A stretch of DNA of 64,000 bases from Natronococcus sp. AD-5 (GTDB lineage Archaea > Halobacteriota > Halobacteria > Halobacteriales > Natrialbaceae): NCBI RefSeq assembly GCF_030734285.1, contig NZ_CP132294.1, forward strand, positions 372,001 through 436,000. Direction: 5' to 3'. A program made the translations under genes and the position numbers. This document shows positions 1 to 64,000 of this stretch, piece by piece (within the stretch, counting starts at the first letter, position 1; the number at the start of each line of letters is the position of its first letter). Under the pieces are notes generated by a model that worked only from the letters and a program-made list of their open reading frames with translations, was not told the origin of the DNA and made no database searches.

Positions 1-2
1 GG

Positions 3-1202
3 GACGGATACGAACTCACGAAACAGGGACGGGCCGTCTACACGCTCGCGGTCTCCGCGATCGTCTCGGGGATCGCGGGGCTGTTCGCCGCCGTCGTGCT
101 CCTCGTGTTCGCCCCGCCGATCTCCTCGTTCGCGCTCAACTTCGGGCCGCCGGAGATGTTCCTGCTCGCGGTGTTCGCCCTGACGATCGTCCCCGCCGCG
201 AAGGGGGCCTCGCTCTCGAAGGCGCTTCTGGCCGGCACGTTCGGACTGCTGATCGGAACGATCGGCAACGATCCGCAGCTCTCGCAGTCGCGAGCCACGT
301 TCGAGCAGACGACGCTCCTCGCCGGCGTCGACTTCATCGTCGTGCTGATCGGCCTGTTCGTCCTCACGGAGGTGTTCCGGCTGGCCTTCCGCGGAACCGT
401 CGTCACCGGCGACGAGCACGCCAGGGGCGGACTCTCGGAAGTGTACGAGGCGGCCCGAACGGTAGCCTCCCGTCCGATCGAGACCGCTCGAGGAATGCTT
501 ATCGGCGCCTTCATCGGCTCGTTACCCGGCGCGGGAGCGGACGTGGCGAACTTCGTCTCGTACAACGAGGCCAGGCGATGGGCCGGCGACGAACTGGCCG
601 ACCGCTTCGGGACCGGCGCCATCGAAGGCGTCATCGCGGCCGACTCGAGCAACAACGCGACCCAGGGTGGCGCGCTGATCCCGACGCTCACGCTCGGAAT
701 CCCGGGTAGCGGCTCGACGGCGGCACTGCTCGGTGCGATCGCGCTCCACGGCATGAATCCCGGCCCCGGACTGTTCGAATCGTCCGGCGACATCGTCTAC
801 GCGATGATCTTCTCGCTGTTCATCGGCAACGTCCTCATTCTGCTCTACGGCGTCTCCGGCTCGCAGTACTTCGGGAAGTTCGCGTACATTCCGGTGCGGT
901 ACATCATCCCCGTAGTGACGGTGCTCGCGATCGTCGGCGCCTTCGCGGTCCGGAACGCGACCGTCGATCTGTACATCGTGTTGCTCTTCGGGGTGGTCGG
1001 GATCCTGTTCGTCACGTACGACTATCCGCTGGTCAGTCTCGTGTTGGGGGTCATCCTCGGCGACATCGCCGAGTCGGGTTTCGTCACCGGCTGGCTGTTG
1101 ACCGGCGAGAGCGTCACAGCTTTCCTCTTCAACAGCTACATCGCGATCGGGCTGTTGGTCCTCACCGCGCTCTCGTTGATCGTCACCGCACTCAAGGGCT
1201 GA
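3..1202 (+). CDS. tctA: TctA-family tricarboxylate carrier permease (5' end outside window)
   Basis: This is the large membrane subunit of a tripartite tricarboxylate transporter, which moves citrate-like carboxylates across the membrane together with a small TctB subunit and a binding protein TctC. The frame is already open at the window edge, and its first codons (DGYELTKQG) match the conserved TctA loop. About 399 residues are visible of a family length near 500, so roughly 100 N-terminal residues are missing. The GSLPGAGADVANF stretch and the LGIPGSGSTAALLGA loop are TctA hallmarks, and the remainder is a series of hydrophobic helices. No TctB or TctC gene follows; partners would have to lie upstream or elsewhere. 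Confidence 0.93.
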   Translation, partial: DGYELTKQGRAVYTLAVSAIVSGIAGLFAAVVLLVFAPPISSFALNFGPPEMFLLAVFALTIVPAAKGASLSKALLAGTFGLLIGTIGNDPQLSQSRATFEQTTLLAGVDFIVVLIGLFVLTEVFRLAFRGTVVTGDEHARGGLSEVYEAARTVASRPIETARGMLIGAFIGSLPGAGADVANFVSYNEARRWAGDELADRFGTGAIEGVIAADSSNNATQGGALIPTLTLGIPGSGSTAALLGAIALHGMNPGPGLFESSGDIVYAMIFSLFIGNVLILLYGVSGSQYFGKFAYIPVRYIIPVVTVLAIVGAFAVRNATVDLYIVLLFGVVGILFVTYDYPLVSLVLGVILGDIAESGFVTGWLLTGESVTAFLFNSYIAIGLLVLTALSLIVTALKG

Positions 1203-1336
1203 CGGTAGAGCCGCGCTGAATACGTACTTCGTGTTCGGAGATTTCACGGTGTCGAACGGTGGATCGCCGGTCAGTCCGATTTCCGCGTACGGGAGTTGTG
1301 TAGGGTATTTACGACCGGAGCATCACGATTCTACCG

Positions 1337-2005
1337 ATGGCTACCGAGGCGACCTTTACGATTCCATCAGATCGGTTCCCCTTGGGGACCGTATTCGAGC
1401 AGTTGCCGAACGTGACGATCACGCTGGAGCGGATTATCCCGGCGCAGAACGTCGTCGTGCCCTACTTCTGGGTGCGAGGGACCGTCGTCGACGACATCGA
1501 AGAGGCGTTTACCGACCATCCCGGAGTGGAAGACATTCACCTCGTCGATTCCGTCGAAGACGAGTATCTGTTGCGAGTCGAGTGGACGCAGGAGTACGTC
1601 GGCGTGCTGTGCGCGCTCGTGGAGACGGAGATTCCGCTCATTAGAGCCGTCGGCACGAACCAGGACTGGACGTTCGAAATCCGCGGGGACGATCGAAGCG
1701 ACATCGCGGACTTTCAGAAACGCTGCCAGGAGTACGACGTCCCGGTCACGCTGACGAAGTTGCACGCGCTCACGCCGGTGGAGACGGAAACCGAGGCGGC
1801 GCTGACCGAGACCCAGCAAGAGGCGATGGTCCTCGCCTACGAGCGCGGCTACTTCGAATCCCCCCGCGAGGTAACGATGGAAGATCTCGGCGACGAACTC
1901 GACATTTCCCAGCAGGCCATCGCGTCTCGACTTCGGCGCGGGATCAAACACATTCTCGGAAGCACCATTCCCGAAACAGAAGCTGCAAATTGCTATTCGT
2001 CTTAA
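1337..2005 (+). CDS. Bat-like helix-turn-helix regulator (HTH-10 family)
   Basis: A 222-residue haloarchaeal regulator of the bacterio-opsin-activator type. The N-terminal ~150 residues form the variable sensor-like region, and the C-terminal ~55 residues carry the HTH-10 domain, which begins TETQQEAMVLAYERGYFESPR and contains the recognition segment ELDISQQAIASRLRRG. A TATA-like sequence (GTATTTACG, about 1306-1314) lies roughly 27 nt before the ATG, the spacing expected for a leaderless archaeal transcript. It stands alone downstream of tctA with a 134-nt gap, so control of that transporter is possible but unproven. The ligand is unknown. Confidence 0.85.
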   Translation: MATEATFTIPSDRFPLGTVFEQLPNVTITLERIIPAQNVVVPYFWVRGTVVDDIEEAFTDHPGVEDIHLVDSVEDEYLLRVEWTQEYVGVLCALVETEIPLIRAVGTNQDWTFEIRGDDRSDIADFQKRCQEYDVPVTLTKLHALTPVETETEAALTETQQEAMVLAYERGYFESPREVTMEDLGDELDISQQAIASRLRRGIKHILGSTIPETEAANCYSS

Positions 2006-2064
2006 ATGGTTTTGTATATTCAAGAGCGACGCTGAGGATGTCGTCTCTCTAACATAGATGCGCA

Positions 2065-2253
2065 ATGCCAGACGGTGAGAGCGAACGGACGCTCGCAGAA
2101 TGTCTCGCCTGCGGTTCTGCCTATGCGGCGAAGAAATGGCCCGACGGAGCGATTCAACCGATCGGGAGTACTAGCTGCGAGTGCGGTTCAACGGAGTTTC
2201 AGGTTATCGAAGACTCGACTACTACCGTTCTCCGAGAAGAGAAACCCGACTGA
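2065..2253 (+). CDS. Small CxxC/CxC putative zinc-binding protein
   Basis: A 62-residue acidic protein with a CLACG knuckle near residue 14 and a CECG pair near residue 39, a four-cysteine pattern typical of haloarchaeal small zinc-finger proteins. It begins 60 nt after the upstream regulator gene. The two could be cotranscribed, although GTATATT at about 2021 could serve as a separate promoter. No catalytic motif is visible and I do not recognise a specific function. Confidence 0.7.
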   Translation: MPDGESERTLAECLACGSAYAAKKWPDGAIQPIGSTSCECGSTEFQVIEDSTTTVLREEKPD

Positions 2254-2353
2254 GTACGGGTTCACGCAGGGCTGCTGAACGGCTGGGGGAGTGCGGGTCA
2301 CGCGAAATGACCGGACCTGCGCACCGAACTGAAGGAATTCGGCGGAGCGGTCG

Positions 2354-2752
2354 TCAATCGCCGGCCGGTCCGTCGTCGACCGCGACGAGGTCGTGAGACC
2401 GCTCGAGATCCCCGAACTCGGTGGGCTCGTTTCCGTCGTCTTCTCCGGCCACGACGTCGTAAAATTCGATCCGAGACCGGTTCCACGATCCGGCCTCGAT
2501 TTCCTCTGCGGCGATGACCCCCTCCCGACCGGGGAGGTCGAATCGATCGACCGTCCGTTCGCTCGCCGCGACGGCGTAGCGCAGGCTGCCACCCTCGACG
2601 TCGTCGTTGGCCGAGCGCGGGAGGTGAAGCGGTCTGATGATCGAGGCGGACAGTTCCGTCTCGTCGTCGACGTAGAGCACGACCTCGTCGCCGTCGGTTT
2701 TCTTGAGCAACTGTTCTGCAATTTCGTTCGGATCTTGTTTTTCGACCGTCAT
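2354..2752 (-). CDS. Conserved hypothetical haloarchaeal protein
   Basis: A 132-residue strongly acidic soluble protein with no membrane segment or signal peptide. The N-terminal half (NEIAEQLLKKTDGDEVVLYVDDETELSASIIRP) looks like a compact alpha/beta fold. The C-terminal tail is Asp/Glu-rich. It lies 44 nt downstream of the sulfonucleotide-reductase-like gene on the same strand, so the two are probably cotranscribed, which weakly suggests a shared process. I do not recognise the family. Confidence 0.7.
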   Translation of the reverse strand: MTVEKQDPNEIAEQLLKKTDGDEVVLYVDDETELSASIIRPLHLPRSANDDVEGGSLRYAVAASERTVDRFDLPGREGVIAAEEIEAGSWNRSRIEFYDVVAGEDDGNEPTEFGDLERSHDLVAVDDGPAGD

Positions 2753-2796
2753 AGTGGTGTTACGACCGGTATCGTGGACTTCTCGCTGCTCGATTC

Positions 2797-3513
2797 TCAG
2801 TCGTCAGCCTCTTGCGCTTCGTCGCCGACCCGGCGGATGCTGTCGTAGGCGAAGAGGGCGTCACCGTCGAGCGTGCACTGCTTACATCCGAGACACTCGA
2901 ACCCTTCGTCGTAGAGTTCGTTGTGGGTGATTTCGCGGCGGTCGTGGTACTCCCAGACGTCCTCCGCCGTCCAGTGGACGATCGGGTTGATCCGGACGAC
3001 CTCGTCTTTCTGTTCGAAGAAGTCGAGGTTTTTCCGCCATTCGTAGCTCCGATCGCCGTCACCGTCGTCGTCGAGGCCCTCGTCGATCCGATACCCCGTG
3101 ATCCAGCCGTCGTGGCCGTCGATCATTCGCTCCATCGGGGCCGATTTGAGGGTCTGACAGCAGAGATCCGGCTTCCGCTGGTTCACCCGCGGGCCGTGTT
3201 CCGAGACGAGTTCTTCGTAGCTCGAGTCGGGCTCGTACGTCTCGAACGCGACGTCGTAGTCGCTCTCGAGTTCCTCCTTTATCTCCCAGGTCGCCTCGAA
3301 GTGGTTGCCGTGGTCGAGAAAGGAAAGCGCCGTCTGGGCCTCGACGTCGGCGGTCGATCTATCGATGAGATCGAGGACGACGTTCGAGTCCTTTCCGAAA
3401 CTACAGGTGAACACGGGCGCGTCGAATCGATCCCACGTTTCCTCGAGCACGTCGAGCGATTTGTCGATCTTTTCGTCGAGAGTGGCGGATTCGATTTCGA
3501 TTTCGGTTGACAT
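2797..3513 (-). CDS. PAPS/APS reductase-family protein with CC and CxxC cysteines
   Basis: A 238-residue member of the PP-loop sulfonucleotide reductase/PAPS sulfotransferase-like superfamily. The nucleotide-binding loop reads FTCSFGKDSNVVLDL (residues about 34-48). A CC pair (LCCQTLK) and a CLGCKQC cluster near the C-terminus resemble the CC/CxxC ligands that hold a [4Fe-4S] cluster in APS reductases. The catalytic C-terminal ECGLH motif of true reductases is absent. It may therefore be a sulfur-transfer, thiolation or adenylyl-sulfate-handling enzyme rather than assimilatory CysH. It is followed by the 132-residue hypothetical gene in a probable two-gene operon. Its start is preceded by a 224-nt gap shared with the divergent FAD oxidoreductase. 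Confidence 0.85.
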   Translation of the reverse strand: MSTEIEIESATLDEKIDKSLDVLEETWDRFDAPVFTCSFGKDSNVVLDLIDRSTADVEAQTALSFLDHGNHFEATWEIKEELESDYDVAFETYEPDSSYEELVSEHGPRVNQRKPDLCCQTLKSAPMERMIDGHDGWITGYRIDEGLDDDGDGDRSYEWRKNLDFFEQKDEVVRINPIVHWTAEDVWEYHDRREITHNELYDEGFECLGCKQCTLDGDALFAYDSIRRVGDEAQEADD

Positions 3514-3737
3514 TGTGGTGGGTGAGGTCGTGCCTGCTGGTTCGAGCGCGGGAGGTCAGGTTCGTGGTAGTCACGCGCTCCGGATGTGGATAGTAATTGG
3601 TGATATACGTATGGACGTTCTGCCTGCACATCCGGGCGCGTACGACCGCTAGCTTCACCCGGGCGAACGGACGCGACGAGCCGGCAATCGCCGCCGGCTG
3701 CGTGAGGGTACTTCAACGTCCGACTCGAACGGCCCGT

Positions 3738-4787
3738 ATGGAACGGATCGGGATCGTTGGCGCGGGCGCCGGCGCCGCCGCTGCGTCCTACGCCATCGGG
3801 GAGTCGGCCGCCGACGTCTCGGTGACGGTACTCGAGAAGTCCCGCGGCCTCTGCGGCCGGGCGGCGACCGGACGGCGAGGCGAGGTCGTCTACGACTACG
3901 GCGCGAACTACGTCAAGGCCGACGACGATCGGGTGGTCGACCTGCTCACCGAGACGCTCTCGACCGACGGCCTCGTCGACGTCGCCGATCCGGTCTGGAC
4001 GTTCGACGGCGAGGGCGAGATTTCGCCGGGACGAGACGCCGACGAGCACAAGTGGACCTACCGGCAGGGTCTGACGCAGCTCGCGAAACGGCTTTTCGAC
4101 CGCACCGACGCGACGATCCACCGGGAGACCCGCGTCGAGCGCGTCGTGCGGGACGCCGACGCCGGGACGTGGAAACTCGAGGACGCCGCCGGAAAGATCT
4201 GGGGCCCCTACGACGCCCTCGTCCTGAACCCGCCGGCGCCGCAGACGGCCGACCTGCTGCGATCGGCCGCGTGGGAAGCGGACCGTCGCGAGCCCCTCGT
4301 CGCGGCGGTCGATACCGTCCCGTACCGGCGGATCTGGACGGGGATCTTCCACTACCCGTTCGAACTCGAGGCGCCGTACTACGCGCTGGTCAACGCCGAC
4401 AAGAACCACGAGATCGGCTGGATCGGCCGCGAGGAGTGTAAACCCGGACACGTCCCCGACGGCGAGTCGGCGCTCGTCGTCCAGGCCAACCACGAGTGGT
4501 CGGTCGACCGCGCCGACGAAGACCCCGAGCGCAACCTCGCGGAACTCGCGGCGCTGACGGCCGGATTGCTCGAGGACGATCGTCTCACCGATCCCGACTG
4601 GACCGATCACCGGAGCTGGCGCTACGCGCTTCCGGAGGACGGCGTCGCGAGCGAGCCGCTTCGACGGGCGGAATCGGCGGGGCTGTACTGCGTCGGCGAC
4701 TGGATCGCCGGCGAGGGCCGGGTTCACGCGGCGCTCCGGAGCGGACTCGAGGTCGGCGAGCGGGTCGTCCTCGAGACGCCGCGATAG
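3738..4787 (+). CDS. FAD-dependent NAD(P)/amine-oxidase-like oxidoreductase
   Basis: A 349-residue Rossmann-fold flavoprotein. The start MERIGIVGAGAGAAAASYAI contains the GxGxxA dinucleotide-binding motif, and a typical glutamate-plus-KSRGLCGRAATGRR segment follows. The overall layout and the C-terminal YCVGDWIAGEGRVHAALRSG (FAD-contact GD motif) place it with renalase-like or amine-oxidase-like NAD(P)/FAD oxidoreductases. The open frame extends upstream, but the ATG at 3738 is chosen because it begins the FAD motif directly and because GTACTTCAA (about 3706) sits about 27 nt upstream as a promoter-like box. The substrate is not evident. Confidence 0.88.
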   Translation: MERIGIVGAGAGAAAASYAIGESAADVSVTVLEKSRGLCGRAATGRRGEVVYDYGANYVKADDDRVVDLLTETLSTDGLVDVADPVWTFDGEGEISPGRDADEHKWTYRQGLTQLAKRLFDRTDATIHRETRVERVVRDADAGTWKLEDAAGKIWGPYDALVLNPPAPQTADLLRSAAWEADRREPLVAAVDTVPYRRIWTGIFHYPFELEAPYYALVNADKNHEIGWIGREECKPGHVPDGESALVVQANHEWSVDRADEDPERNLAELAALTAGLLEDDRLTDPDWTDHRSWRYALPEDGVASEPLRRAESAGLYCVGDWIAGEGRVHAALRSGLEVGERVVLETPR

Positions 4788-5154
4788 CCGTCGGCCGGGT
4801 GAAAATCGGTCGCACCGCTGTTACGTTTTGCTCGGCTTACGTCCGACCGAAATCGGCGTATTGCGTGCACAACGTCACCGCGCCGGTAGATCAGTGGTAG
4901 TTCGAATCGCTCGTCCGAGGGCGCCGTTGCGACGCGATCCAACTGCACGCGTGCACAAAATCGAGATCGATTCCGTTCGCTAGCCCCTGTTCGCTCGACC
5001 TACCGGCGATCGACGAGCCGAACGGAAGCCCTCGTCCAGTCTCCGACATTTCGTATAGCGAACACGATTCCGTATTCGGACGATTACAAAACGCCGATGC
5101 AACGATCAGCCGGCGTCGGCGACGCTTCGGAAGCGTCAGCCCGACCGACCCATC
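4788..5154. other. Intergenic region with tRNA-like remnant, repeats and hairpin
   Basis: No convincing protein gene lies in this 367-nt gap. It contains a tRNA-like fragment (4880-4908), a 10-nt direct repeat GCGTGCACAA at 4863-4872 and 4949-4958 that brackets the fragment, a perfect 12-nt palindrome TGCACGCGTGCA at 4944-4955, and a 7-bp hairpin GACGCTT/AAGCGTC at 5121-5137 just before the next gene. Confidence 0.7.
4880..4908 (+). other. Possible tRNA remnant (acceptor, D-arm half, T-loop)
   Basis: GCGCCGG, then TA, then a D-arm-like GATCAGTGGTAG, followed directly by TTCGAATC, a canonical T-loop sequence. The anticodon arm, the variable region and the 3' strand of the D-stem are missing, so it cannot be functional. 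The 5' part resembles haloarchaeal tRNA-Gly. It may be a deletion relic of a tRNA or a chance match; the 10-nt direct repeats on either side make a recombination scar plausible. Confidence 0.3.
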
Positions 5155-6078
5155 GTGACGGATGAACATCCAGTGTCTAGACGGAAGAGTCTGAAGGGTA
5201 TCGCGATCGGGACGGTACTCGGCGGCGCCACGCTCGGCGCCTCGAGCGTCGCGGCCGGTGGCGATCGCGACGAGCACGGGCGCGAGTCCGAGGAGACCCG
5301 CGACGATCGTGCCGGGCGCGCCGAGCGCGGCGGCGTCGAGCTCGTCCCCGAGTGTGCCGAACCCGCGCTCGATCTGGCCGCGTTCCGCGTCGACAACCAC
5401 ACGAAACGGGAGGTCACCCTGGAGTGGCGGACCGGAGACGACGAGAGAACGGACGGTGCGGACAGAGACGACGAGGTGATCACGTTCGTCGACTGCCACA
5501 CGGTCCGCATCGTCGGCGACTTCCCCGAAGTGGTTCTCCACGCCCTCGAACTCTTCGAGACCGAAGACGGCGAGGTGGTCATCGGTGCGATAGGCTCCTT
5601 CCCGTGGGGCCCGGTCGAGGGTGAGCGAACGATCGACTTCGAGGAAGAGCTGAATCAACCGGTCGTCGTCTCGGCGGTGGACGTGTTAGATCGGCCGTTC
5701 GGGGAAGGCGGCGAAATCGTCCACGAGCGGCTCAACCCCGACATCGACCGGTGCATCGAGGAGCTGTTCGCGGACGCCGGCCTCGAACCCGGAGGCGACA
5801 GCGGCGTTGACACCGCCGATGGCGTCGCGTTCGACGACGTCCCCGACATCGCGCTGCCGAACCGCGGCACGTTCACCACCGCGGCGAAAGACTCGAGCTA
5901 TCTCGTTCTGCGCGCGCCCGGCGGCGACGTGACCGTTCGGCTGCTCCGCGACGGGGACGAGATCGCTCGCACGGCGAGCGCCGATACGCCGTGTCGCGAG
6001 AAGATCCACGGAAACGTCGGGTTCGAGGATTTCGAGCGCGTGCTCGGTTCGCGGATCGACGGATCAAGCTCCTCGTAG
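5155..6078 (+). CDS. Tat-exported hypothetical protein
   Basis: A 307-residue protein with a twin-arginine signal: SRRKSLKG at residues about 8-15, then a hydrophobic stretch IAIGTVLGGATLGASSVAAGG. The mature part is acidic and begins with a low-complexity Asp/Glu/Arg linker, followed by a beta-rich region (DNHTKREVTLEWRT) and a second possible domain near the C-terminus (TFTTAAKDSSYLVLRAPGGDVTVRLL). The GTG start is chosen because it places the RR motif near the N-terminus. No enzyme motif is visible; an extracellular structural or binding role is a guess. Confidence 0.75.
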   Translation: MTDEHPVSRRKSLKGIAIGTVLGGATLGASSVAAGGDRDEHGRESEETRDDRAGRAERGGVELVPECAEPALDLAAFRVDNHTKREVTLEWRTGDDERTDGADRDDEVITFVDCHTVRIVGDFPEVVLHALELFETEDGEVVIGAIGSFPWGPVEGERTIDFEEELNQPVVVSAVDVLDRPFGEGGEIVHERLNPDIDRCIEELFADAGLEPGGDSGVDTADGVAFDDVPDIALPNRGTFTTAAKDSSYLVLRAPGGDVTVRLLRDGDEIARTASADTPCREKIHGNVGFEDFERVLGSRIDGSSSS

Positions 6079-6129
6079 CAGGCTCGCGACGGCGCCAGCG
6101 GCTGGCGTCGGACGAACCCGCGGTTCCTC

Positions 6130-7317
6130 TCAGCTCGATCGCGGCTCGAGCCCCGCCCGATACTCGGTCAGGTTCTCGTAACCGTCCTCGGTGACGACGA
6201 CGAGGTCCTCGATCCGGACGCCGCCCACCTCGGGGTCGTAGAGGCCGGGTTCGATCGTGATCACGTGACCTGGCTCGAGTCCGCCGCCCGTGGGGGCGAC
6301 GCTCGGCTGCTCGTGGATGTCCAATCCGACGCCGTGGCCGGTGCTGTGGATGAAACCGGTCTCGGCGTTCGGATTACTCCGGAGGGTGTCGTAGCCGGCC
6401 TCCTCGATCACGTCGCAGGCCGCGTCGTGGACGTCCGAGCCGGTGACGCTCGCTTCGACGGCCTCGAGTGCGGCCTCGAACGCCTCCTCGGTGACCTCGT
6501 ACCGTCGGCGCGCCTCCGCGCCCGGGTCGCCGCGGGCGAAGGTCCGGGTCATGTCGCCGAAGTAGCCGGTCTCCTTGTCCCGCGGGAAGATGTCGATCAC
6601 GATCAGTTCGTCCGCCTCGAGCGTGCCGCTCCCGCGGTTGTGCGGGTCGGCGCCGTCCGGGCCGCAGGCGACGATCGTCTCGTCGAGCGCGCAGCCGTGG
6701 CGGAGGAGGGTGATCTCGATCTCCTCTTTGACGCGCTCGCTGGTCAGCGCCTCGCCGCCGCGGACGAGGGTGCCGTCGTCCTCGACGTCCGCGGTCGCGA
6801 TGAGCCCCTCGGCGACGGCCATCGCGGCCTCGTTCGCCTCCTGGGTCGCCCGGATCTGGTTGGTCTCCCAGGGGGATTTGGTCGCGCGGATCCCCTCGAC
6901 GACGCCCTCTGATTCGACCGCGACCTCGAGTCCCTGCTCTCGGAGGCCGTCCGCGGTTCCCGCGGGGAAGTTCCGCGGTACGGCGATCGAGTCGACGTCG
7001 CGGTCCGCGAGGAAGGCGGCGATCGTCCGAATCGTTCCCTCGTAGGAGCCGTACTCCGCGAGCAGTTCCTGGTAGTCGTACGCGGCGCGTCGCGTGACGG
7101 AGTCGGCGTCCGCCTCCTTCGTCGCCCGGCCGTACTCGAGGCCCGAGACGAGGAGGTGGACGTCGCCGTCGGCGGTCACGAGCGTCTGGTAGGCGTCCGG
7201 CGCGGTGAAGCCGGAGACGTACCGCTGGTCGGAGTCCGACGCGTCGTCGTCGATGAGGTAGCCGTCCACGCCCTCCTCCTCGAGGGTGGCACGCAGCGGC
7301 GCGAGATCGATCTCCAT
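6130..7317 (-). CDS. M24 family Xaa-Pro aminopeptidase-like metallopeptidase
   Basis: A 395-residue pita-bread-fold peptidase expected to cleave Xaa-Pro bonds in the cytoplasm. The N-terminal creatinase-like domain (about 1-130) precedes the M24 catalytic domain. The metal ligands are visible: Asp in VIDIFPRDK, Asp in GDMTRTF, His in STGHGVGLDIHE, Glu in TIEPGLYDPEVGG and Glu in VRIEDLVVVTEDG. The start is the ATG at 7317; a promoter-like AATTATGTG lies about 25-30 nt upstream. A second M24 protein (43513-44685) in this window lacks the same ligand set, which makes the contrast useful. Confidence 0.9.
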   Translation of the reverse strand: MEIDLAPLRATLEEEGVDGYLIDDDASDSDQRYVSGFTAPDAYQTLVTADGDVHLLVSGLEYGRATKEADADSVTRRAAYDYQELLAEYGSYEGTIRTIAAFLADRDVDSIAVPRNFPAGTADGLREQGLEVAVESEGVVEGIRATKSPWETNQIRATQEANEAAMAVAEGLIATADVEDDGTLVRGGEALTSERVKEEIEITLLRHGCALDETIVACGPDGADPHNRGSGTLEADELIVIDIFPRDKETGYFGDMTRTFARGDPGAEARRRYEVTEEAFEAALEAVEASVTGSDVHDAACDVIEEAGYDTLRSNPNAETGFIHSTGHGVGLDIHEQPSVAPTGGGLEPGHVITIEPGLYDPEVGGVRIEDLVVVTEDGYENLTEYRAGLEPRSS

Positions 7318-7399
7318 GTGGTGGATTGTGTAAGGCGCCCACATAATTGCGCGGATTGCGGAACGGCGGTGCGCCGCTCGCTCGCGAGGCGGCCGCCCG

Positions 7400-7714
7400 C
7401 TACGGTCCCTTTCGCAGCGAGACGAGGACGAGCGACAGCCCGACCGAGACGAGCCCCGCCTGGACGAGTCCGGCCGCCGAGATCGAGATCCCCGCCAGGT
7501 CGTACAGCATGCTCTCGCAAATCGCACCCGTTCCGATGAAGACGAACCCGCCGGAGACGTACAGCATCGGCTCGCTCCCGCTTCGGCGGTAGCCGTGATA
7601 CGCGAGGTGCGCGATGGCCAGGCTCAACGCGAGCACGATCAATTTCGCGCCGTACGCGATCGGGAGGCCCGACGCGACCCCGACCGGCGCCGCCCGAGCG
7701 ATGCTCGAGATCAT
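7400..7714 (-). CDS. Small three-helix membrane protein paired with HTH regulator
   Basis: A 104-residue membrane protein with three hydrophobic segments (about 17-40, 48-70 and 78-100) and a basic KGP tail. Its ATG overlaps the TGA of the upstream HTH gene by one base (TGATG), so translation is coupled. Haloarchaea commonly carry such short membrane proteins right behind an ArsR-like regulator; the resemblance is to the DUF7521 group, which is from memory and not searched. The function is unknown, possibly a sensor partner of the regulator. Confidence 0.8.
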   Translation of the reverse strand: MISSIARAAPVGVASGLPIAYGAKLIVLALSLAIAHLAYHGYRRSGSEPMLYVSGGFVFIGTGAICESMLYDLAGISISAAGLVQAGLVSVGLSLVLVSLRKGP

Positions 7715-8073
7715 CACTCCCCTCCCCGGAGCTCGCCCCAGAGGTCGGCGAAGTTGTCGGCGAGTTCGTCCCGGGTGTCGACGACGACGGTCAGTTCGTC
7801 CCCGTCCAGGGTTGCGCGAACGGACTCGACCGTCGTCCGGTAAACGCTCCGGTGCGAGCCGTCCGGATCGACGACCGTCTCCTCGTCGAGCAGTCCGTGA
7901 TCGTCGAGCGTGGCGACGCGACGGTAGATCGTCGGCAGCGACGCGTCGCACGCCTCGCTGAGCGCCTTGGCGGTCATCGGTTCTTCGTTGGCCGCAGTCA
8001 GGATCTCGCGCGCGTACGGATCCGCCAGCAGGTCGAGAATCGAACCGGAGTCGCTCCCGCGATCTGTATGCAC
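7714..8073 (-). CDS. ArsR-like winged-helix transcriptional regulator
   Basis: A DNA-binding protein of 119 residues from the GTG at 8073 (VHTDRGSDSGSILDLLADPYAREIL). The wHTH core is MTAKALSEACDASLPTIYRR plus a wing, followed by a short C-terminal dimerisation part (DELTVVVDTRDELADNFADL). The frame stays open to 8199, but the GTG is preferred because a perfect TATATA (8098-8103) sits 27 nt upstream of it, the classical leaderless spacing. It is coupled to the downstream membrane protein, and the promoter region is shared with the divergent carbamoyltransferase gene. Confidence 0.85.
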   Translation of the reverse strand: MHTDRGSDSGSILDLLADPYAREILTAANEEPMTAKALSEACDASLPTIYRRVATLDDHGLLDEETVVDPDGSHRSVYRTTVESVRATLDGDELTVVVDTRDELADNFADLWGELRGGE

Positions 8074-8097
8074 GGCTGGGGATCGCACGGTCGGGCG

Positions 8098-8103
8098 TAT
8101 ATA
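8098..8103 (-). promoter_or_regulatory. TATA box for the HTH regulator gene
   Basis: TATATA centred 27 nt upstream of the GTG at 8073, read on the minus strand. The distance fits leaderless haloarchaeal transcription and supports the GTG start. Confidence 0.65.
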
Positions 8104-8123
8104 GACGACGTTTTTCTGGCCGA

Positions 8124-8133
8124 GAGAATTCTC
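8124..8133. promoter_or_regulatory. Palindrome GAGAATTCTC between divergent genes
   Basis: A perfect 10-bp palindrome lies upstream of both the HTH gene and the carbamoyltransferase gene. A second short inverted repeat, CTCAC-CGA-GTGAG, lies at about 8154-8166. Either could be an operator for the neighbouring ArsR-like protein; this is inference from position only. Confidence 0.35.
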
Positions 8134-8186
8134 GAGGGGATTTTGAGTCCCTCTCACCGAGTGAGTAGACGAGTCCCCCGCTACGT

Positions 8187-9968
8187 ATGAGTGCGCCATC
8201 GTATACCCTCGCCTGCAAACCCGCGATCGGACTGTACGGCCAGCACGATCCCAGCGCCGTCCTCTTCGAGAACGGGACTCCGATATTCGGCATCGAAGAG
8301 GAGCGGCTGACGCGGGACAAACACGCCGTCGATACGTTCCCCGAACAGGCGATCCGCGCGTGTCTCGAGCACCGCGATCTCGAACTCGCCGATCTCGAAC
8401 GAATCCTGCTGCCGTACGACCCGCGGCTGCGTTCCCGGATCCGACGACACTATCTCACCGACGCGATCACGGCACCGGGACTCGCCAGAAAGCTGTCCGC
8501 GCTCGAGCGAACGGTCGTCGACGAGGTTCGGGGCCAGTTCCTGCCGACGCGGCAGGTCGAGTCCCGCCTCGAGACGATCGGAACGCCGGTGCCTCCGGTG
8601 GAGTGTCGCTCGCACCACCGCTGTCACGCGGCGAGCGCGTTTCACCCGTCCGGGTTCGACGACGCGCTGGTGCTGACGATCGACGCGAAAGGCGAGTACG
8701 ACTCGACCGTCGTCTGGCGCGGCACCGAGGACGGGCTATCCCGGGTCCGCACGTACGACCACCCGAACAGTCTCGGCCTCTTTTTCGCGATCGTGACCGA
8801 GTATCTCGGCTACCGCATGTTCAACGGCGAGGGGAAGGTGATGGGGCTGGCGCCGTACGGCGAACGGCGACCGGAGATCGAACGGACGCTTCGCGGACTG
8901 ATCGACACCGGGGTCGACTACGACGTGACGGCGCTCACGAAACGGTGGGGAACGGGCTACGGCGTCGAGCGGCTCGAGGAGGCGTTCGACCGACCGCGCA
9001 ACGACGAGCCCGGCGAGTTCGACCGGTGGCAGAAGGACCTCGCGCACACGGCCCAGAAGCTCCTCGAGGAGACGGTCCGCGAGATCGTCGAGGCCTACGT
9101 CGGGGCCGCCCCGTCGAACGACGTCGCGCTCGCGGGCGGGGTCGCGTTGAACTGCAAACTCAACAAGCGAATCCGGGAACTGGACGTCGTCGACGACGCG
9201 TTCGTCCAGCCGGTCGCCCACGACGCGGGGCTCGCCCTCGGCGCCGGCTGGCTCGACCGGCGGCCGTCCGACGTCGAATCCCAAACGACGGTTTACTTCG
9301 GCCCCGAGTACGGGACCGACGAGATCGAGTCGCTGCTCGAGACCAACAAGATCGAGTACGCGAAGCCGGACGACCTCGAGCGCTACGTCGCCGAGCGGCT
9401 CGCCGACGGCGCGCTCGTCGGCTGGTTTCAGGGCCGACTCGAGATGGGGCCGCGCGCCCTCGGCGGCCGCAGCATCCTCGCCGATCCCCGGACCGCCGAG
9501 TCGCGCGACCGGGTCAACAGGTACGTCAAACACCGCGAGGAGTGGCGGCCGTTCGCGCCGTCGGTGCTCGAGTCGGCCGCCGAGGAGTACCTCGTCGACG
9601 GCCAGCCGGCGCCGTTCATGATCGACACCTTCGACGTCCGCGACGGGAAACTCGACGAACTCGCCGCCGTGATCCACCCGGCGGACGGCTCGACGCGACC
9701 CCAGACCGTCGCCCGCGAGCAGCATCCCCGATACCACCGGCTGCTCTCGGAGTTCGAGTCGATCACCGGCGTCCCCGTCGTCCTGAATACCTCCTTCAAC
9801 GACCGCGGGGAGCCGATCGTCAACACGCCGACGGAGGCGGTCAAGGACTTCTACGGGATGGGACTGGACGTGCTCGTCCTCGAGGACTGCGTCGTCGAGA
9901 AGCGGGCGGCGAAGACGGACGATGGCGAACGCGAGCGAGAGGCCATCGGCAGCAGTCCTGAGCAGTAG
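8187..9968 (+). CDS. NodU/CmcH-type carbamoyltransferase
   Basis: A 593-residue O-carbamoyltransferase that moves a carbamoyl group from carbamoyl phosphate via carbamoyl-adenylate onto a hydroxyl of a sugar or other metabolite. The N-terminal Kae1-like domain (about 1-360) shows the metal/ATP His motif HHRCHAASAF, NGEGKVMGLAPYG and ALAGGVALNCKLN. The C-terminal YrdC-like domain (about 380-570) shows EMGPRALGGRSILADPR, EEWRPFAPSV and NTSFNDRGEPIV. The length is normal for the family. No sugar-biosynthesis genes surround it, so the acceptor is unknown; envelope glycans or a secondary metabolite are possible. Confidence 0.93.
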   Translation: MSAPSYTLACKPAIGLYGQHDPSAVLFENGTPIFGIEEERLTRDKHAVDTFPEQAIRACLEHRDLELADLERILLPYDPRLRSRIRRHYLTDAITAPGLARKLSALERTVVDEVRGQFLPTRQVESRLETIGTPVPPVECRSHHRCHAASAFHPSGFDDALVLTIDAKGEYDSTVVWRGTEDGLSRVRTYDHPNSLGLFFAIVTEYLGYRMFNGEGKVMGLAPYGERRPEIERTLRGLIDTGVDYDVTALTKRWGTGYGVERLEEAFDRPRNDEPGEFDRWQKDLAHTAQKLLEETVREIVEAYVGAAPSNDVALAGGVALNCKLNKRIRELDVVDDAFVQPVAHDAGLALGAGWLDRRPSDVESQTTVYFGPEYGTDEIESLLETNKIEYAKPDDLERYVAERLADGALVGWFQGRLEMGPRALGGRSILADPRTAESRDRVNRYVKHREEWRPFAPSVLESAAEEYLVDGQPAPFMIDTFDVRDGKLDELAAVIHPADGSTRPQTVAREQHPRYHRLLSEFESITGVPVVLNTSFNDRGEPIVNTPTEAVKDFYGMGLDVLVLEDCVVEKRAAKTDDGEREREAIGSSPEQ

Positions 9969-10567
9969 GCTCGCCCGCGCCTCGCGGCGCGTGCCGAGTC
10001 GCGTCGAGCAGTGCGCGGCGCGCGGCGCCGCGGAACTGGCGAACGCGTTTCGCCCGTGAGTCCGAGCGAGACGCGGCTCGAAGCCGCGCGAGGGATGAGC
10101 GAATCGGTTGGGATGGATGTGGGAATCCCTCGTGTTCGCGCGTTCAGACCGCCTTTTCCCGGAATAACAGCGGGTAGCGGCACGGCTCCGTATTCGGACT
10201 ACCGTTGAAACGGCCGGTGCGTACAGGTTGAGGGGGTAACGGACGGGTGTATTATTTACCGGTATCCCTCAGTCGTCGAAAGCTGGAGGGTATTCGTTTC
10301 TCTCCCCGTCGTCTATCGAGTCTTCGTCGTCACCGACAACACGAATTATCGCAGCTTTCCAGGCTTCCGCGAATAGGCGGCTCATGAGCTGAATGAACAT
10401 ACCGTCTCGTATTTCTACGCTATGACGCACTATGTAATATTCTTACTATTTCACGAATCGTATCCGCTATAACAGACCTCCGCCGTTCAGTGTGCACTCT
10501 CTACGTAGCAGCTCGGAATATCACCAGCATCGGTACCGTGATAGGGCGGCCCTTCCCAGAGGCCAGT
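9969..10567. other. Intergenic region holding one small gene
   Basis: A 599-nt gap between the carbamoyltransferase gene and aroA. The first 300 nt carry GC-rich inverted repeats, including hairpin CGCGGCT-CGA-AGCCGCG at 10072-10088, and no coding sequence I can support. A 43-codon gene on the minus strand occupies 10269-10400. From 10401 to 10490 the sequence is AT-rich and promoter-like. Confidence 0.6.
10269..10400 (-). CDS. Small acidic amphipathic protein, 43 residues
   Basis: A 43-codon open frame from ATG (10400) to TGA (10269). The protein begins [19 protein letters not shown], an amphipathic and fairly hydrophobic helix, then [17 protein letters not shown] and a PPAFDD end. The composition switch from helix to acidic tail and the haloarchaeal codon choice look like a real gene, and AT-rich promoter-like sequence (AATATTACATA, about 10431-10441) lies upstream. 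A second in-frame ATG (MSRLF, 10385) is an alternative start. It could be a peripheral membrane microprotein; the function is unknown. Confidence 0.55.
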
Positions 10568-11860
10568 ATGGACGTCACGATCTCGCCGTCTCGAGTACAG
10601 GGACGGGCGCGGGCGCCGCCGTCGAAGAGCTACACCCACCGGGCGATCCTCGCCGCCGGCTACGCGGACGGCGCGACCGTCCGCGACCCGCTCTGGAGCG
10701 CCGACACGAAGGCGACCGCTCGAGCCGTCTCCCTGTTCGGCGGGAGCGTCGAACGAACGGCCGACGGTCCCCTCGAGGTCGAGGGCTTCGACGGGCGGCC
10801 CGGCGTTCCGGCGGACGTCATCGACTGCGAGAACAGCGGGACGACGATGCGGCTGGTCACCGCGGCGGCCGCGCTGGCCGACGGTACCTCGGTCCTCACC
10901 GGCGATTCGTCGCTTCGAAGTCGGCCGCAGGGCCCGCTGCTCGAGGCCATCGCCGACCTCGGCGGAGAAGCGTACAGCACCCGCGGAAACGGACGGGCGC
11001 CGCTGGTGGTCACCGGCCCGATCGCGGGCGACGAGGTGTCGATCCCCGGCGACGTCTCCTCGCAGTACGTCACCGCCCTGCTGATGGCCGGCGCGGCGAC
11101 CGACGAGGGGATCGAGATCGACCTCGAGACCGATCTCAAGTCGGCGCCCTACGTCGACATTACGCTCGAGGTGCTCGAGGACTTCGGCGTCGAGGCCCGC
11201 CGGACCGACGCCGGCTTCGCGGTCGAGGGCGGTCAGCGGTACGACCCCGCGGGCGGCGAGTACCGGGTTCCCGGCGACTTCTCGTCGATTTCGTACCTGC
11301 TCGCGGCGGGCGCGATCGCCGGCGACGAGGGCGTTCGCGTCGAGGGCGCACAGCCGAGCGCGCAGGGCGACAAAGCGATCGTCGACGTCGTCGAGCGGAT
11401 GGGCGCCGACGTCGACTGGGATCGTGAAGGCGGGACGATCGACGTCTCGGCGGCCGACCTCGAGGGGATCGAGGTGTCGGTCGAGGACACGCCGGACCTC
11501 CTGCCGACGATCGCCGCCCTCGGCGCGGTGGCCGACGGCGATACTCACATCGTCGACGCCGAGCACGTTCGCTACAAGGAGACCGACCGGGTGAGCGCGA
11601 TGGCCGAGGAGTTGGGCGAAATGGGCGTCGAGACGATCGAGGAACGGGATTCGCTGACGGTCCGCGGCTCCGAGTCGAACCTCGAGGGGGCCAGCGTCGA
11701 CGGCCGCGGCGACCACCGCATCGTGATGGCGCTCGCGCTGGCCGGACTGGCCGCCGCGGGCGAGACGACGATCGCGGGCGCGGAGCACGTCGACGTCTCG
11801 TTCCCGAACTTCTTCGACGCGCTCGAGGGGCTGGGGGCGACGCTCGAGCGCCGCGACTGA
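10568..11860 (+). CDS. aroA: 3-phosphoshikimate 1-carboxyvinyltransferase (EPSP synthase)
   Basis: A 430-residue enzyme that joins phosphoenolpyruvate to shikimate 3-phosphate in chorismate synthesis. [19 protein letters not shown] near the N-terminus is the shikimate-phosphate site, NSGTTMRLV is the conserved EPSP synthase signature, [12 protein letters not shown] and [15 protein letters not shown] follow, and [13 protein letters not shown] is near the end. The ATG at 10568 is chosen because the upstream in-frame extension lacks conserved residues. The protein has the normal length and all key motifs. The aroC gene lies 3 kb downstream on the same strand. Confidence 0.96.
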
Positions 11861-11900
11861 CGGCGCGGGCTCGGTTTCGATCGCCGATCGAGTGCCCTTC

Positions 11901-11981
11901 ATACCGTCGGCTGGAACCCGTTTTCGGGACAACCGCGAACCGACTTCGTTTGTCCCGGGAAATCGTTCCAGCCGACGGTAT
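11901..11981. repeat. 81-bp imperfect inverted repeat between convergent genes
   Basis: The first 17 bases (11901-11917, ATACCGTCGGCTGGAAC) are perfectly repeated in inverse at 11965-11981. Inner arms CGGGACAA (11925-11932) and TTGTCCCG (11950-11957) extend the pairing, so two 32-nt arms match at 27 positions around a 17-nt loop. The right arm ends on the first base of the stop codon of the GNAT gene. It may be a bidirectional terminator between aroA and the GNAT gene, or a dispersed palindromic repeat. Confidence 0.8.
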
Positions 11982-12712
11982 CAGAAGGAGTACGCCATCA
12001 GCACCTCGTCGACGAACCGATCGTCGATCGTGTAGTGGTTCTTGCGGATCCCTTCGGTGTGCCAGCCGTGGTCTTCGAGGAAGGCGAGCGCTTCGTCGTT
12101 GGTCGCCGGAACGCTGTTGTAGACCTTGCGATACCCGTTCGCCTCGGCCCAGTCGAGTCCCCGCGAGAGGAGCGTGCTCCCGACACCCCGTCTGCGATGG
12201 CCCGGCCGGACGCCGACGGTGAGCTGGGCCGTCTCGTGGCGCTTTTCCACCTGCGGCAGATCGAGGTGCACCCATCCGACGACCGACTCGTCCGCCGTGG
12301 CGACGAAGAACACCCGCGACTCCACGGTGTTGTGGCGCGTCACCGCGTCCTCGTACAGCAGCTGTTCGGCGACGGTTTCCGCGACGACGTAGGTCTCCCT
12401 CGAGGTCACCTCCCGAATCGCGTCGACGAGGCCGTCGAAGTCCCTGTTCTGCGCGGGGCGGATGAGGTAGGTGGTCTCGTCGGTCTCGTACTCCTCGACG
12501 GAGCCGACGTCGAGCGCGAGCCGGATGGTGCCGCCCGTCTCCTCGAGGTACCCCTTCGATTTCAGATCGCCGAGTTCCGCGCGAAACCGGTCCGGCGGAA
12601 GCGACGTCAGTTCTCGAACCCGATGTCGAGCCGCCGTTCCGTGCCGTTCGACGTACTGGTAGATCGTTTTGCTCGCCTCGCTCTCGAACGTCGGCCGTTC
12701 GGGCGCGTGCAT
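11981..12712 (-). CDS. HTH-GNAT fusion: acetyltransferase with N-terminal winged helix
   Basis: A 243-residue protein. Residues about 10-65 (TIYQYVERHGTAARHRVREL ... LKSKGYLEETGG) read as a small winged-helix domain. Residues about 85-243 form a GNAT N-acetyltransferase domain with the acetyl-CoA loop VGVRPGHRRRGVGSTLL and the typical SVPATNDEALAFLEDHGW. The acceptor is unknown. The stop codon abuts a long inverted repeat shared with aroA. The fusion suggests an acetyltransferase that binds nucleic acid or another protein through the wHTH part. Confidence 0.85.
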   Translation of the reverse strand: MHAPERPTFESEASKTIYQYVERHGTAARHRVRELTSLPPDRFRAELGDLKSKGYLEETGGTIRLALDVGSVEEYETDETTYLIRPAQNRDFDGLVDAIREVTSRETYVVAETVAEQLLYEDAVTRHNTVESRVFFVATADESVVGWVHLDLPQVEKRHETAQLTVGVRPGHRRRGVGSTLLSRGLDWAEANGYRKVYNSVPATNDEALAFLEDHGWHTEGIRKNHYTIDDRFVDEVLMAYSF

Positions 12713-12829
12713 AGCCGCTCATTCGCAGACGTCCGGCATAGATTTTGCTATTTGTTACCTTTTAACACAGGGCGTCGGTCTCGTTCGATCGGCGGTGGTA
12801 CTTTCTCGCACGGGTACGTCGAGACGAGT

Positions 12830-14098
12830 ATGCGCACCGACCTCGAGTCGCGGCTCCGAGAGGAGCTGTCCGAGGGGCCGTACCTGTTTCCCGACTACGG
12901 CGGGTACTGCTTCGCCGGCGTTCCGGAGACGGCGCTGTCGCCGCTCGACGGCGGCTTCGACCGGCGGCTTCCCGCCGACGTCTTCGCGGGCGTCGAGACG
13001 GACGTCGACAACGTCGTTCTGTTCCTTCTCGACGGCTTCGGCTACGAGCACTGGCGGGAGTACTGCGGGGAGCAGGAATTCCTTTCGACGCTCGCCGATC
13101 GCGGCACGGTGACGCCGCTGACGGCGATCTACCCCTCCGAGACGGCCGCGGCGTTGACGACGGTTCACACCGGCCGACCGCCGGTCGAACACGGGCTGCT
13201 CGGCTGGTTCCAGTACCTCGAGTCCGCCGAGCGGATCGTCGAGACGCTCCCGTTTACGACCCTCGACGGCGAGGCGCTCGCGGACGTATCGCCCGCGTCG
13301 GACGCGCGAGAGCTGTTCGAGGGGGGGACGATCTACCGGCGCGCGCAGGAGGCGGGGATCGACAGCTACGCGATCCAGCCCGCGGAATTCGTCGACTCGG
13401 GGTACACGCGGAAAACGGCCGTCGGCGCGGAACGCATCGGTTACGACGCCCCGGCCGACCTCGCCCCGTCGATCCGACGGGCCCTCGAGAACTCCTCGAA
13501 CCGGACCTACGTCTACGCCTACGATCCGACGATCGACGCCGTCTCCCACGCCGAGGGGACGGGCACCGAGCGCTACCGGACGAACCTCGAGGCGATCCTC
13601 GAACGCCTGCGTCGCGAACTGATCGATCGGCTCGATCCCGACGTCGCGGCGCGGACGCTGCTGCTGGTGACGGCCGACCACGGCATCGTCGACACCGTTC
13701 CGGAGGAGAACGTCGACGCGACCGAGTGGGACGACTGGCCGGCGTTACGGGAGACGTTCCGGCGCGACGCCGCGGGCGAACCGCGCCTGCCGACCGGCAG
13801 CCCGCGGAACGTCCACTTTCACGTCCGGCCGGATCGAGTTCGGGAGGCGCGGGCGCTCCTCGGGTCGAATCTGGAGGGGCGGACGTTCACGCGGGAGGAG
13901 GCGCTCGAGCGCGACCTGTTCGGTCCGGGGACGCCCTCGTCGCTGTTCGAGCGCCGGTGCGGCGACCTGATCGCCGTCCACCGGAATCGAGGGATGTGGT
14001 GGGGGGAGATGGAGTCGATCGGGATGCACGGCGGGCTCGCGCGCGAGGAGATGCTGGTTCCGCTCGCCGCGGCGCGCCTCGACGCGCTGCGGGGGTAG
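12830..14098 (+). CDS. Alkaline-phosphatase superfamily phosphodiesterase/nucleotide pyrophosphatase-like protein
   Basis: A 422-residue member of the type I phosphodiesterase/nucleotide pyrophosphatase family. NVVLFLLDGFGYEHW holds the first metal Asp, YPSETAAALTTVHTG carries the Thr/Ser nucleophile region and a second conserved segment, and LLVTADHGIVDT carries the DHG metal ligands near the C-terminal half. There is no signal peptide, so it acts in the cytoplasm. The ATG at 12830 is preferred over the long upstream open frame, which overlaps the divergent GNAT gene. The substrate is not evident. Confidence 0.88.
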   Translation: MRTDLESRLREELSEGPYLFPDYGGYCFAGVPETALSPLDGGFDRRLPADVFAGVETDVDNVVLFLLDGFGYEHWREYCGEQEFLSTLADRGTVTPLTAIYPSETAAALTTVHTGRPPVEHGLLGWFQYLESAERIVETLPFTTLDGEALADVSPASDARELFEGGTIYRRAQEAGIDSYAIQPAEFVDSGYTRKTAVGAERIGYDAPADLAPSIRRALENSSNRTYVYAYDPTIDAVSHAEGTGTERYRTNLEAILERLRRELIDRLDPDVAARTLLLVTADHGIVDTVPEENVDATEWDDWPALRETFRRDAAGEPRLPTGSPRNVHFHVRPDRVREARALLGSNLEGRTFTREEALERDLFGPGTPSSLFERRCGDLIAVHRNRGMWWGEMESIGMHGGLAREEMLVPLAAARLDALRG

Positions 14099-14101
14099 CC
14101 G

Positions 14102-14626
14102 TCATCCGCCGTTCGGGCAGTCGCCCCCGTCGGGAAGCGTCGCGGTGCTGAGACGGGTTCCGTCGCCGACGTAGATCTCGGTTCCCGGACACGGTTCGTC
14201 GAACCAGTCCCCCTCGAGTTCGAGCGGTCCGGTCACCGTGGCCCCGGCTTCCTCTCCGTCGACGCTGACCGTCAGGAAGTACCGGTTCCGAGTTCGTAAT
14301 TCGACGACCGCGTGGGCTTCGGGCGCCAGCTCCCTGGCCGCTTCGAACGGTCCCGGCTCGACCTCGAGGCCGATCGATCGCGCCTCGTCGGCGAGGTTCC
14401 AGAGGCGGACCCGGTGGATCGGATCGTCATCGAGGGTCGACCCGACTCCTCCGACGGCGACCGGTTCGCCGGGATCGGACGGCGGTTCGCGAGGTCCGTC
14501 GTCGCGATCGACGCGCGTCTCGTCCGTCTCTCCGCCGAACGGGGTCGAACCGGAGGCGGAGGAGAGACAGCCGCCGAGGGTACCCAGCGGGACGGCCGCG
14601 GCGGCGAGGCCCGTTCGTCGTTTCAC
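14102..14626 (-). CDS. Lipoprotein of unknown function
   Basis: A 174-residue secreted lipoprotein. From the GTG at 14626 the N-terminus reads MKRRTGLAAAAVPLGTLGGCLSS: a basic start, a hydrophobic core and a lipobox LGGC at residues about 17-20. An Asp/Gly/Pro-rich linker and a beta-rich domain (HRVRLWNLADEARSIGLEV, NRYFLTVSVDGEEAG) follow. A single later Cys pair (CPGTEIY and the terminal DCPNGG) could form a disulfide. A TTTATTCG box lies about 26 nt upstream. It ends 4 nt from the convergent phosphodiesterase stop. Confidence 0.75.
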   Translation of the reverse strand: MKRRTGLAAAAVPLGTLGGCLSSASGSTPFGGETDETRVDRDDGPREPPSDPGEPVAVGGVGSTLDDDPIHRVRLWNLADEARSIGLEVEPGPFEAARELAPEAHAVVELRTRNRYFLTVSVDGEEAGATVTGPLELEGDWFDEPCPGTEIYVGDGTRLSTATLPDGGDCPNGG

Positions 14627-14832
14627 GTGACCGAAGACTGAACGAACGAATAAAGCCGTTCGGTACACTACAGCGGTCTTTTCACCGTCATCGTACCGGT
14701 TCGTGAGCCGTCCGTCCAGCCGCTAATTCGCGGCGTTCCGGCGACGCGAGAGGGAACCGACGCGGGGCGTCGCGCTGGGCGGGCCGCGTCGGGACGATCG
14801 TCAGGTCACAACGGGGACGGCCGCCTCGTCCC

Positions 14833-14864
14833 TATAAACTCGGGGCCGGGCCCAGCGTACGCTG
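14833..14864 (+). promoter_or_regulatory. aroC promoter with palindrome at the expected start site
   Basis: TATAAA at 14833-14838 is followed 14 nt later by the perfect palindrome CAGCGTACGCTG (14853-14864), which covers the position where transcription should begin. This would give an approximately 60-nt leader before the aroC ATG. A weaker CCATAAG at about 14889-14895 could drive a shorter transcript. Confidence 0.45.
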
Positions 14865-14920
14865 CCCGATCTTGCGCCTATCCTGCACCCATAAGTGCAC
14901 GCGTCTCCGAAGGGGAGCCA

Positions 14921-16072
14921 ATGAACGGCAACCGCTTCGGTCGCCTCTTCCAGGTGACCACGTTCGGCGAGAGCCACGGGGAGGCGATGGGCTGTACCGT
15001 CTCGGGCTGCCCCGCCGGCCTCGAGCTTTCCGAGGAAGACATCCAGGAGGACCTCGATCGACGCAAGCCGGGCCAGTCGATGATCACGACCAGCCGCGGC
15101 GAACCCGACGCCGTCTCCATCAAGTCCGGCATCCAGGACGGCTACACGACGGGGACCCCGATCGGGCTGGTCATCCAGAACAAGGACGCCCGCTCGGGCA
15201 AGTACGAACCCTTCATCACCGCGCCGCGACCCAGTCACGGCGACTTCACCTACTCCGCGAAGTTCGGGACGCGCAACTGGGGCGGCGGCGGCCGCTCCTC
15301 GGCGCGCGAGACCGTCAACTGGGTCGCCGCGGGGGCGATCGCGAAGAAGCTCCTCGCCCGCGAGGGGATCGAACTCAAGGCCCACGTCAACCAGATCGGC
15401 GACGTCGAGGCGCCCGAGGTGAGCTTCGAGGAGATCAAAGCGCACAGCGAGGAGAACGACGTCCGGTGTGCCCACCCCGAAACCGCCGAGGAGATGCAGG
15501 AACTCATCGAGGAGTACCAGGAGGAAGGCGACTCCATCGGCGGGAGCATCTACTTCGAGGCCCGGGGCGTCCCCGTCGGCCTCGGCGCGCCCCGCTTCGA
15601 CTCGCTCTCCGCGCGTCTCGGCCGGGCCATGATGGCGGTTCCGGCGACGACGGCCTTCGAGTTCGGCCTCGGCACCGAGGCCGCCGAGTGGACCGGCAAG
15701 GAGCGAAACGACGACTGGGAGTTCGACGACGAGGGTAATCCGACTCCCGTCGAGAACGACCACGGCGGCATCCAGGGCGGCATCTCGAGCGGCGAACCGA
15801 TCTACGGCGAGGTGACGCTGCACGCGCCGACGTCGATCCCGAAGAGCCAGCAGACGGCCGACTGGGAGACCGGCGAGATCAAGGAAGAGCAGGTCATCGG
15901 CCGCCACGACCCCGTCCTGCCGCCGCGGGGGGTGCCGGTCGTCGAGGCGATGCTGGCGCTGACGCTGGTCGACTTCATGCTGCTGTCGGGCCGGATCAAC
16001 CCCGACCGCGTCGACGATCGACCCGGCGAGTACGACACGGATTACCACCCGAGCAACCCGCGAAACGAGTAG
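14921..16072 (+). CDS. aroC: Chorismate synthase
   Basis: A 383-residue enzyme that converts EPSP to chorismate using reduced FMN. The start MNGNRFGRLFQVTTFGESHG is the family signature, RPSHGDFTYSAKFGTRNWGGGGRSSARET contains the second signature, and DHGGIQGGISSGEPI the third; all are intact. The length is normal. It is the last common step to aromatic amino acids and pairs functionally with aroA in this window. Confidence 0.97.
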   Translation: MNGNRFGRLFQVTTFGESHGEAMGCTVSGCPAGLELSEEDIQEDLDRRKPGQSMITTSRGEPDAVSIKSGIQDGYTTGTPIGLVIQNKDARSGKYEPFITAPRPSHGDFTYSAKFGTRNWGGGGRSSARETVNWVAAGAIAKKLLAREGIELKAHVNQIGDVEAPEVSFEEIKAHSEENDVRCAHPETAEEMQELIEEYQEEGDSIGGSIYFEARGVPVGLGAPRFDSLSARLGRAMMAVPATTAFEFGLGTEAAEWTGKERNDDWEFDDEGNPTPVENDHGGIQGGISSGEPIYGEVTLHAPTSIPKSQQTADWETGEIKEEQVIGRHDPVLPPRGVPVVEAMLALTLVDFMLLSGRINPDRVDDRPGEYDTDYHPSNPRNE

Positions 16073-16194
16073 CGAATCCCCGCGAACTCGGGCGGTCCCA
16101 CGGGTCCGCGTCTCCGACCCGCACTACCTCGTTGTAACGCCGTGTGGTAGTCACTAGCACTTATGGTTGACGCTGTGGAACTGCTTGCCGTACC

Positions 16195-17289
16195 ATGGGT
16201 GACTTTGACTTACAAAATCCGGGCGGCCGGATAGAGGCCTTGCGGCGGATGGTAACGATTCGCGCGTTCGACGAGGAGGCGGGCGACCGATTCGCGGACG
16301 GCGAGATTCCGGGATTCGTCCACCTCTACATCGGAGAGGAGGCGGTCGGCGTCGGGACCTGCGCGGCGCTCGAGGACGACGATTACATCGCGAGCACCCA
16401 CCGCGGCCACGGCCACTGCATCGCGAAGGGCCTGGATCCGAAGTACATGATGGCCGAACTGTACGGCAAGGCCGAGGGCTACTGCAACGGGAAAGGCGGC
16501 TCGATGCACATCGCCGACGTCGACGCCGGAATGCTCGGCGCGAACGGGATCGTCGGCGCCGGACCGCCGCTCGCGACCGGCGCGGCGCTGTCGATCGACT
16601 ACCAGGATCGCGACCAGGTCGCCGTCGGCTTCCTCGGCGACGGCGCCGTCGCGCAGGGACAGGTTCACGAGGCCGTCAACCTCGCGGCGACCTGGGACCT
16701 GCCGGCGATCTTCGTCGTCGAGAACAACCAGTACGGCGAGGCGACGCCGATGGAGAAACAGCACAACGTCGACAACCTGAGCGACACCGCACAGGCCCAC
16801 GACATTCCGGGGTTGACCGTCGACGGCATGGACGTTACCGCGGTCGCGGAGGCCGTCGCCGAGGCTCGAGAGCGCGCCACCGCCGGCGGAGGACCGACGC
16901 TCGTCGAGGCCGAGACGTACCGGTACCGCGGCCACTACGAGGGCGACGAGGAGCCCTACCGGGACGACGAGGAGATCGAGCGCTGGAAGGACCGCGACGC
17001 GATCGCGGCGTTCAAACGGCGGCTGATCGAGCGGGGCGAACTGACCGCCGAGGAGTTCGACGACCTCGAGGCCGAGGCCGAGGCCGAAATCGAGGCGGCG
17101 ATCGAGTACGCCCAGGAGGCCGACGAGCCGACCCCTGACGAAGCGTACGACGATATGTTCGCCGAGACGCCGCCGGAGATCGAACGGTTCGCGACGGCCG
17201 CCCGGACGGACGGTGGTGAGCGAATCGGAGGTTCGCGATCCTCGTCGGAGCGCAGCTCCGACGGCGGCCGCCCCGGAGGTGAGCGATAA
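16195..17289 (+). CDS. TPP-dependent 2-oxoacid/acetoin dehydrogenase E1 alpha subunit
   Basis: A 364-residue alpha subunit of a branched-chain/acetoin-type dehydrogenase complex, which decarboxylates the substrate on thiamine diphosphate. STHRGHGHCIAKG, GKGGSMHI (99-106), GDGAVAQG (148-155) and NNQYGEATP (177-185) give the TPP/Mg site. It is closest in feel to acetoin or pyruvate-type E1. The last 21 residues (starting IGGSRSSSERSS) are encoded by an apparent 63-bp insertion between 9-bp repeats; without it the protein would end RTDGGER. The stop overlaps the ATG of the beta-subunit gene by one base, indicating coupled translation. Confidence 0.92.
   Translation: MGDFDLQNPGGRIEALRRMVTIRAFDEEAGDRFADGEIPGFVHLYIGEEAVGVGTCAALEDDDYIASTHRGHGHCIAKGLDPKYMMAELYGKAEGYCNGKGGSMHIADVDAGMLGANGIVGAGPPLATGAALSIDYQDRDQVAVGFLGDGAVAQGQVHEAVNLAATWDLPAIFVVENNQYGEATPMEKQHNVDNLSDTAQAHDIPGLTVDGMDVTAVAEAVAEARERATAGGGPTLVEAETYRYRGHYEGDEEPYRDDEEIERWKDRDAIAAFKRRLIERGELTAEEFDDLEAEAEAEIEAAIEYAQEADEPTPDEAYDDMFAETPPEIERFATAARTDGGERIGGSRSSSERSSDGGRPGGER
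17215..17286 (+). repeat. 63-bp in-frame insertion bounded by 9-bp direct repeats
   Basis: GGTGAGCGA occurs at 17215-17223 and again at 17278-17286 (12 nt each with one mismatch if extended leftward). The 63-bp period keeps the E1 alpha frame and recreates its stop codon. The inserted part holds an 8-bp palindrome GTCGGAGC-GCA-GCTCCGAC (17244-17262). The right copy also contains the GGAGGTGA ribosome-binding sequence of the next gene. Confidence 0.7.
17275..17282 (+). promoter_or_regulatory. Strong Shine-Dalgarno GGAGGTGA for the E1 beta gene
   Basis: A near-perfect anti-16S-complementary sequence ends 6 nt before the ATG at 17289, inside the end of the alpha gene. It supports re-initiation at the overlapping start. 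Confidence 0.7.
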
Positions 17290-18296
17290 TGACCGCACAG
17301 ACCGAAGCCGAACTCGAGACCGAAACCGAGACGATGACCGTCCGGGAGGCCATTCGGCGGGCCCTCCGCGAGGAACTCGACCGCGACGAGGACGTCTACC
17401 TGATGGGCGAGGACGTCGGCCTGTTCGGCGGCGTCCTCGAGGTCACGGGCGGACTCTACGAGGAGTTCGGCGAGGAGCGCGTCCGGGACACGCCGATCAG
17501 CGAAGCCGGCTTCGTGGGCGCGGCGACGGGCGCGGCGGCGACCGGCACCCGTCCGGTCGTCGAGCTCATGTTCTCGGACTTCGCCGGCGTCTCGATGGAG
17601 CAGATCATGAACCAGATGGCGAAGATGCGCTACATGTTCGGCGGGAAAGCCGAGATGCCCGTAACGGTTCGCACGACGGAGGGCGGCGGGATGGGCGCCG
17701 CGAGCCAGCACTCGGGGACGATCCACACCTGGATCGGCCACTTCCCCGGCCTGAAGGCCGTCGCGCCCGGCACCGCCGCGAGCGCGAAAGGGTTGACGAA
17801 GGCCGCCATCCGCTCGGACGATCCCGTCTTCGTCTTCGAGAACAAGATGATCTACGAGCAGAAGGGTGCAGTACCGACCGACGAGGAGTTCACCGTCCCG
17901 ATCGGCGAGGCCGCGATCGAGCGAGAGGGCGAGGACGCCACCGTCGTCGCGACCCAGCGCCTCGTCGGGGAGTCCCTGCAGACCGCCGAGAGCCTGGCCG
18001 ACGACGTGGACGTCGAAGTGATCGACGCCCGTTCGCTGTACCCGCTCGACACCGAGACGATCGTCGAGAGCGTCAGGAAAACCGGTCGCCTCATCGTCGC
18101 CGACGAGAGCCCGCTCTCGTACGGAACGCACGCCGAGATCGTCGCTCGCGTCCAGGAGGAGGCGTTCTTCAGCCTCGACGCGCCCATCCAGCGCGTCGGC
18201 ACGCCCGACACGCACGTCCCGTTCAGCCCGCCGCTCGAGCGGGAGGTCCTGCCCGACGGCGACGACGTCCGCGAAGCGGTCGAGCGAGTGACCTAA
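17289..18296 (+). CDS. TPP-dependent 2-oxoacid/acetoin dehydrogenase E1 beta subunit
   Basis: A 335-residue beta subunit that pairs with the upstream alpha subunit. The N-terminal pyrimidine-binding domain includes MGEDVGLFGGVLEVTGGLYEEFG and DTPISEAGFVGAATGAA, and the C-terminal transketolase domain includes VIDARSLYPLDTETIVESVRKTGRL. All conserved segments are present. The start overlaps the alpha stop by one base, and an acoX-like gene starts 4 nt after its stop, giving a three-gene operon. Confidence 0.93.
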   Translation: MTAQTEAELETETETMTVREAIRRALREELDRDEDVYLMGEDVGLFGGVLEVTGGLYEEFGEERVRDTPISEAGFVGAATGAAATGTRPVVELMFSDFAGVSMEQIMNQMAKMRYMFGGKAEMPVTVRTTEGGGMGAASQHSGTIHTWIGHFPGLKAVAPGTAASAKGLTKAAIRSDDPVFVFENKMIYEQKGAVPTDEEFTVPIGEAAIEREGEDATVVATQRLVGESLQTAESLADDVDVEVIDARSLYPLDTETIVESVRKTGRLIVADESPLSYGTHAEIVARVQEEAFFSLDAPIQRVGTPDTHVPFSPPLEREVLPDGDDVREAVERVT

Positions 18297-18299
18297 CTC

Positions 18300-19328
18300 G
18301 TGGCGCGCGTCGGACTGATCGGCAATCCCGCCGCCGGCCGCGACGTCCGCCGCCTCACCGGCGGTGCCAGCGTCGTCGACAACTACGCGAAGCGCCGGGT
18401 CGCGGAGTGCGTCCTCGCCGGGCTGACGGCGGTGACCGACCCGCCGGACGTGCGGGTCATGCCGGATCGAGCCGGAATCGCCGAGCACGCACGCGACGAA
18501 TCGCCGGAGGCGGTCGACGTGACGGTTCTCGAGATGCCGGCCGAGGGGTCGGCGGACGACACGCGACGGGCGGCCGCGCGGTTTCGCGAGGACGACGACG
18601 TCGCGGCCGTCGTCGTTCTCGGCGGGGACGGCACGACCCGCGACGTCGCGTGCGAGATCGGCGACGTTCCGATCGTCGCCGTTTCCACCGGAACGAACAA
18701 CGTCGTCCCGTCGGCCGTCGACGGGACCGTCGCGGGGGTCGCCGCGGCGCTCGTCGCGACGGGCGCCGCGGCGCCGAACGAAGCGATCGCTCGACACGGG
18801 ATGGTCGAAGCGCGAGCCGAGACGGCGACCGGCGAACGACGGCTGTCGGCGCTCGCGGCCGCCGAACTCTCCTCGCGCTCGTTCGTCGGGACGCGGGCGT
18901 TGCTCGATCCGGGAGACCTGCGCGGCGGCGTCGTCTCGCGGGCCCACCCGGGGGACGTCGGTCTCGCCGCCGTCGCCGGCGCGGTCGAGAACGTCGCGCC
19001 CGACGATCCCGGCGGCATCGCGCTCCGGCTGGCCGACCCCGCCGGCGCCTCGCGGACCGTCCGGGCGGTTCTCGCCCCGGGCGTCACCGCGCCCGTCGGG
19101 ATCGCGTCGATCGAGCGCCTCGAGTGGAACGATCCCGTTCGGTTCGACGTTGCGGACGGCGTCGTCGGCGCCGACGGCGAGCGCGAACTCGAACTCACGG
19201 ATGCGACGGTCGAAATGCGGGTGATCCCCGATGGCCCCCGTCTCGTCGACGTCGACGCGGCGCTCAAGGCCGGAGCCGACGCCGGCGCGCTCGAGCGGAC
19301 CGATCGGCTGCCGGCGACCGAGGACTGA
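18300..19328 (+). CDS. AcoX-like NAD-kinase-fold protein
   Basis: A 342-residue protein of the ATP-NAD kinase/AcoX family. It opens with GLIGNPAAGRDVRRLTGG and carries the LGGDGT signature (107-112) and STGTNN (129-134), the nucleotide-binding elements of NAD kinases. In bacterial acetoin operons AcoX sits beside the E1 genes, and this gene occupies the same position with a GTG start 4 nt after the beta stop. Its reaction is not established. A longer paralogue lies at 36291-37394. Confidence 0.87.
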   Translation: MARVGLIGNPAAGRDVRRLTGGASVVDNYAKRRVAECVLAGLTAVTDPPDVRVMPDRAGIAEHARDESPEAVDVTVLEMPAEGSADDTRRAAARFREDDDVAAVVVLGGDGTTRDVACEIGDVPIVAVSTGTNNVVPSAVDGTVAGVAAALVATGAAAPNEAIARHGMVEARAETATGERRLSALAAAELSSRSFVGTRALLDPGDLRGGVVSRAHPGDVGLAAVAGAVENVAPDDPGGIALRLADPAGASRTVRAVLAPGVTAPVGIASIERLEWNDPVRFDVADGVVGADGERELELTDATVEMRVIPDGPRLVDVDAALKAGADAGALERTDRLPATED

Positions 19329-19348
19329 GACGGTTTCGAAACCCGAAG

Positions 19349-21154
19349 TCAGGCCCGCATCCAGGAGACCTCGACGGGCAGATCGTCCCGGAGCAACTGC
19401 GAGACGTGACAGCCCCGCTCGCCGAGGTCGACGATGCGCTCTACCGTCTCGTCGTCGGCGTCCGTCTCGAGTCGGACCGTCGCCTCGACGCGCTCGACCG
19501 AGCCGCGGTCGGGGTCCGCGTCGGTCGTGACGTCGATCGCGTCGACCGAGGCGTCGCGCTTGTCCGCCTGGAACCGAACGCTCAGCGAGAGACACGACGC
19601 GAGGGCGCCGAGGAAGACGTCGACCGGGGTCGGACCCGTCTCCGAGCCCCCGGCGTCCTCGGGTTCGTCGAACGACCACTCGAACGAGCCGGCTTCGATC
19701 GTCCCCGCCATTCCGTCGGGGTTGTGTGCGGTGACGGTTCGGTCCGGCATTTCGGTGGCGGTTCCCGATTTCTCGCCGCTCTCGCGGCCGATCTCGTCCG
19801 GAAGCAGCGGCCACGGATCCTCGAGGTGATCGACCAGAGTCGCGAGGAACCTGGCGGCGTCGGCCCCGTCGACGACGCGGTGATCGAAGGAGAGGTCGAG
19901 CGGGAGCCGTCGCCGCCACTCGATCTCGTCGCTCGTACCCCTGACGGGCGCCTCCGCGACGGCGTCGACGCCGAGGATGGCGACCTGCGGCGGATTGATG
20001 ATCGGATCGAACGATTCGACCCCGAGGACGCCGAGGTTCGTCACCGTGAACGTCCCGCCCTGCAAGTGGTCCATCGTGTACTCGCCCTCGGTCGCCGACC
20101 GAACGAGCTCGCGGCGTTCGGTCGCGATCGTCTCGAGCGACTTGCCGCCGACGTCCCGGAGCACGGGCGCGATGAGTCCCTGGTCGATATCCACGGCGAC
20201 GCCGACGTTGTGTTCCGCCCAGAGACGGTGAACCTCGTCCTCGAACGTCGCGTTGAACGCGGGGTGCTCCTCGAGCGTCGCGGACGCCGCGAGCAAGAGC
20301 ACGTCCTGGACGGAGACGTCGGTCTCGAGGGTAGCGTCCGCGGCGTCGGCGGCGTCGAGCAAGCCCTCGGCGTCGGCTTCGCGGTGCACCGTTACGTGGA
20401 CGGCCTCCCGGTAACTCTCGCCGAGCCTGGAAGCGATCGTCCGCCGCATCCCGTCGAAGGGGCGCTCTTCGGCGAGGGCGCGCCCGGAATCGTCCGCCGA
20501 TTCCGCCGCGTCCTCGACGTCGTCCTCGGTGATCGACCCCTGATACCCCGTCCCTTCGACGGCCGCGAGGTCGACGCCGATCTCCGCAGCTCGCTTTCGA
20601 GCCCGGGGAGAGGCGTCGACGTCCGCTTCCCGCCGCTCGCTCCCGTCGGACTCGGCCGCCGTCTCGACGTCGTCTTCGGTAATCGCTCCGTCGTAGCCGG
20701 TCCCCTCGACGGTCGCGAGATCGACGCCGAGTTCCTCGGCGCGCTTTCGCGCCCGCGGGGAGATCTTGCGATCGTCGGTAGTCGATCGTGATTCGGTTCT
20801 ATCCCGGGTGTCGGCGACTGCCGCGTCCGTTCCGTCGTCGGCCGCCGCTCCGTCCGACTCGTCCGCACTGTCGAGGCCCGCCTTCGCCTCCGACTCGAGT
20901 TCGTCGATGTCGGCGTCGGCGGGGGCGACGATACCGATCGGCGTTCCCGGCGGTACGGACTCGCCTTCCTCGAGATAGGTTCGCCGGAGGACGCCGTTCT
21001 CTCGGGCCTCGAGCTCGGCGACGCTCTTCTCGGACTCGACCTCGGCGACGACTTCCCCTTCTTCGATCGTGGCTCCCTCGTCGATCGTCCACTCCAGTAA
21101 TTCCCCGCGTTCCATTTCCAGTCCGAGCTTCGGCATCCTGACAACGTATCCCAT
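19349..21154 (-). CDS. Dihydrolipoamide acyltransferase (E2) fused to an OsmC domain
   Basis: A 601-residue fusion. Residues 1-78 form a lipoyl domain (lipoyl Lys43 in ESEKS). Two tandem peripheral-subunit-binding domains follow (about 128-168 and 178-217; SPRARKRAEELGVDLATVEG and SPRARKRAAEIGVDLAAVEG). The acyltransferase core (about 235-460) has the catalytic SFDHRVVDGADAARF. The C-terminal 130 residues are an OsmC/Ohr-like domain with cysteines in GALASCLSLSV and ERGCHVSQLL, the peroxidatic pair of that fold. E2 should accept acyl groups from the convergent E1 proteins. No E3 is nearby. The ATG at 21154 is chosen because it begins the lipoyl domain; the frame continues upstream. Confidence 0.92.
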   Translation of the reverse strand: MGYVVRMPKLGLEMERGELLEWTIDEGATIEEGEVVAEVESEKSVAELEARENGVLRRTYLEEGESVPPGTPIGIVAPADADIDELESEAKAGLDSADESDGAAADDGTDAAVADTRDRTESRSTTDDRKISPRARKRAEELGVDLATVEGTGYDGAITEDDVETAAESDGSERREADVDASPRARKRAAEIGVDLAAVEGTGYQGSITEDDVEDAAESADDSGRALAEERPFDGMRRTIASRLGESYREAVHVTVHREADAEGLLDAADAADATLETDVSVQDVLLLAASATLEEHPAFNATFEDEVHRLWAEHNVGVAVDIDQGLIAPVLRDVGGKSLETIATERRELVRSATEGEYTMDHLQGGTFTVTNLGVLGVESFDPIINPPQVAILGVDAVAEAPVRGTSDEIEWRRRLPLDLSFDHRVVDGADAARFLATLVDHLEDPWPLLPDEIGRESGEKSGTATEMPDRTVTAHNPDGMAGTIEAGSFEWSFDEPEDAGGSETGPTPVDVFLGALASCLSLSVRFQADKRDASVDAIDVTTDADPDRGSVERVEATVRLETDADDETVERIVDLGERGCHVSQLLRDDLPVEVSWMRA

Positions 21155-21437
21155 GAGGTTCAATGACACAAACCGTCGCATAAAGCGTATCGATGGAGCA
21201 ACAATCGCGGCATCGATCGCCGGTACCGGGTCGAGATCGGAGTATTCGATCCGGTCGGATTTTGCCGCCAGTTGTTGATTATAGATCGTTATTTTCGTAG
21301 ACAAACTATAAGCTCGATCGGAGTAAATTGGATGATTGTTCATTCTTCACGATAGATGCATGGCAATCTATAGCAAAGGCTTTAGGCCCGGTGAGACGAA
21401 ATTTCGGGTACCGCTGGCCAACTGGCCACTGATTTCA

Positions 21438-23339
21438 ATGAGCGACGACGAACTCATCTGGCGAATCGCAGGCGGTTCCGGCGACGGAATCGACTCGACG
21501 AGCCAGAACTTCGCGAAGGCGCTGATGCGCTCGGGGCTCGACGTATTCACACACCGCCACTATCCGTCGCGGATCCGGGGTGGCCACACGTACGTCGAGA
21601 TTCGAGCGGCAGGCCACGAGGTACAGTCACGGGGTGACGGGTACAACTTCCTCCTCGCGCTCGGGGACTCGTTCGCCCGCAACCCGCAAGAAGAAGCCTA
21701 CTACGGAAACGAGGAGCTCAAGCCGCTGTCGGAGAACTTAGACGATCTCCGAGAGGGCGGCGTCATCGTCTACGACGAGGGGCTCCTCACCGAGGACGAC
21801 GTCGCGGAACTCGACCTCGAGGAGAAGGCCGAGGAGAACGGCTGGCACGTCTACCCGGTCGACCTCCGCGGCCTCGCGAAAGAGCACGGCCGCGAGGTCA
21901 TGCGTAACACCGCCGGCGTCGGCGTGACGGCGGGACTGCTCGAGATGGACCTCGAGCACATCGAGGACCTGATGTCCGACGCCATGAGCGGGGACGTCCT
22001 CGAGTCGAACCTCGATATCCTCCACGAGGCCTACGAGATGGTGGGCGACGAGATCGAGGTCGAACACGACCTCCGCGCTCCGGAAGGCGAACACGACGCC
22101 GAGCAGGCGCTGCTGTCCGGGTCGAACGCCATCGCCTACGGCGCGATCGACGGCGGCTGCCGGTTCATCGCCGGCTACCCGATGACGCCGTGGACCGACG
22201 TGTTCACCATCCTCAGCCAGAACTTCCCGAAGATGGGCGGCGTCTCCGAACAGGTCGAAGACGAGATCGCCGCCGCGGCGCTCGCCGTCGGTGCGAGCCA
22301 CGCCGGCGCGAAGGCCATGTCCGGGTCGTCCGGCGGCGGCTTCGCGCTGATGAGCGAACCGCTCGGTCTCGCCGAGATGACCGAGACGCCGCTCGTCCTG
22401 CTCGAGTCGATGCGCGCCGGTCCCTCGACGGGGATGCCGACGAAGCCGGAGCAGGGCGACCTCGAGTTCGTCCTCTACACGAGTCAGGGCGACTCCTCGC
22501 GCGTCGTCTTCGCACCCGGCAGCATCGAAGAGGCCTACGAACAGACGCGGCTGGCGTTCCACATCGCCTGGGAGTACCAGATCCCGACGATCATCATCTA
22601 CGACCAGAAGCTCTCGGGCGAGAACACGAACGTCGACGTCGCGTTCTTCGACCGCGAGCCCGAACCGGGCCTGGGCTCGACGCTCACCGAGGAGGAACTC
22701 GCGGAGGCCGCACACGACAACTCTGGAAAGTTCAAGCGCTTCCAGCACGAAAGCGAGAACGGCGTCAGCCCGCGCTCGCTGCCCGGCCAGAAGGGCGGTC
22801 GCTACCTCGCGACCGGTAACGAACACAGTCCGGTCGGCCACATCAGCGAGGATCCCGACAACCGCGTCTACCAGATGGACCGGCGGCTCCAGAAGCTCGA
22901 GTCGATCCGCGAGGAACTCGACGAGGAGCACGAGTCCAACCAGGCCGCGTTCGGCGACGACGACGCCGAGTACGGCATCATCACGTGGGGCTCGAGCCAG
23001 GGCGCCGTTCAGGAGGCCGTCGAGCGCCTGAACGAGCAAGGCCACGCCGTAAAGGGTCTCGGCGTCTCCGACATGATGCCGTTCCCCGAGGCCGAAGTGA
23101 CGGACTTCCTCGAGAGCGTCGACGAGGCGATGGTCGTCGAGATGAACGCCACCGCCCAGTTCCGCGGTCTGATCCAGAAGGAACTCGGCCGCTTCGGCGA
23201 GAAGATGACGAGTCTCCTCAAGTACAACGGCAACCCGTTCGAGCCCGCCGAAATCGTCGAGGGCTACGAGGTTAACCTCGCCGACGAGGACCGCGAACCG
23301 ACCGCACAGGTACGAATCGAACCCGCCGCAGGTGACTGA
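21438..23339 (+). CDS. korA: 2-oxoacid:ferredoxin oxidoreductase alpha subunit (fused gamma-alpha)
   Basis: A 633-residue subunit that oxidatively decarboxylates 2-oxoacids (2-oxoglutarate or pyruvate) to acyl-CoA, passing electrons to ferredoxin. Residues 1-190 form the gamma domain (AGGSGDGIDSTSQNF), and the alpha domain starts near 210 with ALLSGSNAIAYGAIDGGCRFIAGYPMTPWTD. The KorA/PorA pattern is complete. The ATG at 21438 (MSDDELIWRIAGG) is preferred to upstream in-frame ATGs because the extra 34 residues are not conserved-looking. The beta gene follows with a 2-nt gap. It is divergent from the E2-OsmC gene. Confidence 0.92.
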   Translation: MSDDELIWRIAGGSGDGIDSTSQNFAKALMRSGLDVFTHRHYPSRIRGGHTYVEIRAAGHEVQSRGDGYNFLLALGDSFARNPQEEAYYGNEELKPLSENLDDLREGGVIVYDEGLLTEDDVAELDLEEKAEENGWHVYPVDLRGLAKEHGREVMRNTAGVGVTAGLLEMDLEHIEDLMSDAMSGDVLESNLDILHEAYEMVGDEIEVEHDLRAPEGEHDAEQALLSGSNAIAYGAIDGGCRFIAGYPMTPWTDVFTILSQNFPKMGGVSEQVEDEIAAAALAVGASHAGAKAMSGSSGGGFALMSEPLGLAEMTETPLVLLESMRAGPSTGMPTKPEQGDLEFVLYTSQGDSSRVVFAPGSIEEAYEQTRLAFHIAWEYQIPTIIIYDQKLSGENTNVDVAFFDREPEPGLGSTLTEEELAEAAHDNSGKFKRFQHESENGVSPRSLPGQKGGRYLATGNEHSPVGHISEDPDNRVYQMDRRLQKLESIREELDEEHESNQAAFGDDDAEYGIITWGSSQGAVQEAVERLNEQGHAVKGLGVSDMMPFPEAEVTDFLESVDEAMVVEMNATAQFRGLIQKELGRFGEKMTSLLKYNGNPFEPAEIVEGYEVNLADEDREPTAQVRIEPAAGD

Positions 23340-23341
23340 AC

Positions 23342-24277
23342 ATGAGTGCATTCAACGCAATCGGTGAAGAACGAGAGATCGACCGGGAGGAGTTCACTCC
23401 CGGCGTCGAACCGCAGCCGACCTGGTGTCCGGGCTGTGGCGACTTCGGCGTCCTCAAGGCGCTGAAGCAGGCCCTCCCGGAAGTCGGCAAGACGCCCGAA
23501 GAGGTCCTGACGGTCACCGGGATCGGCTGTTCGGGCAAGCTGAACAGCTACCTGGACACGTACGGCTTCCACACGATCCACGGCCGCTCGCTGCCCGTGG
23601 CTCGCGCCGCGAAGCTCGCGAACCCCGAGGTCGAAGTGATCGCCGCCGGCGGCGACGGTGACGGGTACGGCATCGGTGGAAACCACTTCATCCACACGGC
23701 CCGGGAGAACCACGACATGACCTACATCGTGTTCAACAACGAGATCTTCGGGCTGACGAAGGGCCAGACCTCCCCGACCAGCCCCAAGGGCCACAAGTCC
23801 AAGACCCAGCCGTCGGGCAGCGCGAAGTCACCGCTTCGCCCGCTGTCGATGTCGCTGAACGCCGGCGCGACGTACATCGCTCGTACGGCCGCCGTCAACC
23901 CGAACCAGGCCAAGGAGATCATCAAGGAAGCGATCGAGCACGACGGCTTCGCGCACATCGACTTCCTGACCCAGTGTCCGACCTGGAACAAGGACGCGCG
24001 CCAGTACGTTCCGTACATCGACGTCCAGGAGTCCGACGACTACGACTTCGACGTCCACGACCGGGAAGAGGCCGCCCGGATGATGCGCGAGACCGAGGAC
24101 GTCCTCAACGAGGGTACCGTCCTCACCGGCCGGTACTACGTCGACGACGAGAGCCCCTCCTACTCCCAGGAGAAGAAGGCCGTCGGCGAGATGCCCGAGC
24201 AGCCGGTCGCCGAGCGCTACTTCGACGAGGACGCCGAGTGGGAGCGCAGCTACGACCTGCTCGACCGACACGTCTGA
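23342..24277 (+). CDS. korB: 2-oxoacid:ferredoxin oxidoreductase beta subunit
   Basis: A 311-residue TPP- and [4Fe-4S]-binding subunit paired with the alpha subunit just upstream. TWCPGCGDFG and GIGCSGKL plus TQCPTW supply four cysteines for the cluster. AAGGDGDGYGIGGNH is the TPP/Mg motif, with NNEIFGLTKGQTSPTSP downstream. The length and motifs are normal. The pair is the ferredoxin-dependent alternative to the NAD-linked E1/E2 complex encoded next door. Confidence 0.94.
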   Translation: MSAFNAIGEEREIDREEFTPGVEPQPTWCPGCGDFGVLKALKQALPEVGKTPEEVLTVTGIGCSGKLNSYLDTYGFHTIHGRSLPVARAAKLANPEVEVIAAGGDGDGYGIGGNHFIHTARENHDMTYIVFNNEIFGLTKGQTSPTSPKGHKSKTQPSGSAKSPLRPLSMSLNAGATYIARTAAVNPNQAKEIIKEAIEHDGFAHIDFLTQCPTWNKDARQYVPYIDVQESDDYDFDVHDREEAARMMRETEDVLNEGTVLTGRYYVDDESPSYSQEKKAVGEMPEQPVAERYFDEDAEWERSYDLLDRHV

Positions 24278-24758
24278 GGACTCGAGTCGATCGTTTTCGC
24301 GTCCATTTTGCCGTTTGACACTACGTTACTTCGACGGCCCGCATACCGCCGGGAATAATCGCCGCTTCGCCGGTGACGAGCGGTGCCGACGTCACGATAC
24401 GGTCGACGTTTCACCGCGATTCGAGCGCCGCCTCGTCCCCGTCGGAAACGCTCTCCGAATCAGCGTCTCGAAAGGACGCACACCCTGCAAAAACGGCGAC
24501 ACTGGCGCCTCCGAGGAACCGACGGCGAGTCGCTGGTGGAAAAATCCGCGAAATTTGGTTGTTTCAATTAAGTGTCTTTCGGAGGCAGTATAATTACGGA
24601 CCGTGAATGAAGCTGTACGATGAATCAGAACACACGTGTCGATTCTGAGTGAGATACGATGGATCGACAGTTCGGGTAGCGGTACGCGTGAGAAAACCGA
24701 CTGGTCTCGTGGTACGGACCGAGCGTCCAACCCGCGAATACGGCTTCGGAACGACGTG
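24278..24758. other. 481-nt gap: decayed gene and an inverted repeat
   Basis: Apart from the decayed lipoprotein gene (24321-24567), this region holds TCAGAA at 24625-24630 inversely repeated as TTCTGA at 24643-24648 around the palindrome ACACGTGT (24632-24639). No intact gene is supported. Confidence 0.55.
24321..24567 (-). pseudogene. Decayed Tat-lipoprotein gene
   Basis: One minus-strand frame reads ATRRRFLGGASVAVFAGCAS (24533 down to about 24474), a textbook Tat lipoprotein signal with lipobox FAGC. It continues to an in-frame TGA at 24411-24413 and then resumes as VDRIVTSAPLVTGEAAIIPG up to a TAG at 24321. This frame has no start codon. A TTG at 24565-24567 in a neighbouring frame (LKQPNFADFSTSDS), with an AT-rich TATAATTA box about 25 nt upstream (24589-24596), would be the natural start, implying one frameshift. 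The combination of promoter, signal, frameshift and stop indicates a recently lost gene. Confidence 0.55.
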
Positions 24759-25073
24759 TCACTCGCTGTAGCCGAACCCGCGAGCGAACAGTTTCGAGAG
24801 GTAGCTCAGGACGAGTAGCGCGACCACCAGTCCGCCGAGCGCGGAGGGTTCGAATCCGAACACCAGTTCCCGGACCGCGTAGACGAGCACCAGCGCACCC
24901 ATGAGCAACGCGGTGCCGCCGGCCCACCGGGAGACGTACGCCGGATCCACCGACTCGTCGTAGTTGGAGTGGAGGTCGACCCGCCCGCGGAACGCGATGA
25001 GATAGCCCAGGTAACAGATCGCGAGTCCGCAGAGCAGCCAGACGCCGCCGCTGATGAGGTTGTAGTCGACCAT
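24759..25073 (-). CDS. Small membrane protein with three or four helices
   Basis: A 104-residue hydrophobic protein. Helices run about residues 7-28 (GGVWLLCGLAICYLGYLIAF), 50-68 (GGTALLMGALVLVYAVREL) and 76-92 (LGGLVVALLVLSYLSKL), with a polar loop RGRVDLHSNYDESVDP between the first two. No enzyme motif is visible. It stands alone on the minus strand, upstream of and divergent from an Lrp-type regulator, so regulation by that protein is possible. The function is unknown. Confidence 0.75.
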   Translation of the reverse strand: MVDYNLISGGVWLLCGLAICYLGYLIAFRGRVDLHSNYDESVDPAYVSRWAGGTALLMGALVLVYAVRELVFGFEPSALGGLVVALLVLSYLSKLFARGFGYSE

Positions 25074-25228
25074 GCCGTTTCTCGAACGTGCGGTCAGGGT
25101 CCGAATAAGTTCGCCGGTCGAGGTCGACGCGACGGGCGAACGGACCCCGCGTCACGCCGCCTTCGGTCTCGTGAGGCGACGTTTTCGGATACAAAAGATC
25201 TTTTTCCGTCCGAGTAAAACAACACGGT

Positions 25229-25657
25229 ATGAGCACACAGGCGACGGAAGATCGCATCCTCGCGGTTCTCGAGGAGGATGCACAGGCGTCGTACGCCGAG
25301 ATCGCCGACCGCGCCGGCGTCTCGAAGCCGACGGTCCGGAAGTACATCAACCAGCTCGAAGAGGAGGGCGTCATCGTCGGCTACTCGGCCGACGTCGACC
25401 CGAAGAAGCTCTCGAGCCAGACCATCGCGCTGGTCGGCGTCGACGTCGCGAGCGAACGCTACGTCGAGGCGACGAAGGCGATCAAGGCGCTCGAGGAGGT
25501 CGAGGCGCTGTACAGTTCGAGCGGCGACCACATGCTGATGGCCGAGGTTCGGGCCGAGGACGGCGACGCGCTCGGCGCGATCATCGCCGACGAGTTGCTC
25601 GAGATCGAGGGCGTCACCGCGGCACACCCTTCCTTTCTGCAGGAGCGCCTGAAGTAA
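25229..25657 (+). CDS. Lrp/AsnC-family transcriptional regulator
   Basis: A 142-residue regulator. Residues 7-65 form the wHTH DNA-binding domain (DRILAVLEEDAQASYAEIADRAGVSKPTVRKYI), and residues about 70-142 the RAM ligand-binding/oligomerisation domain (ALVGVDVASERYVEATKAIKAL ... DHMLMAEVRAEDGDAL). The architecture is intact and of typical length. AT-rich sequence with GATACAAAAG and GAGTAAAAC precedes the ATG. Haloarchaeal Lrp proteins often control amino-acid or central-carbon genes; the target here is unknown, though korAB and the E1/E2 genes are close. Confidence 0.92.
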   Translation: MSTQATEDRILAVLEEDAQASYAEIADRAGVSKPTVRKYINQLEEEGVIVGYSADVDPKKLSSQTIALVGVDVASERYVEATKAIKALEEVEALYSSSGDHMLMAEVRAEDGDALGAIIADELLEIEGVTAAHPSFLQERLK

Positions 25658-25790
25658 CGAACGCCGGTAGCGGACGGCACCGTCCCATCCGTCGCTCGCG
25701 AACCGCCGATTTCGTTCTCACCTGCTCGCTTCGCCGGTTCCGTCGGATCCATACCGCGCCGGGACGGACGTGGACGCGGAGGGTTCAATC

Positions 25791-26468
25791 GTGACGAGTC
25801 GACCCGATGCGATCCTGTTCGACATGGACGGCGTGATCCTCGAGGGGGCCGGCACGCCCCTGTCGGTCTACGAGCGTGCAGCGGACGCAACGATCGAATC
25901 GCTCGAACTCGAGCCGACGGAGCGACAGCGCCGCGACCTTCGCGACCACGGCTACGCGAACGTCGAGACGGCGTGTGGCGCGCTCGGCGTCGATCCGACG
26001 GCGTTCTGGCGCCGAAAGGAAGACGAGGCGTCCCGGCTCGCGGCCGAACGGATTCGGTCCGGCGAACGGGGAATCTACGACGACGTCGACGCGCTCGAGA
26101 TGCTGGCCGAGCGAACGACGCTCGCGCTCGTGAGCAACAACCGCCACGAGACCGCCGCGTTCGTCGCCGATCATCTCTCGGCGCCGTTCGCGGCCGCCAG
26201 GGGACGCGACCCGACGGCGGCGGGTTGGCGGCGGCGCAAACCGAAGCCCGACTACCTCCTCGAGACGCTCGCGGAACTCGGCGTCGACGACGGGCTGTAC
26301 GTCGGCGACCGCGAGACCGACGTGACCGCCGCCGAGGAAGCGGGCCTCGAGCCGGCGTACCTCCGGCGCTCGCACAACGCGGACGAGCCGCTTCCGTCGG
26401 GCGCGGCGTGCAAACTCGAGACGCTCTCCGACTTGGGAGGGATCCTCGACGAGCGGTGCGATCGGTAA
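25791..26468 (+). CDS. HAD-superfamily phosphatase (phosphoglycolate-phosphatase-like)
   Basis: A 225-residue phosphohydrolase. Motif I is ILFDMDGVILEG (nucleophile Asp), motif II is ALVSNN, the conserved Lys is in RRKPKPDYLLE, and motif IV is YVGDRETDVTAAEEAG. A helical cap domain lies between motifs I and II. The GTG at 25791 (VTSRPDAILFDMDG) places motif I close to the N-terminus; a GTG at 25770 is an alternative. The substrate is not identifiable from sequence. Confidence 0.87.
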   Translation: MTSRPDAILFDMDGVILEGAGTPLSVYERAADATIESLELEPTERQRRDLRDHGYANVETACGALGVDPTAFWRRKEDEASRLAAERIRSGERGIYDDVDALEMLAERTTLALVSNNRHETAAFVADHLSAPFAAARGRDPTAAGWRRRKPKPDYLLETLAELGVDDGLYVGDRETDVTAAEEAGLEPAYLRRSHNADEPLPSGAACKLETLSDLGGILDERCDR

Positions 26469-26518
26469 GACCGAAGGACGGCCCCGAGTTTTTCCGCGCG
26501 GCCGGCGTATCGACGCGC

Positions 26519-26998
26519 ATGCCGTCGTACGAACGCGAAACGCGGATCGATGCGCCGCTCGAGGAGGTCTGGGACTTTCACTCTCGCGTCTCCGGGCTCG
26601 AGGCGGTGACGCCGGAGTGGATGGGGCTGCGCGTCGAGTCGGTCGTCGGTCCCGACGGGCAGCCGAATCCGGGGATCCTCGAGGCCGGCTCCGAGGTGAC
26701 GCTGTCGACCCGCCCGTTCGGCGCGGGTCCCCGTCAGCGCTGGACGTCGGTGATCACGGAGCGCGAGCGGACCGACGGGACGGCGTACTTCCGCGACGAG
26801 ATGGTTCGCGGCCCGTTCGATCGCTGGATCCACACGCACGCCTTCTACGCCGACGGCGACGAGACGCTCCTGCGGGATCACGTCGAGTACGAGCTCCCGC
26901 TGGGCGGACTCAACGCCGCGGCGACGCCGTTCTCTCGGATCGGCCTCGAGACGATGTTTCGGAAACGACACCAGTTAACGAAAACGCAGTTCGGGTGA
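26519..26998 (+). CDS. SRPBCC (START-like) ligand-binding protein
   Basis: A 159-residue protein with the hydrophobic-pocket fold of polyketide cyclases and coenzyme-Q-binding proteins: YERETRIDAPLEEVWDFHSRVSGLEAVTPEW at the start and GPFDRWIHTHAFY and ETLLRDHVEYELPLGGL later. No catalytic residue can be assigned. It follows the HAD gene by 50 nt on the same strand and may share its transcript. A second, unrelated SRPBCC protein is at 39228-39662. Confidence 0.85.
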   Translation: MPSYERETRIDAPLEEVWDFHSRVSGLEAVTPEWMGLRVESVVGPDGQPNPGILEAGSEVTLSTRPFGAGPRQRWTSVITERERTDGTAYFRDEMVRGPFDRWIHTHAFYADGDETLLRDHVEYELPLGGLNAAATPFSRIGLETMFRKRHQLTKTQFG

Positions 26999-27044
26999 GC
27001 GAACCGCGTCCGTTTTGGTCGCCGCGACGCTACGGGCGAGGCGA

Positions 27045-27665
27045 ATGAGTCCACACGATCGGCGGTCGCTCGCTCGACGCCGGTTCCTGGGCGCGATCGG
27101 CGCGGGGACCGGCGTCGGCGTCGCGGGCTGTATCGGCGACGGCGGCGACGAAGACGAAACCGGCGGCGACGGGGACAACGGGGATGACGCGCACCCGAAC
27201 GAGCCGCACATCTCCGAACCGGGCGACGAGCCCCTCGAGCTCAGCGAAGACCAGAACTGCGTCGTCTGCTCTATGACGCCGGCGGATTACTCCGACTGGC
27301 ACAGCCAGCTCGCCCACGAGACCGACGAGCGGGCGATCTTCTGTTCGTCCGGCTGTATGACCGCCTACCTCGCCGCACCGGCGGTCGACTCGGAGAGCGT
27401 CGGCGCCTGGACGGTCGACTTCGAGACGGGCGAATTGATCGACGCGCTCGAGGCGCACTTCGTGATCGTCACCGACGAGAGCGGCGCCGGCGGCGACGAC
27501 GTGATGGGGCTCAATCCGCGTCCGTTCGAGGACGAGGACGACGCCGTCGCGTACCTCGAGGAGTGGGACGCCGAGGAACTCACCGAGGACGACATCATCG
27601 GGTTCGACGGGATCGACGCCGACGTCGCGTCGCACTACCGACCCGGACGGTTCCCGGAGGAGTAG
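27045..27665 (+). CDS. NosL-like lipoprotein, putative copper-binding
   Basis: A 206-residue Tat lipoprotein: SLARRRFLGAIGAGTGVGVAGCIG gives the twin arginines and lipobox VAGC, followed by an Asp/Gly-rich linker. The mature domain resembles NosL: QNCVVCSMTPADYSDWHSQLAH has the CxxCxM pattern, and a FCSSGCMTAYL segment provides a further CxxxC. NosL-type proteins deliver Cu(I) to exported enzymes such as nitrous oxide reductase. No nos genes are nearby, so a general copper-handling role at the outer face of the membrane is more likely. Confidence 0.85.
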   Translation: MSPHDRRSLARRRFLGAIGAGTGVGVAGCIGDGGDEDETGGDGDNGDDAHPNEPHISEPGDEPLELSEDQNCVVCSMTPADYSDWHSQLAHETDERAIFCSSGCMTAYLAAPAVDSESVGAWTVDFETGELIDALEAHFVIVTDESGAGGDDVMGLNPRPFEDEDDAVAYLEEWDAEELTEDDIIGFDGIDADVASHYRPGRFPEE

Positions 27666-27877
27666 CAGCCCACCGCGCGGATCGCCGTCGTGACCGACTC
27701 TCCGGTCGTCGAAGCGTCGGGCGGCGACCGCACCGCGTTCTCCGCCGTATCGTGACGCTCGTTCGACCACTGCCGACGCTGCGAGTCGTTCCCGGGGAAC
27801 AGACTCGGTGGATTGGCGCCCGCCGGTGCGTTCGGTTACCGGAAGGCGTTTGTTCCGATCACGTATTGTGACACGAC

Positions 27878-28789
27878 GTGAACGCGTCCGATCTCGAGGT
27901 CACGCCCCTCGTCGCCCTCGCGTTCGCGGTGTTCGCCGCCAGCACCAGCGCCATCCTGGTGCGCTGGAGCGCGGCCCCGAGTTCGGTCGCGGCGTTCTAC
28001 CGGGTGCTGCTCACGACGGCGATCGTCGCGCCGGTCGCCCTGGCGCGGTACCGCGAGGAGTTCGCCCGCCTCTCCGGGCGCGATCTCGGATTCGCCGTCG
28101 TCGCCGGCGTCGCGCTCGCGGTGCACTTCGCCGCCTGGTTCGAGAGCCTGAACCACACGAGCGTCGCCGCCAGCGTCACGCTCGTCCAGACCCAGCCCAT
28201 CTTCGTCGCCCTCGGGGCGGCGCTCGTCCTCGGCGAGCGCGTCAACCGCGAGACGGTCGCGGGGATCGCGATCGCGATCGTCGGCGCGGCCGCGATGTCG
28301 CTGGGCGACGCCGGCGAGGCGCCCATCTCGGGCGCGACGACGTACGGCAACGCCCTCGCCTTGCTGGGGGCGATCACCGTCGCGGGCTACGTCCTGGCAG
28401 GGCGGTCGATCCGCCAGCGCGTCTCGCTGTTTCCCTACGTGACGGTCGTCTACGCCGCCTGCGCGCTCACGCTGTTCGTCCTCGTCGGCGCGCAGGGCCA
28501 CGCGTACGTCGCCTATCCGGCCCGCGAGTGGCTGCTCTTTCTCGGGATGGCCGTCGGCCCCGGCGTCTTCGGACACACCGTCGTCAACTGGGTCCTGAAG
28601 CACCTCGAGTCGGTCGTGGTCAGCGTCACCTGGCTGGGCGAACCCGTCGGCGCGACGCTGCTCGCGCTCCTCTTGCTCGCGGAGGTTCCGGACGCGATTA
28701 CGGTCGTCGGAGGGGTCGTCGTCCTCGCGGGGATCTACGTCACGACGATCGAGCGGGAGCGACGGCGCGGTCCGGTCGATTCGGGATAA
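27878..28789 (+). CDS. EamA/DMT-family transporter
   Basis: A 303-residue inner-membrane protein with ten predicted helices in two EamA repeats (about 1-140 and 155-295). TSAILVRWSAAPSSVAAFYRVLL and ESLNHTSVAASVTLVQTQPIFVAL are typical first-repeat features, and the second repeat shows GVFGHTVVNWVLKHLESVVVS. Members export or import metabolites such as amino acids or nucleotide sugars; the substrate cannot be told. The start is the GTG at 27878. Confidence 0.9.
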   Translation: MNASDLEVTPLVALAFAVFAASTSAILVRWSAAPSSVAAFYRVLLTTAIVAPVALARYREEFARLSGRDLGFAVVAGVALAVHFAAWFESLNHTSVAASVTLVQTQPIFVALGAALVLGERVNRETVAGIAIAIVGAAAMSLGDAGEAPISGATTYGNALALLGAITVAGYVLAGRSIRQRVSLFPYVTVVYAACALTLFVLVGAQGHAYVAYPAREWLLFLGMAVGPGVFGHTVVNWVLKHLESVVVSVTWLGEPVGATLLALLLLAEVPDAITVVGGVVVLAGIYVTTIERERRRGPVDSG

Positions 28790-28813
28790 CGGGATCGAAG
28801 CCTCGCGGCGCCG

Positions 28814-29029
28814 TCACTCCTGCAGTGACTCGAGGTACGCCCGCCCCGCGTCGGTGATCTCGTACACGCCCCCCGATACCTGGCAAACGTGCCCGTCGGA
28901 CTGGAGTTCGTAACAGCGCTGGTCGATCGTCACGGGGTGGGCCTCGAGTGCGGTCGCCAGCGACGCCATTTCGACTGGCTCTCGCTCGGCGAGCACCGCT
29001 AACAGCGCCCGATCCGAGCACCGTTCCAT
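28814..29029 (-). CDS. Small winged-helix DNA-binding protein
   Basis: A 71-residue protein from the ATG at 29029 (MERCSDRALLAVLAEREPVEM). The helix-turn-helix (MASLATALEAHPVTIDQRC) is followed by a wing (GHVCQVSGGVYEITDAGRAYLESL), the pattern of haloarchaeal PhiH1/repressor-like mini-wHTH proteins. An upstream in-frame ATG at 29059 would add ten residues but is less likely. It is convergent with the EamA transporter gene; the target is unknown. Confidence 0.78.
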   Translation of the reverse strand: MERCSDRALLAVLAEREPVEMASLATALEAHPVTIDQRCYELQSDGHVCQVSGGVYEITDAGRAYLESLQE

Positions 29030-29116
29030 GCGTGTTATTACCACACAATACTGTCCCACATAGCGTTTTCGGTGCGGTAGCCTCGAGATCGATCCGAAGA
29101 CGCGCGCTGTAGCGGC

Positions 29117-29959
29117 TCAGAGCTCGAGCACCGCTCGCGCTCGTGCGGGCGTCGCGACCTCCCGGCCGAGTTCCTCGGCGAGACGGACGACGCGTTCGAC
29201 CAGCTGTGCGTTGCTCTCCGCGAGTTCGCCGCGGCGGTAGTAGACGTTGTCCTCGAGCCCGACGCGCACGTGACCGCCGAAGAGAATCCCCATCGTGGCG
29301 AACGGGAGCTGGTGCCGGCCGAAGCCGAGCGTGTTGAACAGCGCGCCGTCGGGGAAGTTGTCCACCGCGTTGAGGAAGTTTCGCGGCCGGGGCGGGGTGA
29401 GCGTCCCCGGTCCGAAGATGAGCGTGGCGTAGACGGGGTCGGCGAGCTCGCGGCGCTCGAGCAGGCCGCGGACCTCGTTCAGGTGCCCGTCGTTGAACAC
29501 CTCGAGCTCGGGCTTGATGCCGCGGTCGACCATCTCCTCGTGCAGCGAGTCGACCAGCCCGCGGGTGTTCTCGCTGGTGAGGTGATCGTACCGGTTCAGC
29601 GGTCCCATGTCGAGTGAGGCCATTTCCGGCGGCGGATCGGTTCGCAGCGGGCGGTGGCGATCCGCGTCCGGCGCGCCGGTGCCGCCGGTCGAGTGCTGGA
29701 CGATCACGTCGTCGGCGTGTCGGCGGACCGCGTCGTCGATCTCCTGGAACCGCTCGGTCGCGAAGGTGCGCTCGCCGTTCGGTCGCCGGGCGTGCAGGTG
29801 GACGACGGACGCGCCGGCTTCTTCGACTTCGGCGGCGGCGCGACCGATCTCCTCGGGCGTCTCCGGAAGGTTCGGGTTCGCCTCCTTCCCGTGCACCCCG
29901 CCCGTCAGCGCCGCGGTGACGATCAGCGGCTCGCCGGCGAGGAAGTCGTCGTAGCTCAT
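29117..29959 (-). CDS. Beta-keto acid cleavage enzyme (BKACE/DUF849 family)
   Basis: A 280-residue zinc TIM-barrel enzyme of the family that includes 3-keto-5-aminohexanoate cleavage enzyme. It transfers the acetyl unit of a beta-keto acid to an acyl-CoA, giving acetoacetate and a new CoA thioester. Signature segments are VTAALTGGVHG, VVHLHARRPNG (metal His pair), VQHSTGGTG, NDGHLNEVRGLLE and GGHVRVGLEDNVYY (metal Glu). The length is normal. Its ATG overlaps by four bases the stop of the upstream Cys-rich protein gene, so the two form a coupled pair. The keto-acid side chain is not predictable. Confidence 0.9.
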   Translation of the reverse strand: MSYDDFLAGEPLIVTAALTGGVHGKEANPNLPETPEEIGRAAAEVEEAGASVVHLHARRPNGERTFATERFQEIDDAVRRHADDVIVQHSTGGTGAPDADRHRPLRTDPPPEMASLDMGPLNRYDHLTSENTRGLVDSLHEEMVDRGIKPELEVFNDGHLNEVRGLLERRELADPVYATLIFGPGTLTPPRPRNFLNAVDNFPDGALFNTLGFGRHQLPFATMGILFGGHVRVGLEDNVYYRRGELAESNAQLVERVVRLAEELGREVATPARARAVLEL

Positions 29960-30180
29960 CCCTCGGTCGCCTCCCCCTCGTCGTCGTTCGCGTCCGCTTC
30001 GTCGCCGGCGTGCTCGAGGAAGATCTCGCAGTGTCGATCGTGCTCGAGGCCGTACCGATCGTTGCAGATATCAGCGCGCATCGGCTGGACGAACCGGTCG
30101 GCGGCCGCACAGTAGGCCCGGGATTCGTCGAACTGCCGGTCGGCGGTCCGTTCGCGGTACTCGAGGTACGGACAGGTCAT
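29956..30180 (-). CDS. Cys-rich conserved small protein coupled to BKACE
   Basis: A 74-residue protein with five cysteines: MTCPYLEYRERT, AYCAAADRF, RADICNDRYGLEHDRHCEIF. The C-terminal 20 residues are almost purely acidic. The spacing (Cys3, Cys23, Cys39, Cys51) suggests a metal or Fe-S site. Its final ATGA overlaps the BKACE start, indicating translational coupling. Similar small proteins occur widely in haloarchaea as far as I recall; the function is unknown. Confidence 0.72.
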   Translation of the reverse strand: MTCPYLEYRERTADRQFDESRAYCAAADRFVQPMRADICNDRYGLEHDRHCEIFLEHAGDEADANDDEGEATEG

Positions 30181-30306
30181 GCGTGCTCGTTCTCCCCGCG
30201 CTGTGGTAACAGTTCGCTCCCGTATCGATCTCCGGTAACGCCCGTGTCCCTTGGTGACATCGGGGTGAGCGAAGCGTCTCAAGTGCGGCGACTCTATCGA
30301 CGGGTA

Positions 30307-31311
30307 ATGACACCCGAGACACCCGGGCTTCACCACGTGACGGCCATCGCGGGCGATCCGCAGCGAAACGCCGACTTCTACGTCGGGACGCTCGGACTCC
30401 GCTTCGTCAAGAAGACCGTCAACCACGACGACACGGGAACGTACCACTTCTACTTCGGCGACGGGGAGGGAACCCCCGGAACGAACATCACCTTCTTCCC
30501 GTGGACGGACGCGGGCCGCCCCGGCCGGTTCGGCGCGGGCCAGCCGAAGACGACAGCCTACCGCGTTCCGGCGGACTCGATCGAGTACTGGCTCGAGCGC
30601 CTCGAATCGAACGGGATCGACGTCGAGCGGGAGGAGCGCTTCGGCGAGACCGCGCTCCGGTTCGCGGACCCGGACGGGATCGAACTCGAGCTGGTGGCCG
30701 CGGAGAGCGAGGCGCAACACGCCTCGGAGACGACGAGCGGCAACGCCGCGAGTAACGAAACGGAGGCGACGCCGTGGGCGGGCGGCCCGGTCCCGACCGA
30801 GCACCAGCTTCGCGGGTTCCGCGGCGTGACCCTGGCGCTCGACTCGTTCGACGCGACGGCCGGCGTGCTGACCGACGTGCTCGGCTACGAACTCGAGGCC
30901 GAGACCGAGAACCGGCGGCGGTACCTGAGCGCATCCGGCGGCCCCGGTTCGGTCGTCGACCTGGTCGAGAGCGACGCCGGTCGCGGGCAGATGGGCGTCG
31001 GGACGGTTCACCACGTCGCGTTCAGGGCCGAGAGCGTCGAGGAACAGCGGGAGTGGCGCGAGGCCTTCGCCGACCACGGGCTCTCGCCGACGGAGGTGAT
31101 CGATCGGAAGTACTTCAAGTCGATCTACGTGCGCGAACCCGGCGGCGTCCTCTTCGAGATGGCGACGGTGGAACCCGGGTTCACGGCCGACGAAGATATC
31201 GAGGAGCTCGGAAGCACCCTCGCCCTGCCCGAGTGGCTCGAGGACGAACGCGAGCGGATCGAGCAACGGCTGCCGCCGTTCGACGGGCCGAACGCGGGCG
31301 CGGAGGAGTGA
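30307..31311 (+). CDS. VOC-family ring-cleaving-dioxygenase-like protein
   Basis: A 334-residue glyoxalase/extradiol-dioxygenase-fold protein made of two VOC modules (about 1-140 and 165-310). The MhqO/PcpA-like start GLHHVTAIAGDPQRNADFYVGTLGLRFVKKTVNHDD gives the first metal His, and GTVHHVAFRAESVEEQ and GGVLFEMATVEPGFTADE give the His and Glu of the second module. The family includes hydroquinone/catechol dioxygenases and quinone-detoxifying proteins. The start is the ATG at 30307. It is followed 76 nt later by the iron-type ADH gene. Confidence 0.9.
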   Translation: MTPETPGLHHVTAIAGDPQRNADFYVGTLGLRFVKKTVNHDDTGTYHFYFGDGEGTPGTNITFFPWTDAGRPGRFGAGQPKTTAYRVPADSIEYWLERLESNGIDVEREERFGETALRFADPDGIELELVAAESEAQHASETTSGNAASNETEATPWAGGPVPTEHQLRGFRGVTLALDSFDATAGVLTDVLGYELEAETENRRRYLSASGGPGSVVDLVESDAGRGQMGVGTVHHVAFRAESVEEQREWREAFADHGLSPTEVIDRKYFKSIYVREPGGVLFEMATVEPGFTADEDIEELGSTLALPEWLEDERERIEQRLPPFDGPNAGAEE

Positions 31312-31387
31312 GCGCGACTCGAGGCGCCGCTCGGCCCGGCTGGCGCTGCTGTGCCTTTTTACTGCGTTCCCGTTCTACGGACGAACC

Positions 31388-32614
31388 ATGACCGAAAGCG
31401 ACTCGACGGCGCGCGATCCGTCGTTCAGATTCGAGTACCACCCGGCGGCCATCAGGTTCGGCGCGGGCTGCGTCGATGACCTCGAGACCGAACTCGAGCG
31501 ACTGGGGCTCGAGCGCGCCCTGATCGTCTGCGGCTCCACGGTCGGGAGCACGCCCGAGGTGATCGACCCGGTCAGGGATGGCCTCGGGGGGCGACTGGCC
31601 GGCGTCTTCGCCGAGACGACGCCCGAGAAGCGACTCGAGACGGCGTTCGACGGGCTCGGGCGACTCGAAAACGAGGGCGCGGACGCGCTCGTGAGCCTCG
31701 GCGGCGGAAGCAGCCTCGACGTCGCGAAGGTCGTCAGCGTCCTCGCCGCGAGCGACCGGTCGCGCAAGGAGGTCGCCGACGAGTTCGCCGAAACGGGGAC
31801 GATCACCGTCCCGGAGGAGGGACTGGTGCCGATCGCCGCGATCCCGACGACCCTGGCCGGCGCCGACCTCTCGACCGGCGCGGGGATCACCGCCGCACCC
31901 GCGTCGGGGCTGGTCGGCGAGGAGATCGGCGGCGGCGTTTCCGATCCGAATCTGATGCCGACCGCGGCGTTCTACGACCCCGAACTGGTCGCGACGACGC
32001 CGGAGTCGGCCCTCGCGGGCTCGGCGATGAACGGCTTCGACAAAGGCATCGAGACGATCTACGCCGCCAACGCGACCCCGATAACCGACGCGACGGCCAG
32101 ACACGGCCTCGAGAAACTCGAGGACGGCCTCCGCGCGTTCGGACGGGGCGAGCGCGGACTCGACGTCTTCGAAACGCTGCTCGAGGGGATCGTCCTCGTC
32201 CAGTACGGTATCTCTCGACCCGGCGAGTCGACGCTCTCGATCGTCCACGCCTTCGGGCACGGGCTCACCCGAACGTACGGCGTCCAGCAGGGGGTCGCTC
32301 ACGCGGTCGTCGTTCCCCACGTCCTCCGATACCTCTTCGAACAGGAGGGCGTCGACGCGCGCGAGGGGCTGCTCGCGGACGCGCTCGCGGTCGGGGGCGC
32401 CGCGGACCACGGCGCCGCGGTCGTCGATCGAGTCGCGGAGATCCGCGATGCGCTCGGGCTTCCGTTCCGGCTTCGCGACGTCGACGGCCCCGAGCCCGAC
32501 GAGTTCGCCGACGTCGCGGAGGCGATCCTCGCGGACGGCTTCATGGCGAACGCGCCGCCGGGACTCGAGCCGTCGGCCGAGGAGATCGAGGGCGTGCTCG
32601 AGGAGGCGCGGTAG
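31388..32614 (+). CDS. Iron-containing alcohol dehydrogenase
   Basis: A 408-residue NAD(P)-dependent dehydrogenase of the group III (Fe) family. SLGGGSSLDVAKVVS is the nucleotide-binding GGGS motif, and metal ligands are suggested by GSAMNGFDKGIET (Asp position), HAFGHGLTRTYGVQQGVAHA and VVVPHVLRYL. A TTLAGADLSTGAGIT segment replaces the usual TAGTGSE loop, so it is a divergent member. Some family members act on maleylacetate or other dicarboxylates; proximity to the VOC dioxygenase-like gene fits an aromatic-ring pathway, but this is inference. Confidence 0.88.
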   Translation: MTESDSTARDPSFRFEYHPAAIRFGAGCVDDLETELERLGLERALIVCGSTVGSTPEVIDPVRDGLGGRLAGVFAETTPEKRLETAFDGLGRLENEGADALVSLGGGSSLDVAKVVSVLAASDRSRKEVADEFAETGTITVPEEGLVPIAAIPTTLAGADLSTGAGITAAPASGLVGEEIGGGVSDPNLMPTAAFYDPELVATTPESALAGSAMNGFDKGIETIYAANATPITDATARHGLEKLEDGLRAFGRGERGLDVFETLLEGIVLVQYGISRPGESTLSIVHAFGHGLTRTYGVQQGVAHAVVVPHVLRYLFEQEGVDAREGLLADALAVGGAADHGAAVVDRVAEIRDALGLPFRLRDVDGPEPDEFADVAEAILADGFMANAPPGLEPSAEEIEGVLEEAR

Positions 32615-32638
32615 CTCGGAACCTGTAAGCGGACGCGT

Positions 32639-33370
32639 TCAATCGTCGACGTACGACGGCCGTTCCTCGTACTCGATCGGGTCACGAACCCCGATCCGCT
32701 GGAACGCCTGCAGGCGGAGCGCACACGCGTCGCAGGTCCCGCAGGCGGGTTCGTTCTCGCGATAACAGCTCCAGGTGTGCTCGTAGGGCACCTCGAGTTC
32801 GACGCCGCGGTCGGCGATGTCGGTCTTCGACCACTCGACGAACGGCGCCTCGATCGCGATCTCGGTCTCGGGTTTCGTCCCGACGTCGACGACGGTCTCG
32901 AAGGCCTCGAAGAACTCGGGCCGGCAGTCGGGATACCCCGAGAAGTCCTCGCTGTGGGCGCCGATGAACACCGCGTCGCAGTCGTTCGCCTCGGCGTAGG
33001 AGACCGCCATCGCGAGCAGGTTCGCGTTCCGGAAGGGAACGTACGACGAGGGGATCTCCTCGCTCTCGAGGTCGGCGTCGGCGACGGCCAACTCCTCGTC
33101 GGTCAGGCTCGAGGCCCCGATCGCCGAGAGGTGGCCCGTCTCGATCCGCAAGAAGTCCGCCGCGTCGAACTCGTCGGCCAGTCGGCGGGCGCACTCGAGT
33201 TCTCGGTCCTCGGTGCGCTGGCCGTAGGAGGTGTGCAGCGCGTAGAGTTCGTAGCCGCGGTCGCGAGCCTCGGCGGCCGCGGTCGCGCTGTCCATGCCGC
33301 CGGAGAGGAGGACGGCGGCGCGTTTCGCTGTCGGTTCGTCGGTCGAAGCGGCTGCACTGTTGTCAGACAT
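32639..33370 (-). CDS. queC: 7-cyano-7-deazaguanine synthase
   Basis: A 243-residue PP-loop ligase converting 7-carboxy-7-deazaguanine to preQ0 with ammonia and ATP. The PP-loop is LLSGGMDSATAAAEA, and the zinc site is CYRENEPACGTCDACALRLQAF (four Cys). The protein is complete. It is the last gene of the minus-strand queD-queE-queC operon. In archaea preQ0 feeds archaeosine at tRNA position 15, not queuosine. Confidence 0.96.
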   Translation of the reverse strand: MSDNSAAASTDEPTAKRAAVLLSGGMDSATAAAEARDRGYELYALHTSYGQRTEDRELECARRLADEFDAADFLRIETGHLSAIGASSLTDEELAVADADLESEEIPSSYVPFRNANLLAMAVSYAEANDCDAVFIGAHSEDFSGYPDCRPEFFEAFETVVDVGTKPETEIAIEAPFVEWSKTDIADRGVELEVPYEHTWSCYRENEPACGTCDACALRLQAFQRIGVRDPIEYEERPSYVDD

Positions 33371-33399
33371 TTACTATTAGGTGCTACGTTTCAAGTAAG

Positions 33400-34188
33400 C
33401 TACGTTTCCGGTGCGTCGTTCCAGAGGTCGACGTGCAACCGGGGCGTGTAACGAAAGCCGTGTTCCATCGCGAGGTCGGCGACCCGACCGCGGGTCTCCG
33501 CGAGTCGCTCGCGGGTCGCTCCCTCGGGCATGAGAAGGACGTCGTCGTTCCGAATCGGGACGCTCGCGACGTCCCGCAGATCGGCGAGCAGTTCGAGTAT
33601 CTCGGGCACGTCGTCCGCGTCGGTGACGACGAACTTCAGCTGGAACGGGTGCTCCTCGACGAGGCGTGCGAGCGTCTCGAGGTCGATCCGGTCGTTCTCG
33701 TGGCGCTCTTCCCACTCGCCGTCGCCCTTCGGGTCCCGTTCGGGCGTCGGCGTGCTGCTCTCGAGTTTCGGGCTGATCGAGGCGAGGTCGATCGGCGCGT
33801 CGCGGTAAATCGTGCCGTTGGTCTCGACGGTGGTGTGGTAGCCGCGGTCGTCGAGTTCCTCGAGGAGGTCGACGCTTCGCTCGTGGATCAGCGGCTCGCC
33901 GCCGGTGAGGACGACGTGGTCGGCCTCCGCGTGGGACTCGATCTCGTCGACGATTGCTTCGAGATCCATCCAGGCGTGGGTGGGTTCCCAGGAAGTGTGG
34001 TAGGAGTCGCAGAACCAGCACCGGAGGTTACAGCCGCTCGTGCGGACGAACACCGACGGGACGCCGGCGAGCGTTCCCTCGCCCTGCAGCGAGTAGAACA
34101 GTTCGTTGATCGGGAGGCCGTCGGTCTCCGCCGCGCCCTCCCGGTCCGCGTCGCCGACGTCGCGGTCGACCGAGTCGGAAACCGGCAT
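33400..34188 (-). CDS. queE: 7-carboxy-7-deazaguanine synthase (radical SAM)
   Basis: A 262-residue radical-SAM enzyme that rearranges 6-carboxytetrahydropterin to 7-carboxy-7-deazaguanine. The NELFYSLQGEGTLAGVPSVFVR start and the SAM cluster GCNLRCWFCDSY (CX3CX2C) are diagnostic, and HVVLTGGEPLIH follows. It begins 2 nt from the queD stop, within a compact operon. Confidence 0.95.
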   Translation of the reverse strand: MPVSDSVDRDVGDADREGAAETDGLPINELFYSLQGEGTLAGVPSVFVRTSGCNLRCWFCDSYHTSWEPTHAWMDLEAIVDEIESHAEADHVVLTGGEPLIHERSVDLLEELDDRGYHTTVETNGTIYRDAPIDLASISPKLESSTPTPERDPKGDGEWEERHENDRIDLETLARLVEEHPFQLKFVVTDADDVPEILELLADLRDVASVPIRNDDVLLMPEGATRERLAETRGRVADLAMEHGFRYTPRLHVDLWNDAPET

Positions 34189-34189
34189 C

Positions 34190-34654
34190 TCAGAACTGAC
34201 TCCCTCCGCAGAGTTCGTGCGTCTCGTTGACCTGGACGGCGACGTCGGTGACGGTGTCCGGCAGGGCGTCCTCGAGTTTCCGCTCGAGGAGGACGCTCAT
34301 CACCTCCGCCGTCGGCGGGTGCTCGAGAACGACGACGCCGTCGTCGTCGCCGGCCGCCTCGAAGGCCTCGACGAGCGGATCGCCTCGCTCGAGCAGGAAC
34401 ACGTGATCCCACTCGGAGATTACGTCGGTAATATCACCTTTGTCGGCGACCCACCCCGCTTCGGTGAGTTCGCCCTCGACGGTGACGGCGATCTCGTAGT
34501 TGTGACCGTGCGGACGGGCGCACTTCCCGTCGTGGTGGAGAAGACGATGGCCGGTGCTGATCCGGATCGGACGGTCCCGACCGACGTGGAGGGTGCGGCG
34601 GGTCCCGACGACGTCGTCGGCGGGTTCCTCGCGGGCGGCGAGCTCCTTGGTCAT
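34190..34654 (-). CDS. queD: 6-carboxytetrahydropterin synthase (QueD/PTPS family)
   Basis: A 154-residue enzyme converting dihydroneopterin triphosphate to 6-carboxytetrahydropterin. Zinc His residues and the catalytic Cys lie in STGHRLLHHDGKCARPHGHNYEI, and DFTDVISEWDH-like text (KGDITDVISEWDHVFLLERGD) and a C-terminal ETHELCGGSQF complete the family pattern. It is the first gene of the operon. A TATA-like GTTAAGTAT (about 34675-34683) and a perfect palindrome lie just upstream. Confidence 0.94.
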   Translation of the reverse strand: MTKELAAREEPADDVVGTRRTLHVGRDRPIRISTGHRLLHHDGKCARPHGHNYEIAVTVEGELTEAGWVADKGDITDVISEWDHVFLLERGDPLVEAFEAAGDDDGVVVLEHPPTAEVMSVLLERKLEDALPDTVTDVAVQVNETHELCGGSQF

Positions 34655-34661
34655 ACCTGAA

Positions 34662-34677
34662 TATTCGCCGGCGAATA
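34662..34677. promoter_or_regulatory. 16-bp perfect palindrome in the queD promoter
   Basis: TATTCGCCGGCGAATA is a perfect palindrome whose near edge is 8 nt upstream of the queD ATG and whose far edge overlaps the probable TATA element. A repressor bound here would block initiation of the whole queDEC operon. Confidence 0.55.
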
Positions 34678-34861
34678 CTTAACTCTGGTCGATCCGAGCG
34701 GTGCGAGCCGCCGTCGCGCCGACACGGAGCCGCTGCTCCCGCTGCAGCCGATCGGACGTTCGAACCGCGGAAAAGCGACCGCACCCGGACGTAATCGGAC
34801 GAACGGGAGACGATGAGGTGCCCGGCCCCGTCGTAGAACTCGTCGGCGGATTCGGCGCCGG

Positions 34862-35218
34862 TTAGCCCTCGAGTTGATCCTGAATCCTGTTTTTCGCTTC
34901 GGTCCGCCGTTTCCGCGAGAACGTCGGCTCGTCGGTCGAGAAGTCGACCTCGATCTCGTCGAGCGTCCGTCGGTAGATGTTCGTTCGGCGCCCCTCCTCG
35001 GAGAGCTGTCGCCCCTCGCAGGTCAACAGCCCGGCGTCGACGAGCTCTTCGATCCGTCGATAGCAGGTGGCGATCGGGATTTCGATGTCGTTGCTCAACG
35101 CCTGCGCCGACTTCGGAGTGCCCGCCGCACAGAGAATTTCCGCGCTGTACTTGTTGCCGAGTGCCGAGAGAACCGTCGTCGAATTCGACCGGTCCTGTTC
35201 CGTCCAGCCACGAGACAT
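34862..35218 (-). CDS. ArsR-like winged-helix regulator
   Basis: A 118-residue protein: TTVLSALGNKYSAEILCAAGTPKSAQALSNDIEIPIATCYRRIEELVDAGLL is a full wHTH core, followed by a charged C-terminal tail rich in Lys/Arg/Glu (RKRRTEAKNRIQDQLEG). Length and layout match haloarchaeal HTH proteins of the same class as the 7714-8073 protein. It is divergent from the CinA-type gene across a 154-nt AT-rich gap. The target is unknown. Confidence 0.85.
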   Translation of the reverse strand: MSRGWTEQDRSNSTTVLSALGNKYSAEILCAAGTPKSAQALSNDIEIPIATCYRRIEELVDAGLLTCEGRQLSEEGRRTNIYRRTLDEIEVDFSTDEPTFSRKRRTEAKNRIQDQLEG

Positions 35219-35372
35219 AGTTCCACTATCACCAGTTATCAGGATTGAATCTTTCGATTATATTGAGTATCTCTTTAGATTGAATTTCTTCTATTTCGAA
35301 CGATTTCGAGCGGTCGATTCCCGGCGACGGGAGGGCGGGACGCATTTGAATCGTCGAGCCGAACGGTCGGGT

Positions 35373-36059
35373 ATGAACGTCGCGGTCGTAACGGTCGGAG
35401 ACGAACTGCTCGCCGGACGAACGACGAACACCAACGCCACGTGGCTCTGCGAGCGGCTCACAGAGCGCGGCGCGACCGTCGAGCGCGTGACGACCGTTCC
35501 GGACCGCGTCGCGGACATCGCGCGGGTCGTCGACGAGTACCGCGCCGAGTACGACGCCGTCGTCGTCACGGGCGGGCTCGGGCCGACGCACGACGACGTC
35601 ACGATGGCGGGAATCGCCGCCGCCTTCGGCCGATCGCTCGAGGAACACGAGCTCGTACTCGAGTGGCTCGAGGAGCGCGGCTACTCGCGCTCGGACCTGA
35701 CGGAGGGAACCGCCGAATTACCGGCCGGTGCGCGAGCGCTACACAACGAGGAGGGCGTCGCACCCGGCGCGGCGCTCGAGGGCGTCTACGCGCTCCCGGG
35801 CGTGCCGGCGGAGATGCGGGCGATGTTCGAGGCGATCGCGACCGAGTTTACCGGGACGCGAACCTACCGGGAGACGGTCGTCGCGGACGAACCAGAGAGC
35901 GCGCTGCTCGATCGGCTCGAGGTACTGCGCGACCGGTTCGACGTCTCGGTCGGAAGCTATCCGGGCGAGTCGGTCAGGATCGAGATCGGGAGCACCGACG
36001 AATCGACGGCCGCGGAAGCCGCGGCGTGGCTCCGCGAACGGGTCGAGGGGCCGCCGTAA
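35373..36059 (+). CDS. CinA/MoaB-type competence/damage-inducible-like protein
   Basis: A 228-residue protein with the molybdopterin-binding (MoCF) fold: AVVTVGDELLAGRTTNTNATWLCERL and DAVVVTGGLGPTHDDVTMAGIAAAF are the two signatures. The C-terminal nicotinamide-deamidase domain of full-length CinA is absent, so it is the short archaeal form (family length about 170-250). It may be an ADP-ribose-type pyrophosphatase or a cofactor-binding protein; the precise role is unclear. The start is the ATG at 35373. Confidence 0.87.
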   Translation: MNVAVVTVGDELLAGRTTNTNATWLCERLTERGATVERVTTVPDRVADIARVVDEYRAEYDAVVVTGGLGPTHDDVTMAGIAAAFGRSLEEHELVLEWLEERGYSRSDLTEGTAELPAGARALHNEEGVAPGAALEGVYALPGVPAEMRAMFEAIATEFTGTRTYRETVVADEPESALLDRLEVLRDRFDVSVGSYPGESVRIEIGSTDESTAAEAAAWLRERVEGPP

Positions 36060-36067
36060 CGGATCGG

Positions 36068-36193
36068 CTACCGGTAGAGGTAGGCCAGCCAGGCGATCGT
36101 AACCAGCAGACTCACGAGCAGCGTTCCCCAGCCGACGATATCCATCGGCAGCGCCGTTTCGGTTGCGAGCACGACGGCAGTCAGTCCGTTCAT
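36068..36193 (-). CDS. Single-span membrane microprotein, 41 residues
   Basis: A 41-codon frame from ATG (36193) to TAG (36068). A short N-terminal segment (MNGLTAVVLATETALPMD) is followed by a clear transmembrane helix IVGWGTLLVSLLVTIAWLAYL ending in YR, a positive cytoplasmic anchor. An AAAACTAAG box (about 36218-36226) lies about 25-30 nt upstream, the leaderless spacing. It lies between the CinA-type and NAD-kinase-like genes. The function is unknown; the promoter and topology support it as real. Confidence 0.6.
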   Translation of the reverse strand: MNGLTAVVLATETALPMDIVGWGTLLVSLLVTIAWLAYLYR

Positions 36194-36290
36194 ACTCCGC
36201 GGTCCGTCCCCGCCCCCCTTAGTTTTTCAGAAAGCGCGGCGATCGGCGAAAAGCCACACGGATTTAGCGTCGGCCCTCGAACCGCTTCGC

Positions 36291-37394
36291 ATGGACACCA
36301 TCGGCGTCGTCGTCAATCCGATCGCCGGAATGGGGGGTCGAGTCGGATTGAAGGGAACGGACGGGAAAGTCGCGGAGGCGCGTCAGCGCGGCGCGGAGCC
36401 GCGAGCACCCGAGCGAGCCCGGACGGCGCTCGCGTCGTTGCACCGGCGGGTCCCCGATTTCACGGTCTACACGGCGGCCGGCGTGATGGGGGAAGACGCG
36501 GCTCGAGACGCCGGCTACGAACCCGAAGTCGTCTACGATCCCTGGTCGGGATCGGACGACCCGCCGAACGATCCCGCCGACGCCGACACGACCGCCGAGG
36601 ACACCCGGGCCGCCGTCCGGGCGTTTCTCGATCACAACGTCGACCTGGTCCTCTTCGTCGGCGGCGACGGAACGGCGGTCGACGTCGCGACGGTGCTCGA
36701 GGAGCGCGACGAGGGGACGCCGATGCTCGGCGTGCCGGCCGGCGTCAAGATCTACTCGTCAGTGTTCGCGGTGACGCCGAGGGATGCCGGCTACGTCGCC
36801 GCCGAGTTCGACCGCGTCGAGGCCCGCGAGGTCAACGACATCGACGAGGAAGCGTACCGCGAGGGCGAGGTTCGCACCGAGCTGAAGGCGGTCGTGCCGG
36901 TGCCGGTCGCACCGACTGTCCAGTCGGGGAAACAGGTCTCGAGCGGCAGCGTCGACTCGCTGGCCGCCGGATTCGCCCGCGAGATCGGACCCGATCGAAC
37001 CTACGTCTTCGGTCCCGGCGGAACCGTGGGTGCGATCGAGACGGAACTCGGAATCGACCCCTCGCCGCTCGGCGTGGACGTCTGGCGCGACGGCGACCTC
37101 CTCGCGCGGGACGCCGCGGAGTCGGAGATCCTCGATACGCTCGAGGAACCGATCACGATCGTGGTTTCGCCGATCGGGGGCCAGGGTTTCATCTTCGGCC
37201 GCGGGAACCACCAGATCTCGCCGCGGGTCATCGAGCGGGCCGACGAGATCGAGGTCGTCGCTTCGGGGGAGAAATTGGACGACATCAGCGCCTTGCGGGT
37301 GGATACGGACGACGACGAGGTCGACGACGCTCTCCGCGGGTGGATGCACGTCCGGACGGGCCGGTTCACGACCCGACTCGTGAAAGTCATTTAA
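36291..37394 (+). CDS. ATP-NAD kinase-family protein
   Basis: A 367-residue protein with an N-terminal glycine-rich NPIAGMGGRVGLKGTDG, the DLVLFVGGDGTAVDV signature (124-128 GGDGT), the LGVPAGVKIYSSVFAVTP loop, and a C-terminal beta-rich domain with PIGGQGFIFGRGNHQISPRV. It belongs to the long NAD-kinase/AcoX-like group seen in archaea. The exact reaction is unproven and may be another nucleotide- or polyol-phosphorylating step. A GGATTTAGCG box lies about 26 nt upstream. A shorter paralogue is encoded in the acoAB-like operon (18300-19328). Confidence 0.87.
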   Translation: MDTIGVVVNPIAGMGGRVGLKGTDGKVAEARQRGAEPRAPERARTALASLHRRVPDFTVYTAAGVMGEDAARDAGYEPEVVYDPWSGSDDPPNDPADADTTAEDTRAAVRAFLDHNVDLVLFVGGDGTAVDVATVLEERDEGTPMLGVPAGVKIYSSVFAVTPRDAGYVAAEFDRVEAREVNDIDEEAYREGEVRTELKAVVPVPVAPTVQSGKQVSSGSVDSLAAGFAREIGPDRTYVFGPGGTVGAIETELGIDPSPLGVDVWRDGDLLARDAAESEILDTLEEPITIVVSPIGGQGFIFGRGNHQISPRVIERADEIEVVASGEKLDDISALRVDTDDDEVDDALRGWMHVRTGRFTTRLVKVI

Positions 37395-37497
37395 GACCGC
37401 CCTACACGCCCGTGTGGATGTCAACCATATTAGTACCGGTCCGGGATATAATGTGTATATAGTCAAGACTAAGGTCGGCTCCGGCGTACGCCGGTCC

Positions 37498-38529
37498 ATG
37501 GAAACGCGGAAAGTGCAACGGCTCGGTCCGTCGACGCTCGCGATGACCTTGCCCGCGGAGTGGGCGACCGAGCACGGCGTCGAGAAAGGCGACGAAGTGA
37601 CCATTCGAACCAGCGGCAAGGGCACGCTGACGGTGATGCCCGAATCGGCGAACACCGAGGAGACGGAGGCGATCATCCACGTCGACAACCTCGACGCCGC
37701 CGCCGTCGAGCGCGCCATCGTCGCCCAGTACGTCCTCGGCCGGCGCGTCATCCGCATCCAGCGCGAGGACGGCGCGCTCGACTCGGATCACATCAACGCG
37801 GTCTACCAGGCCGAGACGCAGCTGATGGGACTCGGCGTGATCGAGGAGACGCCCGAGAGCATCTCGATTCGCTGCTCGGTCGATCCCGAGGACTTCACGC
37901 TCGACAACTTGCTCGAGCGCCTCGAGCGCACCGGGCGGACGATGCGCGGCGAGGCGATCAAGGCGCTGGCCCACGGCAACCCCGATCTCGCCCAGCGGGC
38001 GCTCAACCGCGAGCGCCAGGCGAACAAGATCTTCGTCCTCCTGCTGCGTCTCATCTTTACGGCCTACCAGAATCCGAACCTCGCGCGGGCGGTCGGGCTG
38101 AACAGCGGCTTCCCGCTGATCGGCTACCGCTCGATCGCGAAGAACCTCGAACTGACGGCCGACAACGCCGAGGACGTCGCCGACATCGTCATGGAGACGA
38201 AGGGTCACACCCTCGACGTCGACAGTTCGATCATGCGCGACATCCGCGAGCTGAACGACGTCGTCGACCAGATCACCTCCCTCGCCGTCGAGGCGGCCGT
38301 CGAGCGGGATTACGACAAGTCCAACGAGGTTCGGTCGCTGTTCCACGAGATCTCCGACCGCGAGCACGAGATCCTCGCCGAACTGCCGGAGATGGCCAAC
38401 GAGGACCTGCTTCGGGTGCGCGAAGTGCTCGTCAGCCTCCAGCAGACGGCCCAGTACGCGATGCGAAACGCCGAGATCTCGGCGAACCTCGCGCTGAACG
38501 AGGAGTCCGAGCACACGACGATCAACTGA
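37498..38529 (+). CDS. AbrB-PhoU phosphate-signalling regulator
   Basis: A 343-residue protein. Residues 1-50 form a SpoVT/AbrB DNA-binding domain (METRKVQRLGPSTLAMTLPAEWATEH), and two PhoU helical repeats follow (about 120-215 and 225-330; ERTGRTMRGEAIKALAHG and NDVVDQITSLAVEAAVERDYDKS). Haloarchaea use this fusion as a regulator of phosphate uptake. The ATG at 37498 begins the AbrB domain; the preceding in-frame segment lies over promoter-like GTATATAG (about 37454-37461). No Pst transporter genes are adjacent. Confidence 0.88.
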   Translation: METRKVQRLGPSTLAMTLPAEWATEHGVEKGDEVTIRTSGKGTLTVMPESANTEETEAIIHVDNLDAAAVERAIVAQYVLGRRVIRIQREDGALDSDHINAVYQAETQLMGLGVIEETPESISIRCSVDPEDFTLDNLLERLERTGRTMRGEAIKALAHGNPDLAQRALNRERQANKIFVLLLRLIFTAYQNPNLARAVGLNSGFPLIGYRSIAKNLELTADNAEDVADIVMETKGHTLDVDSSIMRDIRELNDVVDQITSLAVEAAVERDYDKSNEVRSLFHEISDREHEILAELPEMANEDLLRVREVLVSLQQTAQYAMRNAEISANLALNEESEHTTIN

Positions 38530-38627
38530 GCGACGGGGCTCGAGTTGCTCATCTTCGCCGGACGGCGTCGGGCCGCCGATTCGTGCGAATGGATGCAATT
38601 AAGGGACCCTGCACAGAACCCTCGAAC

Positions 38628-38813
38628 ATGGCTACGCAATCGGAGACGACGGACAAGGGGCTGGGCCTGGCGCTCGCGTTCGGTGCAGTCGCGACCATCG
38701 GCGCGTTCCTGATGCTGACCAGCGCGCCGGATATCGAAGCCGCGTGGGGATTCGCCGCGGCGATGCTGTTTAGCTCGCTCGCTGTCGTCGGGATCCACCT
38801 CTACTGGGACTGA
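38628..38813 (+). CDS. Two-helix small membrane protein
   Basis: A 61-residue protein with two hydrophobic segments (about 12-31 LGLALAFGAVATIGAFLML and 38-58 WGFAAAMLFSSLAVVGIHL) and the soluble ends MATQSETTDKG and YWD. It resembles a haloarchaeal conserved small membrane protein (DUF7525-like, from memory). An AT-containing GCAATTAAG box lies about 25-30 nt upstream. It is 98 nt downstream of the PhoU gene. Confidence 0.78.
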   Translation: MATQSETTDKGLGLALAFGAVATIGAFLMLTSAPDIEAAWGFAAAMLFSSLAVVGIHLYWD

Positions 38814-38944
38814 CGACGGTCGCCGTTCTCGCCTCGCGACGAACGCTACCCTCGAGATTCGATACCACGTTCCACGCACCGTCTCGAGAAGAGAATCGGC
38901 CGTTAAGAGTTAAGACCGACGGCGACCTATCGTGCGTACGGACG

Positions 38945-39169
38945 ATGACCGACTACTCCGACGAAGAGCAGCGTATTCTCTCGTACCTCCGCGAGAGTGC
39001 CGCCCGCGGCGAACAGTACTTTCGGGCGAAAAACATCGCGGACGCGATCGGACTCTCGTCGAAACAGGTTGGCGCTCGCCTGCCCCACCTCGCGGAGAAG
39101 TCAGACGAGGTCGACATCGAGAAGTGGGGCCGGGCCCGCTCGACGACCTGGCGAGTCACCGTCAGCTGA
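38945..39169 (+). CDS. Small winged-helix protein (DUF7123-like)
   Basis: A 74-residue basic-core protein: EEQRILSYLRESAARGEQYFRAKNIADAIGLSSKQVGARLPHL is a helix-turn-helix preceded by a two-helix lead, and a short wing WGRARSTTWRVTVS ends it. It resembles the haloarchaeal DUF7123 family (recalled, not searched). Its target is unknown. It lies alone between the small membrane protein and an SRPBCC gene. Confidence 0.8.
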   Translation: MTDYSDEEQRILSYLRESAARGEQYFRAKNIADAIGLSSKQVGARLPHLAEKSDEVDIEKWGRARSTTWRVTVS

Positions 39170-39227
39170 GCGTCGTTTCGTCTCCCGGTCCACGGTCTTT
39201 TTACCGGAGAATCACCCAGCTAGTGGC

Positions 39228-39662
39228 ATGACTGTACGTGTCGACCGGTCGTTCGAGGTGCCGGCACCCCCCGAGCGCGTCTGGGAGTTCATCGCCGACC
39301 CGGCGAACCGGGCGCGGGCGATTAGCGTGGTACAGGAGTACTCCGTCGACGACGCGGACGGTCGCCGGGCGACCTGGCACGTCGAGTTGCCGATTCCGCT
39401 CGTCCGACGGACGGTCGCCGTCGAGACCGAGGACGTCACCCGCCGCCCGCCCGAGTACGTCAAGTTCACCGGGGATTCGACGGGGCTGACGGTTACGGGC
39501 GAACACGTGATCGTCGAAACGGAGGGCGGAAGCCGCCTCGAGAACCACTTCGTCGTCGACGGGAAGCTCCCGGGCGTCGAGAAGTTCTTCAAGCGCAACT
39601 TAGACGGCGAACTCGAGAACCTCCGCCGCGAACTCGAGCGAGACCTCCGGGCCACACGATGA
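39228..39662 (+). CDS. SRPBCC-family protein coupled to a nitrilase gene
   Basis: A 144-residue START-like protein: VRVDRSFEVPAPPERVWEFIADPANRARAISV is the typical N-terminus with its ligand-pocket helix, and GEHVIVETEGGSRLENHFVVDGKLPGVEKFFKRN follows. The ATG is preceded by a CTTTTTACC box about 25 nt upstream. The stop codon overlaps the ATG of the next gene (ATGA), which strongly suggests cotranscription with the carbon-nitrogen hydrolase. The ligand is unknown. Confidence 0.85.
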   Translation: MTVRVDRSFEVPAPPERVWEFIADPANRARAISVVQEYSVDDADGRRATWHVELPIPLVRRTVAVETEDVTRRPPEYVKFTGDSTGLTVTGEHVIVETEGGSRLENHFVVDGKLPGVEKFFKRNLDGELENLRRELERDLRATR

Positions 39663-40501
39663 CCGCGCAACAGACGGACACCCCCGGGACGCTTCAGCTC
39701 GCACTCGCCCAGATTCGAGTCGAGTCCGGACGGGTCGAAGCGAACGTCGAGCGCGCGCTCGAGGCGATCGAACGGGCCGCCGCCCGCGGCGCGGACCTGG
39801 TCGCCCTCCCGGAACTGTTCAACGTCGGGTACTTCGCGTTCGATCTCTACGAGCGGCGCGCGGAACCGTTCGACGGCGAGACGTTCACCCGCCTGCGGGA
39901 CGCGGCCGCCGAGCACGACGTCGCGGTGCTCGCCGGGACCATCGTCGAGGATCTCGCCGAGACGGAGGCGGTCGAGACGCCGGCGGACGAGGGGCTCGCC
40001 AACACCGCCGCGCTGTTCGACGCGAACGGTGACCTGCGGCTGGTCTACCGCAAACACCACCTCTTCGGCTACGAGTCGGCCGAATCGGAGTTACTCGTTC
40101 CCGGCGAACGACTCGAAACCGCGTCGATCGGCGATTTCACCGTCGGCGTGACGACCTGCTACGACCTCCGATTTCCGGAGCTCTACCGCGAGCTGATCGA
40201 CGCCGGCGCCGATCTGCTGCTCGTCCCGAGCGCGTGGCCCTACCCGCGGATCGAACACTGGGAGACGCTCTCGCGGGCGCGGGCGATCGAGAACCAGTGT
40301 TACGTCGGGACGATCAACGGTTCGGGACGCTTCCCGGACGCCGACGCCACGCTACTCGGCCGGTCGACCGTCTACGATCCGTGGGGGGTGACCGTGGCTT
40401 CGAGCGGCGACGATCCGACCCTCGTCACGGCGGACATCGACCCCGGCACCGTCGAGCGCGTCCGCGAGGAGTTTCCGGCGCTTCGCGACCGGCGTCTGTA
40501 G
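39659..40501 (+). CDS. Nitrilase-superfamily carbon-nitrogen hydrolase
   Basis: A 280-residue amidase with the Glu-Lys-Cys triad visible: VALPELFNVGYF (Glu), VYRKHHLFGYE (Lys) and GVTTCYDLRFPEL (Cys). This pattern fits omega-amidase, ureidopropionase-like or deaminated-glutathione amidase members. It forms a two-gene operon with the SRPBCC protein through a 4-base start/stop overlap. The amide substrate is not determinable. Confidence 0.93.
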   Translation: MTAQQTDTPGTLQLALAQIRVESGRVEANVERALEAIERAAARGADLVALPELFNVGYFAFDLYERRAEPFDGETFTRLRDAAAEHDVAVLAGTIVEDLAETEAVETPADEGLANTAALFDANGDLRLVYRKHHLFGYESAESELLVPGERLETASIGDFTVGVTTCYDLRFPELYRELIDAGADLLLVPSAWPYPRIEHWETLSRARAIENQCYVGTINGSGRFPDADATLLGRSTVYDPWGVTVASSGDDPTLVTADIDPGTVERVREEFPALRDRRL

Positions 40502-40774
40502 GGCGTTTCGAGCGGCGCGGTCGACCGCTGTCTTTTTATTTCGGGACGCCGTTGTGTCCGGTGCCGGTTACAGACGCTTTTCACGTCCGACCGGCACTGC
40601 GCGTCGCTCCGGCGTCACTCGCTCGATTCCCGGGGTCGAGCGACCAACTCCCGCACCTCGTCTCCGACCGCGTCCCACTCCCTTTCGCCTCTCGTTCGTC
40701 CGCGCAACCCCGTCGTCACGCCGAGCGAGCCGCTGCCGTACGATCGGCTCGAAAATTCGGCGGTCGGACGGCGG
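40502..40774. terminator. Convergent-gene gap with hairpins
   Basis: A T-rich run (TCTTTTTATTT, about 40531-40541) follows the nitrilase stop, and two hairpins lie beyond it: GTGCCGGT/ACCGGCAC at 40561-40597 and CGCTCGA/TCGAGCG at 40620-40642. The gap separates two convergent genes and probably ends both transcripts. No small gene is seen. Confidence 0.45.
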
Positions 40775-42310
40775 TCAGTCGTCCCGCGTCACGATGTCCG
40801 CGGACAGCCCCTGCGCCATCTCAATGTCCTTCGAGTTGTTCATCGTCCAGGCGGTGCGCTCGGTGACGGCCTCGATGGCCTCGCGGGCGCTGGGGTAGCC
40901 GTTGCCGGACTTCTTGACCCCGCCGAACGGCAGCTGCACTTCGGCGCCGATACACGGCAGGTTCGCGTACGCGAGGCCGATCTCGGCGTGGTCGCGGAAG
41001 TAGTTGATCTGGCGGTAGTCCTCGGAGATGATCGCGCCGGCCAGCCCGTACGGCGTGTCGTTGTGGATCTCGACGGCGTCCTCGATGTCACCGGAGTACT
41101 CGAGCAGGGCGACGTGCGGGCCGAAACACTCCTCTTTCAGGCAGCGCAGGTCGGTGTCGTACTCGATCTCGTAGACGAACGGGCCGACCCAGTGGCCGTC
41201 GTCGTGGCCCTCGGGGATCTCGTCGTCCTCGAGTTCGAACCGATCGACGAGCACCTCGGCCCCTTCCTTCTCGGCGAGTTCGTTGTGCTTGCGGATCTTC
41301 TCGACGTGGTCGGCCTCGATGACGGGCCCCATGAACGTGTCCTCCTCGAGCGGGTCGCCGACCGCGACGTCCTCCGCGATGTCGACGTACCGCTCCTTGA
41401 ACTCGTCGTAGATATCTTCGTGGACGATCAGGCGCTCGCTCGAGACGCAGCGCTGGCCGGTCGTCTTGAAGCTCGACATGATCGCCGAGTGGACGGCGAC
41501 GTCGAGGTCCGCCTCCTCGGTGATGACGATGCCGTTCTTGCCGCCCATCTCGCAGGCCGCGAGCTTGCCGGGTTCGCCGCCGACCTTACCGGCGATCTCG
41601 TGGCCCACCTCGGCGGAGCCGGTGAAGAGCACGGTGTCGACGCGGCCGTCGTCGGTGATCGCCGCGCCGGCGTCGCCGAAGCCCTGCACCATGTTGAAGA
41701 CGCCGTCGGGGATGCCGGCGTCTTCCATCATCTCGGCGATGATCTGACCGCACCACGGCGTCTGCTCGGCGGGCTTCCAGACGACGGTGTTGCCCTCGAC
41801 CAGCGCGATGGCCATGTGCCAGAACGGGATCGCGACCGGGAAGTTCCAGGGCGTGATACAGCCGATCACGCCGCGGGGCTTCCGGCGCATGTAGGCGTCC
41901 TTGCTCCCGACCTCGCTGGGTACGACGTCACCGTGGGGGTGGCGGGCGTTGCCGGCGGCCCACTCGACCATGTGCCAGGCTTCCGTGACGTCGGCTTTCC
42001 CCTCCGAAATCTCCTTGCCGCACTCCTTGGAGACGATCTCGCCGAGCTCCTCGTGGCGCTCCCGGAGCTCGTGGTAGATGTCCCAGAGGTACTCCGCGCG
42101 GTCGATGTAGGAGAGGTCGCGCCACTCCTCGAAGGCCTCCTCCGCGGCCTCGAGGGCGTCGTCGACGTCGTCGACCGTCCCGCGGTGGAACTCCGCGAGG
42201 GTCTCTCCGGTCGCCGGGTTCTCGCTTTCGAAGGTTTCGGAGCCGCTGCCGTCGATCCATTCGCCGCCGATGTAGTGTTGGTGGAGCTGAGCGCTGGTTT
42301 GCTGCGACAT
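40775..42310 (-). CDS. NAD(P)-dependent aldehyde dehydrogenase
   Basis: A 511-residue ALDH. It carries the catalytic Cys in FKTTGQRCVSSER, the general-base Glu in ACEMGGKNGIVI, the NAD site TPWNFPVAIPFWHMA and WKPAEQTPWCGQ, and a C-terminal LPFGGVKKSGNG. The fold is complete. It is likely to act on an aliphatic or semialdehyde substrate. The PRODH remnant that lies back-to-back with it raises the possibility that it was the P5C dehydrogenase of a proline pathway; this is inference. A GGATTACAT promoter box lies about 25 nt upstream of the ATG. Confidence 0.92.
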   Translation of the reverse strand: MSQQTSAQLHQHYIGGEWIDGSGSETFESENPATGETLAEFHRGTVDDVDDALEAAEEAFEEWRDLSYIDRAEYLWDIYHELRERHEELGEIVSKECGKEISEGKADVTEAWHMVEWAAGNARHPHGDVVPSEVGSKDAYMRRKPRGVIGCITPWNFPVAIPFWHMAIALVEGNTVVWKPAEQTPWCGQIIAEMMEDAGIPDGVFNMVQGFGDAGAAITDDGRVDTVLFTGSAEVGHEIAGKVGGEPGKLAACEMGGKNGIVITEEADLDVAVHSAIMSSFKTTGQRCVSSERLIVHEDIYDEFKERYVDIAEDVAVGDPLEEDTFMGPVIEADHVEKIRKHNELAEKEGAEVLVDRFELEDDEIPEGHDDGHWVGPFVYEIEYDTDLRCLKEECFGPHVALLEYSGDIEDAVEIHNDTPYGLAGAIISEDYRQINYFRDHAEIGLAYANLPCIGAEVQLPFGGVKKSGNGYPSAREAIEAVTERTAWTMNNSKDIEMAQGLSADIVTRDD

Positions 42311-42659
42311 ATCTTCTAGTTAGGTACCGATCCTATGTAATCCCCACCGATCATGGTCCCCCGTGCGCCGGCGCTTTATTTCTCGATCCTTCGCACGCGA
42401 GTCGCGTTAGGGGCGCGGAACGCCGTACGAGGACAGATACTGATCGGCGTCCGGACCGACGCACGGTGCGAACTGGCTGCCGAGGGCGTCGACGTCTACC
42501 AGTACGTACCCTACGGTTCCGAGTGCTTCTCCTACTTTTACCGACGAGTCCGTGAGCGAACGGAGAACCTCGTCTTTGCCCTCCGGGGGAGCCTGAATTA
42601 ACGGTGCAACGAGTCTAGAACTGACTCCCGCTACGGCTCGACATACGACGCCGGGGACC
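42311..42659. other. 349-nt gap holding a proline dehydrogenase fragment
   Basis: From the ALDH start to the Bat-like gene. The first ~30 nt hold the ALDH promoter. The segment 42434-42601 is a dead coding remnant (described separately). Nothing else is supported. Confidence 0.75.
42434..42601 (+). pseudogene. C-terminal remnant of proline dehydrogenase
   Basis: An open frame of 55 codons ends in TAA and reads QILIGVRTDARCELAAEG, DVYQYVPYGSECFSYFY and RRVRERTENLVFALRG, the unmistakable C-terminal end of a FAD-dependent proline dehydrogenase (QMLYG..., VRVYVPYG..., MRRLAERPxN in bacterial relatives). Upstream the similarity stops abruptly near 42430, so the catalytic barrel and FAD site are gone. 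Several positions are non-consensus (SEC where SEW is usual). It is therefore a gene relic. It lies back-to-back with an aldehyde dehydrogenase and near a symporter, the neighbourhood of a proline-use locus. Confidence 0.82.
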
Positions 42660-43382
42660 CTACGGATCCAACAGCTTCGACTCGGCCGTCCGCAGGTGTT
42701 CGAGCAGCGTCGACTTCGCGATATCGAGGTCGTCGGCTAATTCGCGCGTCGTTATCCCTCGGGGCCACTCGTAGTAGCCCGCCCCTCGGGCGTGCTCGAA
42801 CACCTCGCGCTGGGCCGCCGTGAGCGTGTCGAGGCGCTGGTTGCGGGACGAACGATCGGCCGTATCGGCGGTCGTGATAGAGGTAACGGTAACCTCTGAA
42901 CCGGTCTCTTCGCGGACGTTGTCCAGGGACTCCTGAATTCCGGACCGGTCACCGGCGAAACACAGGTTCCACTCCTCGCTGCCGTCCCGGATGCGAACCG
43001 GTGCGCTGTGGACGAACCCGTTCTCGAGCAGCGTCGGACAGACCATCTCGTCGGGATCGTACTCGAGGAAGAACTCGCGGGCGACGTTCCCCGGCGCGTT
43101 ACGTGCGCGTCCGAATCGTTCTTGCAGCGCGAACAACTCCCCGGAGTGTTCGGAGTCGCGAATCGCGTTCAGGAGGTCCCGAACCTCGGCGGTCGTGTCG
43201 CCGAACGCCGTAAACAACCCCTTGACCGTCTTCTGACTGCTTCCGTCCGTTTTCGGAGAATTGTAGACCGCGTGAGCGAGCACCCCGCCACCCGTTCGAT
43301 CGGTTGCTTCGATGGCCCAGCAGTTCGGATGCCACAGATCGAGAGTCAACCGAACGCTCGATACCTCACCCTCCATACTCAT
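42660..43382 (-). CDS. Bat-like HTH-10 regulator
   Basis: A 240-residue regulator. The N-terminal 150 residues form a sensor-like domain (LTLDLWHPNCWAIEATDRTGGGVLAHAVYN ... CFAGDRSGIQESLDNV). The C-terminal HTH-10 domain is LTAAQREVFEHARGAGYYEW with the recognition helix RELADDLDIAKSTLLEHL. It closely follows the PRODH remnant and precedes the M24 gene on the same strand with a 130-nt gap, so it is a candidate regulator of the surrounding catabolic genes. Confidence 0.85.
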   Translation of the reverse strand: MSMEGEVSSVRLTLDLWHPNCWAIEATDRTGGGVLAHAVYNSPKTDGSSQKTVKGLFTAFGDTTAEVRDLLNAIRDSEHSGELFALQERFGRARNAPGNVAREFFLEYDPDEMVCPTLLENGFVHSAPVRIRDGSEEWNLCFAGDRSGIQESLDNVREETGSEVTVTSITTADTADRSSRNQRLDTLTAAQREVFEHARGAGYYEWPRGITTRELADDLDIAKSTLLEHLRTAESKLLDP

Positions 43383-43512
43383 ACGTAATCCTGTCTCTAG
43401 CAGGGATTTCTATGTTGTGTTCTCGGGGGGAAATGCCCCAATCGATGATCGCGTCGGATACGCATGCGGGTATCGGACGGAGCGTTGCCGTCGAGCGTCC
43501 GTCGCCGATCAC

Positions 43513-44685
43513 TCAAACGATCAGGCTCTCGAGATCGCGCGGGTAGTACGTCAGCGTCTCCGTTCCGTCTTCGGTCACCAGCACCGTGTCGGAGTGTCGA
43601 AAGCCGCCCAGTTCGGGGACGTAGAACCCGGGCTCGACGGTGAACAGCTCCCCCGGTCGGATCTCGCCCTCCTGATCGACGTCGAGAAACGGCCGTTCGT
43701 GCCCTTCCATGCCGATGTTGTGGCCGACGTGGTGTTGGGTGTACTCGGCGACGCCCTGCTCCTCGTAGTAGTCGACGACCGCCTCTTCGACGGCGGCGTA
43801 CTCGACGCCCGGTTCGATCGCGTCGATCGCGATTTCCTGGGACTCTCTCATGATTTCGAAGTACGTCCGCTGATCGTCCGACGCCTCGCCGACGAACATC
43901 GTCCGCTCGAGTTCAGTTGTGTAGCCGCCGACGTTTGGTTTGACGATGGTGACGATATTATCGCCGCGTTCGATTCTCGTCGTCTGGTCCTTGTCGTGCG
44001 GGAGCGCGGTCACGTCACCGGTTGTAAACATGCATTGCATCGGGTTCGCCCACGTTCGCATCTCGTACCGGTTGCCGAGCGTGTCGAGCATCGTCTTGAC
44101 GGCTTCGGCCTCGACTTCCGCACGGACTTCGATCGGCCGCCGGCCGACTTCGATCCGTTCTTGCAGGAGTTGGTGACCGAGGTTAGCCCAGACGCTGGCC
44201 TCCCGAATGAGTTCGATCTCGTGGTCGCTTTTCGTCTCTCGCATGTCGGTCACGTACTCCTCGACGCCGACGTCCGCGTCGACGAGTTCCGAGAGCGCGG
44301 GGCCGGTGTACCCGTTTCGCGCCGGACTCCCGTCAGAATCGACCGCAATCGTACCGTCGGCGATCCCGAGCTGATCACATATTTCAGCGACCGACTTCAT
44401 CGGTTCGCCCTGAGGATAATCGAAGTACGAAATCACGTCATCGATCAGGAAGTCATCCCGGGCGGCATGCTCCCGTTCTAGACGAGGAACGACCGCTTCG
44501 ACTCGCTCGTCGGTAAGACCGAGCGCAACCGGCCGCTCCGTCGGTAGATGGTACATCCCGCTCACGTAGTGAATGTTTAACGATCCAAATAGAACGAGGC
44601 CGTCGTATCCGTCCGCTTTAGCGCGCTCCAATAACTTTTGTTTTCGCTCGCGATATTCTGATTTGGAAATCGTGAGATCTGACAT
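43513..44685 (-). CDS. Creatinase-like M24 family protein
   Basis: A 390-residue pita-bread-fold protein (N-domain about 1-140, C-domain about 150-390). The metal-ligand positions of true M24 peptidases are altered: the first Asp site reads KPNVGGY, the second TTELERT (Glu), and the last Glu site FRHSDTVLV (Asp). YTTELERT and FRHSDTVLVTEDG match the non-metal creatinase pattern rather than aminopeptidase P. His in HHVGHNIGMEGHE and Glu in TVEPGFYVPELGG are kept. It probably cleaves a C-N bond in a small molecule instead of Xaa-Pro. TTTAATAG about 27 nt upstream supports the ATG at 44685. It is divergent from the symporter gene. Confidence 0.85.
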   Translation of the reverse strand: MSDLTISKSEYRERKQKLLERAKADGYDGLVLFGSLNIHYVSGMYHLPTERPVALGLTDERVEAVVPRLEREHAARDDFLIDDVISYFDYPQGEPMKSVAEICDQLGIADGTIAVDSDGSPARNGYTGPALSELVDADVGVEEYVTDMRETKSDHEIELIREASVWANLGHQLLQERIEVGRRPIEVRAEVEAEAVKTMLDTLGNRYEMRTWANPMQCMFTTGDVTALPHDKDQTTRIERGDNIVTIVKPNVGGYTTELERTMFVGEASDDQRTYFEIMRESQEIAIDAIEPGVEYAAVEEAVVDYYEEQGVAEYTQHHVGHNIGMEGHERPFLDVDQEGEIRPGELFTVEPGFYVPELGGFRHSDTVLVTEDGTETLTYYPRDLESLIV

Positions 44686-44794
44686 CAAGTGCCACCTGGC
44701 GTGTACCACTATTAAAATTGGACCCGACTATGGACCCGTCCCAATATCATAAAAAATTCTATATCTCTAATTGGGAAATTATTGGTCGGCCGTG

Positions 44795-44801
44795 TATTTA
44801 A
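44795..44801 (+). promoter_or_regulatory. TATA box for the symporter gene
   Basis: TATTTAA ends about 26 nt before the ATG at 44827, giving a leaderless transcript. Within the same AT-rich divergent region, CCCAAT at 44740-44745 and ATTGGG at 44770-44775 form an inverted repeat that may be an operator shared with the M24 gene. Confidence 0.5.
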
Positions 44802-44826
44802 CACCCATGTTTTCTATTCCCACAGT

Positions 44827-46236
44827 ATGGCAGTTGAGAGTAACATTACCTTACTATACATCGTCGGCGCGTATTTGGTCGTAATGCTCGGCGTTGGCGT
44901 CTGGGCGTACGGAAAAACGAATACTGCAGAGGACTTCATGGTCGCTGGCCGAAGCCTCGGCGCGGTGATCATCGCCGGGACGCTGCTCGCGACGTGGATG
45001 GGGTCCGGAACGATAACTGGCAGTAGGAACTCGGTTGCATACGATAATGGGTTATTGCCTGCGATGCTCCTCGCGACGGGATCACTCATCGGTATCGGGT
45101 GTCTGAAGGCGCTCGCGCCGCGGATTAGAAGTTTCGACAAACTGACGATTCCCGCGATGATCGAGAAAGAGTTGGGCAAAGAAGGCCGAATCATCAGCCT
45201 GCTCGTGATCGCGTTCGCATATGTCGGGATCGTTTCTTACCAGTTCATCGGCCTCGGGTTCGTCTTGAATGTCACGGCCGGCATCTCGATCGAACAGGGG
45301 ACGATCATCGGGGCAGTCATCATCATTGTACTCGCGGCGATAGGCGGACTCATGTCGGTTGCGTATACAGACGCAATTAGCGCCTTCTTGATGCTCGGCG
45401 GTCTCGTGGTCGCAGTTCCGTTCGTGATCGTCGAGGCAGGGGGGTGGACGGAAATCACCGCGAACGTACCCGAAACCCACCTCGATACGCTCGGGGATCT
45501 CTCTTTCCTCGAGTTCTTCGCGCTCTGGGCACCACCGCTTCTATTGCTTCTCGGCGATCAGAACATGTATCAGCGCATCATCGCCGGCGAAACTGACGAA
45601 GGGACCAATACAGGAATCGTTGCTTGGTTCGTCGGCGTTATCGCGTCGGCGATACTGATCCCTGTGATCGCGTTTTCCTCTCGCGCGATGTTTCCTGAAC
45701 TCGACCCAGGAATGGCCCTGATCGCGACGACGACGGTAATTCCGACCTGGATCGGCGGCATCCTTCTGGCCGCCGCCGCGGCGTTTATCGTTACGACCGG
45801 TAGCTCCTACCTGCTTTCGGCCTGTACGAACCTCTCTCAAGACCTTTACGGGGAGTTTATCAATCCCGGCGCCTCCGACGAGCAAATTTTCTTGCTGACC
45901 CGAGCGTTCGTGGTGATCCTCGGGATCTTCGCGTTCGTCCTCGGGCAGTACTTCCCGACCGTCCTCGAGGTCCAGATGTACTCGTACACGGCCTACGGAG
46001 CCGCGATCACGCCCCCGCTGCTGGCGATCTTCCTGATGCGGGAGCGACTGACCAAACTCGGCGGCCTCTCCGGGATGATCGTCGGTGCCCTGCTCGCGAT
46101 CACGTGGGACACGGTGCTCGCGAGTCCGTACGGGCTGGATGCGGTGATCGTCGCGGCGCCGATCGGCGGGCTGCTCATCGTCGTCGTCAGCTACCTCACG
46201 GGTAGTTCATCGACGCCGTCGGCGGCTCGCGCCTGA
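44827..46236 (+). CDS. Sodium:solute symporter (SSS family)
   Basis: A 469-residue transporter with about 13 membrane helices, of the same family as PutP/PanF. It carries ESNITLLYIVGAYLVVMLGVGVWAYGK at the N-terminus, FMVAGRSLGAVIIAGTLLATWMGSGT with the typical AGR/G-G substrate-region motif, and TTGSSYLLSACTNLSQDLY (sodium-site Ser/Thr run) near helix 9. It would import a small solute driven by sodium. The gene is visibly richer in A/T codons than its neighbours. The substrate is open: proline fits the nearby PRODH remnant, whereas a creatine-like amide fits the divergent creatinase-like gene. Confidence 0.92.
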   Translation: MAVESNITLLYIVGAYLVVMLGVGVWAYGKTNTAEDFMVAGRSLGAVIIAGTLLATWMGSGTITGSRNSVAYDNGLLPAMLLATGSLIGIGCLKALAPRIRSFDKLTIPAMIEKELGKEGRIISLLVIAFAYVGIVSYQFIGLGFVLNVTAGISIEQGTIIGAVIIIVLAAIGGLMSVAYTDAISAFLMLGGLVVAVPFVIVEAGGWTEITANVPETHLDTLGDLSFLEFFALWAPPLLLLLGDQNMYQRIIAGETDEGTNTGIVAWFVGVIASAILIPVIAFSSRAMFPELDPGMALIATTTVIPTWIGGILLAAAAAFIVTTGSSYLLSACTNLSQDLYGEFINPGASDEQIFLLTRAFVVILGIFAFVLGQYFPTVLEVQMYSYTAYGAAITPPLLAIFLMRERLTKLGGLSGMIVGALLAITWDTVLASPYGLDAVIVAAPIGGLLIVVVSYLTGSSSTPSAARA

Positions 46237-46377
46237 TTCGGACGGCGACCCGTCCGACGACTATCGGCGCTATTCCGCGAGATCCCGTCGGACGCCGCTC
46301 GGGACGGCGACCGCGTCGGTACCGACGTCGTTCGTGCCCGAAACTCGGAGGCGGAGATCGCTCGGAACCGGCGACTC

Positions 46378-46893
46378 CTACCGATTCTCCTTCGAACCGC
46401 GATCTTTCGTTACCGTCCGGTCGCCCTCCGGCGGCGCCTCCTCGGTGTCGGGGTGGCGCTCCGCGCCCGACTCCTCCATGTCCTCGGTCGACGGTTCCAC
46501 GGCCTCGCCGGATCTGCCCTCTTCGTCGGCGAGTTCCTCCGCGCCGCCGGTATCCGAGCCGATTCTGCGGCTTTCAGCGTTCGCGTCCTCGTGGGCGGTT
46601 TCTTCGTCGCGCTCGATGACCGGATCGGTGCCGCCCTCGGCGTTTCCGTCTCGGGACGAGCGATCCCGCTCGAGGCGGATCGAGTCGTCGGTGACCGTAT
46701 CGACGTCCTCCTCGTCGATCGGGACCGTTCCCTCCGTCTCCGTTTCCCGGCCGAATACGGCCTTGATCGCGTCCATCGCGCTCGGATCGCGCTCCACGTG
46801 GGCCGTCGATCCGTCGATCGATGCTACGACGCCGATCGTTTCGCCGCTCGCGGTCTCGACGTGTTTGCCGATCTCGTCGTCGGTAAATACCAT
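46378..46893 (-). CDS. PRC-barrel-like acidic protein
   Basis: A 171-residue protein. The first 75 residues (FTDDEIGKHVETASGETIGVVASIDGSTAHVERD) resemble a PRC-barrel/QRC-type beta domain that binds proteins or RNA. The following 95 residues are a disordered, extremely acidic tail (many Glu/Asp/Ser/Arg). It has no signal or membrane span. It may tune ribosome or photosystem-like complexes as other PRC proteins do, but no target is evident. Confidence 0.75.
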   Translation of the reverse strand: MVFTDDEIGKHVETASGETIGVVASIDGSTAHVERDPSAMDAIKAVFGRETETEGTVPIDEEDVDTVTDDSIRLERDRSSRDGNAEGGTDPVIERDEETAHEDANAESRRIGSDTGGAEELADEEGRSGEAVEPSTEDMEESGAERHPDTEEAPPEGDRTVTKDRGSKENR

Positions 46894-47039
46894 GGAGAGG
46901 TTAGCCCGACGCTCGAAAAGCCAGTGCTGCCTGCAGTGGCGTGTAGATTCGAACCACGCAGGGATGTGCCCGCTCCGATCGTGGCACGTAGCTTTGCTAC
47001 GCGACCGATAGTCGATCCGATCGCCGGCCGGCGGCTAAC

Positions 47040-47849
47040 TCACCGCCGGCCCAGATCCGCCGCCTTCTCGAGTTCGCTCCGCAGGGTCGTCGAATCGAAC
47101 TCGTGGTCGGGCCGCAGCCGAACGAAATCGAGGAAGCGCCGCGCCGAGAGCAGCGCGTTCGGATCGTACGCGGTCGACGCCGCGTAGACGGCGTCGCGAG
47201 CCCCGATCCGGGGCTCGAGGACGGCGAGCGCGCAGGCGAGGTCGTAGGCGGTCGTCTCGGCGACGCGATCCTCGTGGACGCTGGTCGCGTCGATGAAGTA
47301 GAGTTCGCCGTCACAGAACAGGATGTTCTCGTCCCGGAGGTCGCCGTGGGCCAGCCCGTGCTCGTGCAGTATCGACAGCATCTCGAACAGCTCCGGCGCG
47401 CGGTCCGCGACGGCGGCGTCGGAGACGTCCTCGAGCGACTCGAACGCGGGGAGGTACTCGAGGACGAGCACGCCGAGCCCGTTGACCTCGAAGGCGTCGA
47501 TCGGTCGCGGCGCGTTGACGCCGATCTTGCGCATCCGTCTGGTCGCCTCGTACTCGTGTTCGACCATCTCGCGGGGCGTGTCGAACCGATCGAAGAAGCC
47601 GCCCGTTCCCGAGGAGACCGCGCCGACGTTGCGGCCGGTCGTCAGGAGCGCGTGGACGAGCGCGTTCTGTCGAGAGACGATCTTGACGAACCACTCGTCG
47701 TCGATGACGCACGGCGTCGACAGCCAGTTGTCCGCCTCGAGAAACTCGACCCGAACCTCCTCGCGACCGTAGCGATCCGCCAGCGTATGGACGACGCGCT
47801 CGATACGGCTCCACTCGACGGTCCCTCGAGCGAGCTGGCGGATGTCCAT
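47040..47849 (-). CDS. RIO/Bud32-like protein kinase fold
   Basis: A 269-residue protein with an eukaryotic-like kinase core: FVKIVSRQNALV (Lys), HEYEATRRMRKIGVNAPRPIDAF, and catalytic HGLAHGDLRDENILF (HxDxxxxN) followed by YFIDATSV in place of DFG. The layout with a short N-terminal lobe matches RIO or Bud32 proteins, which phosphorylate ribosome-assembly or tRNA-modification partners. TTTATGCC about 26 nt upstream supports the ATG at 47849. The substrate is unknown. Confidence 0.85.
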   Translation of the reverse strand: MDIRQLARGTVEWSRIERVVHTLADRYGREEVRVEFLEADNWLSTPCVIDDEWFVKIVSRQNALVHALLTTGRNVGAVSSGTGGFFDRFDTPREMVEHEYEATRRMRKIGVNAPRPIDAFEVNGLGVLVLEYLPAFESLEDVSDAAVADRAPELFEMLSILHEHGLAHGDLRDENILFCDGELYFIDATSVHEDRVAETTAYDLACALAVLEPRIGARDAVYAASTAYDPNALLSARRFLDFVRLRPDHEFDSTTLRSELEKAADLGRR

Positions 47850-48076
47850 ACGTCGGAGAAAGGGTACAAGGGCATAAATGCCTCTCGGAGTCCCGCGTCG
47901 AGCGCGTTTCGGGAACTTCGCGAGCGTCGGTTCGGTTCTCGGCGGCGCAGTCGGACCGGCGCGACGGCAGCCGTCGTACCGGAGAACGACCGGTTCGGAG
48001 TCGTCCCTCGACGGACGATCCGAAGAGCGTCAGAACAGTATTACTTTCAACAGTGCGATGATACGGTCGAGTACGC

Positions 48077-49255
48077 ATGGACGCAGTCGACGACCTCGGT
48101 GATTCGATCGACGCGACGAGGAATTTCTTGACGCCGATACGGGCGAGACTGTGGCTTCGTTTGGCGATCGTCGCGCTCTTCATCGGCGGCTTCGGGATGG
48201 GGTTCCCGTCGATCCCGACCGGTGACATCGGGCCGGCGGAGGAACAGGCTCCCGACGTGAGTCCCGAAGAGATTCCCGAGGACGTGCTGGCCGCCGTAGC
48301 CGTCGCGCTCGGCGTTCTGGCCCTTCTCTGGCTGATTTTCGCGTTTATCTCGGCGGTCATGGAGTTCGTCTTCATCGAGTCGCTGCGCTCGACCGACGTC
48401 CGCGTTCGACGGCACGCGAACGAAAACGTCGGTCGCGGCACTCGACTGTTCGCGTTTCGAGTATTCGTTCTCCTTACCACGCTCTTTGTCGCCGGGACGC
48501 CCGTAGCGGCGGTCCTGTTCGGTCTCGGTGGTCTCGAGGGGACGAGCGGGACGTTCGTCGCCGCGGCGTTGTTCGCGGTCGTCGTCTACGCAGTCTCCGC
48601 CGTCGTGAACCGATTCACCTCCGAGTTCGTCGCGCCGGTTATGCTGCTCGAGGACCGCGGGATCGTCGGCGCGTGGCGTCGGTTCTGGTCGACGCTCGGA
48701 TCGAACTGGACGGAGTACGCCGTCTACCTGGTGCTGGTCTGGATCATCCGGGCTGCGGTCGGGATCGCCGTCGGTATCCTCGTGCTCATCGGCGGAATCG
48801 TCGTCGCCATCCCGTTCGCGCTCCTCGCCTTCGCGTTCACCCTGCTGGGGGAGATCGGCGCCGTTTTCGCGGCGGTCGTCGTCTTCGTCGGCGTCGTCGC
48901 GTTCGTCCTGTTCGTGCTCCTCGTTCAGGTGCCCGTCGTCTCGTACTTCAAGTACTACGCCTTGTTATTGCTCGGCGACACCGACGCGGAACTCGATCTC
49001 ATCCCCGACCAGCGAGCGGCGATCCGGACCGACGGCGGCGGGGCGACGTCCGACGGCGACCCCGAAGAACCGACGCGCCCGGCCGACCGATGGGAGCGCG
49101 ACGAGGATGCGGTCTCGGAAGAGGACTGGCGGGCCGACTACGGATGGGCCGACGAGGACGAGGCGGACGGACGGGACGACCGCGAGGGCCGCGGCGAGGA
49201 GGAAGAGCGCGGCGAGGACGGGGAGCGCGACGAAGACGACGGACGCGGCTGGTAA
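48077..49255 (+). CDS. Multi-span membrane protein with acidic C-terminal tail (DUF7544-like)
   Basis: A 392-residue protein with about six transmembrane helices in residues 25-300, including LWLRLAIVALFIGGFG, FRVFVLLTTLFVAGTPVAAVLFG and IIRAAVGIAVGILVLIGGIV. The last 90 residues are hydrophilic and extremely Asp/Glu/Arg-rich (DEADGRDDREGRGEEEERGE). The layout is close to the haloarchaeal DUF7544 proteins (recalled, not searched). No known function. Confidence 0.8.
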   Translation: MDAVDDLGDSIDATRNFLTPIRARLWLRLAIVALFIGGFGMGFPSIPTGDIGPAEEQAPDVSPEEIPEDVLAAVAVALGVLALLWLIFAFISAVMEFVFIESLRSTDVRVRRHANENVGRGTRLFAFRVFVLLTTLFVAGTPVAAVLFGLGGLEGTSGTFVAAALFAVVVYAVSAVVNRFTSEFVAPVMLLEDRGIVGAWRRFWSTLGSNWTEYAVYLVLVWIIRAAVGIAVGILVLIGGIVVAIPFALLAFAFTLLGEIGAVFAAVVVFVGVVAFVLFVLLVQVPVVSYFKYYALLLLGDTDAELDLIPDQRAAIRTDGGGATSDGDPEEPTRPADRWERDEDAVSEEDWRADYGWADEDEADGRDDREGRGEEEERGEDGERDEDDGRGW

Positions 49256-49321
49256 GACCGCTATCCCTCGACTCAGTTACGCTTTCGGAGCGTTTATTCC
49301 GGATGCTGGCAAGTATTGCGT

Positions 49322-50464
49322 ATGGACTTCGACCTGCCGGACGAGCATCGGATGGTCCAGGAGACGGTCAGGGACTTCTGTCAGCAGGAGATCGAGCCGA
49401 TCGCCCAGGAGATCGAGGACGAACACCGGTTCCCCGAGGAGATCTTCGACCAGCTCGCGGAGCTGGACATGATGGGCGTCCCGATCGACGACGAGTACGG
49501 CGGACTCGGCGGCGACACGCTCATGTACTCGCTGGTCGCCGAGGAGATCGGCCGCGTCTCCGGCTCGGTCGGCCTCTCCTACGTCGCGCACGTCTCATTG
49601 GCCTCGAAGCCCCTCGAGCTGTTCGGCACGCCCGAGCAGAAAGAGCGCTGGCTGCGCCCGCTCGCGGAGGGCGAGTACATGGGCGGCTGGGCGCTGACCG
49701 AGCCGAGCAGCGGTTCGGACGCCTCCGACATGGATACGACCGCGGAGAAGGACGGCGACGAGTGGGTGCTCAACGGAACCAAGCAGTTCATCACGAACGC
49801 CTCCGAGGCCGGCTCGGTGCTGGTCAAGGCCGTCACCGACCCCGGCGCCGGCTACGACGGCATCTCGACGTTCATCGTCGATCCCCGCGAGGACGACGGC
49901 TTCGAGGTGACGACGATCTGGGACAAGATGGGGCTCAACGCCTCCCCGACCTGCGAGATCGGCCTCGACGACGTCCGCCTCCCCGAGGATCGCCTGCTCG
50001 GCGAGGGGGGCGACGGCTGGGACCAGACCAAGAAGACCTTGGACGGCGGTCGCATCTCGATCGCGGCGCTCTCGACGGGGCTGGCCCAGGGCGCCTACGA
50101 ACACGCCAAGGCGTACAGCCAGGAGCGCGAGCAGTTCGGCCAGCCGATCTCCCAGTTCGACGCCGTTCGCGACAAGATCGTCGACATGCACCGCAAGACG
50201 GAGCGCGCGCGGCTGCTCACCCGCCAGGCCGCGTACCGGTACGATCAGGGCGAGCCCGTCACCCGGGAGTCCGCCCTCGCGAAACTCGACGCCAGCGAGG
50301 CCGCCCGCGAAGTCGCCGAAGACGCCGTCCAGGTGCTCGGCGGCTACGGCTACACCACCGACTTCGCACCGCAGCGGTTCTACCGCGACGCCAAGCTGAT
50401 GGAGATCGGCGAGGGGACGAGCGAGATCCAGCACCTCGTCATCGGTCGAGAGCTCGGCCTGTAG
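49322..50464 (+). CDS. Acyl-CoA dehydrogenase
   Basis: A 380-residue FAD enzyme that introduces a 2,3-double bond into an acyl-CoA. Diagnostic parts are GWALTEPSSGSDASDMDTTA (signature 1), ITNASEAG and QFGQPISQFDAVRDKIVDM (signature 2), and a catalytic-base region VLGGYGYTTDFAPQRFYRDAKLMEIGEGTSEIQ. A single intact gene of normal length. Chain-length specificity is unclear. A tiny membrane protein gene follows 4 nt later. Confidence 0.94.
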   Translation: MDFDLPDEHRMVQETVRDFCQQEIEPIAQEIEDEHRFPEEIFDQLAELDMMGVPIDDEYGGLGGDTLMYSLVAEEIGRVSGSVGLSYVAHVSLASKPLELFGTPEQKERWLRPLAEGEYMGGWALTEPSSGSDASDMDTTAEKDGDEWVLNGTKQFITNASEAGSVLVKAVTDPGAGYDGISTFIVDPREDDGFEVTTIWDKMGLNASPTCEIGLDDVRLPEDRLLGEGGDGWDQTKKTLDGGRISIAALSTGLAQGAYEHAKAYSQEREQFGQPISQFDAVRDKIVDMHRKTERARLLTRQAAYRYDQGEPVTRESALAKLDASEAAREVAEDAVQVLGGYGYTTDFAPQRFYRDAKLMEIGEGTSEIQHLVIGRELGL

Positions 50465-50468
50465 CGCG

Positions 50469-50687
50469 ATGCTCGCGACCGCGTTCGGAATCGCCCTCGT
50501 CGTCACCGGACTCGTCGGCGTTCGGTACGCCCCCGAGATCGTCGAGGCCCAGCGCAGTCGAGGGATGGCGCCGTTCGAGGACGAGGAACTCGAGACGGCA
50601 GATCGCGTGCGGGTGACGAAGGGAACGGGAGCCGCCGTGGTCCTGATCGGTCTCGCGCTCGTCGGATACGGCGTCGGACTGGTCTAG
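50469..50687 (+). CDS. Two-span small membrane protein
   Basis: A 72-residue protein: helix 1 MLATAFGIALVVTGLVGVRY, a charged linker EIVEAQRSRGMAPFEDEELETADRVRV, and helix 2 GAAVVLIGLALVGYGVGLV. It follows the acyl-CoA dehydrogenase stop by 4 nt, hence cotranscription is likely. It is convergent with the DUF2062 gene, only 1 nt away. No functional hint. Confidence 0.75.
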   Translation: MLATAFGIALVVTGLVGVRYAPEIVEAQRSRGMAPFEDEELETADRVRVTKGTGAAVVLIGLALVGYGVGLV

Positions 50688-50688
50688 C

Positions 50689-51198
50689 TCACCATCGGCG
50701 GAACGGTTCGAGTATCGCCGACACGAACGACTGCCCGGAGCGCCGTCGTTTTCGTTGTCGGTGGATCCGCATGAGAGAGACGACGGACGCGTAGCTCAGG
50801 ATCGAGAGGAGGACGGCGATAACCAGGTTGCCGATCAGGAGCTGTCTGACGGCGATCCCCGCCATTTCGGTGATCGAGGTCGGCGTCGTACCCGAGCGCA
50901 GCGGCCGATCTCCGAGGAGCACGCCGCCCGCCTGGTAGCTCGCGACGTAGACGGCCGGCTTGATCAACGGGTTGAGGACGGCGATCGATGCGATGATCGC
51001 GGGCTTGCTGACCCACGACCACCAGGCTGCGAGCCCGGCCAGCAGCCCGATGCCGAGCCCGCCGGTCGGCAGGGCCGTCACGAAAATTCCGATCGAGAAG
51101 CTCAGCCCGACTTCGTGGGGCGTGTGCTCCTCCCGGAACGCGGTCGTCAGTTCCCGGCGGATGCGGCCTCGATATCTGGCGAGCCGTTCTCGGATCAC
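50689..51198 (-). CDS. DUF2062 membrane protein
   Basis: A 169-residue protein of the DUF2062 family: an N-terminal basic segment (IRRELTTAFREEHTPHEVGLSFSIGIFVTALPTGGLG) is followed by three helices (GIGLLAGLAAWWSWV, KPAIIASIAVLNPLIKPAVYVASY, LLIGNLVIAVLLSILSYASVV), then a basic C-terminus. The PTGGLG and NPLIKPAVY motifs are typical. Roles in cell-envelope maintenance have been suggested for relatives. A GATATCTTTTTG box lies about 30 nt upstream. Confidence 0.83.
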   Translation of the reverse strand: MIRERLARYRGRIRRELTTAFREEHTPHEVGLSFSIGIFVTALPTGGLGIGLLAGLAAWWSWVSKPAIIASIAVLNPLIKPAVYVASYQAGGVLLGDRPLRSGTTPTSITEMAGIAVRQLLIGNLVIAVLLSILSYASVVSLMRIHRQRKRRRSGQSFVSAILEPFRRW

Positions 51199-51413
51199 GC
51201 TCTGTGGATCGGTGTTGGTCGGCCGGCAAAAAGATATCGACGTGCGCGGGGACGAGTCAGTGGACTAACAGTAACTCCCCGGCCGCAGTGTGGCATGCTA
51301 CGGCATACATTGAAATAATCGGAACGTTCGGAAACGAGAGTGCCGCTCGAGCGAATGTTATCGAGGGGCGCGCTTGCGGTAGGGACGGCCGCCGACCGAG
51401 CGGAGTCGCCGAT

Positions 51414-52670
51414 TCAGGGCCAGCTCCCGCTTTCGGCGTAGGCGTCGGCGACGCGCTGGACCGCGACGACGTAGGCCGCAGTCCGGGGGTTTTCGAGGTC
51501 GTGCGTCTCGAGCGTGTCGACCAGCGCGTCGAAGGCGTCGACGATGAGGGTCTCGAGTTCCGCGTTGACCTTCTCCTCGGTCCAGTAGAATCGCTGGCGG
51601 TTCTGCACCCACTCGAAGTACGAGACGGTGACGCCGCCGGCGTTCGCGAGGATGTCCGGCACGACGAAGACGCCCTCTTCGGCGAGGTGGGCGTCGGCCT
51701 CGGGCGTCAGCGGCCCGTTCGCGGCCTCGGAGATGACGTCCGCCTCGACCTCCCGGGCGAGGTCGCCGTCGATCGCGTTCTCGAGGGCGGCGGGGATCAG
51801 CAGGTCGACGTCCAGCCGCAGGACGTCCTCGTTGGTGAGCGTCTCCTCGCTCTCCCCGTAGCCGACGACGCTGCCGGTCTCGTTCTTGTGATCCTTCGCC
51901 GCGACCGGGTCGAGCCCGTCGGGGTTGTAGATTCCGCCGCTCGAGTCGCTGGCGGCGACGACGGTCGCGCCCATCTCGTCGATCAGTTTGGCGGCGATCC
52001 AGCCGGCGTTGCCGTAGCCCTGGACCGCGACGGTCGCGCCCTCGAGGTCCTTGTCGAGGTAGTCGAAGGCCTCGCGGGCGGCGATGACGGTCGAGCGGCC
52101 GGTCGCCTCGACGCGGCCCTCGCTGCCGCCGCTGGCGAGGTTCTTGCCCGTGACGACGCCCGGCTCCGTGGTGTTCTCGAGCGTCTCGTAGGTGTCCTTG
52201 ATCCAGTTCATCTCCCGCTGACCCGTGTTCACGTCGGGCGCGGGGATGTCGCGGTCCTCGCCGACCAGCGGGCGCAGTTCCGTCGCGAACGCGCGGGTGA
52301 CCCGCTCGAGTTCGGCTTCGGAGTAGTTACTCGGATCGATGACGATCCCGCCCTTGCCGCCGCCGTAGGGGATGCCGACGGTCGCGCACTTGTAGACCAT
52401 CCACCCCGACAGCGCCTTCACCTCGTCGCGGTTGACGTCCGGGTGGTAGCGGATCCCGCCCTTGTACGGACCGCGGTCGCCGTTGAACTGCGAGCGGAAG
52501 GCCTTGAACCGCTCGAGGCCGCCGTCGTCGAGTTCGACCGCGAGGTTCGTCTCGAGGACGCGTTCGGGGTGTTTGAGTCGCTCGATCACGTCGTCGCTCA
52601 CGTCGAGGTAGGCGGCAGCGTCGTCGATCTGGGACTGGAGACTTTCGAATGGATTCGCCTGCCCGGTCAT
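51414..52670 (-). CDS. Glu/Leu/Phe/Val dehydrogenase (glutamate dehydrogenase type), copy 1
   Basis: A 418-residue NAD(P)-linked dehydrogenase for reversible oxidation of glutamate to 2-oxoglutarate plus ammonia. It carries [13 protein letters not shown], the catalytic Lys region [34 protein letters not shown], the NAD-binding [21 protein letters not shown] and [19 protein letters not shown]. Length and motifs are normal. A CTTATCC box lies 25-30 nt before the ATG. A second paralogue (54064-55338) lies 1.4 kb away, with a CitE-type gene between them. Confidence 0.93.
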
Positions 52671-52843
52671 ACGGACACGTTTATTCGTCCGGAGGATAAG
52701 CGTAGCGAATATCTATCATAGGGGATCGAATATGCAGGGATTTAGGATATTGTAGTATCATTTAATATCTGGTCGACAGTTCGGTTACGCTAGTCCGCAG
52801 CAGGACGACCGCGAACCACCGTGTGACGCCGATGTACGCCGAT

Positions 52844-53698
52844 TCAGCGATTCGCGGCGTCGGCTCGAGCGAGGATCCGTTCGGCCTGCGCGATGAGCGG
52901 CGCGTCGATCATCTCGCCGTCGACCTCGAAGACGCCCCGGCCCTCGGCGTCGGCCTCGCGCTCGGCCGCGAGGACGGACTCGGCCCACTCGACCTCGTCG
53001 GCGTCGGGCGTGAACGCCTCGTTGATCGGCCCGACCTGCGCGGGGTGGATCGCCAGCTTTCCGTCGTACCCGAGTTCGATCGCGAACGCGGTATCTTCGC
53101 GAAGACGCTCCTCGTCGCCGAAGTCGGTGACGAGCGTGTCGATCGCGTCGCAGTCGTGGGCCGCCGCCGCGAGGACGACCCGTTCGCGCGCGTAGAGTAT
53201 TTCGGTTCCCTCCGCCGTCCGGGTCGCACCGACGTCGGCCGAGAGATCCTCGGCGCCGAAGACGAGCGCGTCGGTCGCGGGCGCGGCCGCGATCTCGGGC
53301 GCCGCGAGCACGCCCGCCGCGCTCTCGATCAGCGCCAGCACGGGAAGCGGTCGGTCGTACGCCTCGAGCGAGTCGGCCAGCTCGCGGACGTCTTCGGCCG
53401 TCGTCGCTTTCGGCAGCATGACGCTGTCGAATCTGAGCCGTTCGGCGCCGCTACGGAGCTCCTCGAGGTCGCGGTCGATCGCCGACGGCTCGGCGTTGAC
53501 CCGCACGCAGACCTCGCAGTCGGGGTCGAACTCGGGGTCCTCGAGCACCTCGCGGACGGTTTCGCGCGCCTCGTCCTTTCGCCGTGGCGAGACGGCGTCC
53601 TCGAGGTCGAACACGATCACGTCGGCGCCGGCGTTCGGCGCCTTCCGAAGCATCTCCGGGCGATCGCCCGGGGTGAAGAGTACGCTTCTCCGTACCAT
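52844..53698 (-). CDS. CitE-type CoA ester lyase (HpcH/HpaI family)
   Basis: A 284-residue TIM-barrel lyase acting on malyl-CoA-like thioesters. MVRRSVLFTPGDRPEMLRKA and DVIVFDLEDAVSPRRKDEAR are the CitE signatures (metal-binding Asp and Glu), with FGAEDLSADVGATRT and GKLAIHPAQVGPINEAF downstream. The length suits citramalyl-CoA or malyl/methylmalyl-CoA lyases, not the larger aldolases. The ATG at 53698 is preferred; an upstream in-frame ATG would add eight residues. It lies between two GDH genes, and a MaoC hydratase of the matching subfamily is 5 kb away. Confidence 0.88.
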   Translation of the reverse strand: MVRRSVLFTPGDRPEMLRKAPNAGADVIVFDLEDAVSPRRKDEARETVREVLEDPEFDPDCEVCVRVNAEPSAIDRDLEELRSGAERLRFDSVMLPKATTAEDVRELADSLEAYDRPLPVLALIESAAGVLAAPEIAAAPATDALVFGAEDLSADVGATRTAEGTEILYARERVVLAAAAHDCDAIDTLVTDFGDEERLREDTAFAIELGYDGKLAIHPAQVGPINEAFTPDADEVEWAESVLAAEREADAEGRGVFEVDGEMIDAPLIAQAERILARADAANR

Positions 53699-54063
53699 AT
53701 CCCCGTGTGCGCGTACTGCCACCGTGAAAGTATGGATCGTCCGACTCGGGGGTCGGATACTGGCGGCGATCGCTCGATCGTTCGCCGGACCGTCGGTAGT
53801 TCCTCCTACCCGGACCCCTCGTTCAGAGTGAAAACGGTGCGAACGTAGCCGGAACGGTGGCGGGAGTCCGCGTGTTCACGGGTCTGGTCGAATGGCAGGT
53901 GATCGAGACCGTTCCGTATCGACGATGGAGGAGGTCGGCGACCGCTCGAACCGGATCGACGTTTTCACTCTGAACGAGGGGTGTGGGAACTCCGAACGAA
54001 GAGCGATGAGCGACGAGCGTTCGAGAAGAAGCGAGGAGGCGACAGACGACTCTCGGAAGCTCG
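53699..54063. other. 365-nt gap occupied by a 169-bp inverted-repeat element
   Basis: No gene is supported. The region holds the element at 53814-53982, and short ORFs overlapping it look like shadows of its repeats. Confidence 0.7.
53814..53982. repeat. MITE-like element with perfect 22-bp inverted ends
   Basis: The left arm (53814-53835, ACCCCTCG ... GAAAAC) is repeated perfectly and inverted at 53961-53982. A nested inner pair GGAACGGT (53851-53858) and ACCGTTCC (53908-53915) adds a second hairpin. The total length is 169 bp with no open frame of its own. It lies between the CitE and second GDH genes. It resembles a miniature inverted-repeat transposable element or a long regulatory hairpin; no target-site duplication is obvious. 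Confidence 0.7.
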
Positions 54064-55338
54064 CTACGGCCACAGCCCGCGTGACTCGTGAGCCTCCGCG
54101 ATCCGCGAGAGGGCGACGAGGTAGGCCGCGTCGCGCCAGGTGACGTCTCGAGCGTCGTACTCCCCGCGGACGGCTTCCCAGGCGCGGAGCATCTCGGTCT
54201 CGAGTTCCTCGTGGACGCGCTCCAGGCTCCACGCGCGGCGGTTGATGTCCTGAAGCCACTCGAAGTAACTCACCGTGACGCCGCCGGCGTTGGCGAGGAT
54301 GTCCGGAATGACCGGGACGCCGCGCTCCTCGAAGATCTGATCGGCGGTCGAGGTCGTCGGTCCGTTCGCCCCCTCGATGATCAGGTCGGCGTCGACCCGG
54401 CGGGCGTTCTCGCCGGTCAGCACGTTACCGATCGCCGCGGGAATGAGGACGTCGACGTCGAGCTCGAGCAGCTCCGCGTTCGTGAGCGTCTCGGGGGCGT
54501 CGTAGCCCGAGACCATTCCCGGCGTCTCGTCGTGGTCCTCGACGTCGTTCGTGTCGAAGCCGTCGGGGTCGTAGATCGCGCCGTCGACGTCCGACACCGC
54601 GACGATGGTCGCGCCGCGCTCGTCGAGGTAGCGAGCCGCGTTGGCGCCGACGCTTCCGAATCCCTGCACGGCGACCGTCGCGTCCTCGACGTCCCGGCCG
54701 TAGTAGTCGATCGCCTCCCGAGCGACGATCCCGACGCTTCGACCGGGCGCTTTCTCTCGCCCGTGGGAGCCGCCGATGACCGGGGGCTTCCCGGTGACGA
54801 CGCCGGGCGTGGTCTCGCCCTCCTGCATCGAGTAGGCGTCCATGAACCACGCCATCGTCTCGGGATCGGTCCCCATGTCGGGCGCCGGAATGTCCGTCAT
54901 CGGGCCGATGACCGGTCGGAGCTCCTCGGCGAAGCGGCGGGTCAGTCGCTCCTTCTCCGCGTCGCTGAGCCCCTTGGGGTTGACGACGACGCCGCCCTTC
55001 GCGCCGCCGAACGGGAGGTCCATCACGGCGCACTTCCAGGTCATCCACATCGAGAGCCCGACGCACTCGTCCTCGTTCACGTCGGGGTGGTAGCGCAGCC
55101 CGCCCTTGTACGGGCCCCGGACGCTGTCGTGGTGGGCGCGATATCCCGTGAACATCTCGGTGGTGCCGTCGTCGCGCTCAAGCGGGATCGTCACCCGGTA
55201 GACGCCGGTCGGGTGGCGGAGTCGTTCGACGATCCCCTCGTCGACGTCGAGGTGCGCGGCGGCGCGCTCGAGCTGGCGGCGGGCGGTTTCGACGGCGCTC
55301 TCTGCTTCCGGTTCCGATGTAGGTTCGACAGCTGTCAT
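54064..55338 (-). CDS. Glu/Leu/Phe/Val dehydrogenase (glutamate dehydrogenase type), copy 2
   Basis: A 424-residue paralogue of the protein at 51414-52670. It carries [32 protein letters not shown] (catalytic Lys region), [21 protein letters not shown] and [19 protein letters not shown]. The N-terminal part differs ([29 protein letters not shown]), so the two are diverged duplicates and may prefer different cofactors or amino acids. The promoter region is shared with the divergent semialdehyde dehydrogenase gene and contains a palindrome. Confidence 0.93.
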
Positions 55339-55477
55339 TGTGATCCGGTACCTGCACCGACCGGAGGCGATCGTGAGCGACCGCCGGCCGACGGCGTCCC
55401 CCCGAGCGATCGATCTGCCGGTGCAGGTCTGGACGATGTTTATGTCGAATTATAATCCTTGTCAATCGAACCGGGTT

Positions 55478-55494
55478 CGTGCAATATTTGCACG
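55478..55494. promoter_or_regulatory. 17-bp palindrome between gdh copy 2 and semialdehyde dehydrogenase
   Basis: CGTGCAA-TAT-TTGCACG is a perfect inverted repeat in the 225-nt divergent region. It lies 70-86 nt before the plus-strand start at 55564 and 140-156 nt before the minus-strand start at 55338. A TATA-like AATTATAATC (about 55448-55457) lies between it and the GDH gene. It probably serves as an operator for one or both genes. Confidence 0.5.
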
Positions 55495-55563
55495 GCCGAT
55501 CTCGGCACGGAGCTTTCGTGATCGCCCCCGCACTCTAAGCGGCTCCTCGTCGTCTATCCGCAC

Positions 55564-56964
55564 GTGACACTCGAGAGCATCAATCCGGCCACGGGAGACG
55601 TCGTCGACACGTTCGAAGCGGACGCCGACGCGGAGCGAGACGAGCGACTCGAGCGCGCGGCCGAAACGTTCCCGGAGTGGCGCGACGTCCCGATCGAGCG
55701 CCGCCAGGAGTTACTCGCTCGCGCGGGCGAGGTTCTCCGGGAAAACGCCGAGGAGTACGCCGAACTGATGACCCGCGAGATGGGGAAGCCGATCGGCCAG
55801 TCCCGCGCCGAGATCGAAAAGTGCGCGTGGGTCTGCGACTACTACGCCGAGCACGCGGCCGAGTTCCTCCAGGACGAGGTCGTCGCGGGCGAGGAGAACG
55901 CCCGCACGCTGGTCGCGCACCAGCCGCTCGGCCCCGTACTGGCGATCATGCCCTGGAACTTCCCGTTCTGGCAGGTGTTTCGGTTCGCCGCGCCGAACCT
56001 CACGGCGGGCAACGTCGGCCTGTTGAAACACGCCTCGAACGTGCCCGGCTGCGCCCGGGCCATCGAGGACGTGTTCCGCGAGGCGGGGTATCCGGAGGGC
56101 GTATTCACGTCGCTGCTGATCGGTTCCGACGAGATCGACGCCGTCATCTCGGACGACCGCCTCGCCGGCGTCACGCTCACCGGGAGCGACGGCGCGGGCA
56201 GAGCGGTCGGCGAGACCGCCGGGAGCACACTTAAAAAGAGCGTCCTCGAGCTCGGCGGCAGCGATCCGTTCGTGGTCCTCGAGGACGCGCCGATGGATCG
56301 GGCCGTCGAGACGGCGGTCCAGGCGCGCCTCATCAACTCCGGCCAGTCCTGCATCGCGGCGAAGCGGTTCATCGTCGTCGACGACGTCTACGACGAGTTC
56401 GTCGACCGGTACGTCGAGGCGATGGACGAGCAGGTCGTCGGCGATCCGATGGACGAGGAGACCGACGTCGGGCCGCAGGCTCGCGAGGACCTCATGGAGG
56501 AGCTCCACGAGCAGGTCGAGGAGACGGTCGAGCAGGGCGGCGACCTTCGACTCGGCGGCGAACCGATGGATCGCGACGGGGCGTTCTACCCGCCCACGGT
56601 CATCACCGACGTACCCGAGGACGCGCCCGCAGACGTAGAAGAGATCTTCGGCCCCGTCGCCTCGGTCTTCCGCGTTCCCGACGAGGAGGCCGCGATCGAG
56701 AAGGCCAACGACACCCGGTTCGGCCTGGGAGCGAGCGTCTGGACCGAGGACTTAGAGCGGGGCGAACGGGTCGCCCGCCGGTTCGAGTCCGGGCTGGCGT
56801 TCGTGAACGAACTCGTCAAGTCCGATCCCCGGCTGCCCTTCGGCGGCGTGAAGGACTCGGGCTACGGCCGCGAACTCGCTCGAGACGGCATCCGGGAGTT
56901 CGTGAACACGAAGACGATCTGGGTCCAGCGCGAGGCCGGCGAAGAGACCGAGATGGTCGAGTAG
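55564..56964 (+). CDS. NAD(P)-dependent (succinate-)semialdehyde dehydrogenase
   Basis: A 466-residue ALDH of the succinate-semialdehyde type. It has MPWNFPFWQVFRFAAP (NAD site), the catalytic ELGGSDPFVVLEDA (Glu) and INSGQSCIAAKRFIV (Cys), a C-terminal LPFGGVKDSGYGRELA and RDGIREFVNTKTIW. The start is the GTG at 55564. It is divergent from GDH copy 2; a GABA/glutamate link is plausible but not shown. A different ALDH (40775-42310) has another sequence type. Confidence 0.91.
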   Translation: MTLESINPATGDVVDTFEADADAERDERLERAAETFPEWRDVPIERRQELLARAGEVLRENAEEYAELMTREMGKPIGQSRAEIEKCAWVCDYYAEHAAEFLQDEVVAGEENARTLVAHQPLGPVLAIMPWNFPFWQVFRFAAPNLTAGNVGLLKHASNVPGCARAIEDVFREAGYPEGVFTSLLIGSDEIDAVISDDRLAGVTLTGSDGAGRAVGETAGSTLKKSVLELGGSDPFVVLEDAPMDRAVETAVQARLINSGQSCIAAKRFIVVDDVYDEFVDRYVEAMDEQVVGDPMDEETDVGPQAREDLMEELHEQVEETVEQGGDLRLGGEPMDRDGAFYPPTVITDVPEDAPADVEEIFGPVASVFRVPDEEAAIEKANDTRFGLGASVWTEDLERGERVARRFESGLAFVNELVKSDPRLPFGGVKDSGYGRELARDGIREFVNTKTIWVQREAGEETEMVE

Positions 56965-56994
56965 GCGCCGGTATCGAATCGGTCGGCCGAGCCG

Positions 56995-58410
56995 TTAGAG
57001 GCCCCACGGATACGTCTCCGGGGGCGTCTCGCCGCCCTCGATTCCGAGGGGATGGAGCGCCTCGGTCTCGTCGACGTGGACGAACGCGTCGTACCGATCC
57101 GGGAGGACGGTCGGAACGTAGTTCCCGCCCTCGTAGACCGGATCGTAGACGACGCCGATCGCGCGGTGGCCGCGGGGCTCCGAGAGCGGGGCCTCGATAT
57201 CGCTCGCGATCCCGTACCCGCGGTCGAACCGCACGACGGCGTCCTCGAGCCCGGCCCGGTGAAAGACGCCCTCGTGACTGCCGGATCTCGCTTCGGGAAC
57301 GGTCATTCGCTCCATCGGCGCGCCCCACTCGTCGCCGGCGACGACGCTCCCGCGGTGGGAGCCGAAGCCGACGACGGCGACGTCGGCCTCGTCCTCGCAG
57401 ACCTCCTCGCGGGCGAGTTGGCCCAGGTTCAGCTTGCCGCGGTCGGCCATGTCCGTCGCGCGAGCGTCGCCGACGTGGGTGTTGTGCGCCCAGACGATCC
57501 CCGGGTCGTCGTGGAACTCGAGCAGGCGCTCCAGGGTCTCGCTCATGTGCCGGTCGCGAACGTTCCAGGACGTCTCGTCGCCGCGGGCCATCGCGCGGTA
57601 GTAGGACTCGGCGTTCTTCGCGACGAGGGCGTTCTGGTCCGCCGCAAAGGTCTCGAGCGGGTCGTCGCCGTCGTGGCTCGCGTGTCGCTTCTCGCTCGCT
57701 TCACCGGGACCCTCGCTCCGTTCGTCCTCGCGGTCCGCGCTCGTCTCCGCGACGTCCTCGCGCAGCGTCCGGAGCGCCTCGAGAACCTCCTCTTCGCAGT
57801 CCTCGGGAACGAGTCGGATCGACTGGGCGTACTCGCGGGCGTCCTCGCCGTACGGTTCGAAGCAGTGGTAGGCATCTCGCGCGCGGGCCGCGAGGTCGGG
57901 ATCGAGATCCTCGAGGTAGTCGATCACCGCCGCCATCGACTCGTAGAGGCTGTAGACGTCCAGCCCGTAGAAGCCGGCGCGATCGCCGATCGGGCGGTCG
58001 TCGTTGTGTTCGCGGAGCCACTCGAGGAACTCGAGGACCTCCCAGTTGGCCCACATCCACGTCGGCCACCGCTCGAAGTTCTCGAGGACGTCGCGCGCGC
58101 TCTCGGCGTCGGAGCGGCCGGTGACGTACCGCGTCACGTCGAAGCAGTCGGTCCAGTCCCCCTCGACCGCGACGAACGAGAAGCCGTGATTCGCTAGCAG
58201 CTCTGCCGACAGTCGGGCCCGCAGGCGGTAATACTCCGAGGTTCCGTGGGAAGATTCGCCGAGCAGGACGACGTCCGCGTCGGCAACGTCCGCGACGAGG
58301 TCGTCGATGCCGTCCTCGAGCGGCGTCGCGCGCTCCGCGACGGCGGCCGCCGCCCGCTCCGGATCGCCGAGGTCCGCGGTGTTCGCTCGTCGTGCAGTCA
58401 CGCGACTCAC
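56995..58410 (-). CDS. Erythromycin-esterase-family protein
   Basis: A 471-residue protein of the erythromycin-esterase-like superfamily: ADVVLLGESSHGTSEYYRLRARLS and FVAVEGDWTDCFDVTRY carry the conserved Glu/His, and VLEFLEWLREHNDD, FYGLDVYSLYESMAAVIDYL and GIVWAHNTHVGDARATDM follow. The family hydrolyses esters, including macrolide lactones, though archaeal members have unknown targets. A low-complexity segment (ERSEGPGEASEKRHASHDG, about residues 235-253) interrupts it. The start is the GTG at 58410. It is convergent with the semialdehyde dehydrogenase gene. Confidence 0.86.
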   Translation of the reverse strand: MSRVTARRANTADLGDPERAAAAVAERATPLEDGIDDLVADVADADVVLLGESSHGTSEYYRLRARLSAELLANHGFSFVAVEGDWTDCFDVTRYVTGRSDAESARDVLENFERWPTWMWANWEVLEFLEWLREHNDDRPIGDRAGFYGLDVYSLYESMAAVIDYLEDLDPDLAARARDAYHCFEPYGEDAREYAQSIRLVPEDCEEEVLEALRTLREDVAETSADREDERSEGPGEASEKRHASHDGDDPLETFAADQNALVAKNAESYYRAMARGDETSWNVRDRHMSETLERLLEFHDDPGIVWAHNTHVGDARATDMADRGKLNLGQLAREEVCEDEADVAVVGFGSHRGSVVAGDEWGAPMERMTVPEARSGSHEGVFHRAGLEDAVVRFDRGYGIASDIEAPLSEPRGHRAIGVVYDPVYEGGNYVPTVLPDRYDAFVHVDETEALHPLGIEGGETPPETYPWGL

Positions 58411-58553
58411 CTGGTCGGTCGTCGACCGCGATCGGTCTTCGGCCTGCTCCTTGCACTCGTCGGCCGCACCCGTCGAGCGGCGTCGCGACGAACTGCCGGC
58501 AGATTCCTCGGGATTGCGACGCGTTTTTGGTCCGCCTCGTCGACCCCGAACCT

Positions 58554-59015
58554 ATGGTGGGACTGTACTACGAGGAGTTCGAAGTCGGCGATACGATCGA
58601 GCACGAGCGTCGCCGAACGATATCCGAGAGCGACAACCAGCGGTTCTGCGACATGACGATGAATCAGCAGCCGCTCCACCTGGACGAGGCGTTCGCCGCC
58701 GACACCCAGTTCGGGGAGCGACTCGTCAACGGCCTCTACACGATGTCGCTCGCGGTGGGGATCACGATCCCGGAGACGACCGACGGGACGATCGTCGCGA
58801 ACCTCTCCTACGACGACGTCGAGCACCCGAATCCGGTCTTCCACGGCGACACGATCCGCGTCCAGTCGACGGTAACCGACAAGCGCGAGACCAGCGACGG
58901 CGAGCGCGGCATCGTCACCATGCACGTCGAGGCGTTCAACCAGGACGACGACCTCGTCTGCGAGTTCGACCGCACCGTGCTCTCGTTGAAACGCGAGCAC
59001 GCGGAGGACGCGTAA
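58554..59015 (+). CDS. MaoC-family (hotdog) enoyl-CoA hydratase, itaconyl/mesaconyl-CoA type
   Basis: A 153-residue single-hotdog hydratase: YYEEFEVGDTIEHERRRTISESDNQRFCDMTMNQQPLHLDEAF contains the MaoC active-site region with the TMNxQPLHLD variant, and FGERLVNGLYTMSLAVGITIPETTDG and PVFHGDTIRVQSTVTDKRET follow. That variant is, from family knowledge, characteristic of hydratases paired with CitE in itaconate/mesaconate and leucine-type catabolism. The CitE gene is 5 kb upstream on the other strand. The start is the ATG at 58554. Two PH-domain genes follow closely. Confidence 0.85.
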   Translation: MVGLYYEEFEVGDTIEHERRRTISESDNQRFCDMTMNQQPLHLDEAFAADTQFGERLVNGLYTMSLAVGITIPETTDGTIVANLSYDDVEHPNPVFHGDTIRVQSTVTDKRETSDGERGIVTMHVEAFNQDDDLVCEFDRTVLSLKREHAEDA

Positions 59016-59017
59016 CG

Positions 59018-59692
59018 ATGGCTGCCTCGAGGGAGCGAGCCGACGAGCGCGACCTCGAGTGGCTCTCGCTCGACGACGGCGAGGAGATCGTCTGGGCCGA
59101 CGGTCCCGACCGGCGGACGCTCATCCCGGCGGTCGCGATCGGGATCCCCCTCTCGATCGTCCTGATCGGGGTGTTCATCATCGTCGGGGAGTACCTCCGG
59201 GTGACGAACACCCACTACGTCGTCACGGACAGCGCGGTGTACAAAAAAACCGGCGTGCTCTCCCGGGACGTCAAGCGGATCGAACACGAGAAGGTCCAGG
59301 ACATCTCCTACAGTCAGTCCGCGCTCGGCGCCTACTTCGGCTACGGAACCGTCGAACTCACGACGGCGGGCGGCTCAGGCGTCGAAATGGCGTTCAAGGC
59401 GGTACCCGATCCGCGGACCGTCCAGCAGCGGATCAGCGAACAGCGCAAACGTCACCGCGACGCGGACGATACCGGAGCGGGCGGCGACGTGCTCGAGGAG
59501 ATCCTCGCCGAACTGCGAGCGATTCGGGCGGCCGTCGACGGGCCCGTTTCCGATGCGAGTACCGCACCCGATTCGGACGCGGACGCCGCGTCCGATACCG
59601 GCGTCGGAACGGCACCCGATACCGTTCCCGGTGCGCCCGCCGACGGTAACCCCGTTCGCGATGACGACGACGGGGACGACGGCTCCCGATAA
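59018..59692 (+). CDS. PH-domain membrane protein (bacterial PH type), first of pair
   Basis: A 224-residue protein: one or two hydrophobic segments (LIPAVAIGIPLSIVLIGVFIIVG), then a PH-like domain (NTHYVVTDSAVYKKTGVLSRDVKRIEHEKVQDISYSQS). A helical stretch and a disordered Asp/Ala/Pro-rich tail end it. The ATG follows the MaoC stop by 2 nt, and its own stop overlaps the next gene's start by one base (TAATG), giving a tight three-gene run. Such pairs probably act in membrane lipid or envelope stress processes. Confidence 0.82.
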   Translation: MAASRERADERDLEWLSLDDGEEIVWADGPDRRTLIPAVAIGIPLSIVLIGVFIIVGEYLRVTNTHYVVTDSAVYKKTGVLSRDVKRIEHEKVQDISYSQSALGAYFGYGTVELTTAGGSGVEMAFKAVPDPRTVQQRISEQRKRHRDADDTGAGGDVLEEILAELRAIRAAVDGPVSDASTAPDSDADAASDTGVGTAPDTVPGAPADGNPVRDDDDGDDGSR

Positions 59693-60318
59693 TGAGCGCC
59701 GACACCGCCGACGCTGCCGCCTCCGGCGAGCGCTCCGTCGACGGCGCGACGGCGACGACCGAACGGACCCTCTCGTGGCTGGCGCTCGAGCCGGGCGAGG
59801 GGATTCGCTGGCGGGGGCAGCCCCGGGTCCAGACCGTCTACTCGTGGCTCGTCCTCGCAGCGTTCGGCATGGTCGCCGTCAGCGCCGCCGTCGTCCTCGA
59901 CGTGCTCACCGTCCGCGGGCTGGTCTGGTTGCCGGCGTTCGCCGTGCTCCCGCTGTGGCAGTACGCCCGGATCGCGAAGACGGTCTTCGTGATCACGGAC
60001 CGACGGGTCGCGACCAGGCGCGGCGTGCTCGGCGTCACCGTCAGCACCGTCGCGCTCGATCGCGTACAGAACAGCACCGTCACGCAGGGCTCGATCGGCC
60101 GGCTGATCGGGTACGGCACCGTCGTGATCGAGACGGCGGGCGGATCCGACCTCGCGTTCTGGAACGTCGACGCGCCGATCGCGGTCCGGGCCGAACTCGA
60201 GCACTCCGCCGGTCGTCTCGAGGGCGGGACCGTCCCCGGAACGCCGGAACAGTGGCGGGCCGTCCTCGACGAAGTACGCGGCTGGCGACGCGCGTTGGAG
60301 AGAGGCGGGGGCGACTGA
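59692..60318 (+). CDS. PH-domain membrane protein, second of pair
   Basis: A 208-residue partner of the upstream protein with two helices (TVYSWLVLAAFGMVAVSAAVVLD and GLVWLPAFAVLPLWQYA) and a C-terminal PH-like domain (KTVFVITDRRVATRRGVLGVTVSTVALDRVQNSTVTQG). The start codon overlaps the upstream stop by one base, indicating coupled translation. The two proteins have the same domain order but diverged sequences. The function is unknown. Confidence 0.82.
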   Translation: MSADTADAAASGERSVDGATATTERTLSWLALEPGEGIRWRGQPRVQTVYSWLVLAAFGMVAVSAAVVLDVLTVRGLVWLPAFAVLPLWQYARIAKTVFVITDRRVATRRGVLGVTVSTVALDRVQNSTVTQGSIGRLIGYGTVVIETAGGSDLAFWNVDAPIAVRAELEHSAGRLEGGTVPGTPEQWRAVLDEVRGWRRALERGGGD

Positions 60319-60367
60319 GCGGAGCGGAATCGCCTCGAGAGTGCGAGCGAGAACCGAACGTGACTCG

Positions 60368-60402
60368 CGACCGGTGAGCGGGGGCGCGAGTTCGACCGGT
60401 CG
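60368..60402. terminator. Hairpin between convergent PH-protein and DUF5658 genes
   Basis: CGACCGGT (60368-60375) is inversely repeated as ACCGGTCG at 60395-60402 around a 19-nt loop, in the 102-nt gap between convergent genes. It probably serves both as a terminator. Confidence 0.45.
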
Positions 60403-60420
60403 TCGCCGACGGAACCGCGG

Positions 60421-60771
60421 TCAGGCGACCGACGAGATCATGTAGACGTTGACGAACACGGCGATCGTCCACGGGAGTGCGAGCCCCGCCGGAACGATCG
60501 CCCGGTACGCACGCGGAAGGATCGGTCGACAGGCGAGTCCGACGCCGATCGCGAGCGCCTTCAGGGCGATCATCCCCACCAGCCCGTGGCTGTAGATCGC
60601 GTTCCGGGCGATCGGGTTCGACTCGGCGAGACCGAGATGGAGCCCGACGAACGTCGTCACGATGTCGGCGACCAGCGAGACGCCGACGAGGATCCAGAGG
60701 GCGCGCTCGAGCGCGACCGGCGTTACGCGGCCGGGCAACCAGCGGCGGGCGTGTGCGCCGTCGAAACTCAT
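60421..60771 (-). CDS. DUF5658 membrane protein
   Basis: A 116-residue protein with three or four helices (ALWILVGVSLVADIVTTFVGLHLGL, SHGLVGMIALKALAIGVGLACR, AIVPAGLALPWTIAVFVNVYMI). The DIVTTFVGLHLGLAESNPIARN segment is typical of the DUF5658 group. A tRNA acceptor/T-arm-like hairpin lies directly upstream of the ATG at 60771. Confidence 0.8.
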   Translation of the reverse strand: MSFDGAHARRWLPGRVTPVALERALWILVGVSLVADIVTTFVGLHLGLAESNPIARNAIYSHGLVGMIALKALAIGVGLACRPILPRAYRAIVPAGLALPWTIAVFVNVYMISSVA

Positions 60772-60774
60772 GAG

Positions 60775-60815
60775 ACTCCCGACCGGAGTCGAACCGGTTC
60801 CGTACCCAGGGGAGT
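60775..60815 (-). other. tRNA acceptor/T-arm-like minihelix
   Basis: On the minus strand, ACTCCCC pairs 6 of 7 with a later CGGGAGT; between them lie TGGGTACGGA and a perfect T-arm ACCGG-TTCGACT-CCGGT. The order (acceptor, spacer, T-arm, acceptor) equals a tRNA without its D and anticodon arms. It lies just 5' of the DUF5658 start, so it could also be a regulatory leader hairpin. Confidence 0.35.
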
Positions 60816-61006
60816 GTGCGGGCGGTCCGCACGCCACCTTCCAGCACTCGGGGTATTGTTATGGCAGACATAGCCCGGGATAGGCGGCCGTTAAACGGTG
60901 GTACACGGCTAAATTGCGGCAACGAAGGCTGGTACTCGAGGGCGGAGTCGTCAGCGACGGAGGCAGGAAGGGTACAGCGACGGCGTCGGGAAGGACGACC
61001 GACCGC

Positions 61007-62782
61007 CTACAGGATCGTCCCGTGTTTCTTGTCCGGAAGCTCCTTCTCGACGTCCTCGTAGAACGCGAAGCGCGCCGCGAGTTCGTCGCGGAGCGTACTC
61101 GGCGGGACGATCTCGTCGATGACGACCTCGCTCGCCATCCGGTGGACGTCGATGTCCTCGCGGTACTCCTCGCGGAGTTCCTGCTCCCTGCGCTCGCGTT
61201 CCTCGGGGTCGTCGATCTGCGAGAGCTTGCGGGCGTAGACGGCGTTGATCGCCGCTTCGGGGCCCATGATGGCGATCTCGCCCGACGGCAGCCCGATGAC
61301 GCCCTCGGGGTCGTAGGCGGGACCGCCCATCGCGTAGATCCCCGCGCCGTAGGCCTTGCGGACGACGACCGTCTGTTTCGGTACCGTCGCGGAGGAGGTC
61401 GCGTAGATCATCTTCTTGCCCTGCTCTAAGATGCCCTCCTTCTCGACCTGCGAGCCGGCCATGAAGCCGGGCGTGTCACAGAGGTAGAGCAGCGGAACGT
61501 TGAACGCGTCGGATTTCCAGATGAACTCCGCGGCCTTCTCGGCGGCGTCGGGGAAGATCGCGCCGGCGCGGTGGGCCGGCTGGTTCGCGACGATGCCGAC
61601 GGGACGGCCTTCGATTCGCGCGTACGCCGTGATGATCTCCTCGCCGTAGTCGGGCCGTAACTCGAAGTACGATCCCTCGTCGACGACGCGATCGACGACG
61701 TCCGTCATGTCGTAGCCCCGGTTGGGCTCCCGGGGAACGATCGCGTCGATCCCCTCGGGCGAGTCTGCGGGCGGCTTCGGTTCCCGTCGAGGCGGCTTCT
61801 CGTCGGCGTTGTCCGGCAGGTAGGTGATCAGTTGGGCGACGAGTTCGCGGGCGTGCTCCTCGTCTCGAGCGACCAGATCCGCCGAGCCCGACTCGCGGGC
61901 GTGGACGTCCGGGCCGCCGAGTTCCTGCATGCTGATGTCCTCGCCGGTGACCATCTGTACCATCCGCGGGGAGGCGATGGCCATCGCGGACATCTCCTCG
62001 ACCATGATCGTGAAGTCGGCGAAGACGGGCGTGTACGCCGCGCCGGCGATGCAGGGGCCGTAGAGCACACAGATCTGAGGGACGCGCCCCGAGAGCATCG
62101 AGTGGTTGTAGTAGTACTTCCCGATCCCCTCGCGATTGGCGAAGAAGCCGGTCTGCTGGTCGATCCGACCGCCGGAGGAGTCCATCAGGTAGAACACCGG
62201 CCGGCCGGTCTTCAGCGCCCGCTGTTGCATCCGGAGGAACTTCTCGACGCCCTTGGCGGCCATGCTCCCGCGCTTGACGGTGTAGTCGTTGGCCATGAAG
62301 TGGACGTCCCGCCCCTCGAACTCGGCCGCGCCCGTGATGAGCCCGTCCGCCGGCAGCCGGTCGTCGGTGTCCTCGTCCGCGTTGGCCCCCTTCGGGTGCC
62401 AGTCGTCGAAGGCCGCGAACTTGCCGTCCTCGAAGAGGAGAGCGTCGTTCTCGCCGCCGAACCAGAGGTCGAGTCGATCGCGGACGAATAGCTTTCCTTC
62501 CTCCGGCAGCTGCTCTTTGTACTTCTGTGGGCCGCCCTCGAGAATGTCCTCGATCTCCTCCCGCAGCAACGCCTCGCGTTCGGTCGGCCCGAGCGCCTCG
62601 CTCCCGTCGTCATCGCGTGCCGAGGGCGCGTCCTCCGGCGCGGGGTCGGCCTCGTGCGTCGCGGTCGGTTCGTCGGCGTCGCCGACGTACACTTCGACGG
62701 CAGCACCGACGTGTTCGGCCAGCGCGGCCGCGATCGCCGATGCCTCGTCGTCGGACGCCGCTGCAGCGATACGAACTTTCAT
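61007..62782 (-). CDS. Acyl-CoA carboxylase carboxyltransferase subunit with N-terminal extension
   Basis: A 591-residue carboxyltransferase (propionyl/acetyl-CoA carboxylase beta type). The crotonase-fold halves carry AAFDDWHPKGANADED, FYLMDSSGGRIDQQTGFFANREG, GPCIAGAAYTPVFAD (acyl-CoA site) and later GIVANQPAHRAGAIFPDAAEKAAEFIWKSDAF and LYLCDTPGFMAGSQVEKEG (biotin/acyl site). About 70 N-terminal residues (MKVRIAAAASDDEASAIAAALAEHVGAAVEV ...) precede the usual start and look like a separate small regulatory module. TTTTAGC about 25 nt upstream suits the ATG at 62782. The partner biotin-carboxylase/BCCP subunit is not in the window. Confidence 0.9.
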   Translation of the reverse strand: MKVRIAAAASDDEASAIAAALAEHVGAAVEVYVGDADEPTATHEADPAPEDAPSARDDDGSEALGPTEREALLREEIEDILEGGPQKYKEQLPEEGKLFVRDRLDLWFGGENDALLFEDGKFAAFDDWHPKGANADEDTDDRLPADGLITGAAEFEGRDVHFMANDYTVKRGSMAAKGVEKFLRMQQRALKTGRPVFYLMDSSGGRIDQQTGFFANREGIGKYYYNHSMLSGRVPQICVLYGPCIAGAAYTPVFADFTIMVEEMSAMAIASPRMVQMVTGEDISMQELGGPDVHARESGSADLVARDEEHARELVAQLITYLPDNADEKPPRREPKPPADSPEGIDAIVPREPNRGYDMTDVVDRVVDEGSYFELRPDYGEEIITAYARIEGRPVGIVANQPAHRAGAIFPDAAEKAAEFIWKSDAFNVPLLYLCDTPGFMAGSQVEKEGILEQGKKMIYATSSATVPKQTVVVRKAYGAGIYAMGGPAYDPEGVIGLPSGEIAIMGPEAAINAVYARKLSQIDDPEERERREQELREEYREDIDVHRMASEVVIDEIVPPSTLRDELAARFAFYEDVEKELPDKKHGTIL

Positions 62783-63033
62783 GACAAATGTTGCGATGGG
62801 GGGCGCTAAAATCGTTTTCCCTCGCCGTCGGCGGATTCGGGACGACGGGTCGTCACGCTCACCGGTCGTTTCGGCCGCCGTGCTCGGGAGCGAGCAGCAC
62901 CTGCAGGCACAACTGGTATCCTCAAATTCGGCTAGTTTTGCAGTAGCAACCGACTCTCCGGGTGTACGTGAAGATTAGCTATGACGGCCCGGAGGGAACG
63001 CCGAACGAGAGCTGCCCCACCAGTCTCGCAGAT

Positions 63034-64000
63034 ATGCCTGGAGTGAAGACAGAACGTCTCGTCCACCGTCTCGCAACGATTCGCGACCGGTTGGACGGTG
63101 AGATGGACCGTCGCGAATTCGTTCGTACCCTCGTCACCGGCGGGTACGCAGTCGGGATGGCCCACCTGCTCGGCGTCGACGACTTCCTCGCGGCCGACGA
63201 CGGCGAGGTTCCCGTCGTCACCGCGCTGGTCCGGTCGGATCCGGACGACCCCTGGTCGCTCGAGGAGCGAACGCGGTCCGTTCCCGCCGAATGGTACGCC
63301 GCGGTCGAGAAGGCGGTCGAACTGAACGACCGCCTCTCCCGGGCCGCGTTTACGGGGTACCTCGGCAGCGCGGTCGTCCCCGGTACGTACGACTCCGGGA
63401 GTGCAACGGTCTCGGTCGGCGTCTCGCGGGACGTGGGCTCGGTTCGAGACGCGATCGGCGACCTCGCGGAGGGGGTCTCGCTGGACGTGCAAACGATCGT
63501 CGACGTCGAGGAGGTCGAGGACGGCGCCGACTTCTACCAGCCGCGGATGGTCGAGTCGCTCTCCGACGATCGGATCCCGGCCGGGGTCGCCTGCGAGACC
63601 CCCACGAGTCTGGCGACGCTCGGTCCCGCGTTGTTCCACCCGGACGACCGACAGCAGTACTTCGTGACGGCCGAACACGCCTTCGAGGACGGGACCGACG
63701 CCGACGCCCCGCTCTCGCTGCCGCTCTCGATGGACAATCCCGTCGAACTGGGAGCGGTTGCGTATAATCATCCGATCGAGGACATCGTCGCCGTCCAGCC
63801 CGACGGGGACCTCGTCCCGTCGACGTGGATAGACGCGCCGGAACCGGTTCGGGTTCGCGGCCAGTTCACCCGCTGGGGACTCGCCGACCTCATCGCTCGG
63901 GACGAGCGACTCGAGAAGGTCGGTGCCCTGACCGGCCACACGACCGGCCGGGTCCAGGGCTTCGACGCGGTGACCTGCTTCACCGACGAGTTCTGTCGCC
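63034..64000 (+). CDS. Trypsin-like serine protease-family protein with Tat-like signal (3' end outside window)
   Basis: At least 322 residues, cut by the window end. MDRREFVRTLVTGGYAVGM (residues about 24-42) has a twin-arginine plus hydrophobic stretch, suggesting Tat export. The domain resembles chymotrypsin/alpha-lytic folds: FVTAEHAF (His215 in the place of TAAHC), EDIVAVQPDG (Asp250) and GALTGHTTGRVQGF, with TCFTDEFC just before the expected GDSG serine, which would lie beyond the window. The start is the ATG at 63034. Whether the Ser is present cannot be seen. Confidence 0.72.
   Translation, partial: MPGVKTERLVHRLATIRDRLDGEMDRREFVRTLVTGGYAVGMAHLLGVDDFLAADDGEVPVVTALVRSDPDDPWSLEERTRSVPAEWYAAVEKAVELNDRLSRAAFTGYLGSAVVPGTYDSGSATVSVGVSRDVGSVRDAIGDLAEGVSLDVQTIVDVEEVEDGADFYQPRMVESLSDDRIPAGVACETPTSLATLGPALFHPDDRQQYFVTAEHAFEDGTDADAPLSLPLSMDNPVELGAVAYNHPIEDIVAVQPDGDLVPSTWIDAPEPVRVRGQFTRWGLADLIARDERLEKVGALTGHTTGRVQGFDAVTCFTDEFCR

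Follow-up and report, generated by a model that had tools for sequence, protein, structure and literature searches.

A conserved fusion of a lipoyl E2 acyltransferase with a YhfA-like OsmC domain at acetoin-dehydrogenase-like loci of Halobacteria

In the window, the whole stretch of 64,000 nucleotides from Natronococcus sp. AD-5 that was analysed here, a lipoyl E2 acyltransferase is continued at its C-terminus by an OsmC domain, and at least 33 of the 292 Halobacteria genomes compared have a reading frame that likewise carries both an E2 core and OsmC, a minimum figure, as the count covers only the stronger matches; this is the comparison of haloarchaeal E2 genes that an earlier, sequence-only reading of this DNA had proposed. 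The product, P0001, may serve an acetoin-dehydrogenase-like complex as a functional E2 subunit that bears, attached to its C-terminus, an OsmC domain of the YhfA class, a reading that, taken jointly with the mechanism proposed below, has about an even chance of being right. The open reading frames of the window give a single frame of 601 aa (21154..19349, minus strand) with neither stop nor frameshift, and OsmC thus continues the E2 frame as the sequence-only reading had claimed. The features of the locus, in coordinates of the window, are as follows.

16195..17289, plus strand: E1 alpha of a 2-oxoacid/acetoin dehydrogenase (Pfam PF00676), conserved neighbour
17289..18296, plus strand: E1 beta (Pfam PF02779/PF02780), conserved neighbour
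18300..19328, plus strand: AcoX-like NAD-kinase-fold protein (Pfam PF01513), convergent with the E2 gene
19349..21154, minus strand: E2-OsmC fusion gene P0001, 601 aa
20933..21142, minus strand: lipoyl domain, residues 5-74 (Pfam PF00364, Biotin_lipoyl, E 1.3e-13)
21026-21028, minus strand: lipoyl-lysine K43 in the motif ESEKS, within the lipoyl domain PF00364
20657..20764, minus strand: E3-binding domain 1, residues 131-166 (Pfam PF02817)
20507..20614, minus strand: E3-binding domain 2, residues 181-216 (Pfam PF02817)
19805..20470, minus strand: acyltransferase catalytic core, residues 229-450 (Pfam PF00198, 2-oxoacid_dh, E 3e-66)
19880-19882, minus strand: H425 in the core motif DHRVVDG, which fits DHxxxDG of 2-oxoacid dehydrogenase E2
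19739..19804, minus strand: linker joining the E2 core to OsmC, of low conservation (dN/dS mostly 0.2-1.1)
19748-19750, minus strand: internal ATG, M469, at the start of the OsmC domain, invariant only in the window's clade
19352..19738, minus strand: OsmC domain, residues 473-601 (Pfam 503-596), PF02566 plus fold match to OsmC/Ohr structures
19592-19594, minus strand: C521 (ALASC) of the OsmC domain
19409-19411, minus strand: C582 (ERGC) of the OsmC domain

All Pfam domains of P0001 score above their cut-offs, and the sequence carries the marks of an E2, namely a lipoyl domain with its acceptor lysine, an E3-binding domain (PF02817, matched as two stretches, E 1.5e-26) and a DHxxxDG core. The Pfam match to OsmC falls at 503-596 (E 7.4e-17; score 62.1 bits, cut-off 27.5), within the part, residues about 470-601, for which the sequence-only reading had suggested a domain search. 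The ATG of M469 may be left over from a once separate gene, or may serve as an internal start; at its position the other lineages have no ATG, GTG or TTG, and an internal start yielding a free OsmC protein is a weak candidate, the ATG being confined to the window's clade.

The 292 genomes were searched with the OsmC domain, and about 16 kb was read around each place of the high-scoring clade. The window's own family holds 22 of the 33 fusions and the remainder is spread across three other family codes; the full-length architecture also occurs in five named records, and Natronococcus pandeyae and Natronorubrum species are among the named relatives. All 46 aligned homologues have both OsmC cysteines without exception, so that the pair noted earlier as kept in the window has been lost in none of them. 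The E2 catalytic motif is retained across the fusions (one reads DHRVVNG), and the lipoyl-lysine is present in the full-length fusions, with L078, a locus without E1, as the sole exception. The dN/dS of the OsmC part is 0.08-0.19 against 0.08-0.20 for the E2 core (Nei-Gojobori, nine close pairs), the linkers being mostly higher; the two parts are under similar purifying selection, and since the low ratio of the fused OsmC is like that of the E2 core, the domain is maintained and is no read-through accident. A sequencing or frameshift artefact, or chance, is ruled out by this selection together with the recurrence in other genomes.

The fusion usually lies beside genes for E1alpha, E1beta and an AcoX-like protein, the set that encodes acetoin dehydrogenase in bacteria. 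The cassette is called acetoin-dehydrogenase-like because the bacterial AcoX homologue heads an acoX-A-B-C cluster, its neighbours being E1alpha, E1beta and an E2 annotated as that of acetoin dehydrogenase. The likeness to the acetoin dehydrogenase system (AcoX, AcoA, AcoB, AcoC), in which E1alpha, E1beta, AcoX-like and lipoyl E2 genes stand side by side, is one of gene content. The fusion gene is oriented opposite to the E1 genes, and Paraburkholderia AcoC consists of a lipoyl domain and an alpha/beta hydrolase, whereas the haloarchaeal fusion consists of a classical E2 core and OsmC. In Haloferax volcanii most such complexes are without an identified substrate (PMC8305020). AcoX was detected in 54 of the 292 genomes (a 55th has broken pieces only), and it is carried by 27 of the 33 fusion genomes versus 27 of the 259 without the fusion; conversely, the fusion occurs in 27 of the 54 AcoX genomes versus 6 of the 238 without AcoX (Fisher p ~1e-17, relatedness not corrected for). 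The fusions of L069, L085 and L086 are accompanied by other or more distant E1 genes.

For the classification of locus variants, 55 E1beta+AcoX loci were used, and five further AcoX loci without OsmC were left out. The E2-OsmC fusion is present in 31 of the 55, an intact E2 without OsmC in nine, an E2 with a degenerate core and no OsmC in 12, and a degenerate E2 with a standalone OsmC in three; in the Haloterrigena salina group (L046, L054, L055) the locus has a standalone OsmC that belongs to the fusion clade. In the E1beta+AcoX tree the fusion is found on either side of the deepest split, and it is therefore old or moved as a unit, a tree of this kind being unable to tell gain from loss. The tandem E3-binding domains, which in the sequence-only reading could attach extra E3, are not tied to OsmC: E2s without OsmC at the same locus have them too, three in number. 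In the degenerate E2s (L102-L112, L114, L046, L054, L055) the DHRxxDG transacylase motif is replaced (YDTRAI..), and an Abhydrolase_3 gene is found wherever the E2 is degenerate (15 of 15) and at none of the 40 loci whose E2 is intact, relatedness not being corrected for; at these loci the alpha/beta hydrolase may take over the acyl step.

High peroxidase reactivity of Ohr requires Arg19 and Glu51 (PMC5962072). In the window the positions of the peroxidatic and resolving cysteines of Ohr are occupied (C521, C582); the Ohr Glu position Cp-10 (Glu51 of XfOhr) holds Val with an acidic residue adjacent, the Glu is also absent from the other fusion-clade sequences aligned, and the N-terminal loop has, by sequence alignment only, no conserved Arg as counterpart of Arg19. 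The NCBIfam Ohr model TIGR03561 scores 21.1 bits, below its cut-off of 88.85, and the marks of OsmC sensu stricto are absent as well, with TPVD instead of NPEE and a Gly-rich loop that has no conserved Arg; an identity as Ohr or as OsmC sensu stricto is ruled out by the catalytic residues and the model scores. The nearest free-standing haloarchaeal OsmC proteins likewise have no Arg-Glu pair. The YhfA class comprises proteins with both cysteines, no Arg/Glu and no assigned activity (PMC8945050), for which peroxidase activity has not been demonstrated (PMC4069020, PMC8945050). The fused domain resembles this class in having two cysteines without the Arg and Glu, and in the acidic residue at Cp-9, and differs from it in being joined to E2, YhfA proteins being free-standing. 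The earlier term 'peroxidase' was thus an extrapolation, because the Ohr Arg/Glu are absent and the YhfA class is without known activity. The match of the fusion profile to E. coli YhfA is remote (26 bits), and the tree cannot place E. coli YhfA. An AlphaFold model of the OsmC domain (7 sequences; pLDDT 72, N-terminal half poor) has the cysteines on the expected helices and matches OsmC/Ohr structures, with the best E-value for 2onf and the highest TM-score for 1ml8, which we take to be YhfA; the full-length model of P0001 (pLDDT 41) is uninformative.

The persistence of OsmC where other parts of the system are gone is informative as to its reductant. At nine loci (L062, L065, L066, L067, L084, L076, L078, L079, L081) no E1 is detectable within about 8 kb; the lipoyl-lysine is absent in seven of them and kept in L079 and L081, and both OsmC cysteines are kept in all nine. 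In L062, L065, L066, L067 and L084 short proteins join a lysine-less lipoyl fold straight to OsmC, and E1, AcoX, the E3-binding domain and the E2 core are gone (three of the five were scanned with Pfam; the lipoyl fold passes the cut-off in L062 and L084 and falls short of it in L066). In the OsmC tree these five fall inside the fusion clade at at least two places (short alignment, modest support), and loss of lysine and E1 with OsmC kept probably happened more than once. Because lysine-less homologues keep the cysteine pair, the function of OsmC outlasts the loss of its own lipoyl group, and, at least in these lineages, where the lipoyl-lysine is absent, OsmC must be open to reduction in trans as well; since it works there without a lipoyl group of its own, OsmC probably accepts other reductants, including the lipoyl groups of other complexes. 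The seven homologues without lipoyl-lysine that keep the pair also contradict a strictly self-contained lipoamide-driven system, as envisaged earlier, as a general rule. The repeated loss amounts to a natural experiment in which the two functions come apart.

Reduction of Ohr/OsmC by lipoylated E2/E3 (Lpd) is given as established in a passage of PMC8945050 citing Cussiol 2010, a precedent for the electron donors named in the sequence-only reading, and the PDB has Ohr-dihydrolipoamide complexes (6ebg, 6ebd). The lipoyl-dependent Ohr/OsmC peroxidases share with the fused domain the OsmC fold and two cysteines on the same helices, but they are free-standing and have the catalytic Arg and Glu, both missing here. 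Passages of PMC4518038 and PMC10332631 describe a lipoyl-dependent peroxide defence via alpha-ketoacid dehydrogenase components in M. tuberculosis and an OsmC with glycine-cleavage proteins in Trichomonas; the likeness would lie in a peroxide defence driven by a lipoyl protein, there with separate proteins in trans and here in one polypeptide. Contrary to the premise that OsmC is free-standing only, its fusion to another enzyme is already known: alpha/beta-hydrolase/OsmC proteins are annotated in many bacteria, and PDB 9wo1 is a 400-residue chain with OsmC at the C-terminus. They resemble P0001 in carrying a C-terminal OsmC-class domain on another enzyme, but the partner is a hydrolase and no lipoyl E2. 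No description of an E2-OsmC fusion was found in open-access papers, and none was seen among plasmids in the matches listed.

The architecture suggests electron exchange between OsmC and lipoic acid. The fused domain would be an oxidoreductase that works through its cysteine pair, probably as a peroxidase, and that is attached to E2 so as to be reduced by dihydrolipoyl arms, with a reductant in trans also usable. E1 would load acyl groups onto the lipoyl arm and the E2 core would hand them on; the dihydrolipoyl arm would then give up its electrons to E3, whose gene lies elsewhere in the genome, or to the C521-C582 disulfide of OsmC, and the cysteines so reduced would in turn reduce a hydroperoxide or some other substrate that is electrophilic or of disulfide type. 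Domain architecture, conservation, E2 motifs, cysteine pair, OsmC fold and gene neighbourhood are direct observations, from which we infer the lipoyl-to-OsmC electron transfer and its final substrate. The single frame, its recurrence in at least 33 genomes, the AcoX association, the make-up of the bacterial AcoX cluster, the kept E2 motifs and lipoyl-lysine, the invariant cysteines and the equal purifying selection favour this mechanism, as do the OsmC fold match, the Ohr/OsmC precedent in that passage of PMC8945050, and the rest of the source genome, where a lipoamide dehydrogenase (E3) above the NCBIfam cut-off adjoins another E2 and lipoate-protein ligase genes are present. Of the six OsmC matches and four E2 cores in that genome, a combination of the two occurs at the fusion locus only. 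Against it stand the absence of the Ohr Arg/Glu and of demonstrated peroxidase activity in the YhfA class (PMC4069020, PMC8945050), the seven homologues that keep OsmC with the lipoyl-lysine lost, the nine AcoX loci that run on an intact E2 without OsmC, and the only moderate confidence of the OsmC model. More tentatively, the YhfA-class OsmC in E2 might offer the lipoyl arm a second outlet for its electrons, by which the complex could turn over, reducing peroxides or similar compounds, without E3 and NAD+; this would provide the first physiological electron donor for the orphan YhfA class. The fusion offers a concrete hypothesis for a class without assigned activity, and the partnership of Ohr/OsmC with lipoyl E2, known in trans, becomes testable in one polypeptide through a covalent fusion found across several haloarchaeal families.

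The OsmC domain could also be an independent redox enzyme, reduced in trans by the lipoyl groups of other complexes or by the haloarchaeal gamma-glutamylcysteine system, with the fusion serving only co-expression or co-localisation. The cysteine pair kept where E1, AcoX and lipoyl-lysine were lost, probably more than once, and the fusion clade's standalone OsmC in the Haloterrigena salina group point in this direction, but the fusion occurs in many genera and several haloarchaeal families, the lipoyl arm is intact whenever E1 is present, and even the shortened proteins keep the lipoyl fold beside OsmC, and we consider such independence rather unlikely. A structural role, in which an obligate OsmC dimer joins E2 trimers into a larger assembly without redox function, has its attraction in that E2 cores form trimers. 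Since OsmC/Ohr proteins occur as homodimers with intertwined chains (PMC5962072), the geometry of the cage could depend on the fusion; but the cysteines are invariant in all 46 sequences, among them standalone and E2-less forms with no cage to assemble, which makes this improbable. There is likewise little likelihood that the targets of the cysteines, instead of peroxides, lie on the substrate or acyl side, for instance acyl-thioesters or electrophilic products (diketones or aldehydes) of the acetoin-type reaction. The acetoin-type gene set, the fusions of OsmC to alpha/beta hydrolases and the strict association of an alpha/beta hydrolase gene with E2s lacking the transacylase motif would agree with such chemistry, yet the OsmC clade persists without E1 at the locus and without AcoX, a setting in which this chemistry should be missing.

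On a plasmid of Haladaptatus halobius (L149, 6081-8574), a degenerate E2, annotated as an E3-binding domain protein, is followed by an alpha/beta hydrolase, the first case of the pattern common to the degenerate-E2 loci. In L079 (G213), where the E2-OsmC gene is intact, AcoX lies about 4.6 kb away from it in overlapping broken pieces (2458-3395), and its fragmentation indicates that the locus is decaying. The source genome itself contains a fragment of a fusion-clade OsmC (L083, C1:3945586-3945846), 64-68% identical, with the start missing and an in-frame TAG, which is a probable pseudogene.
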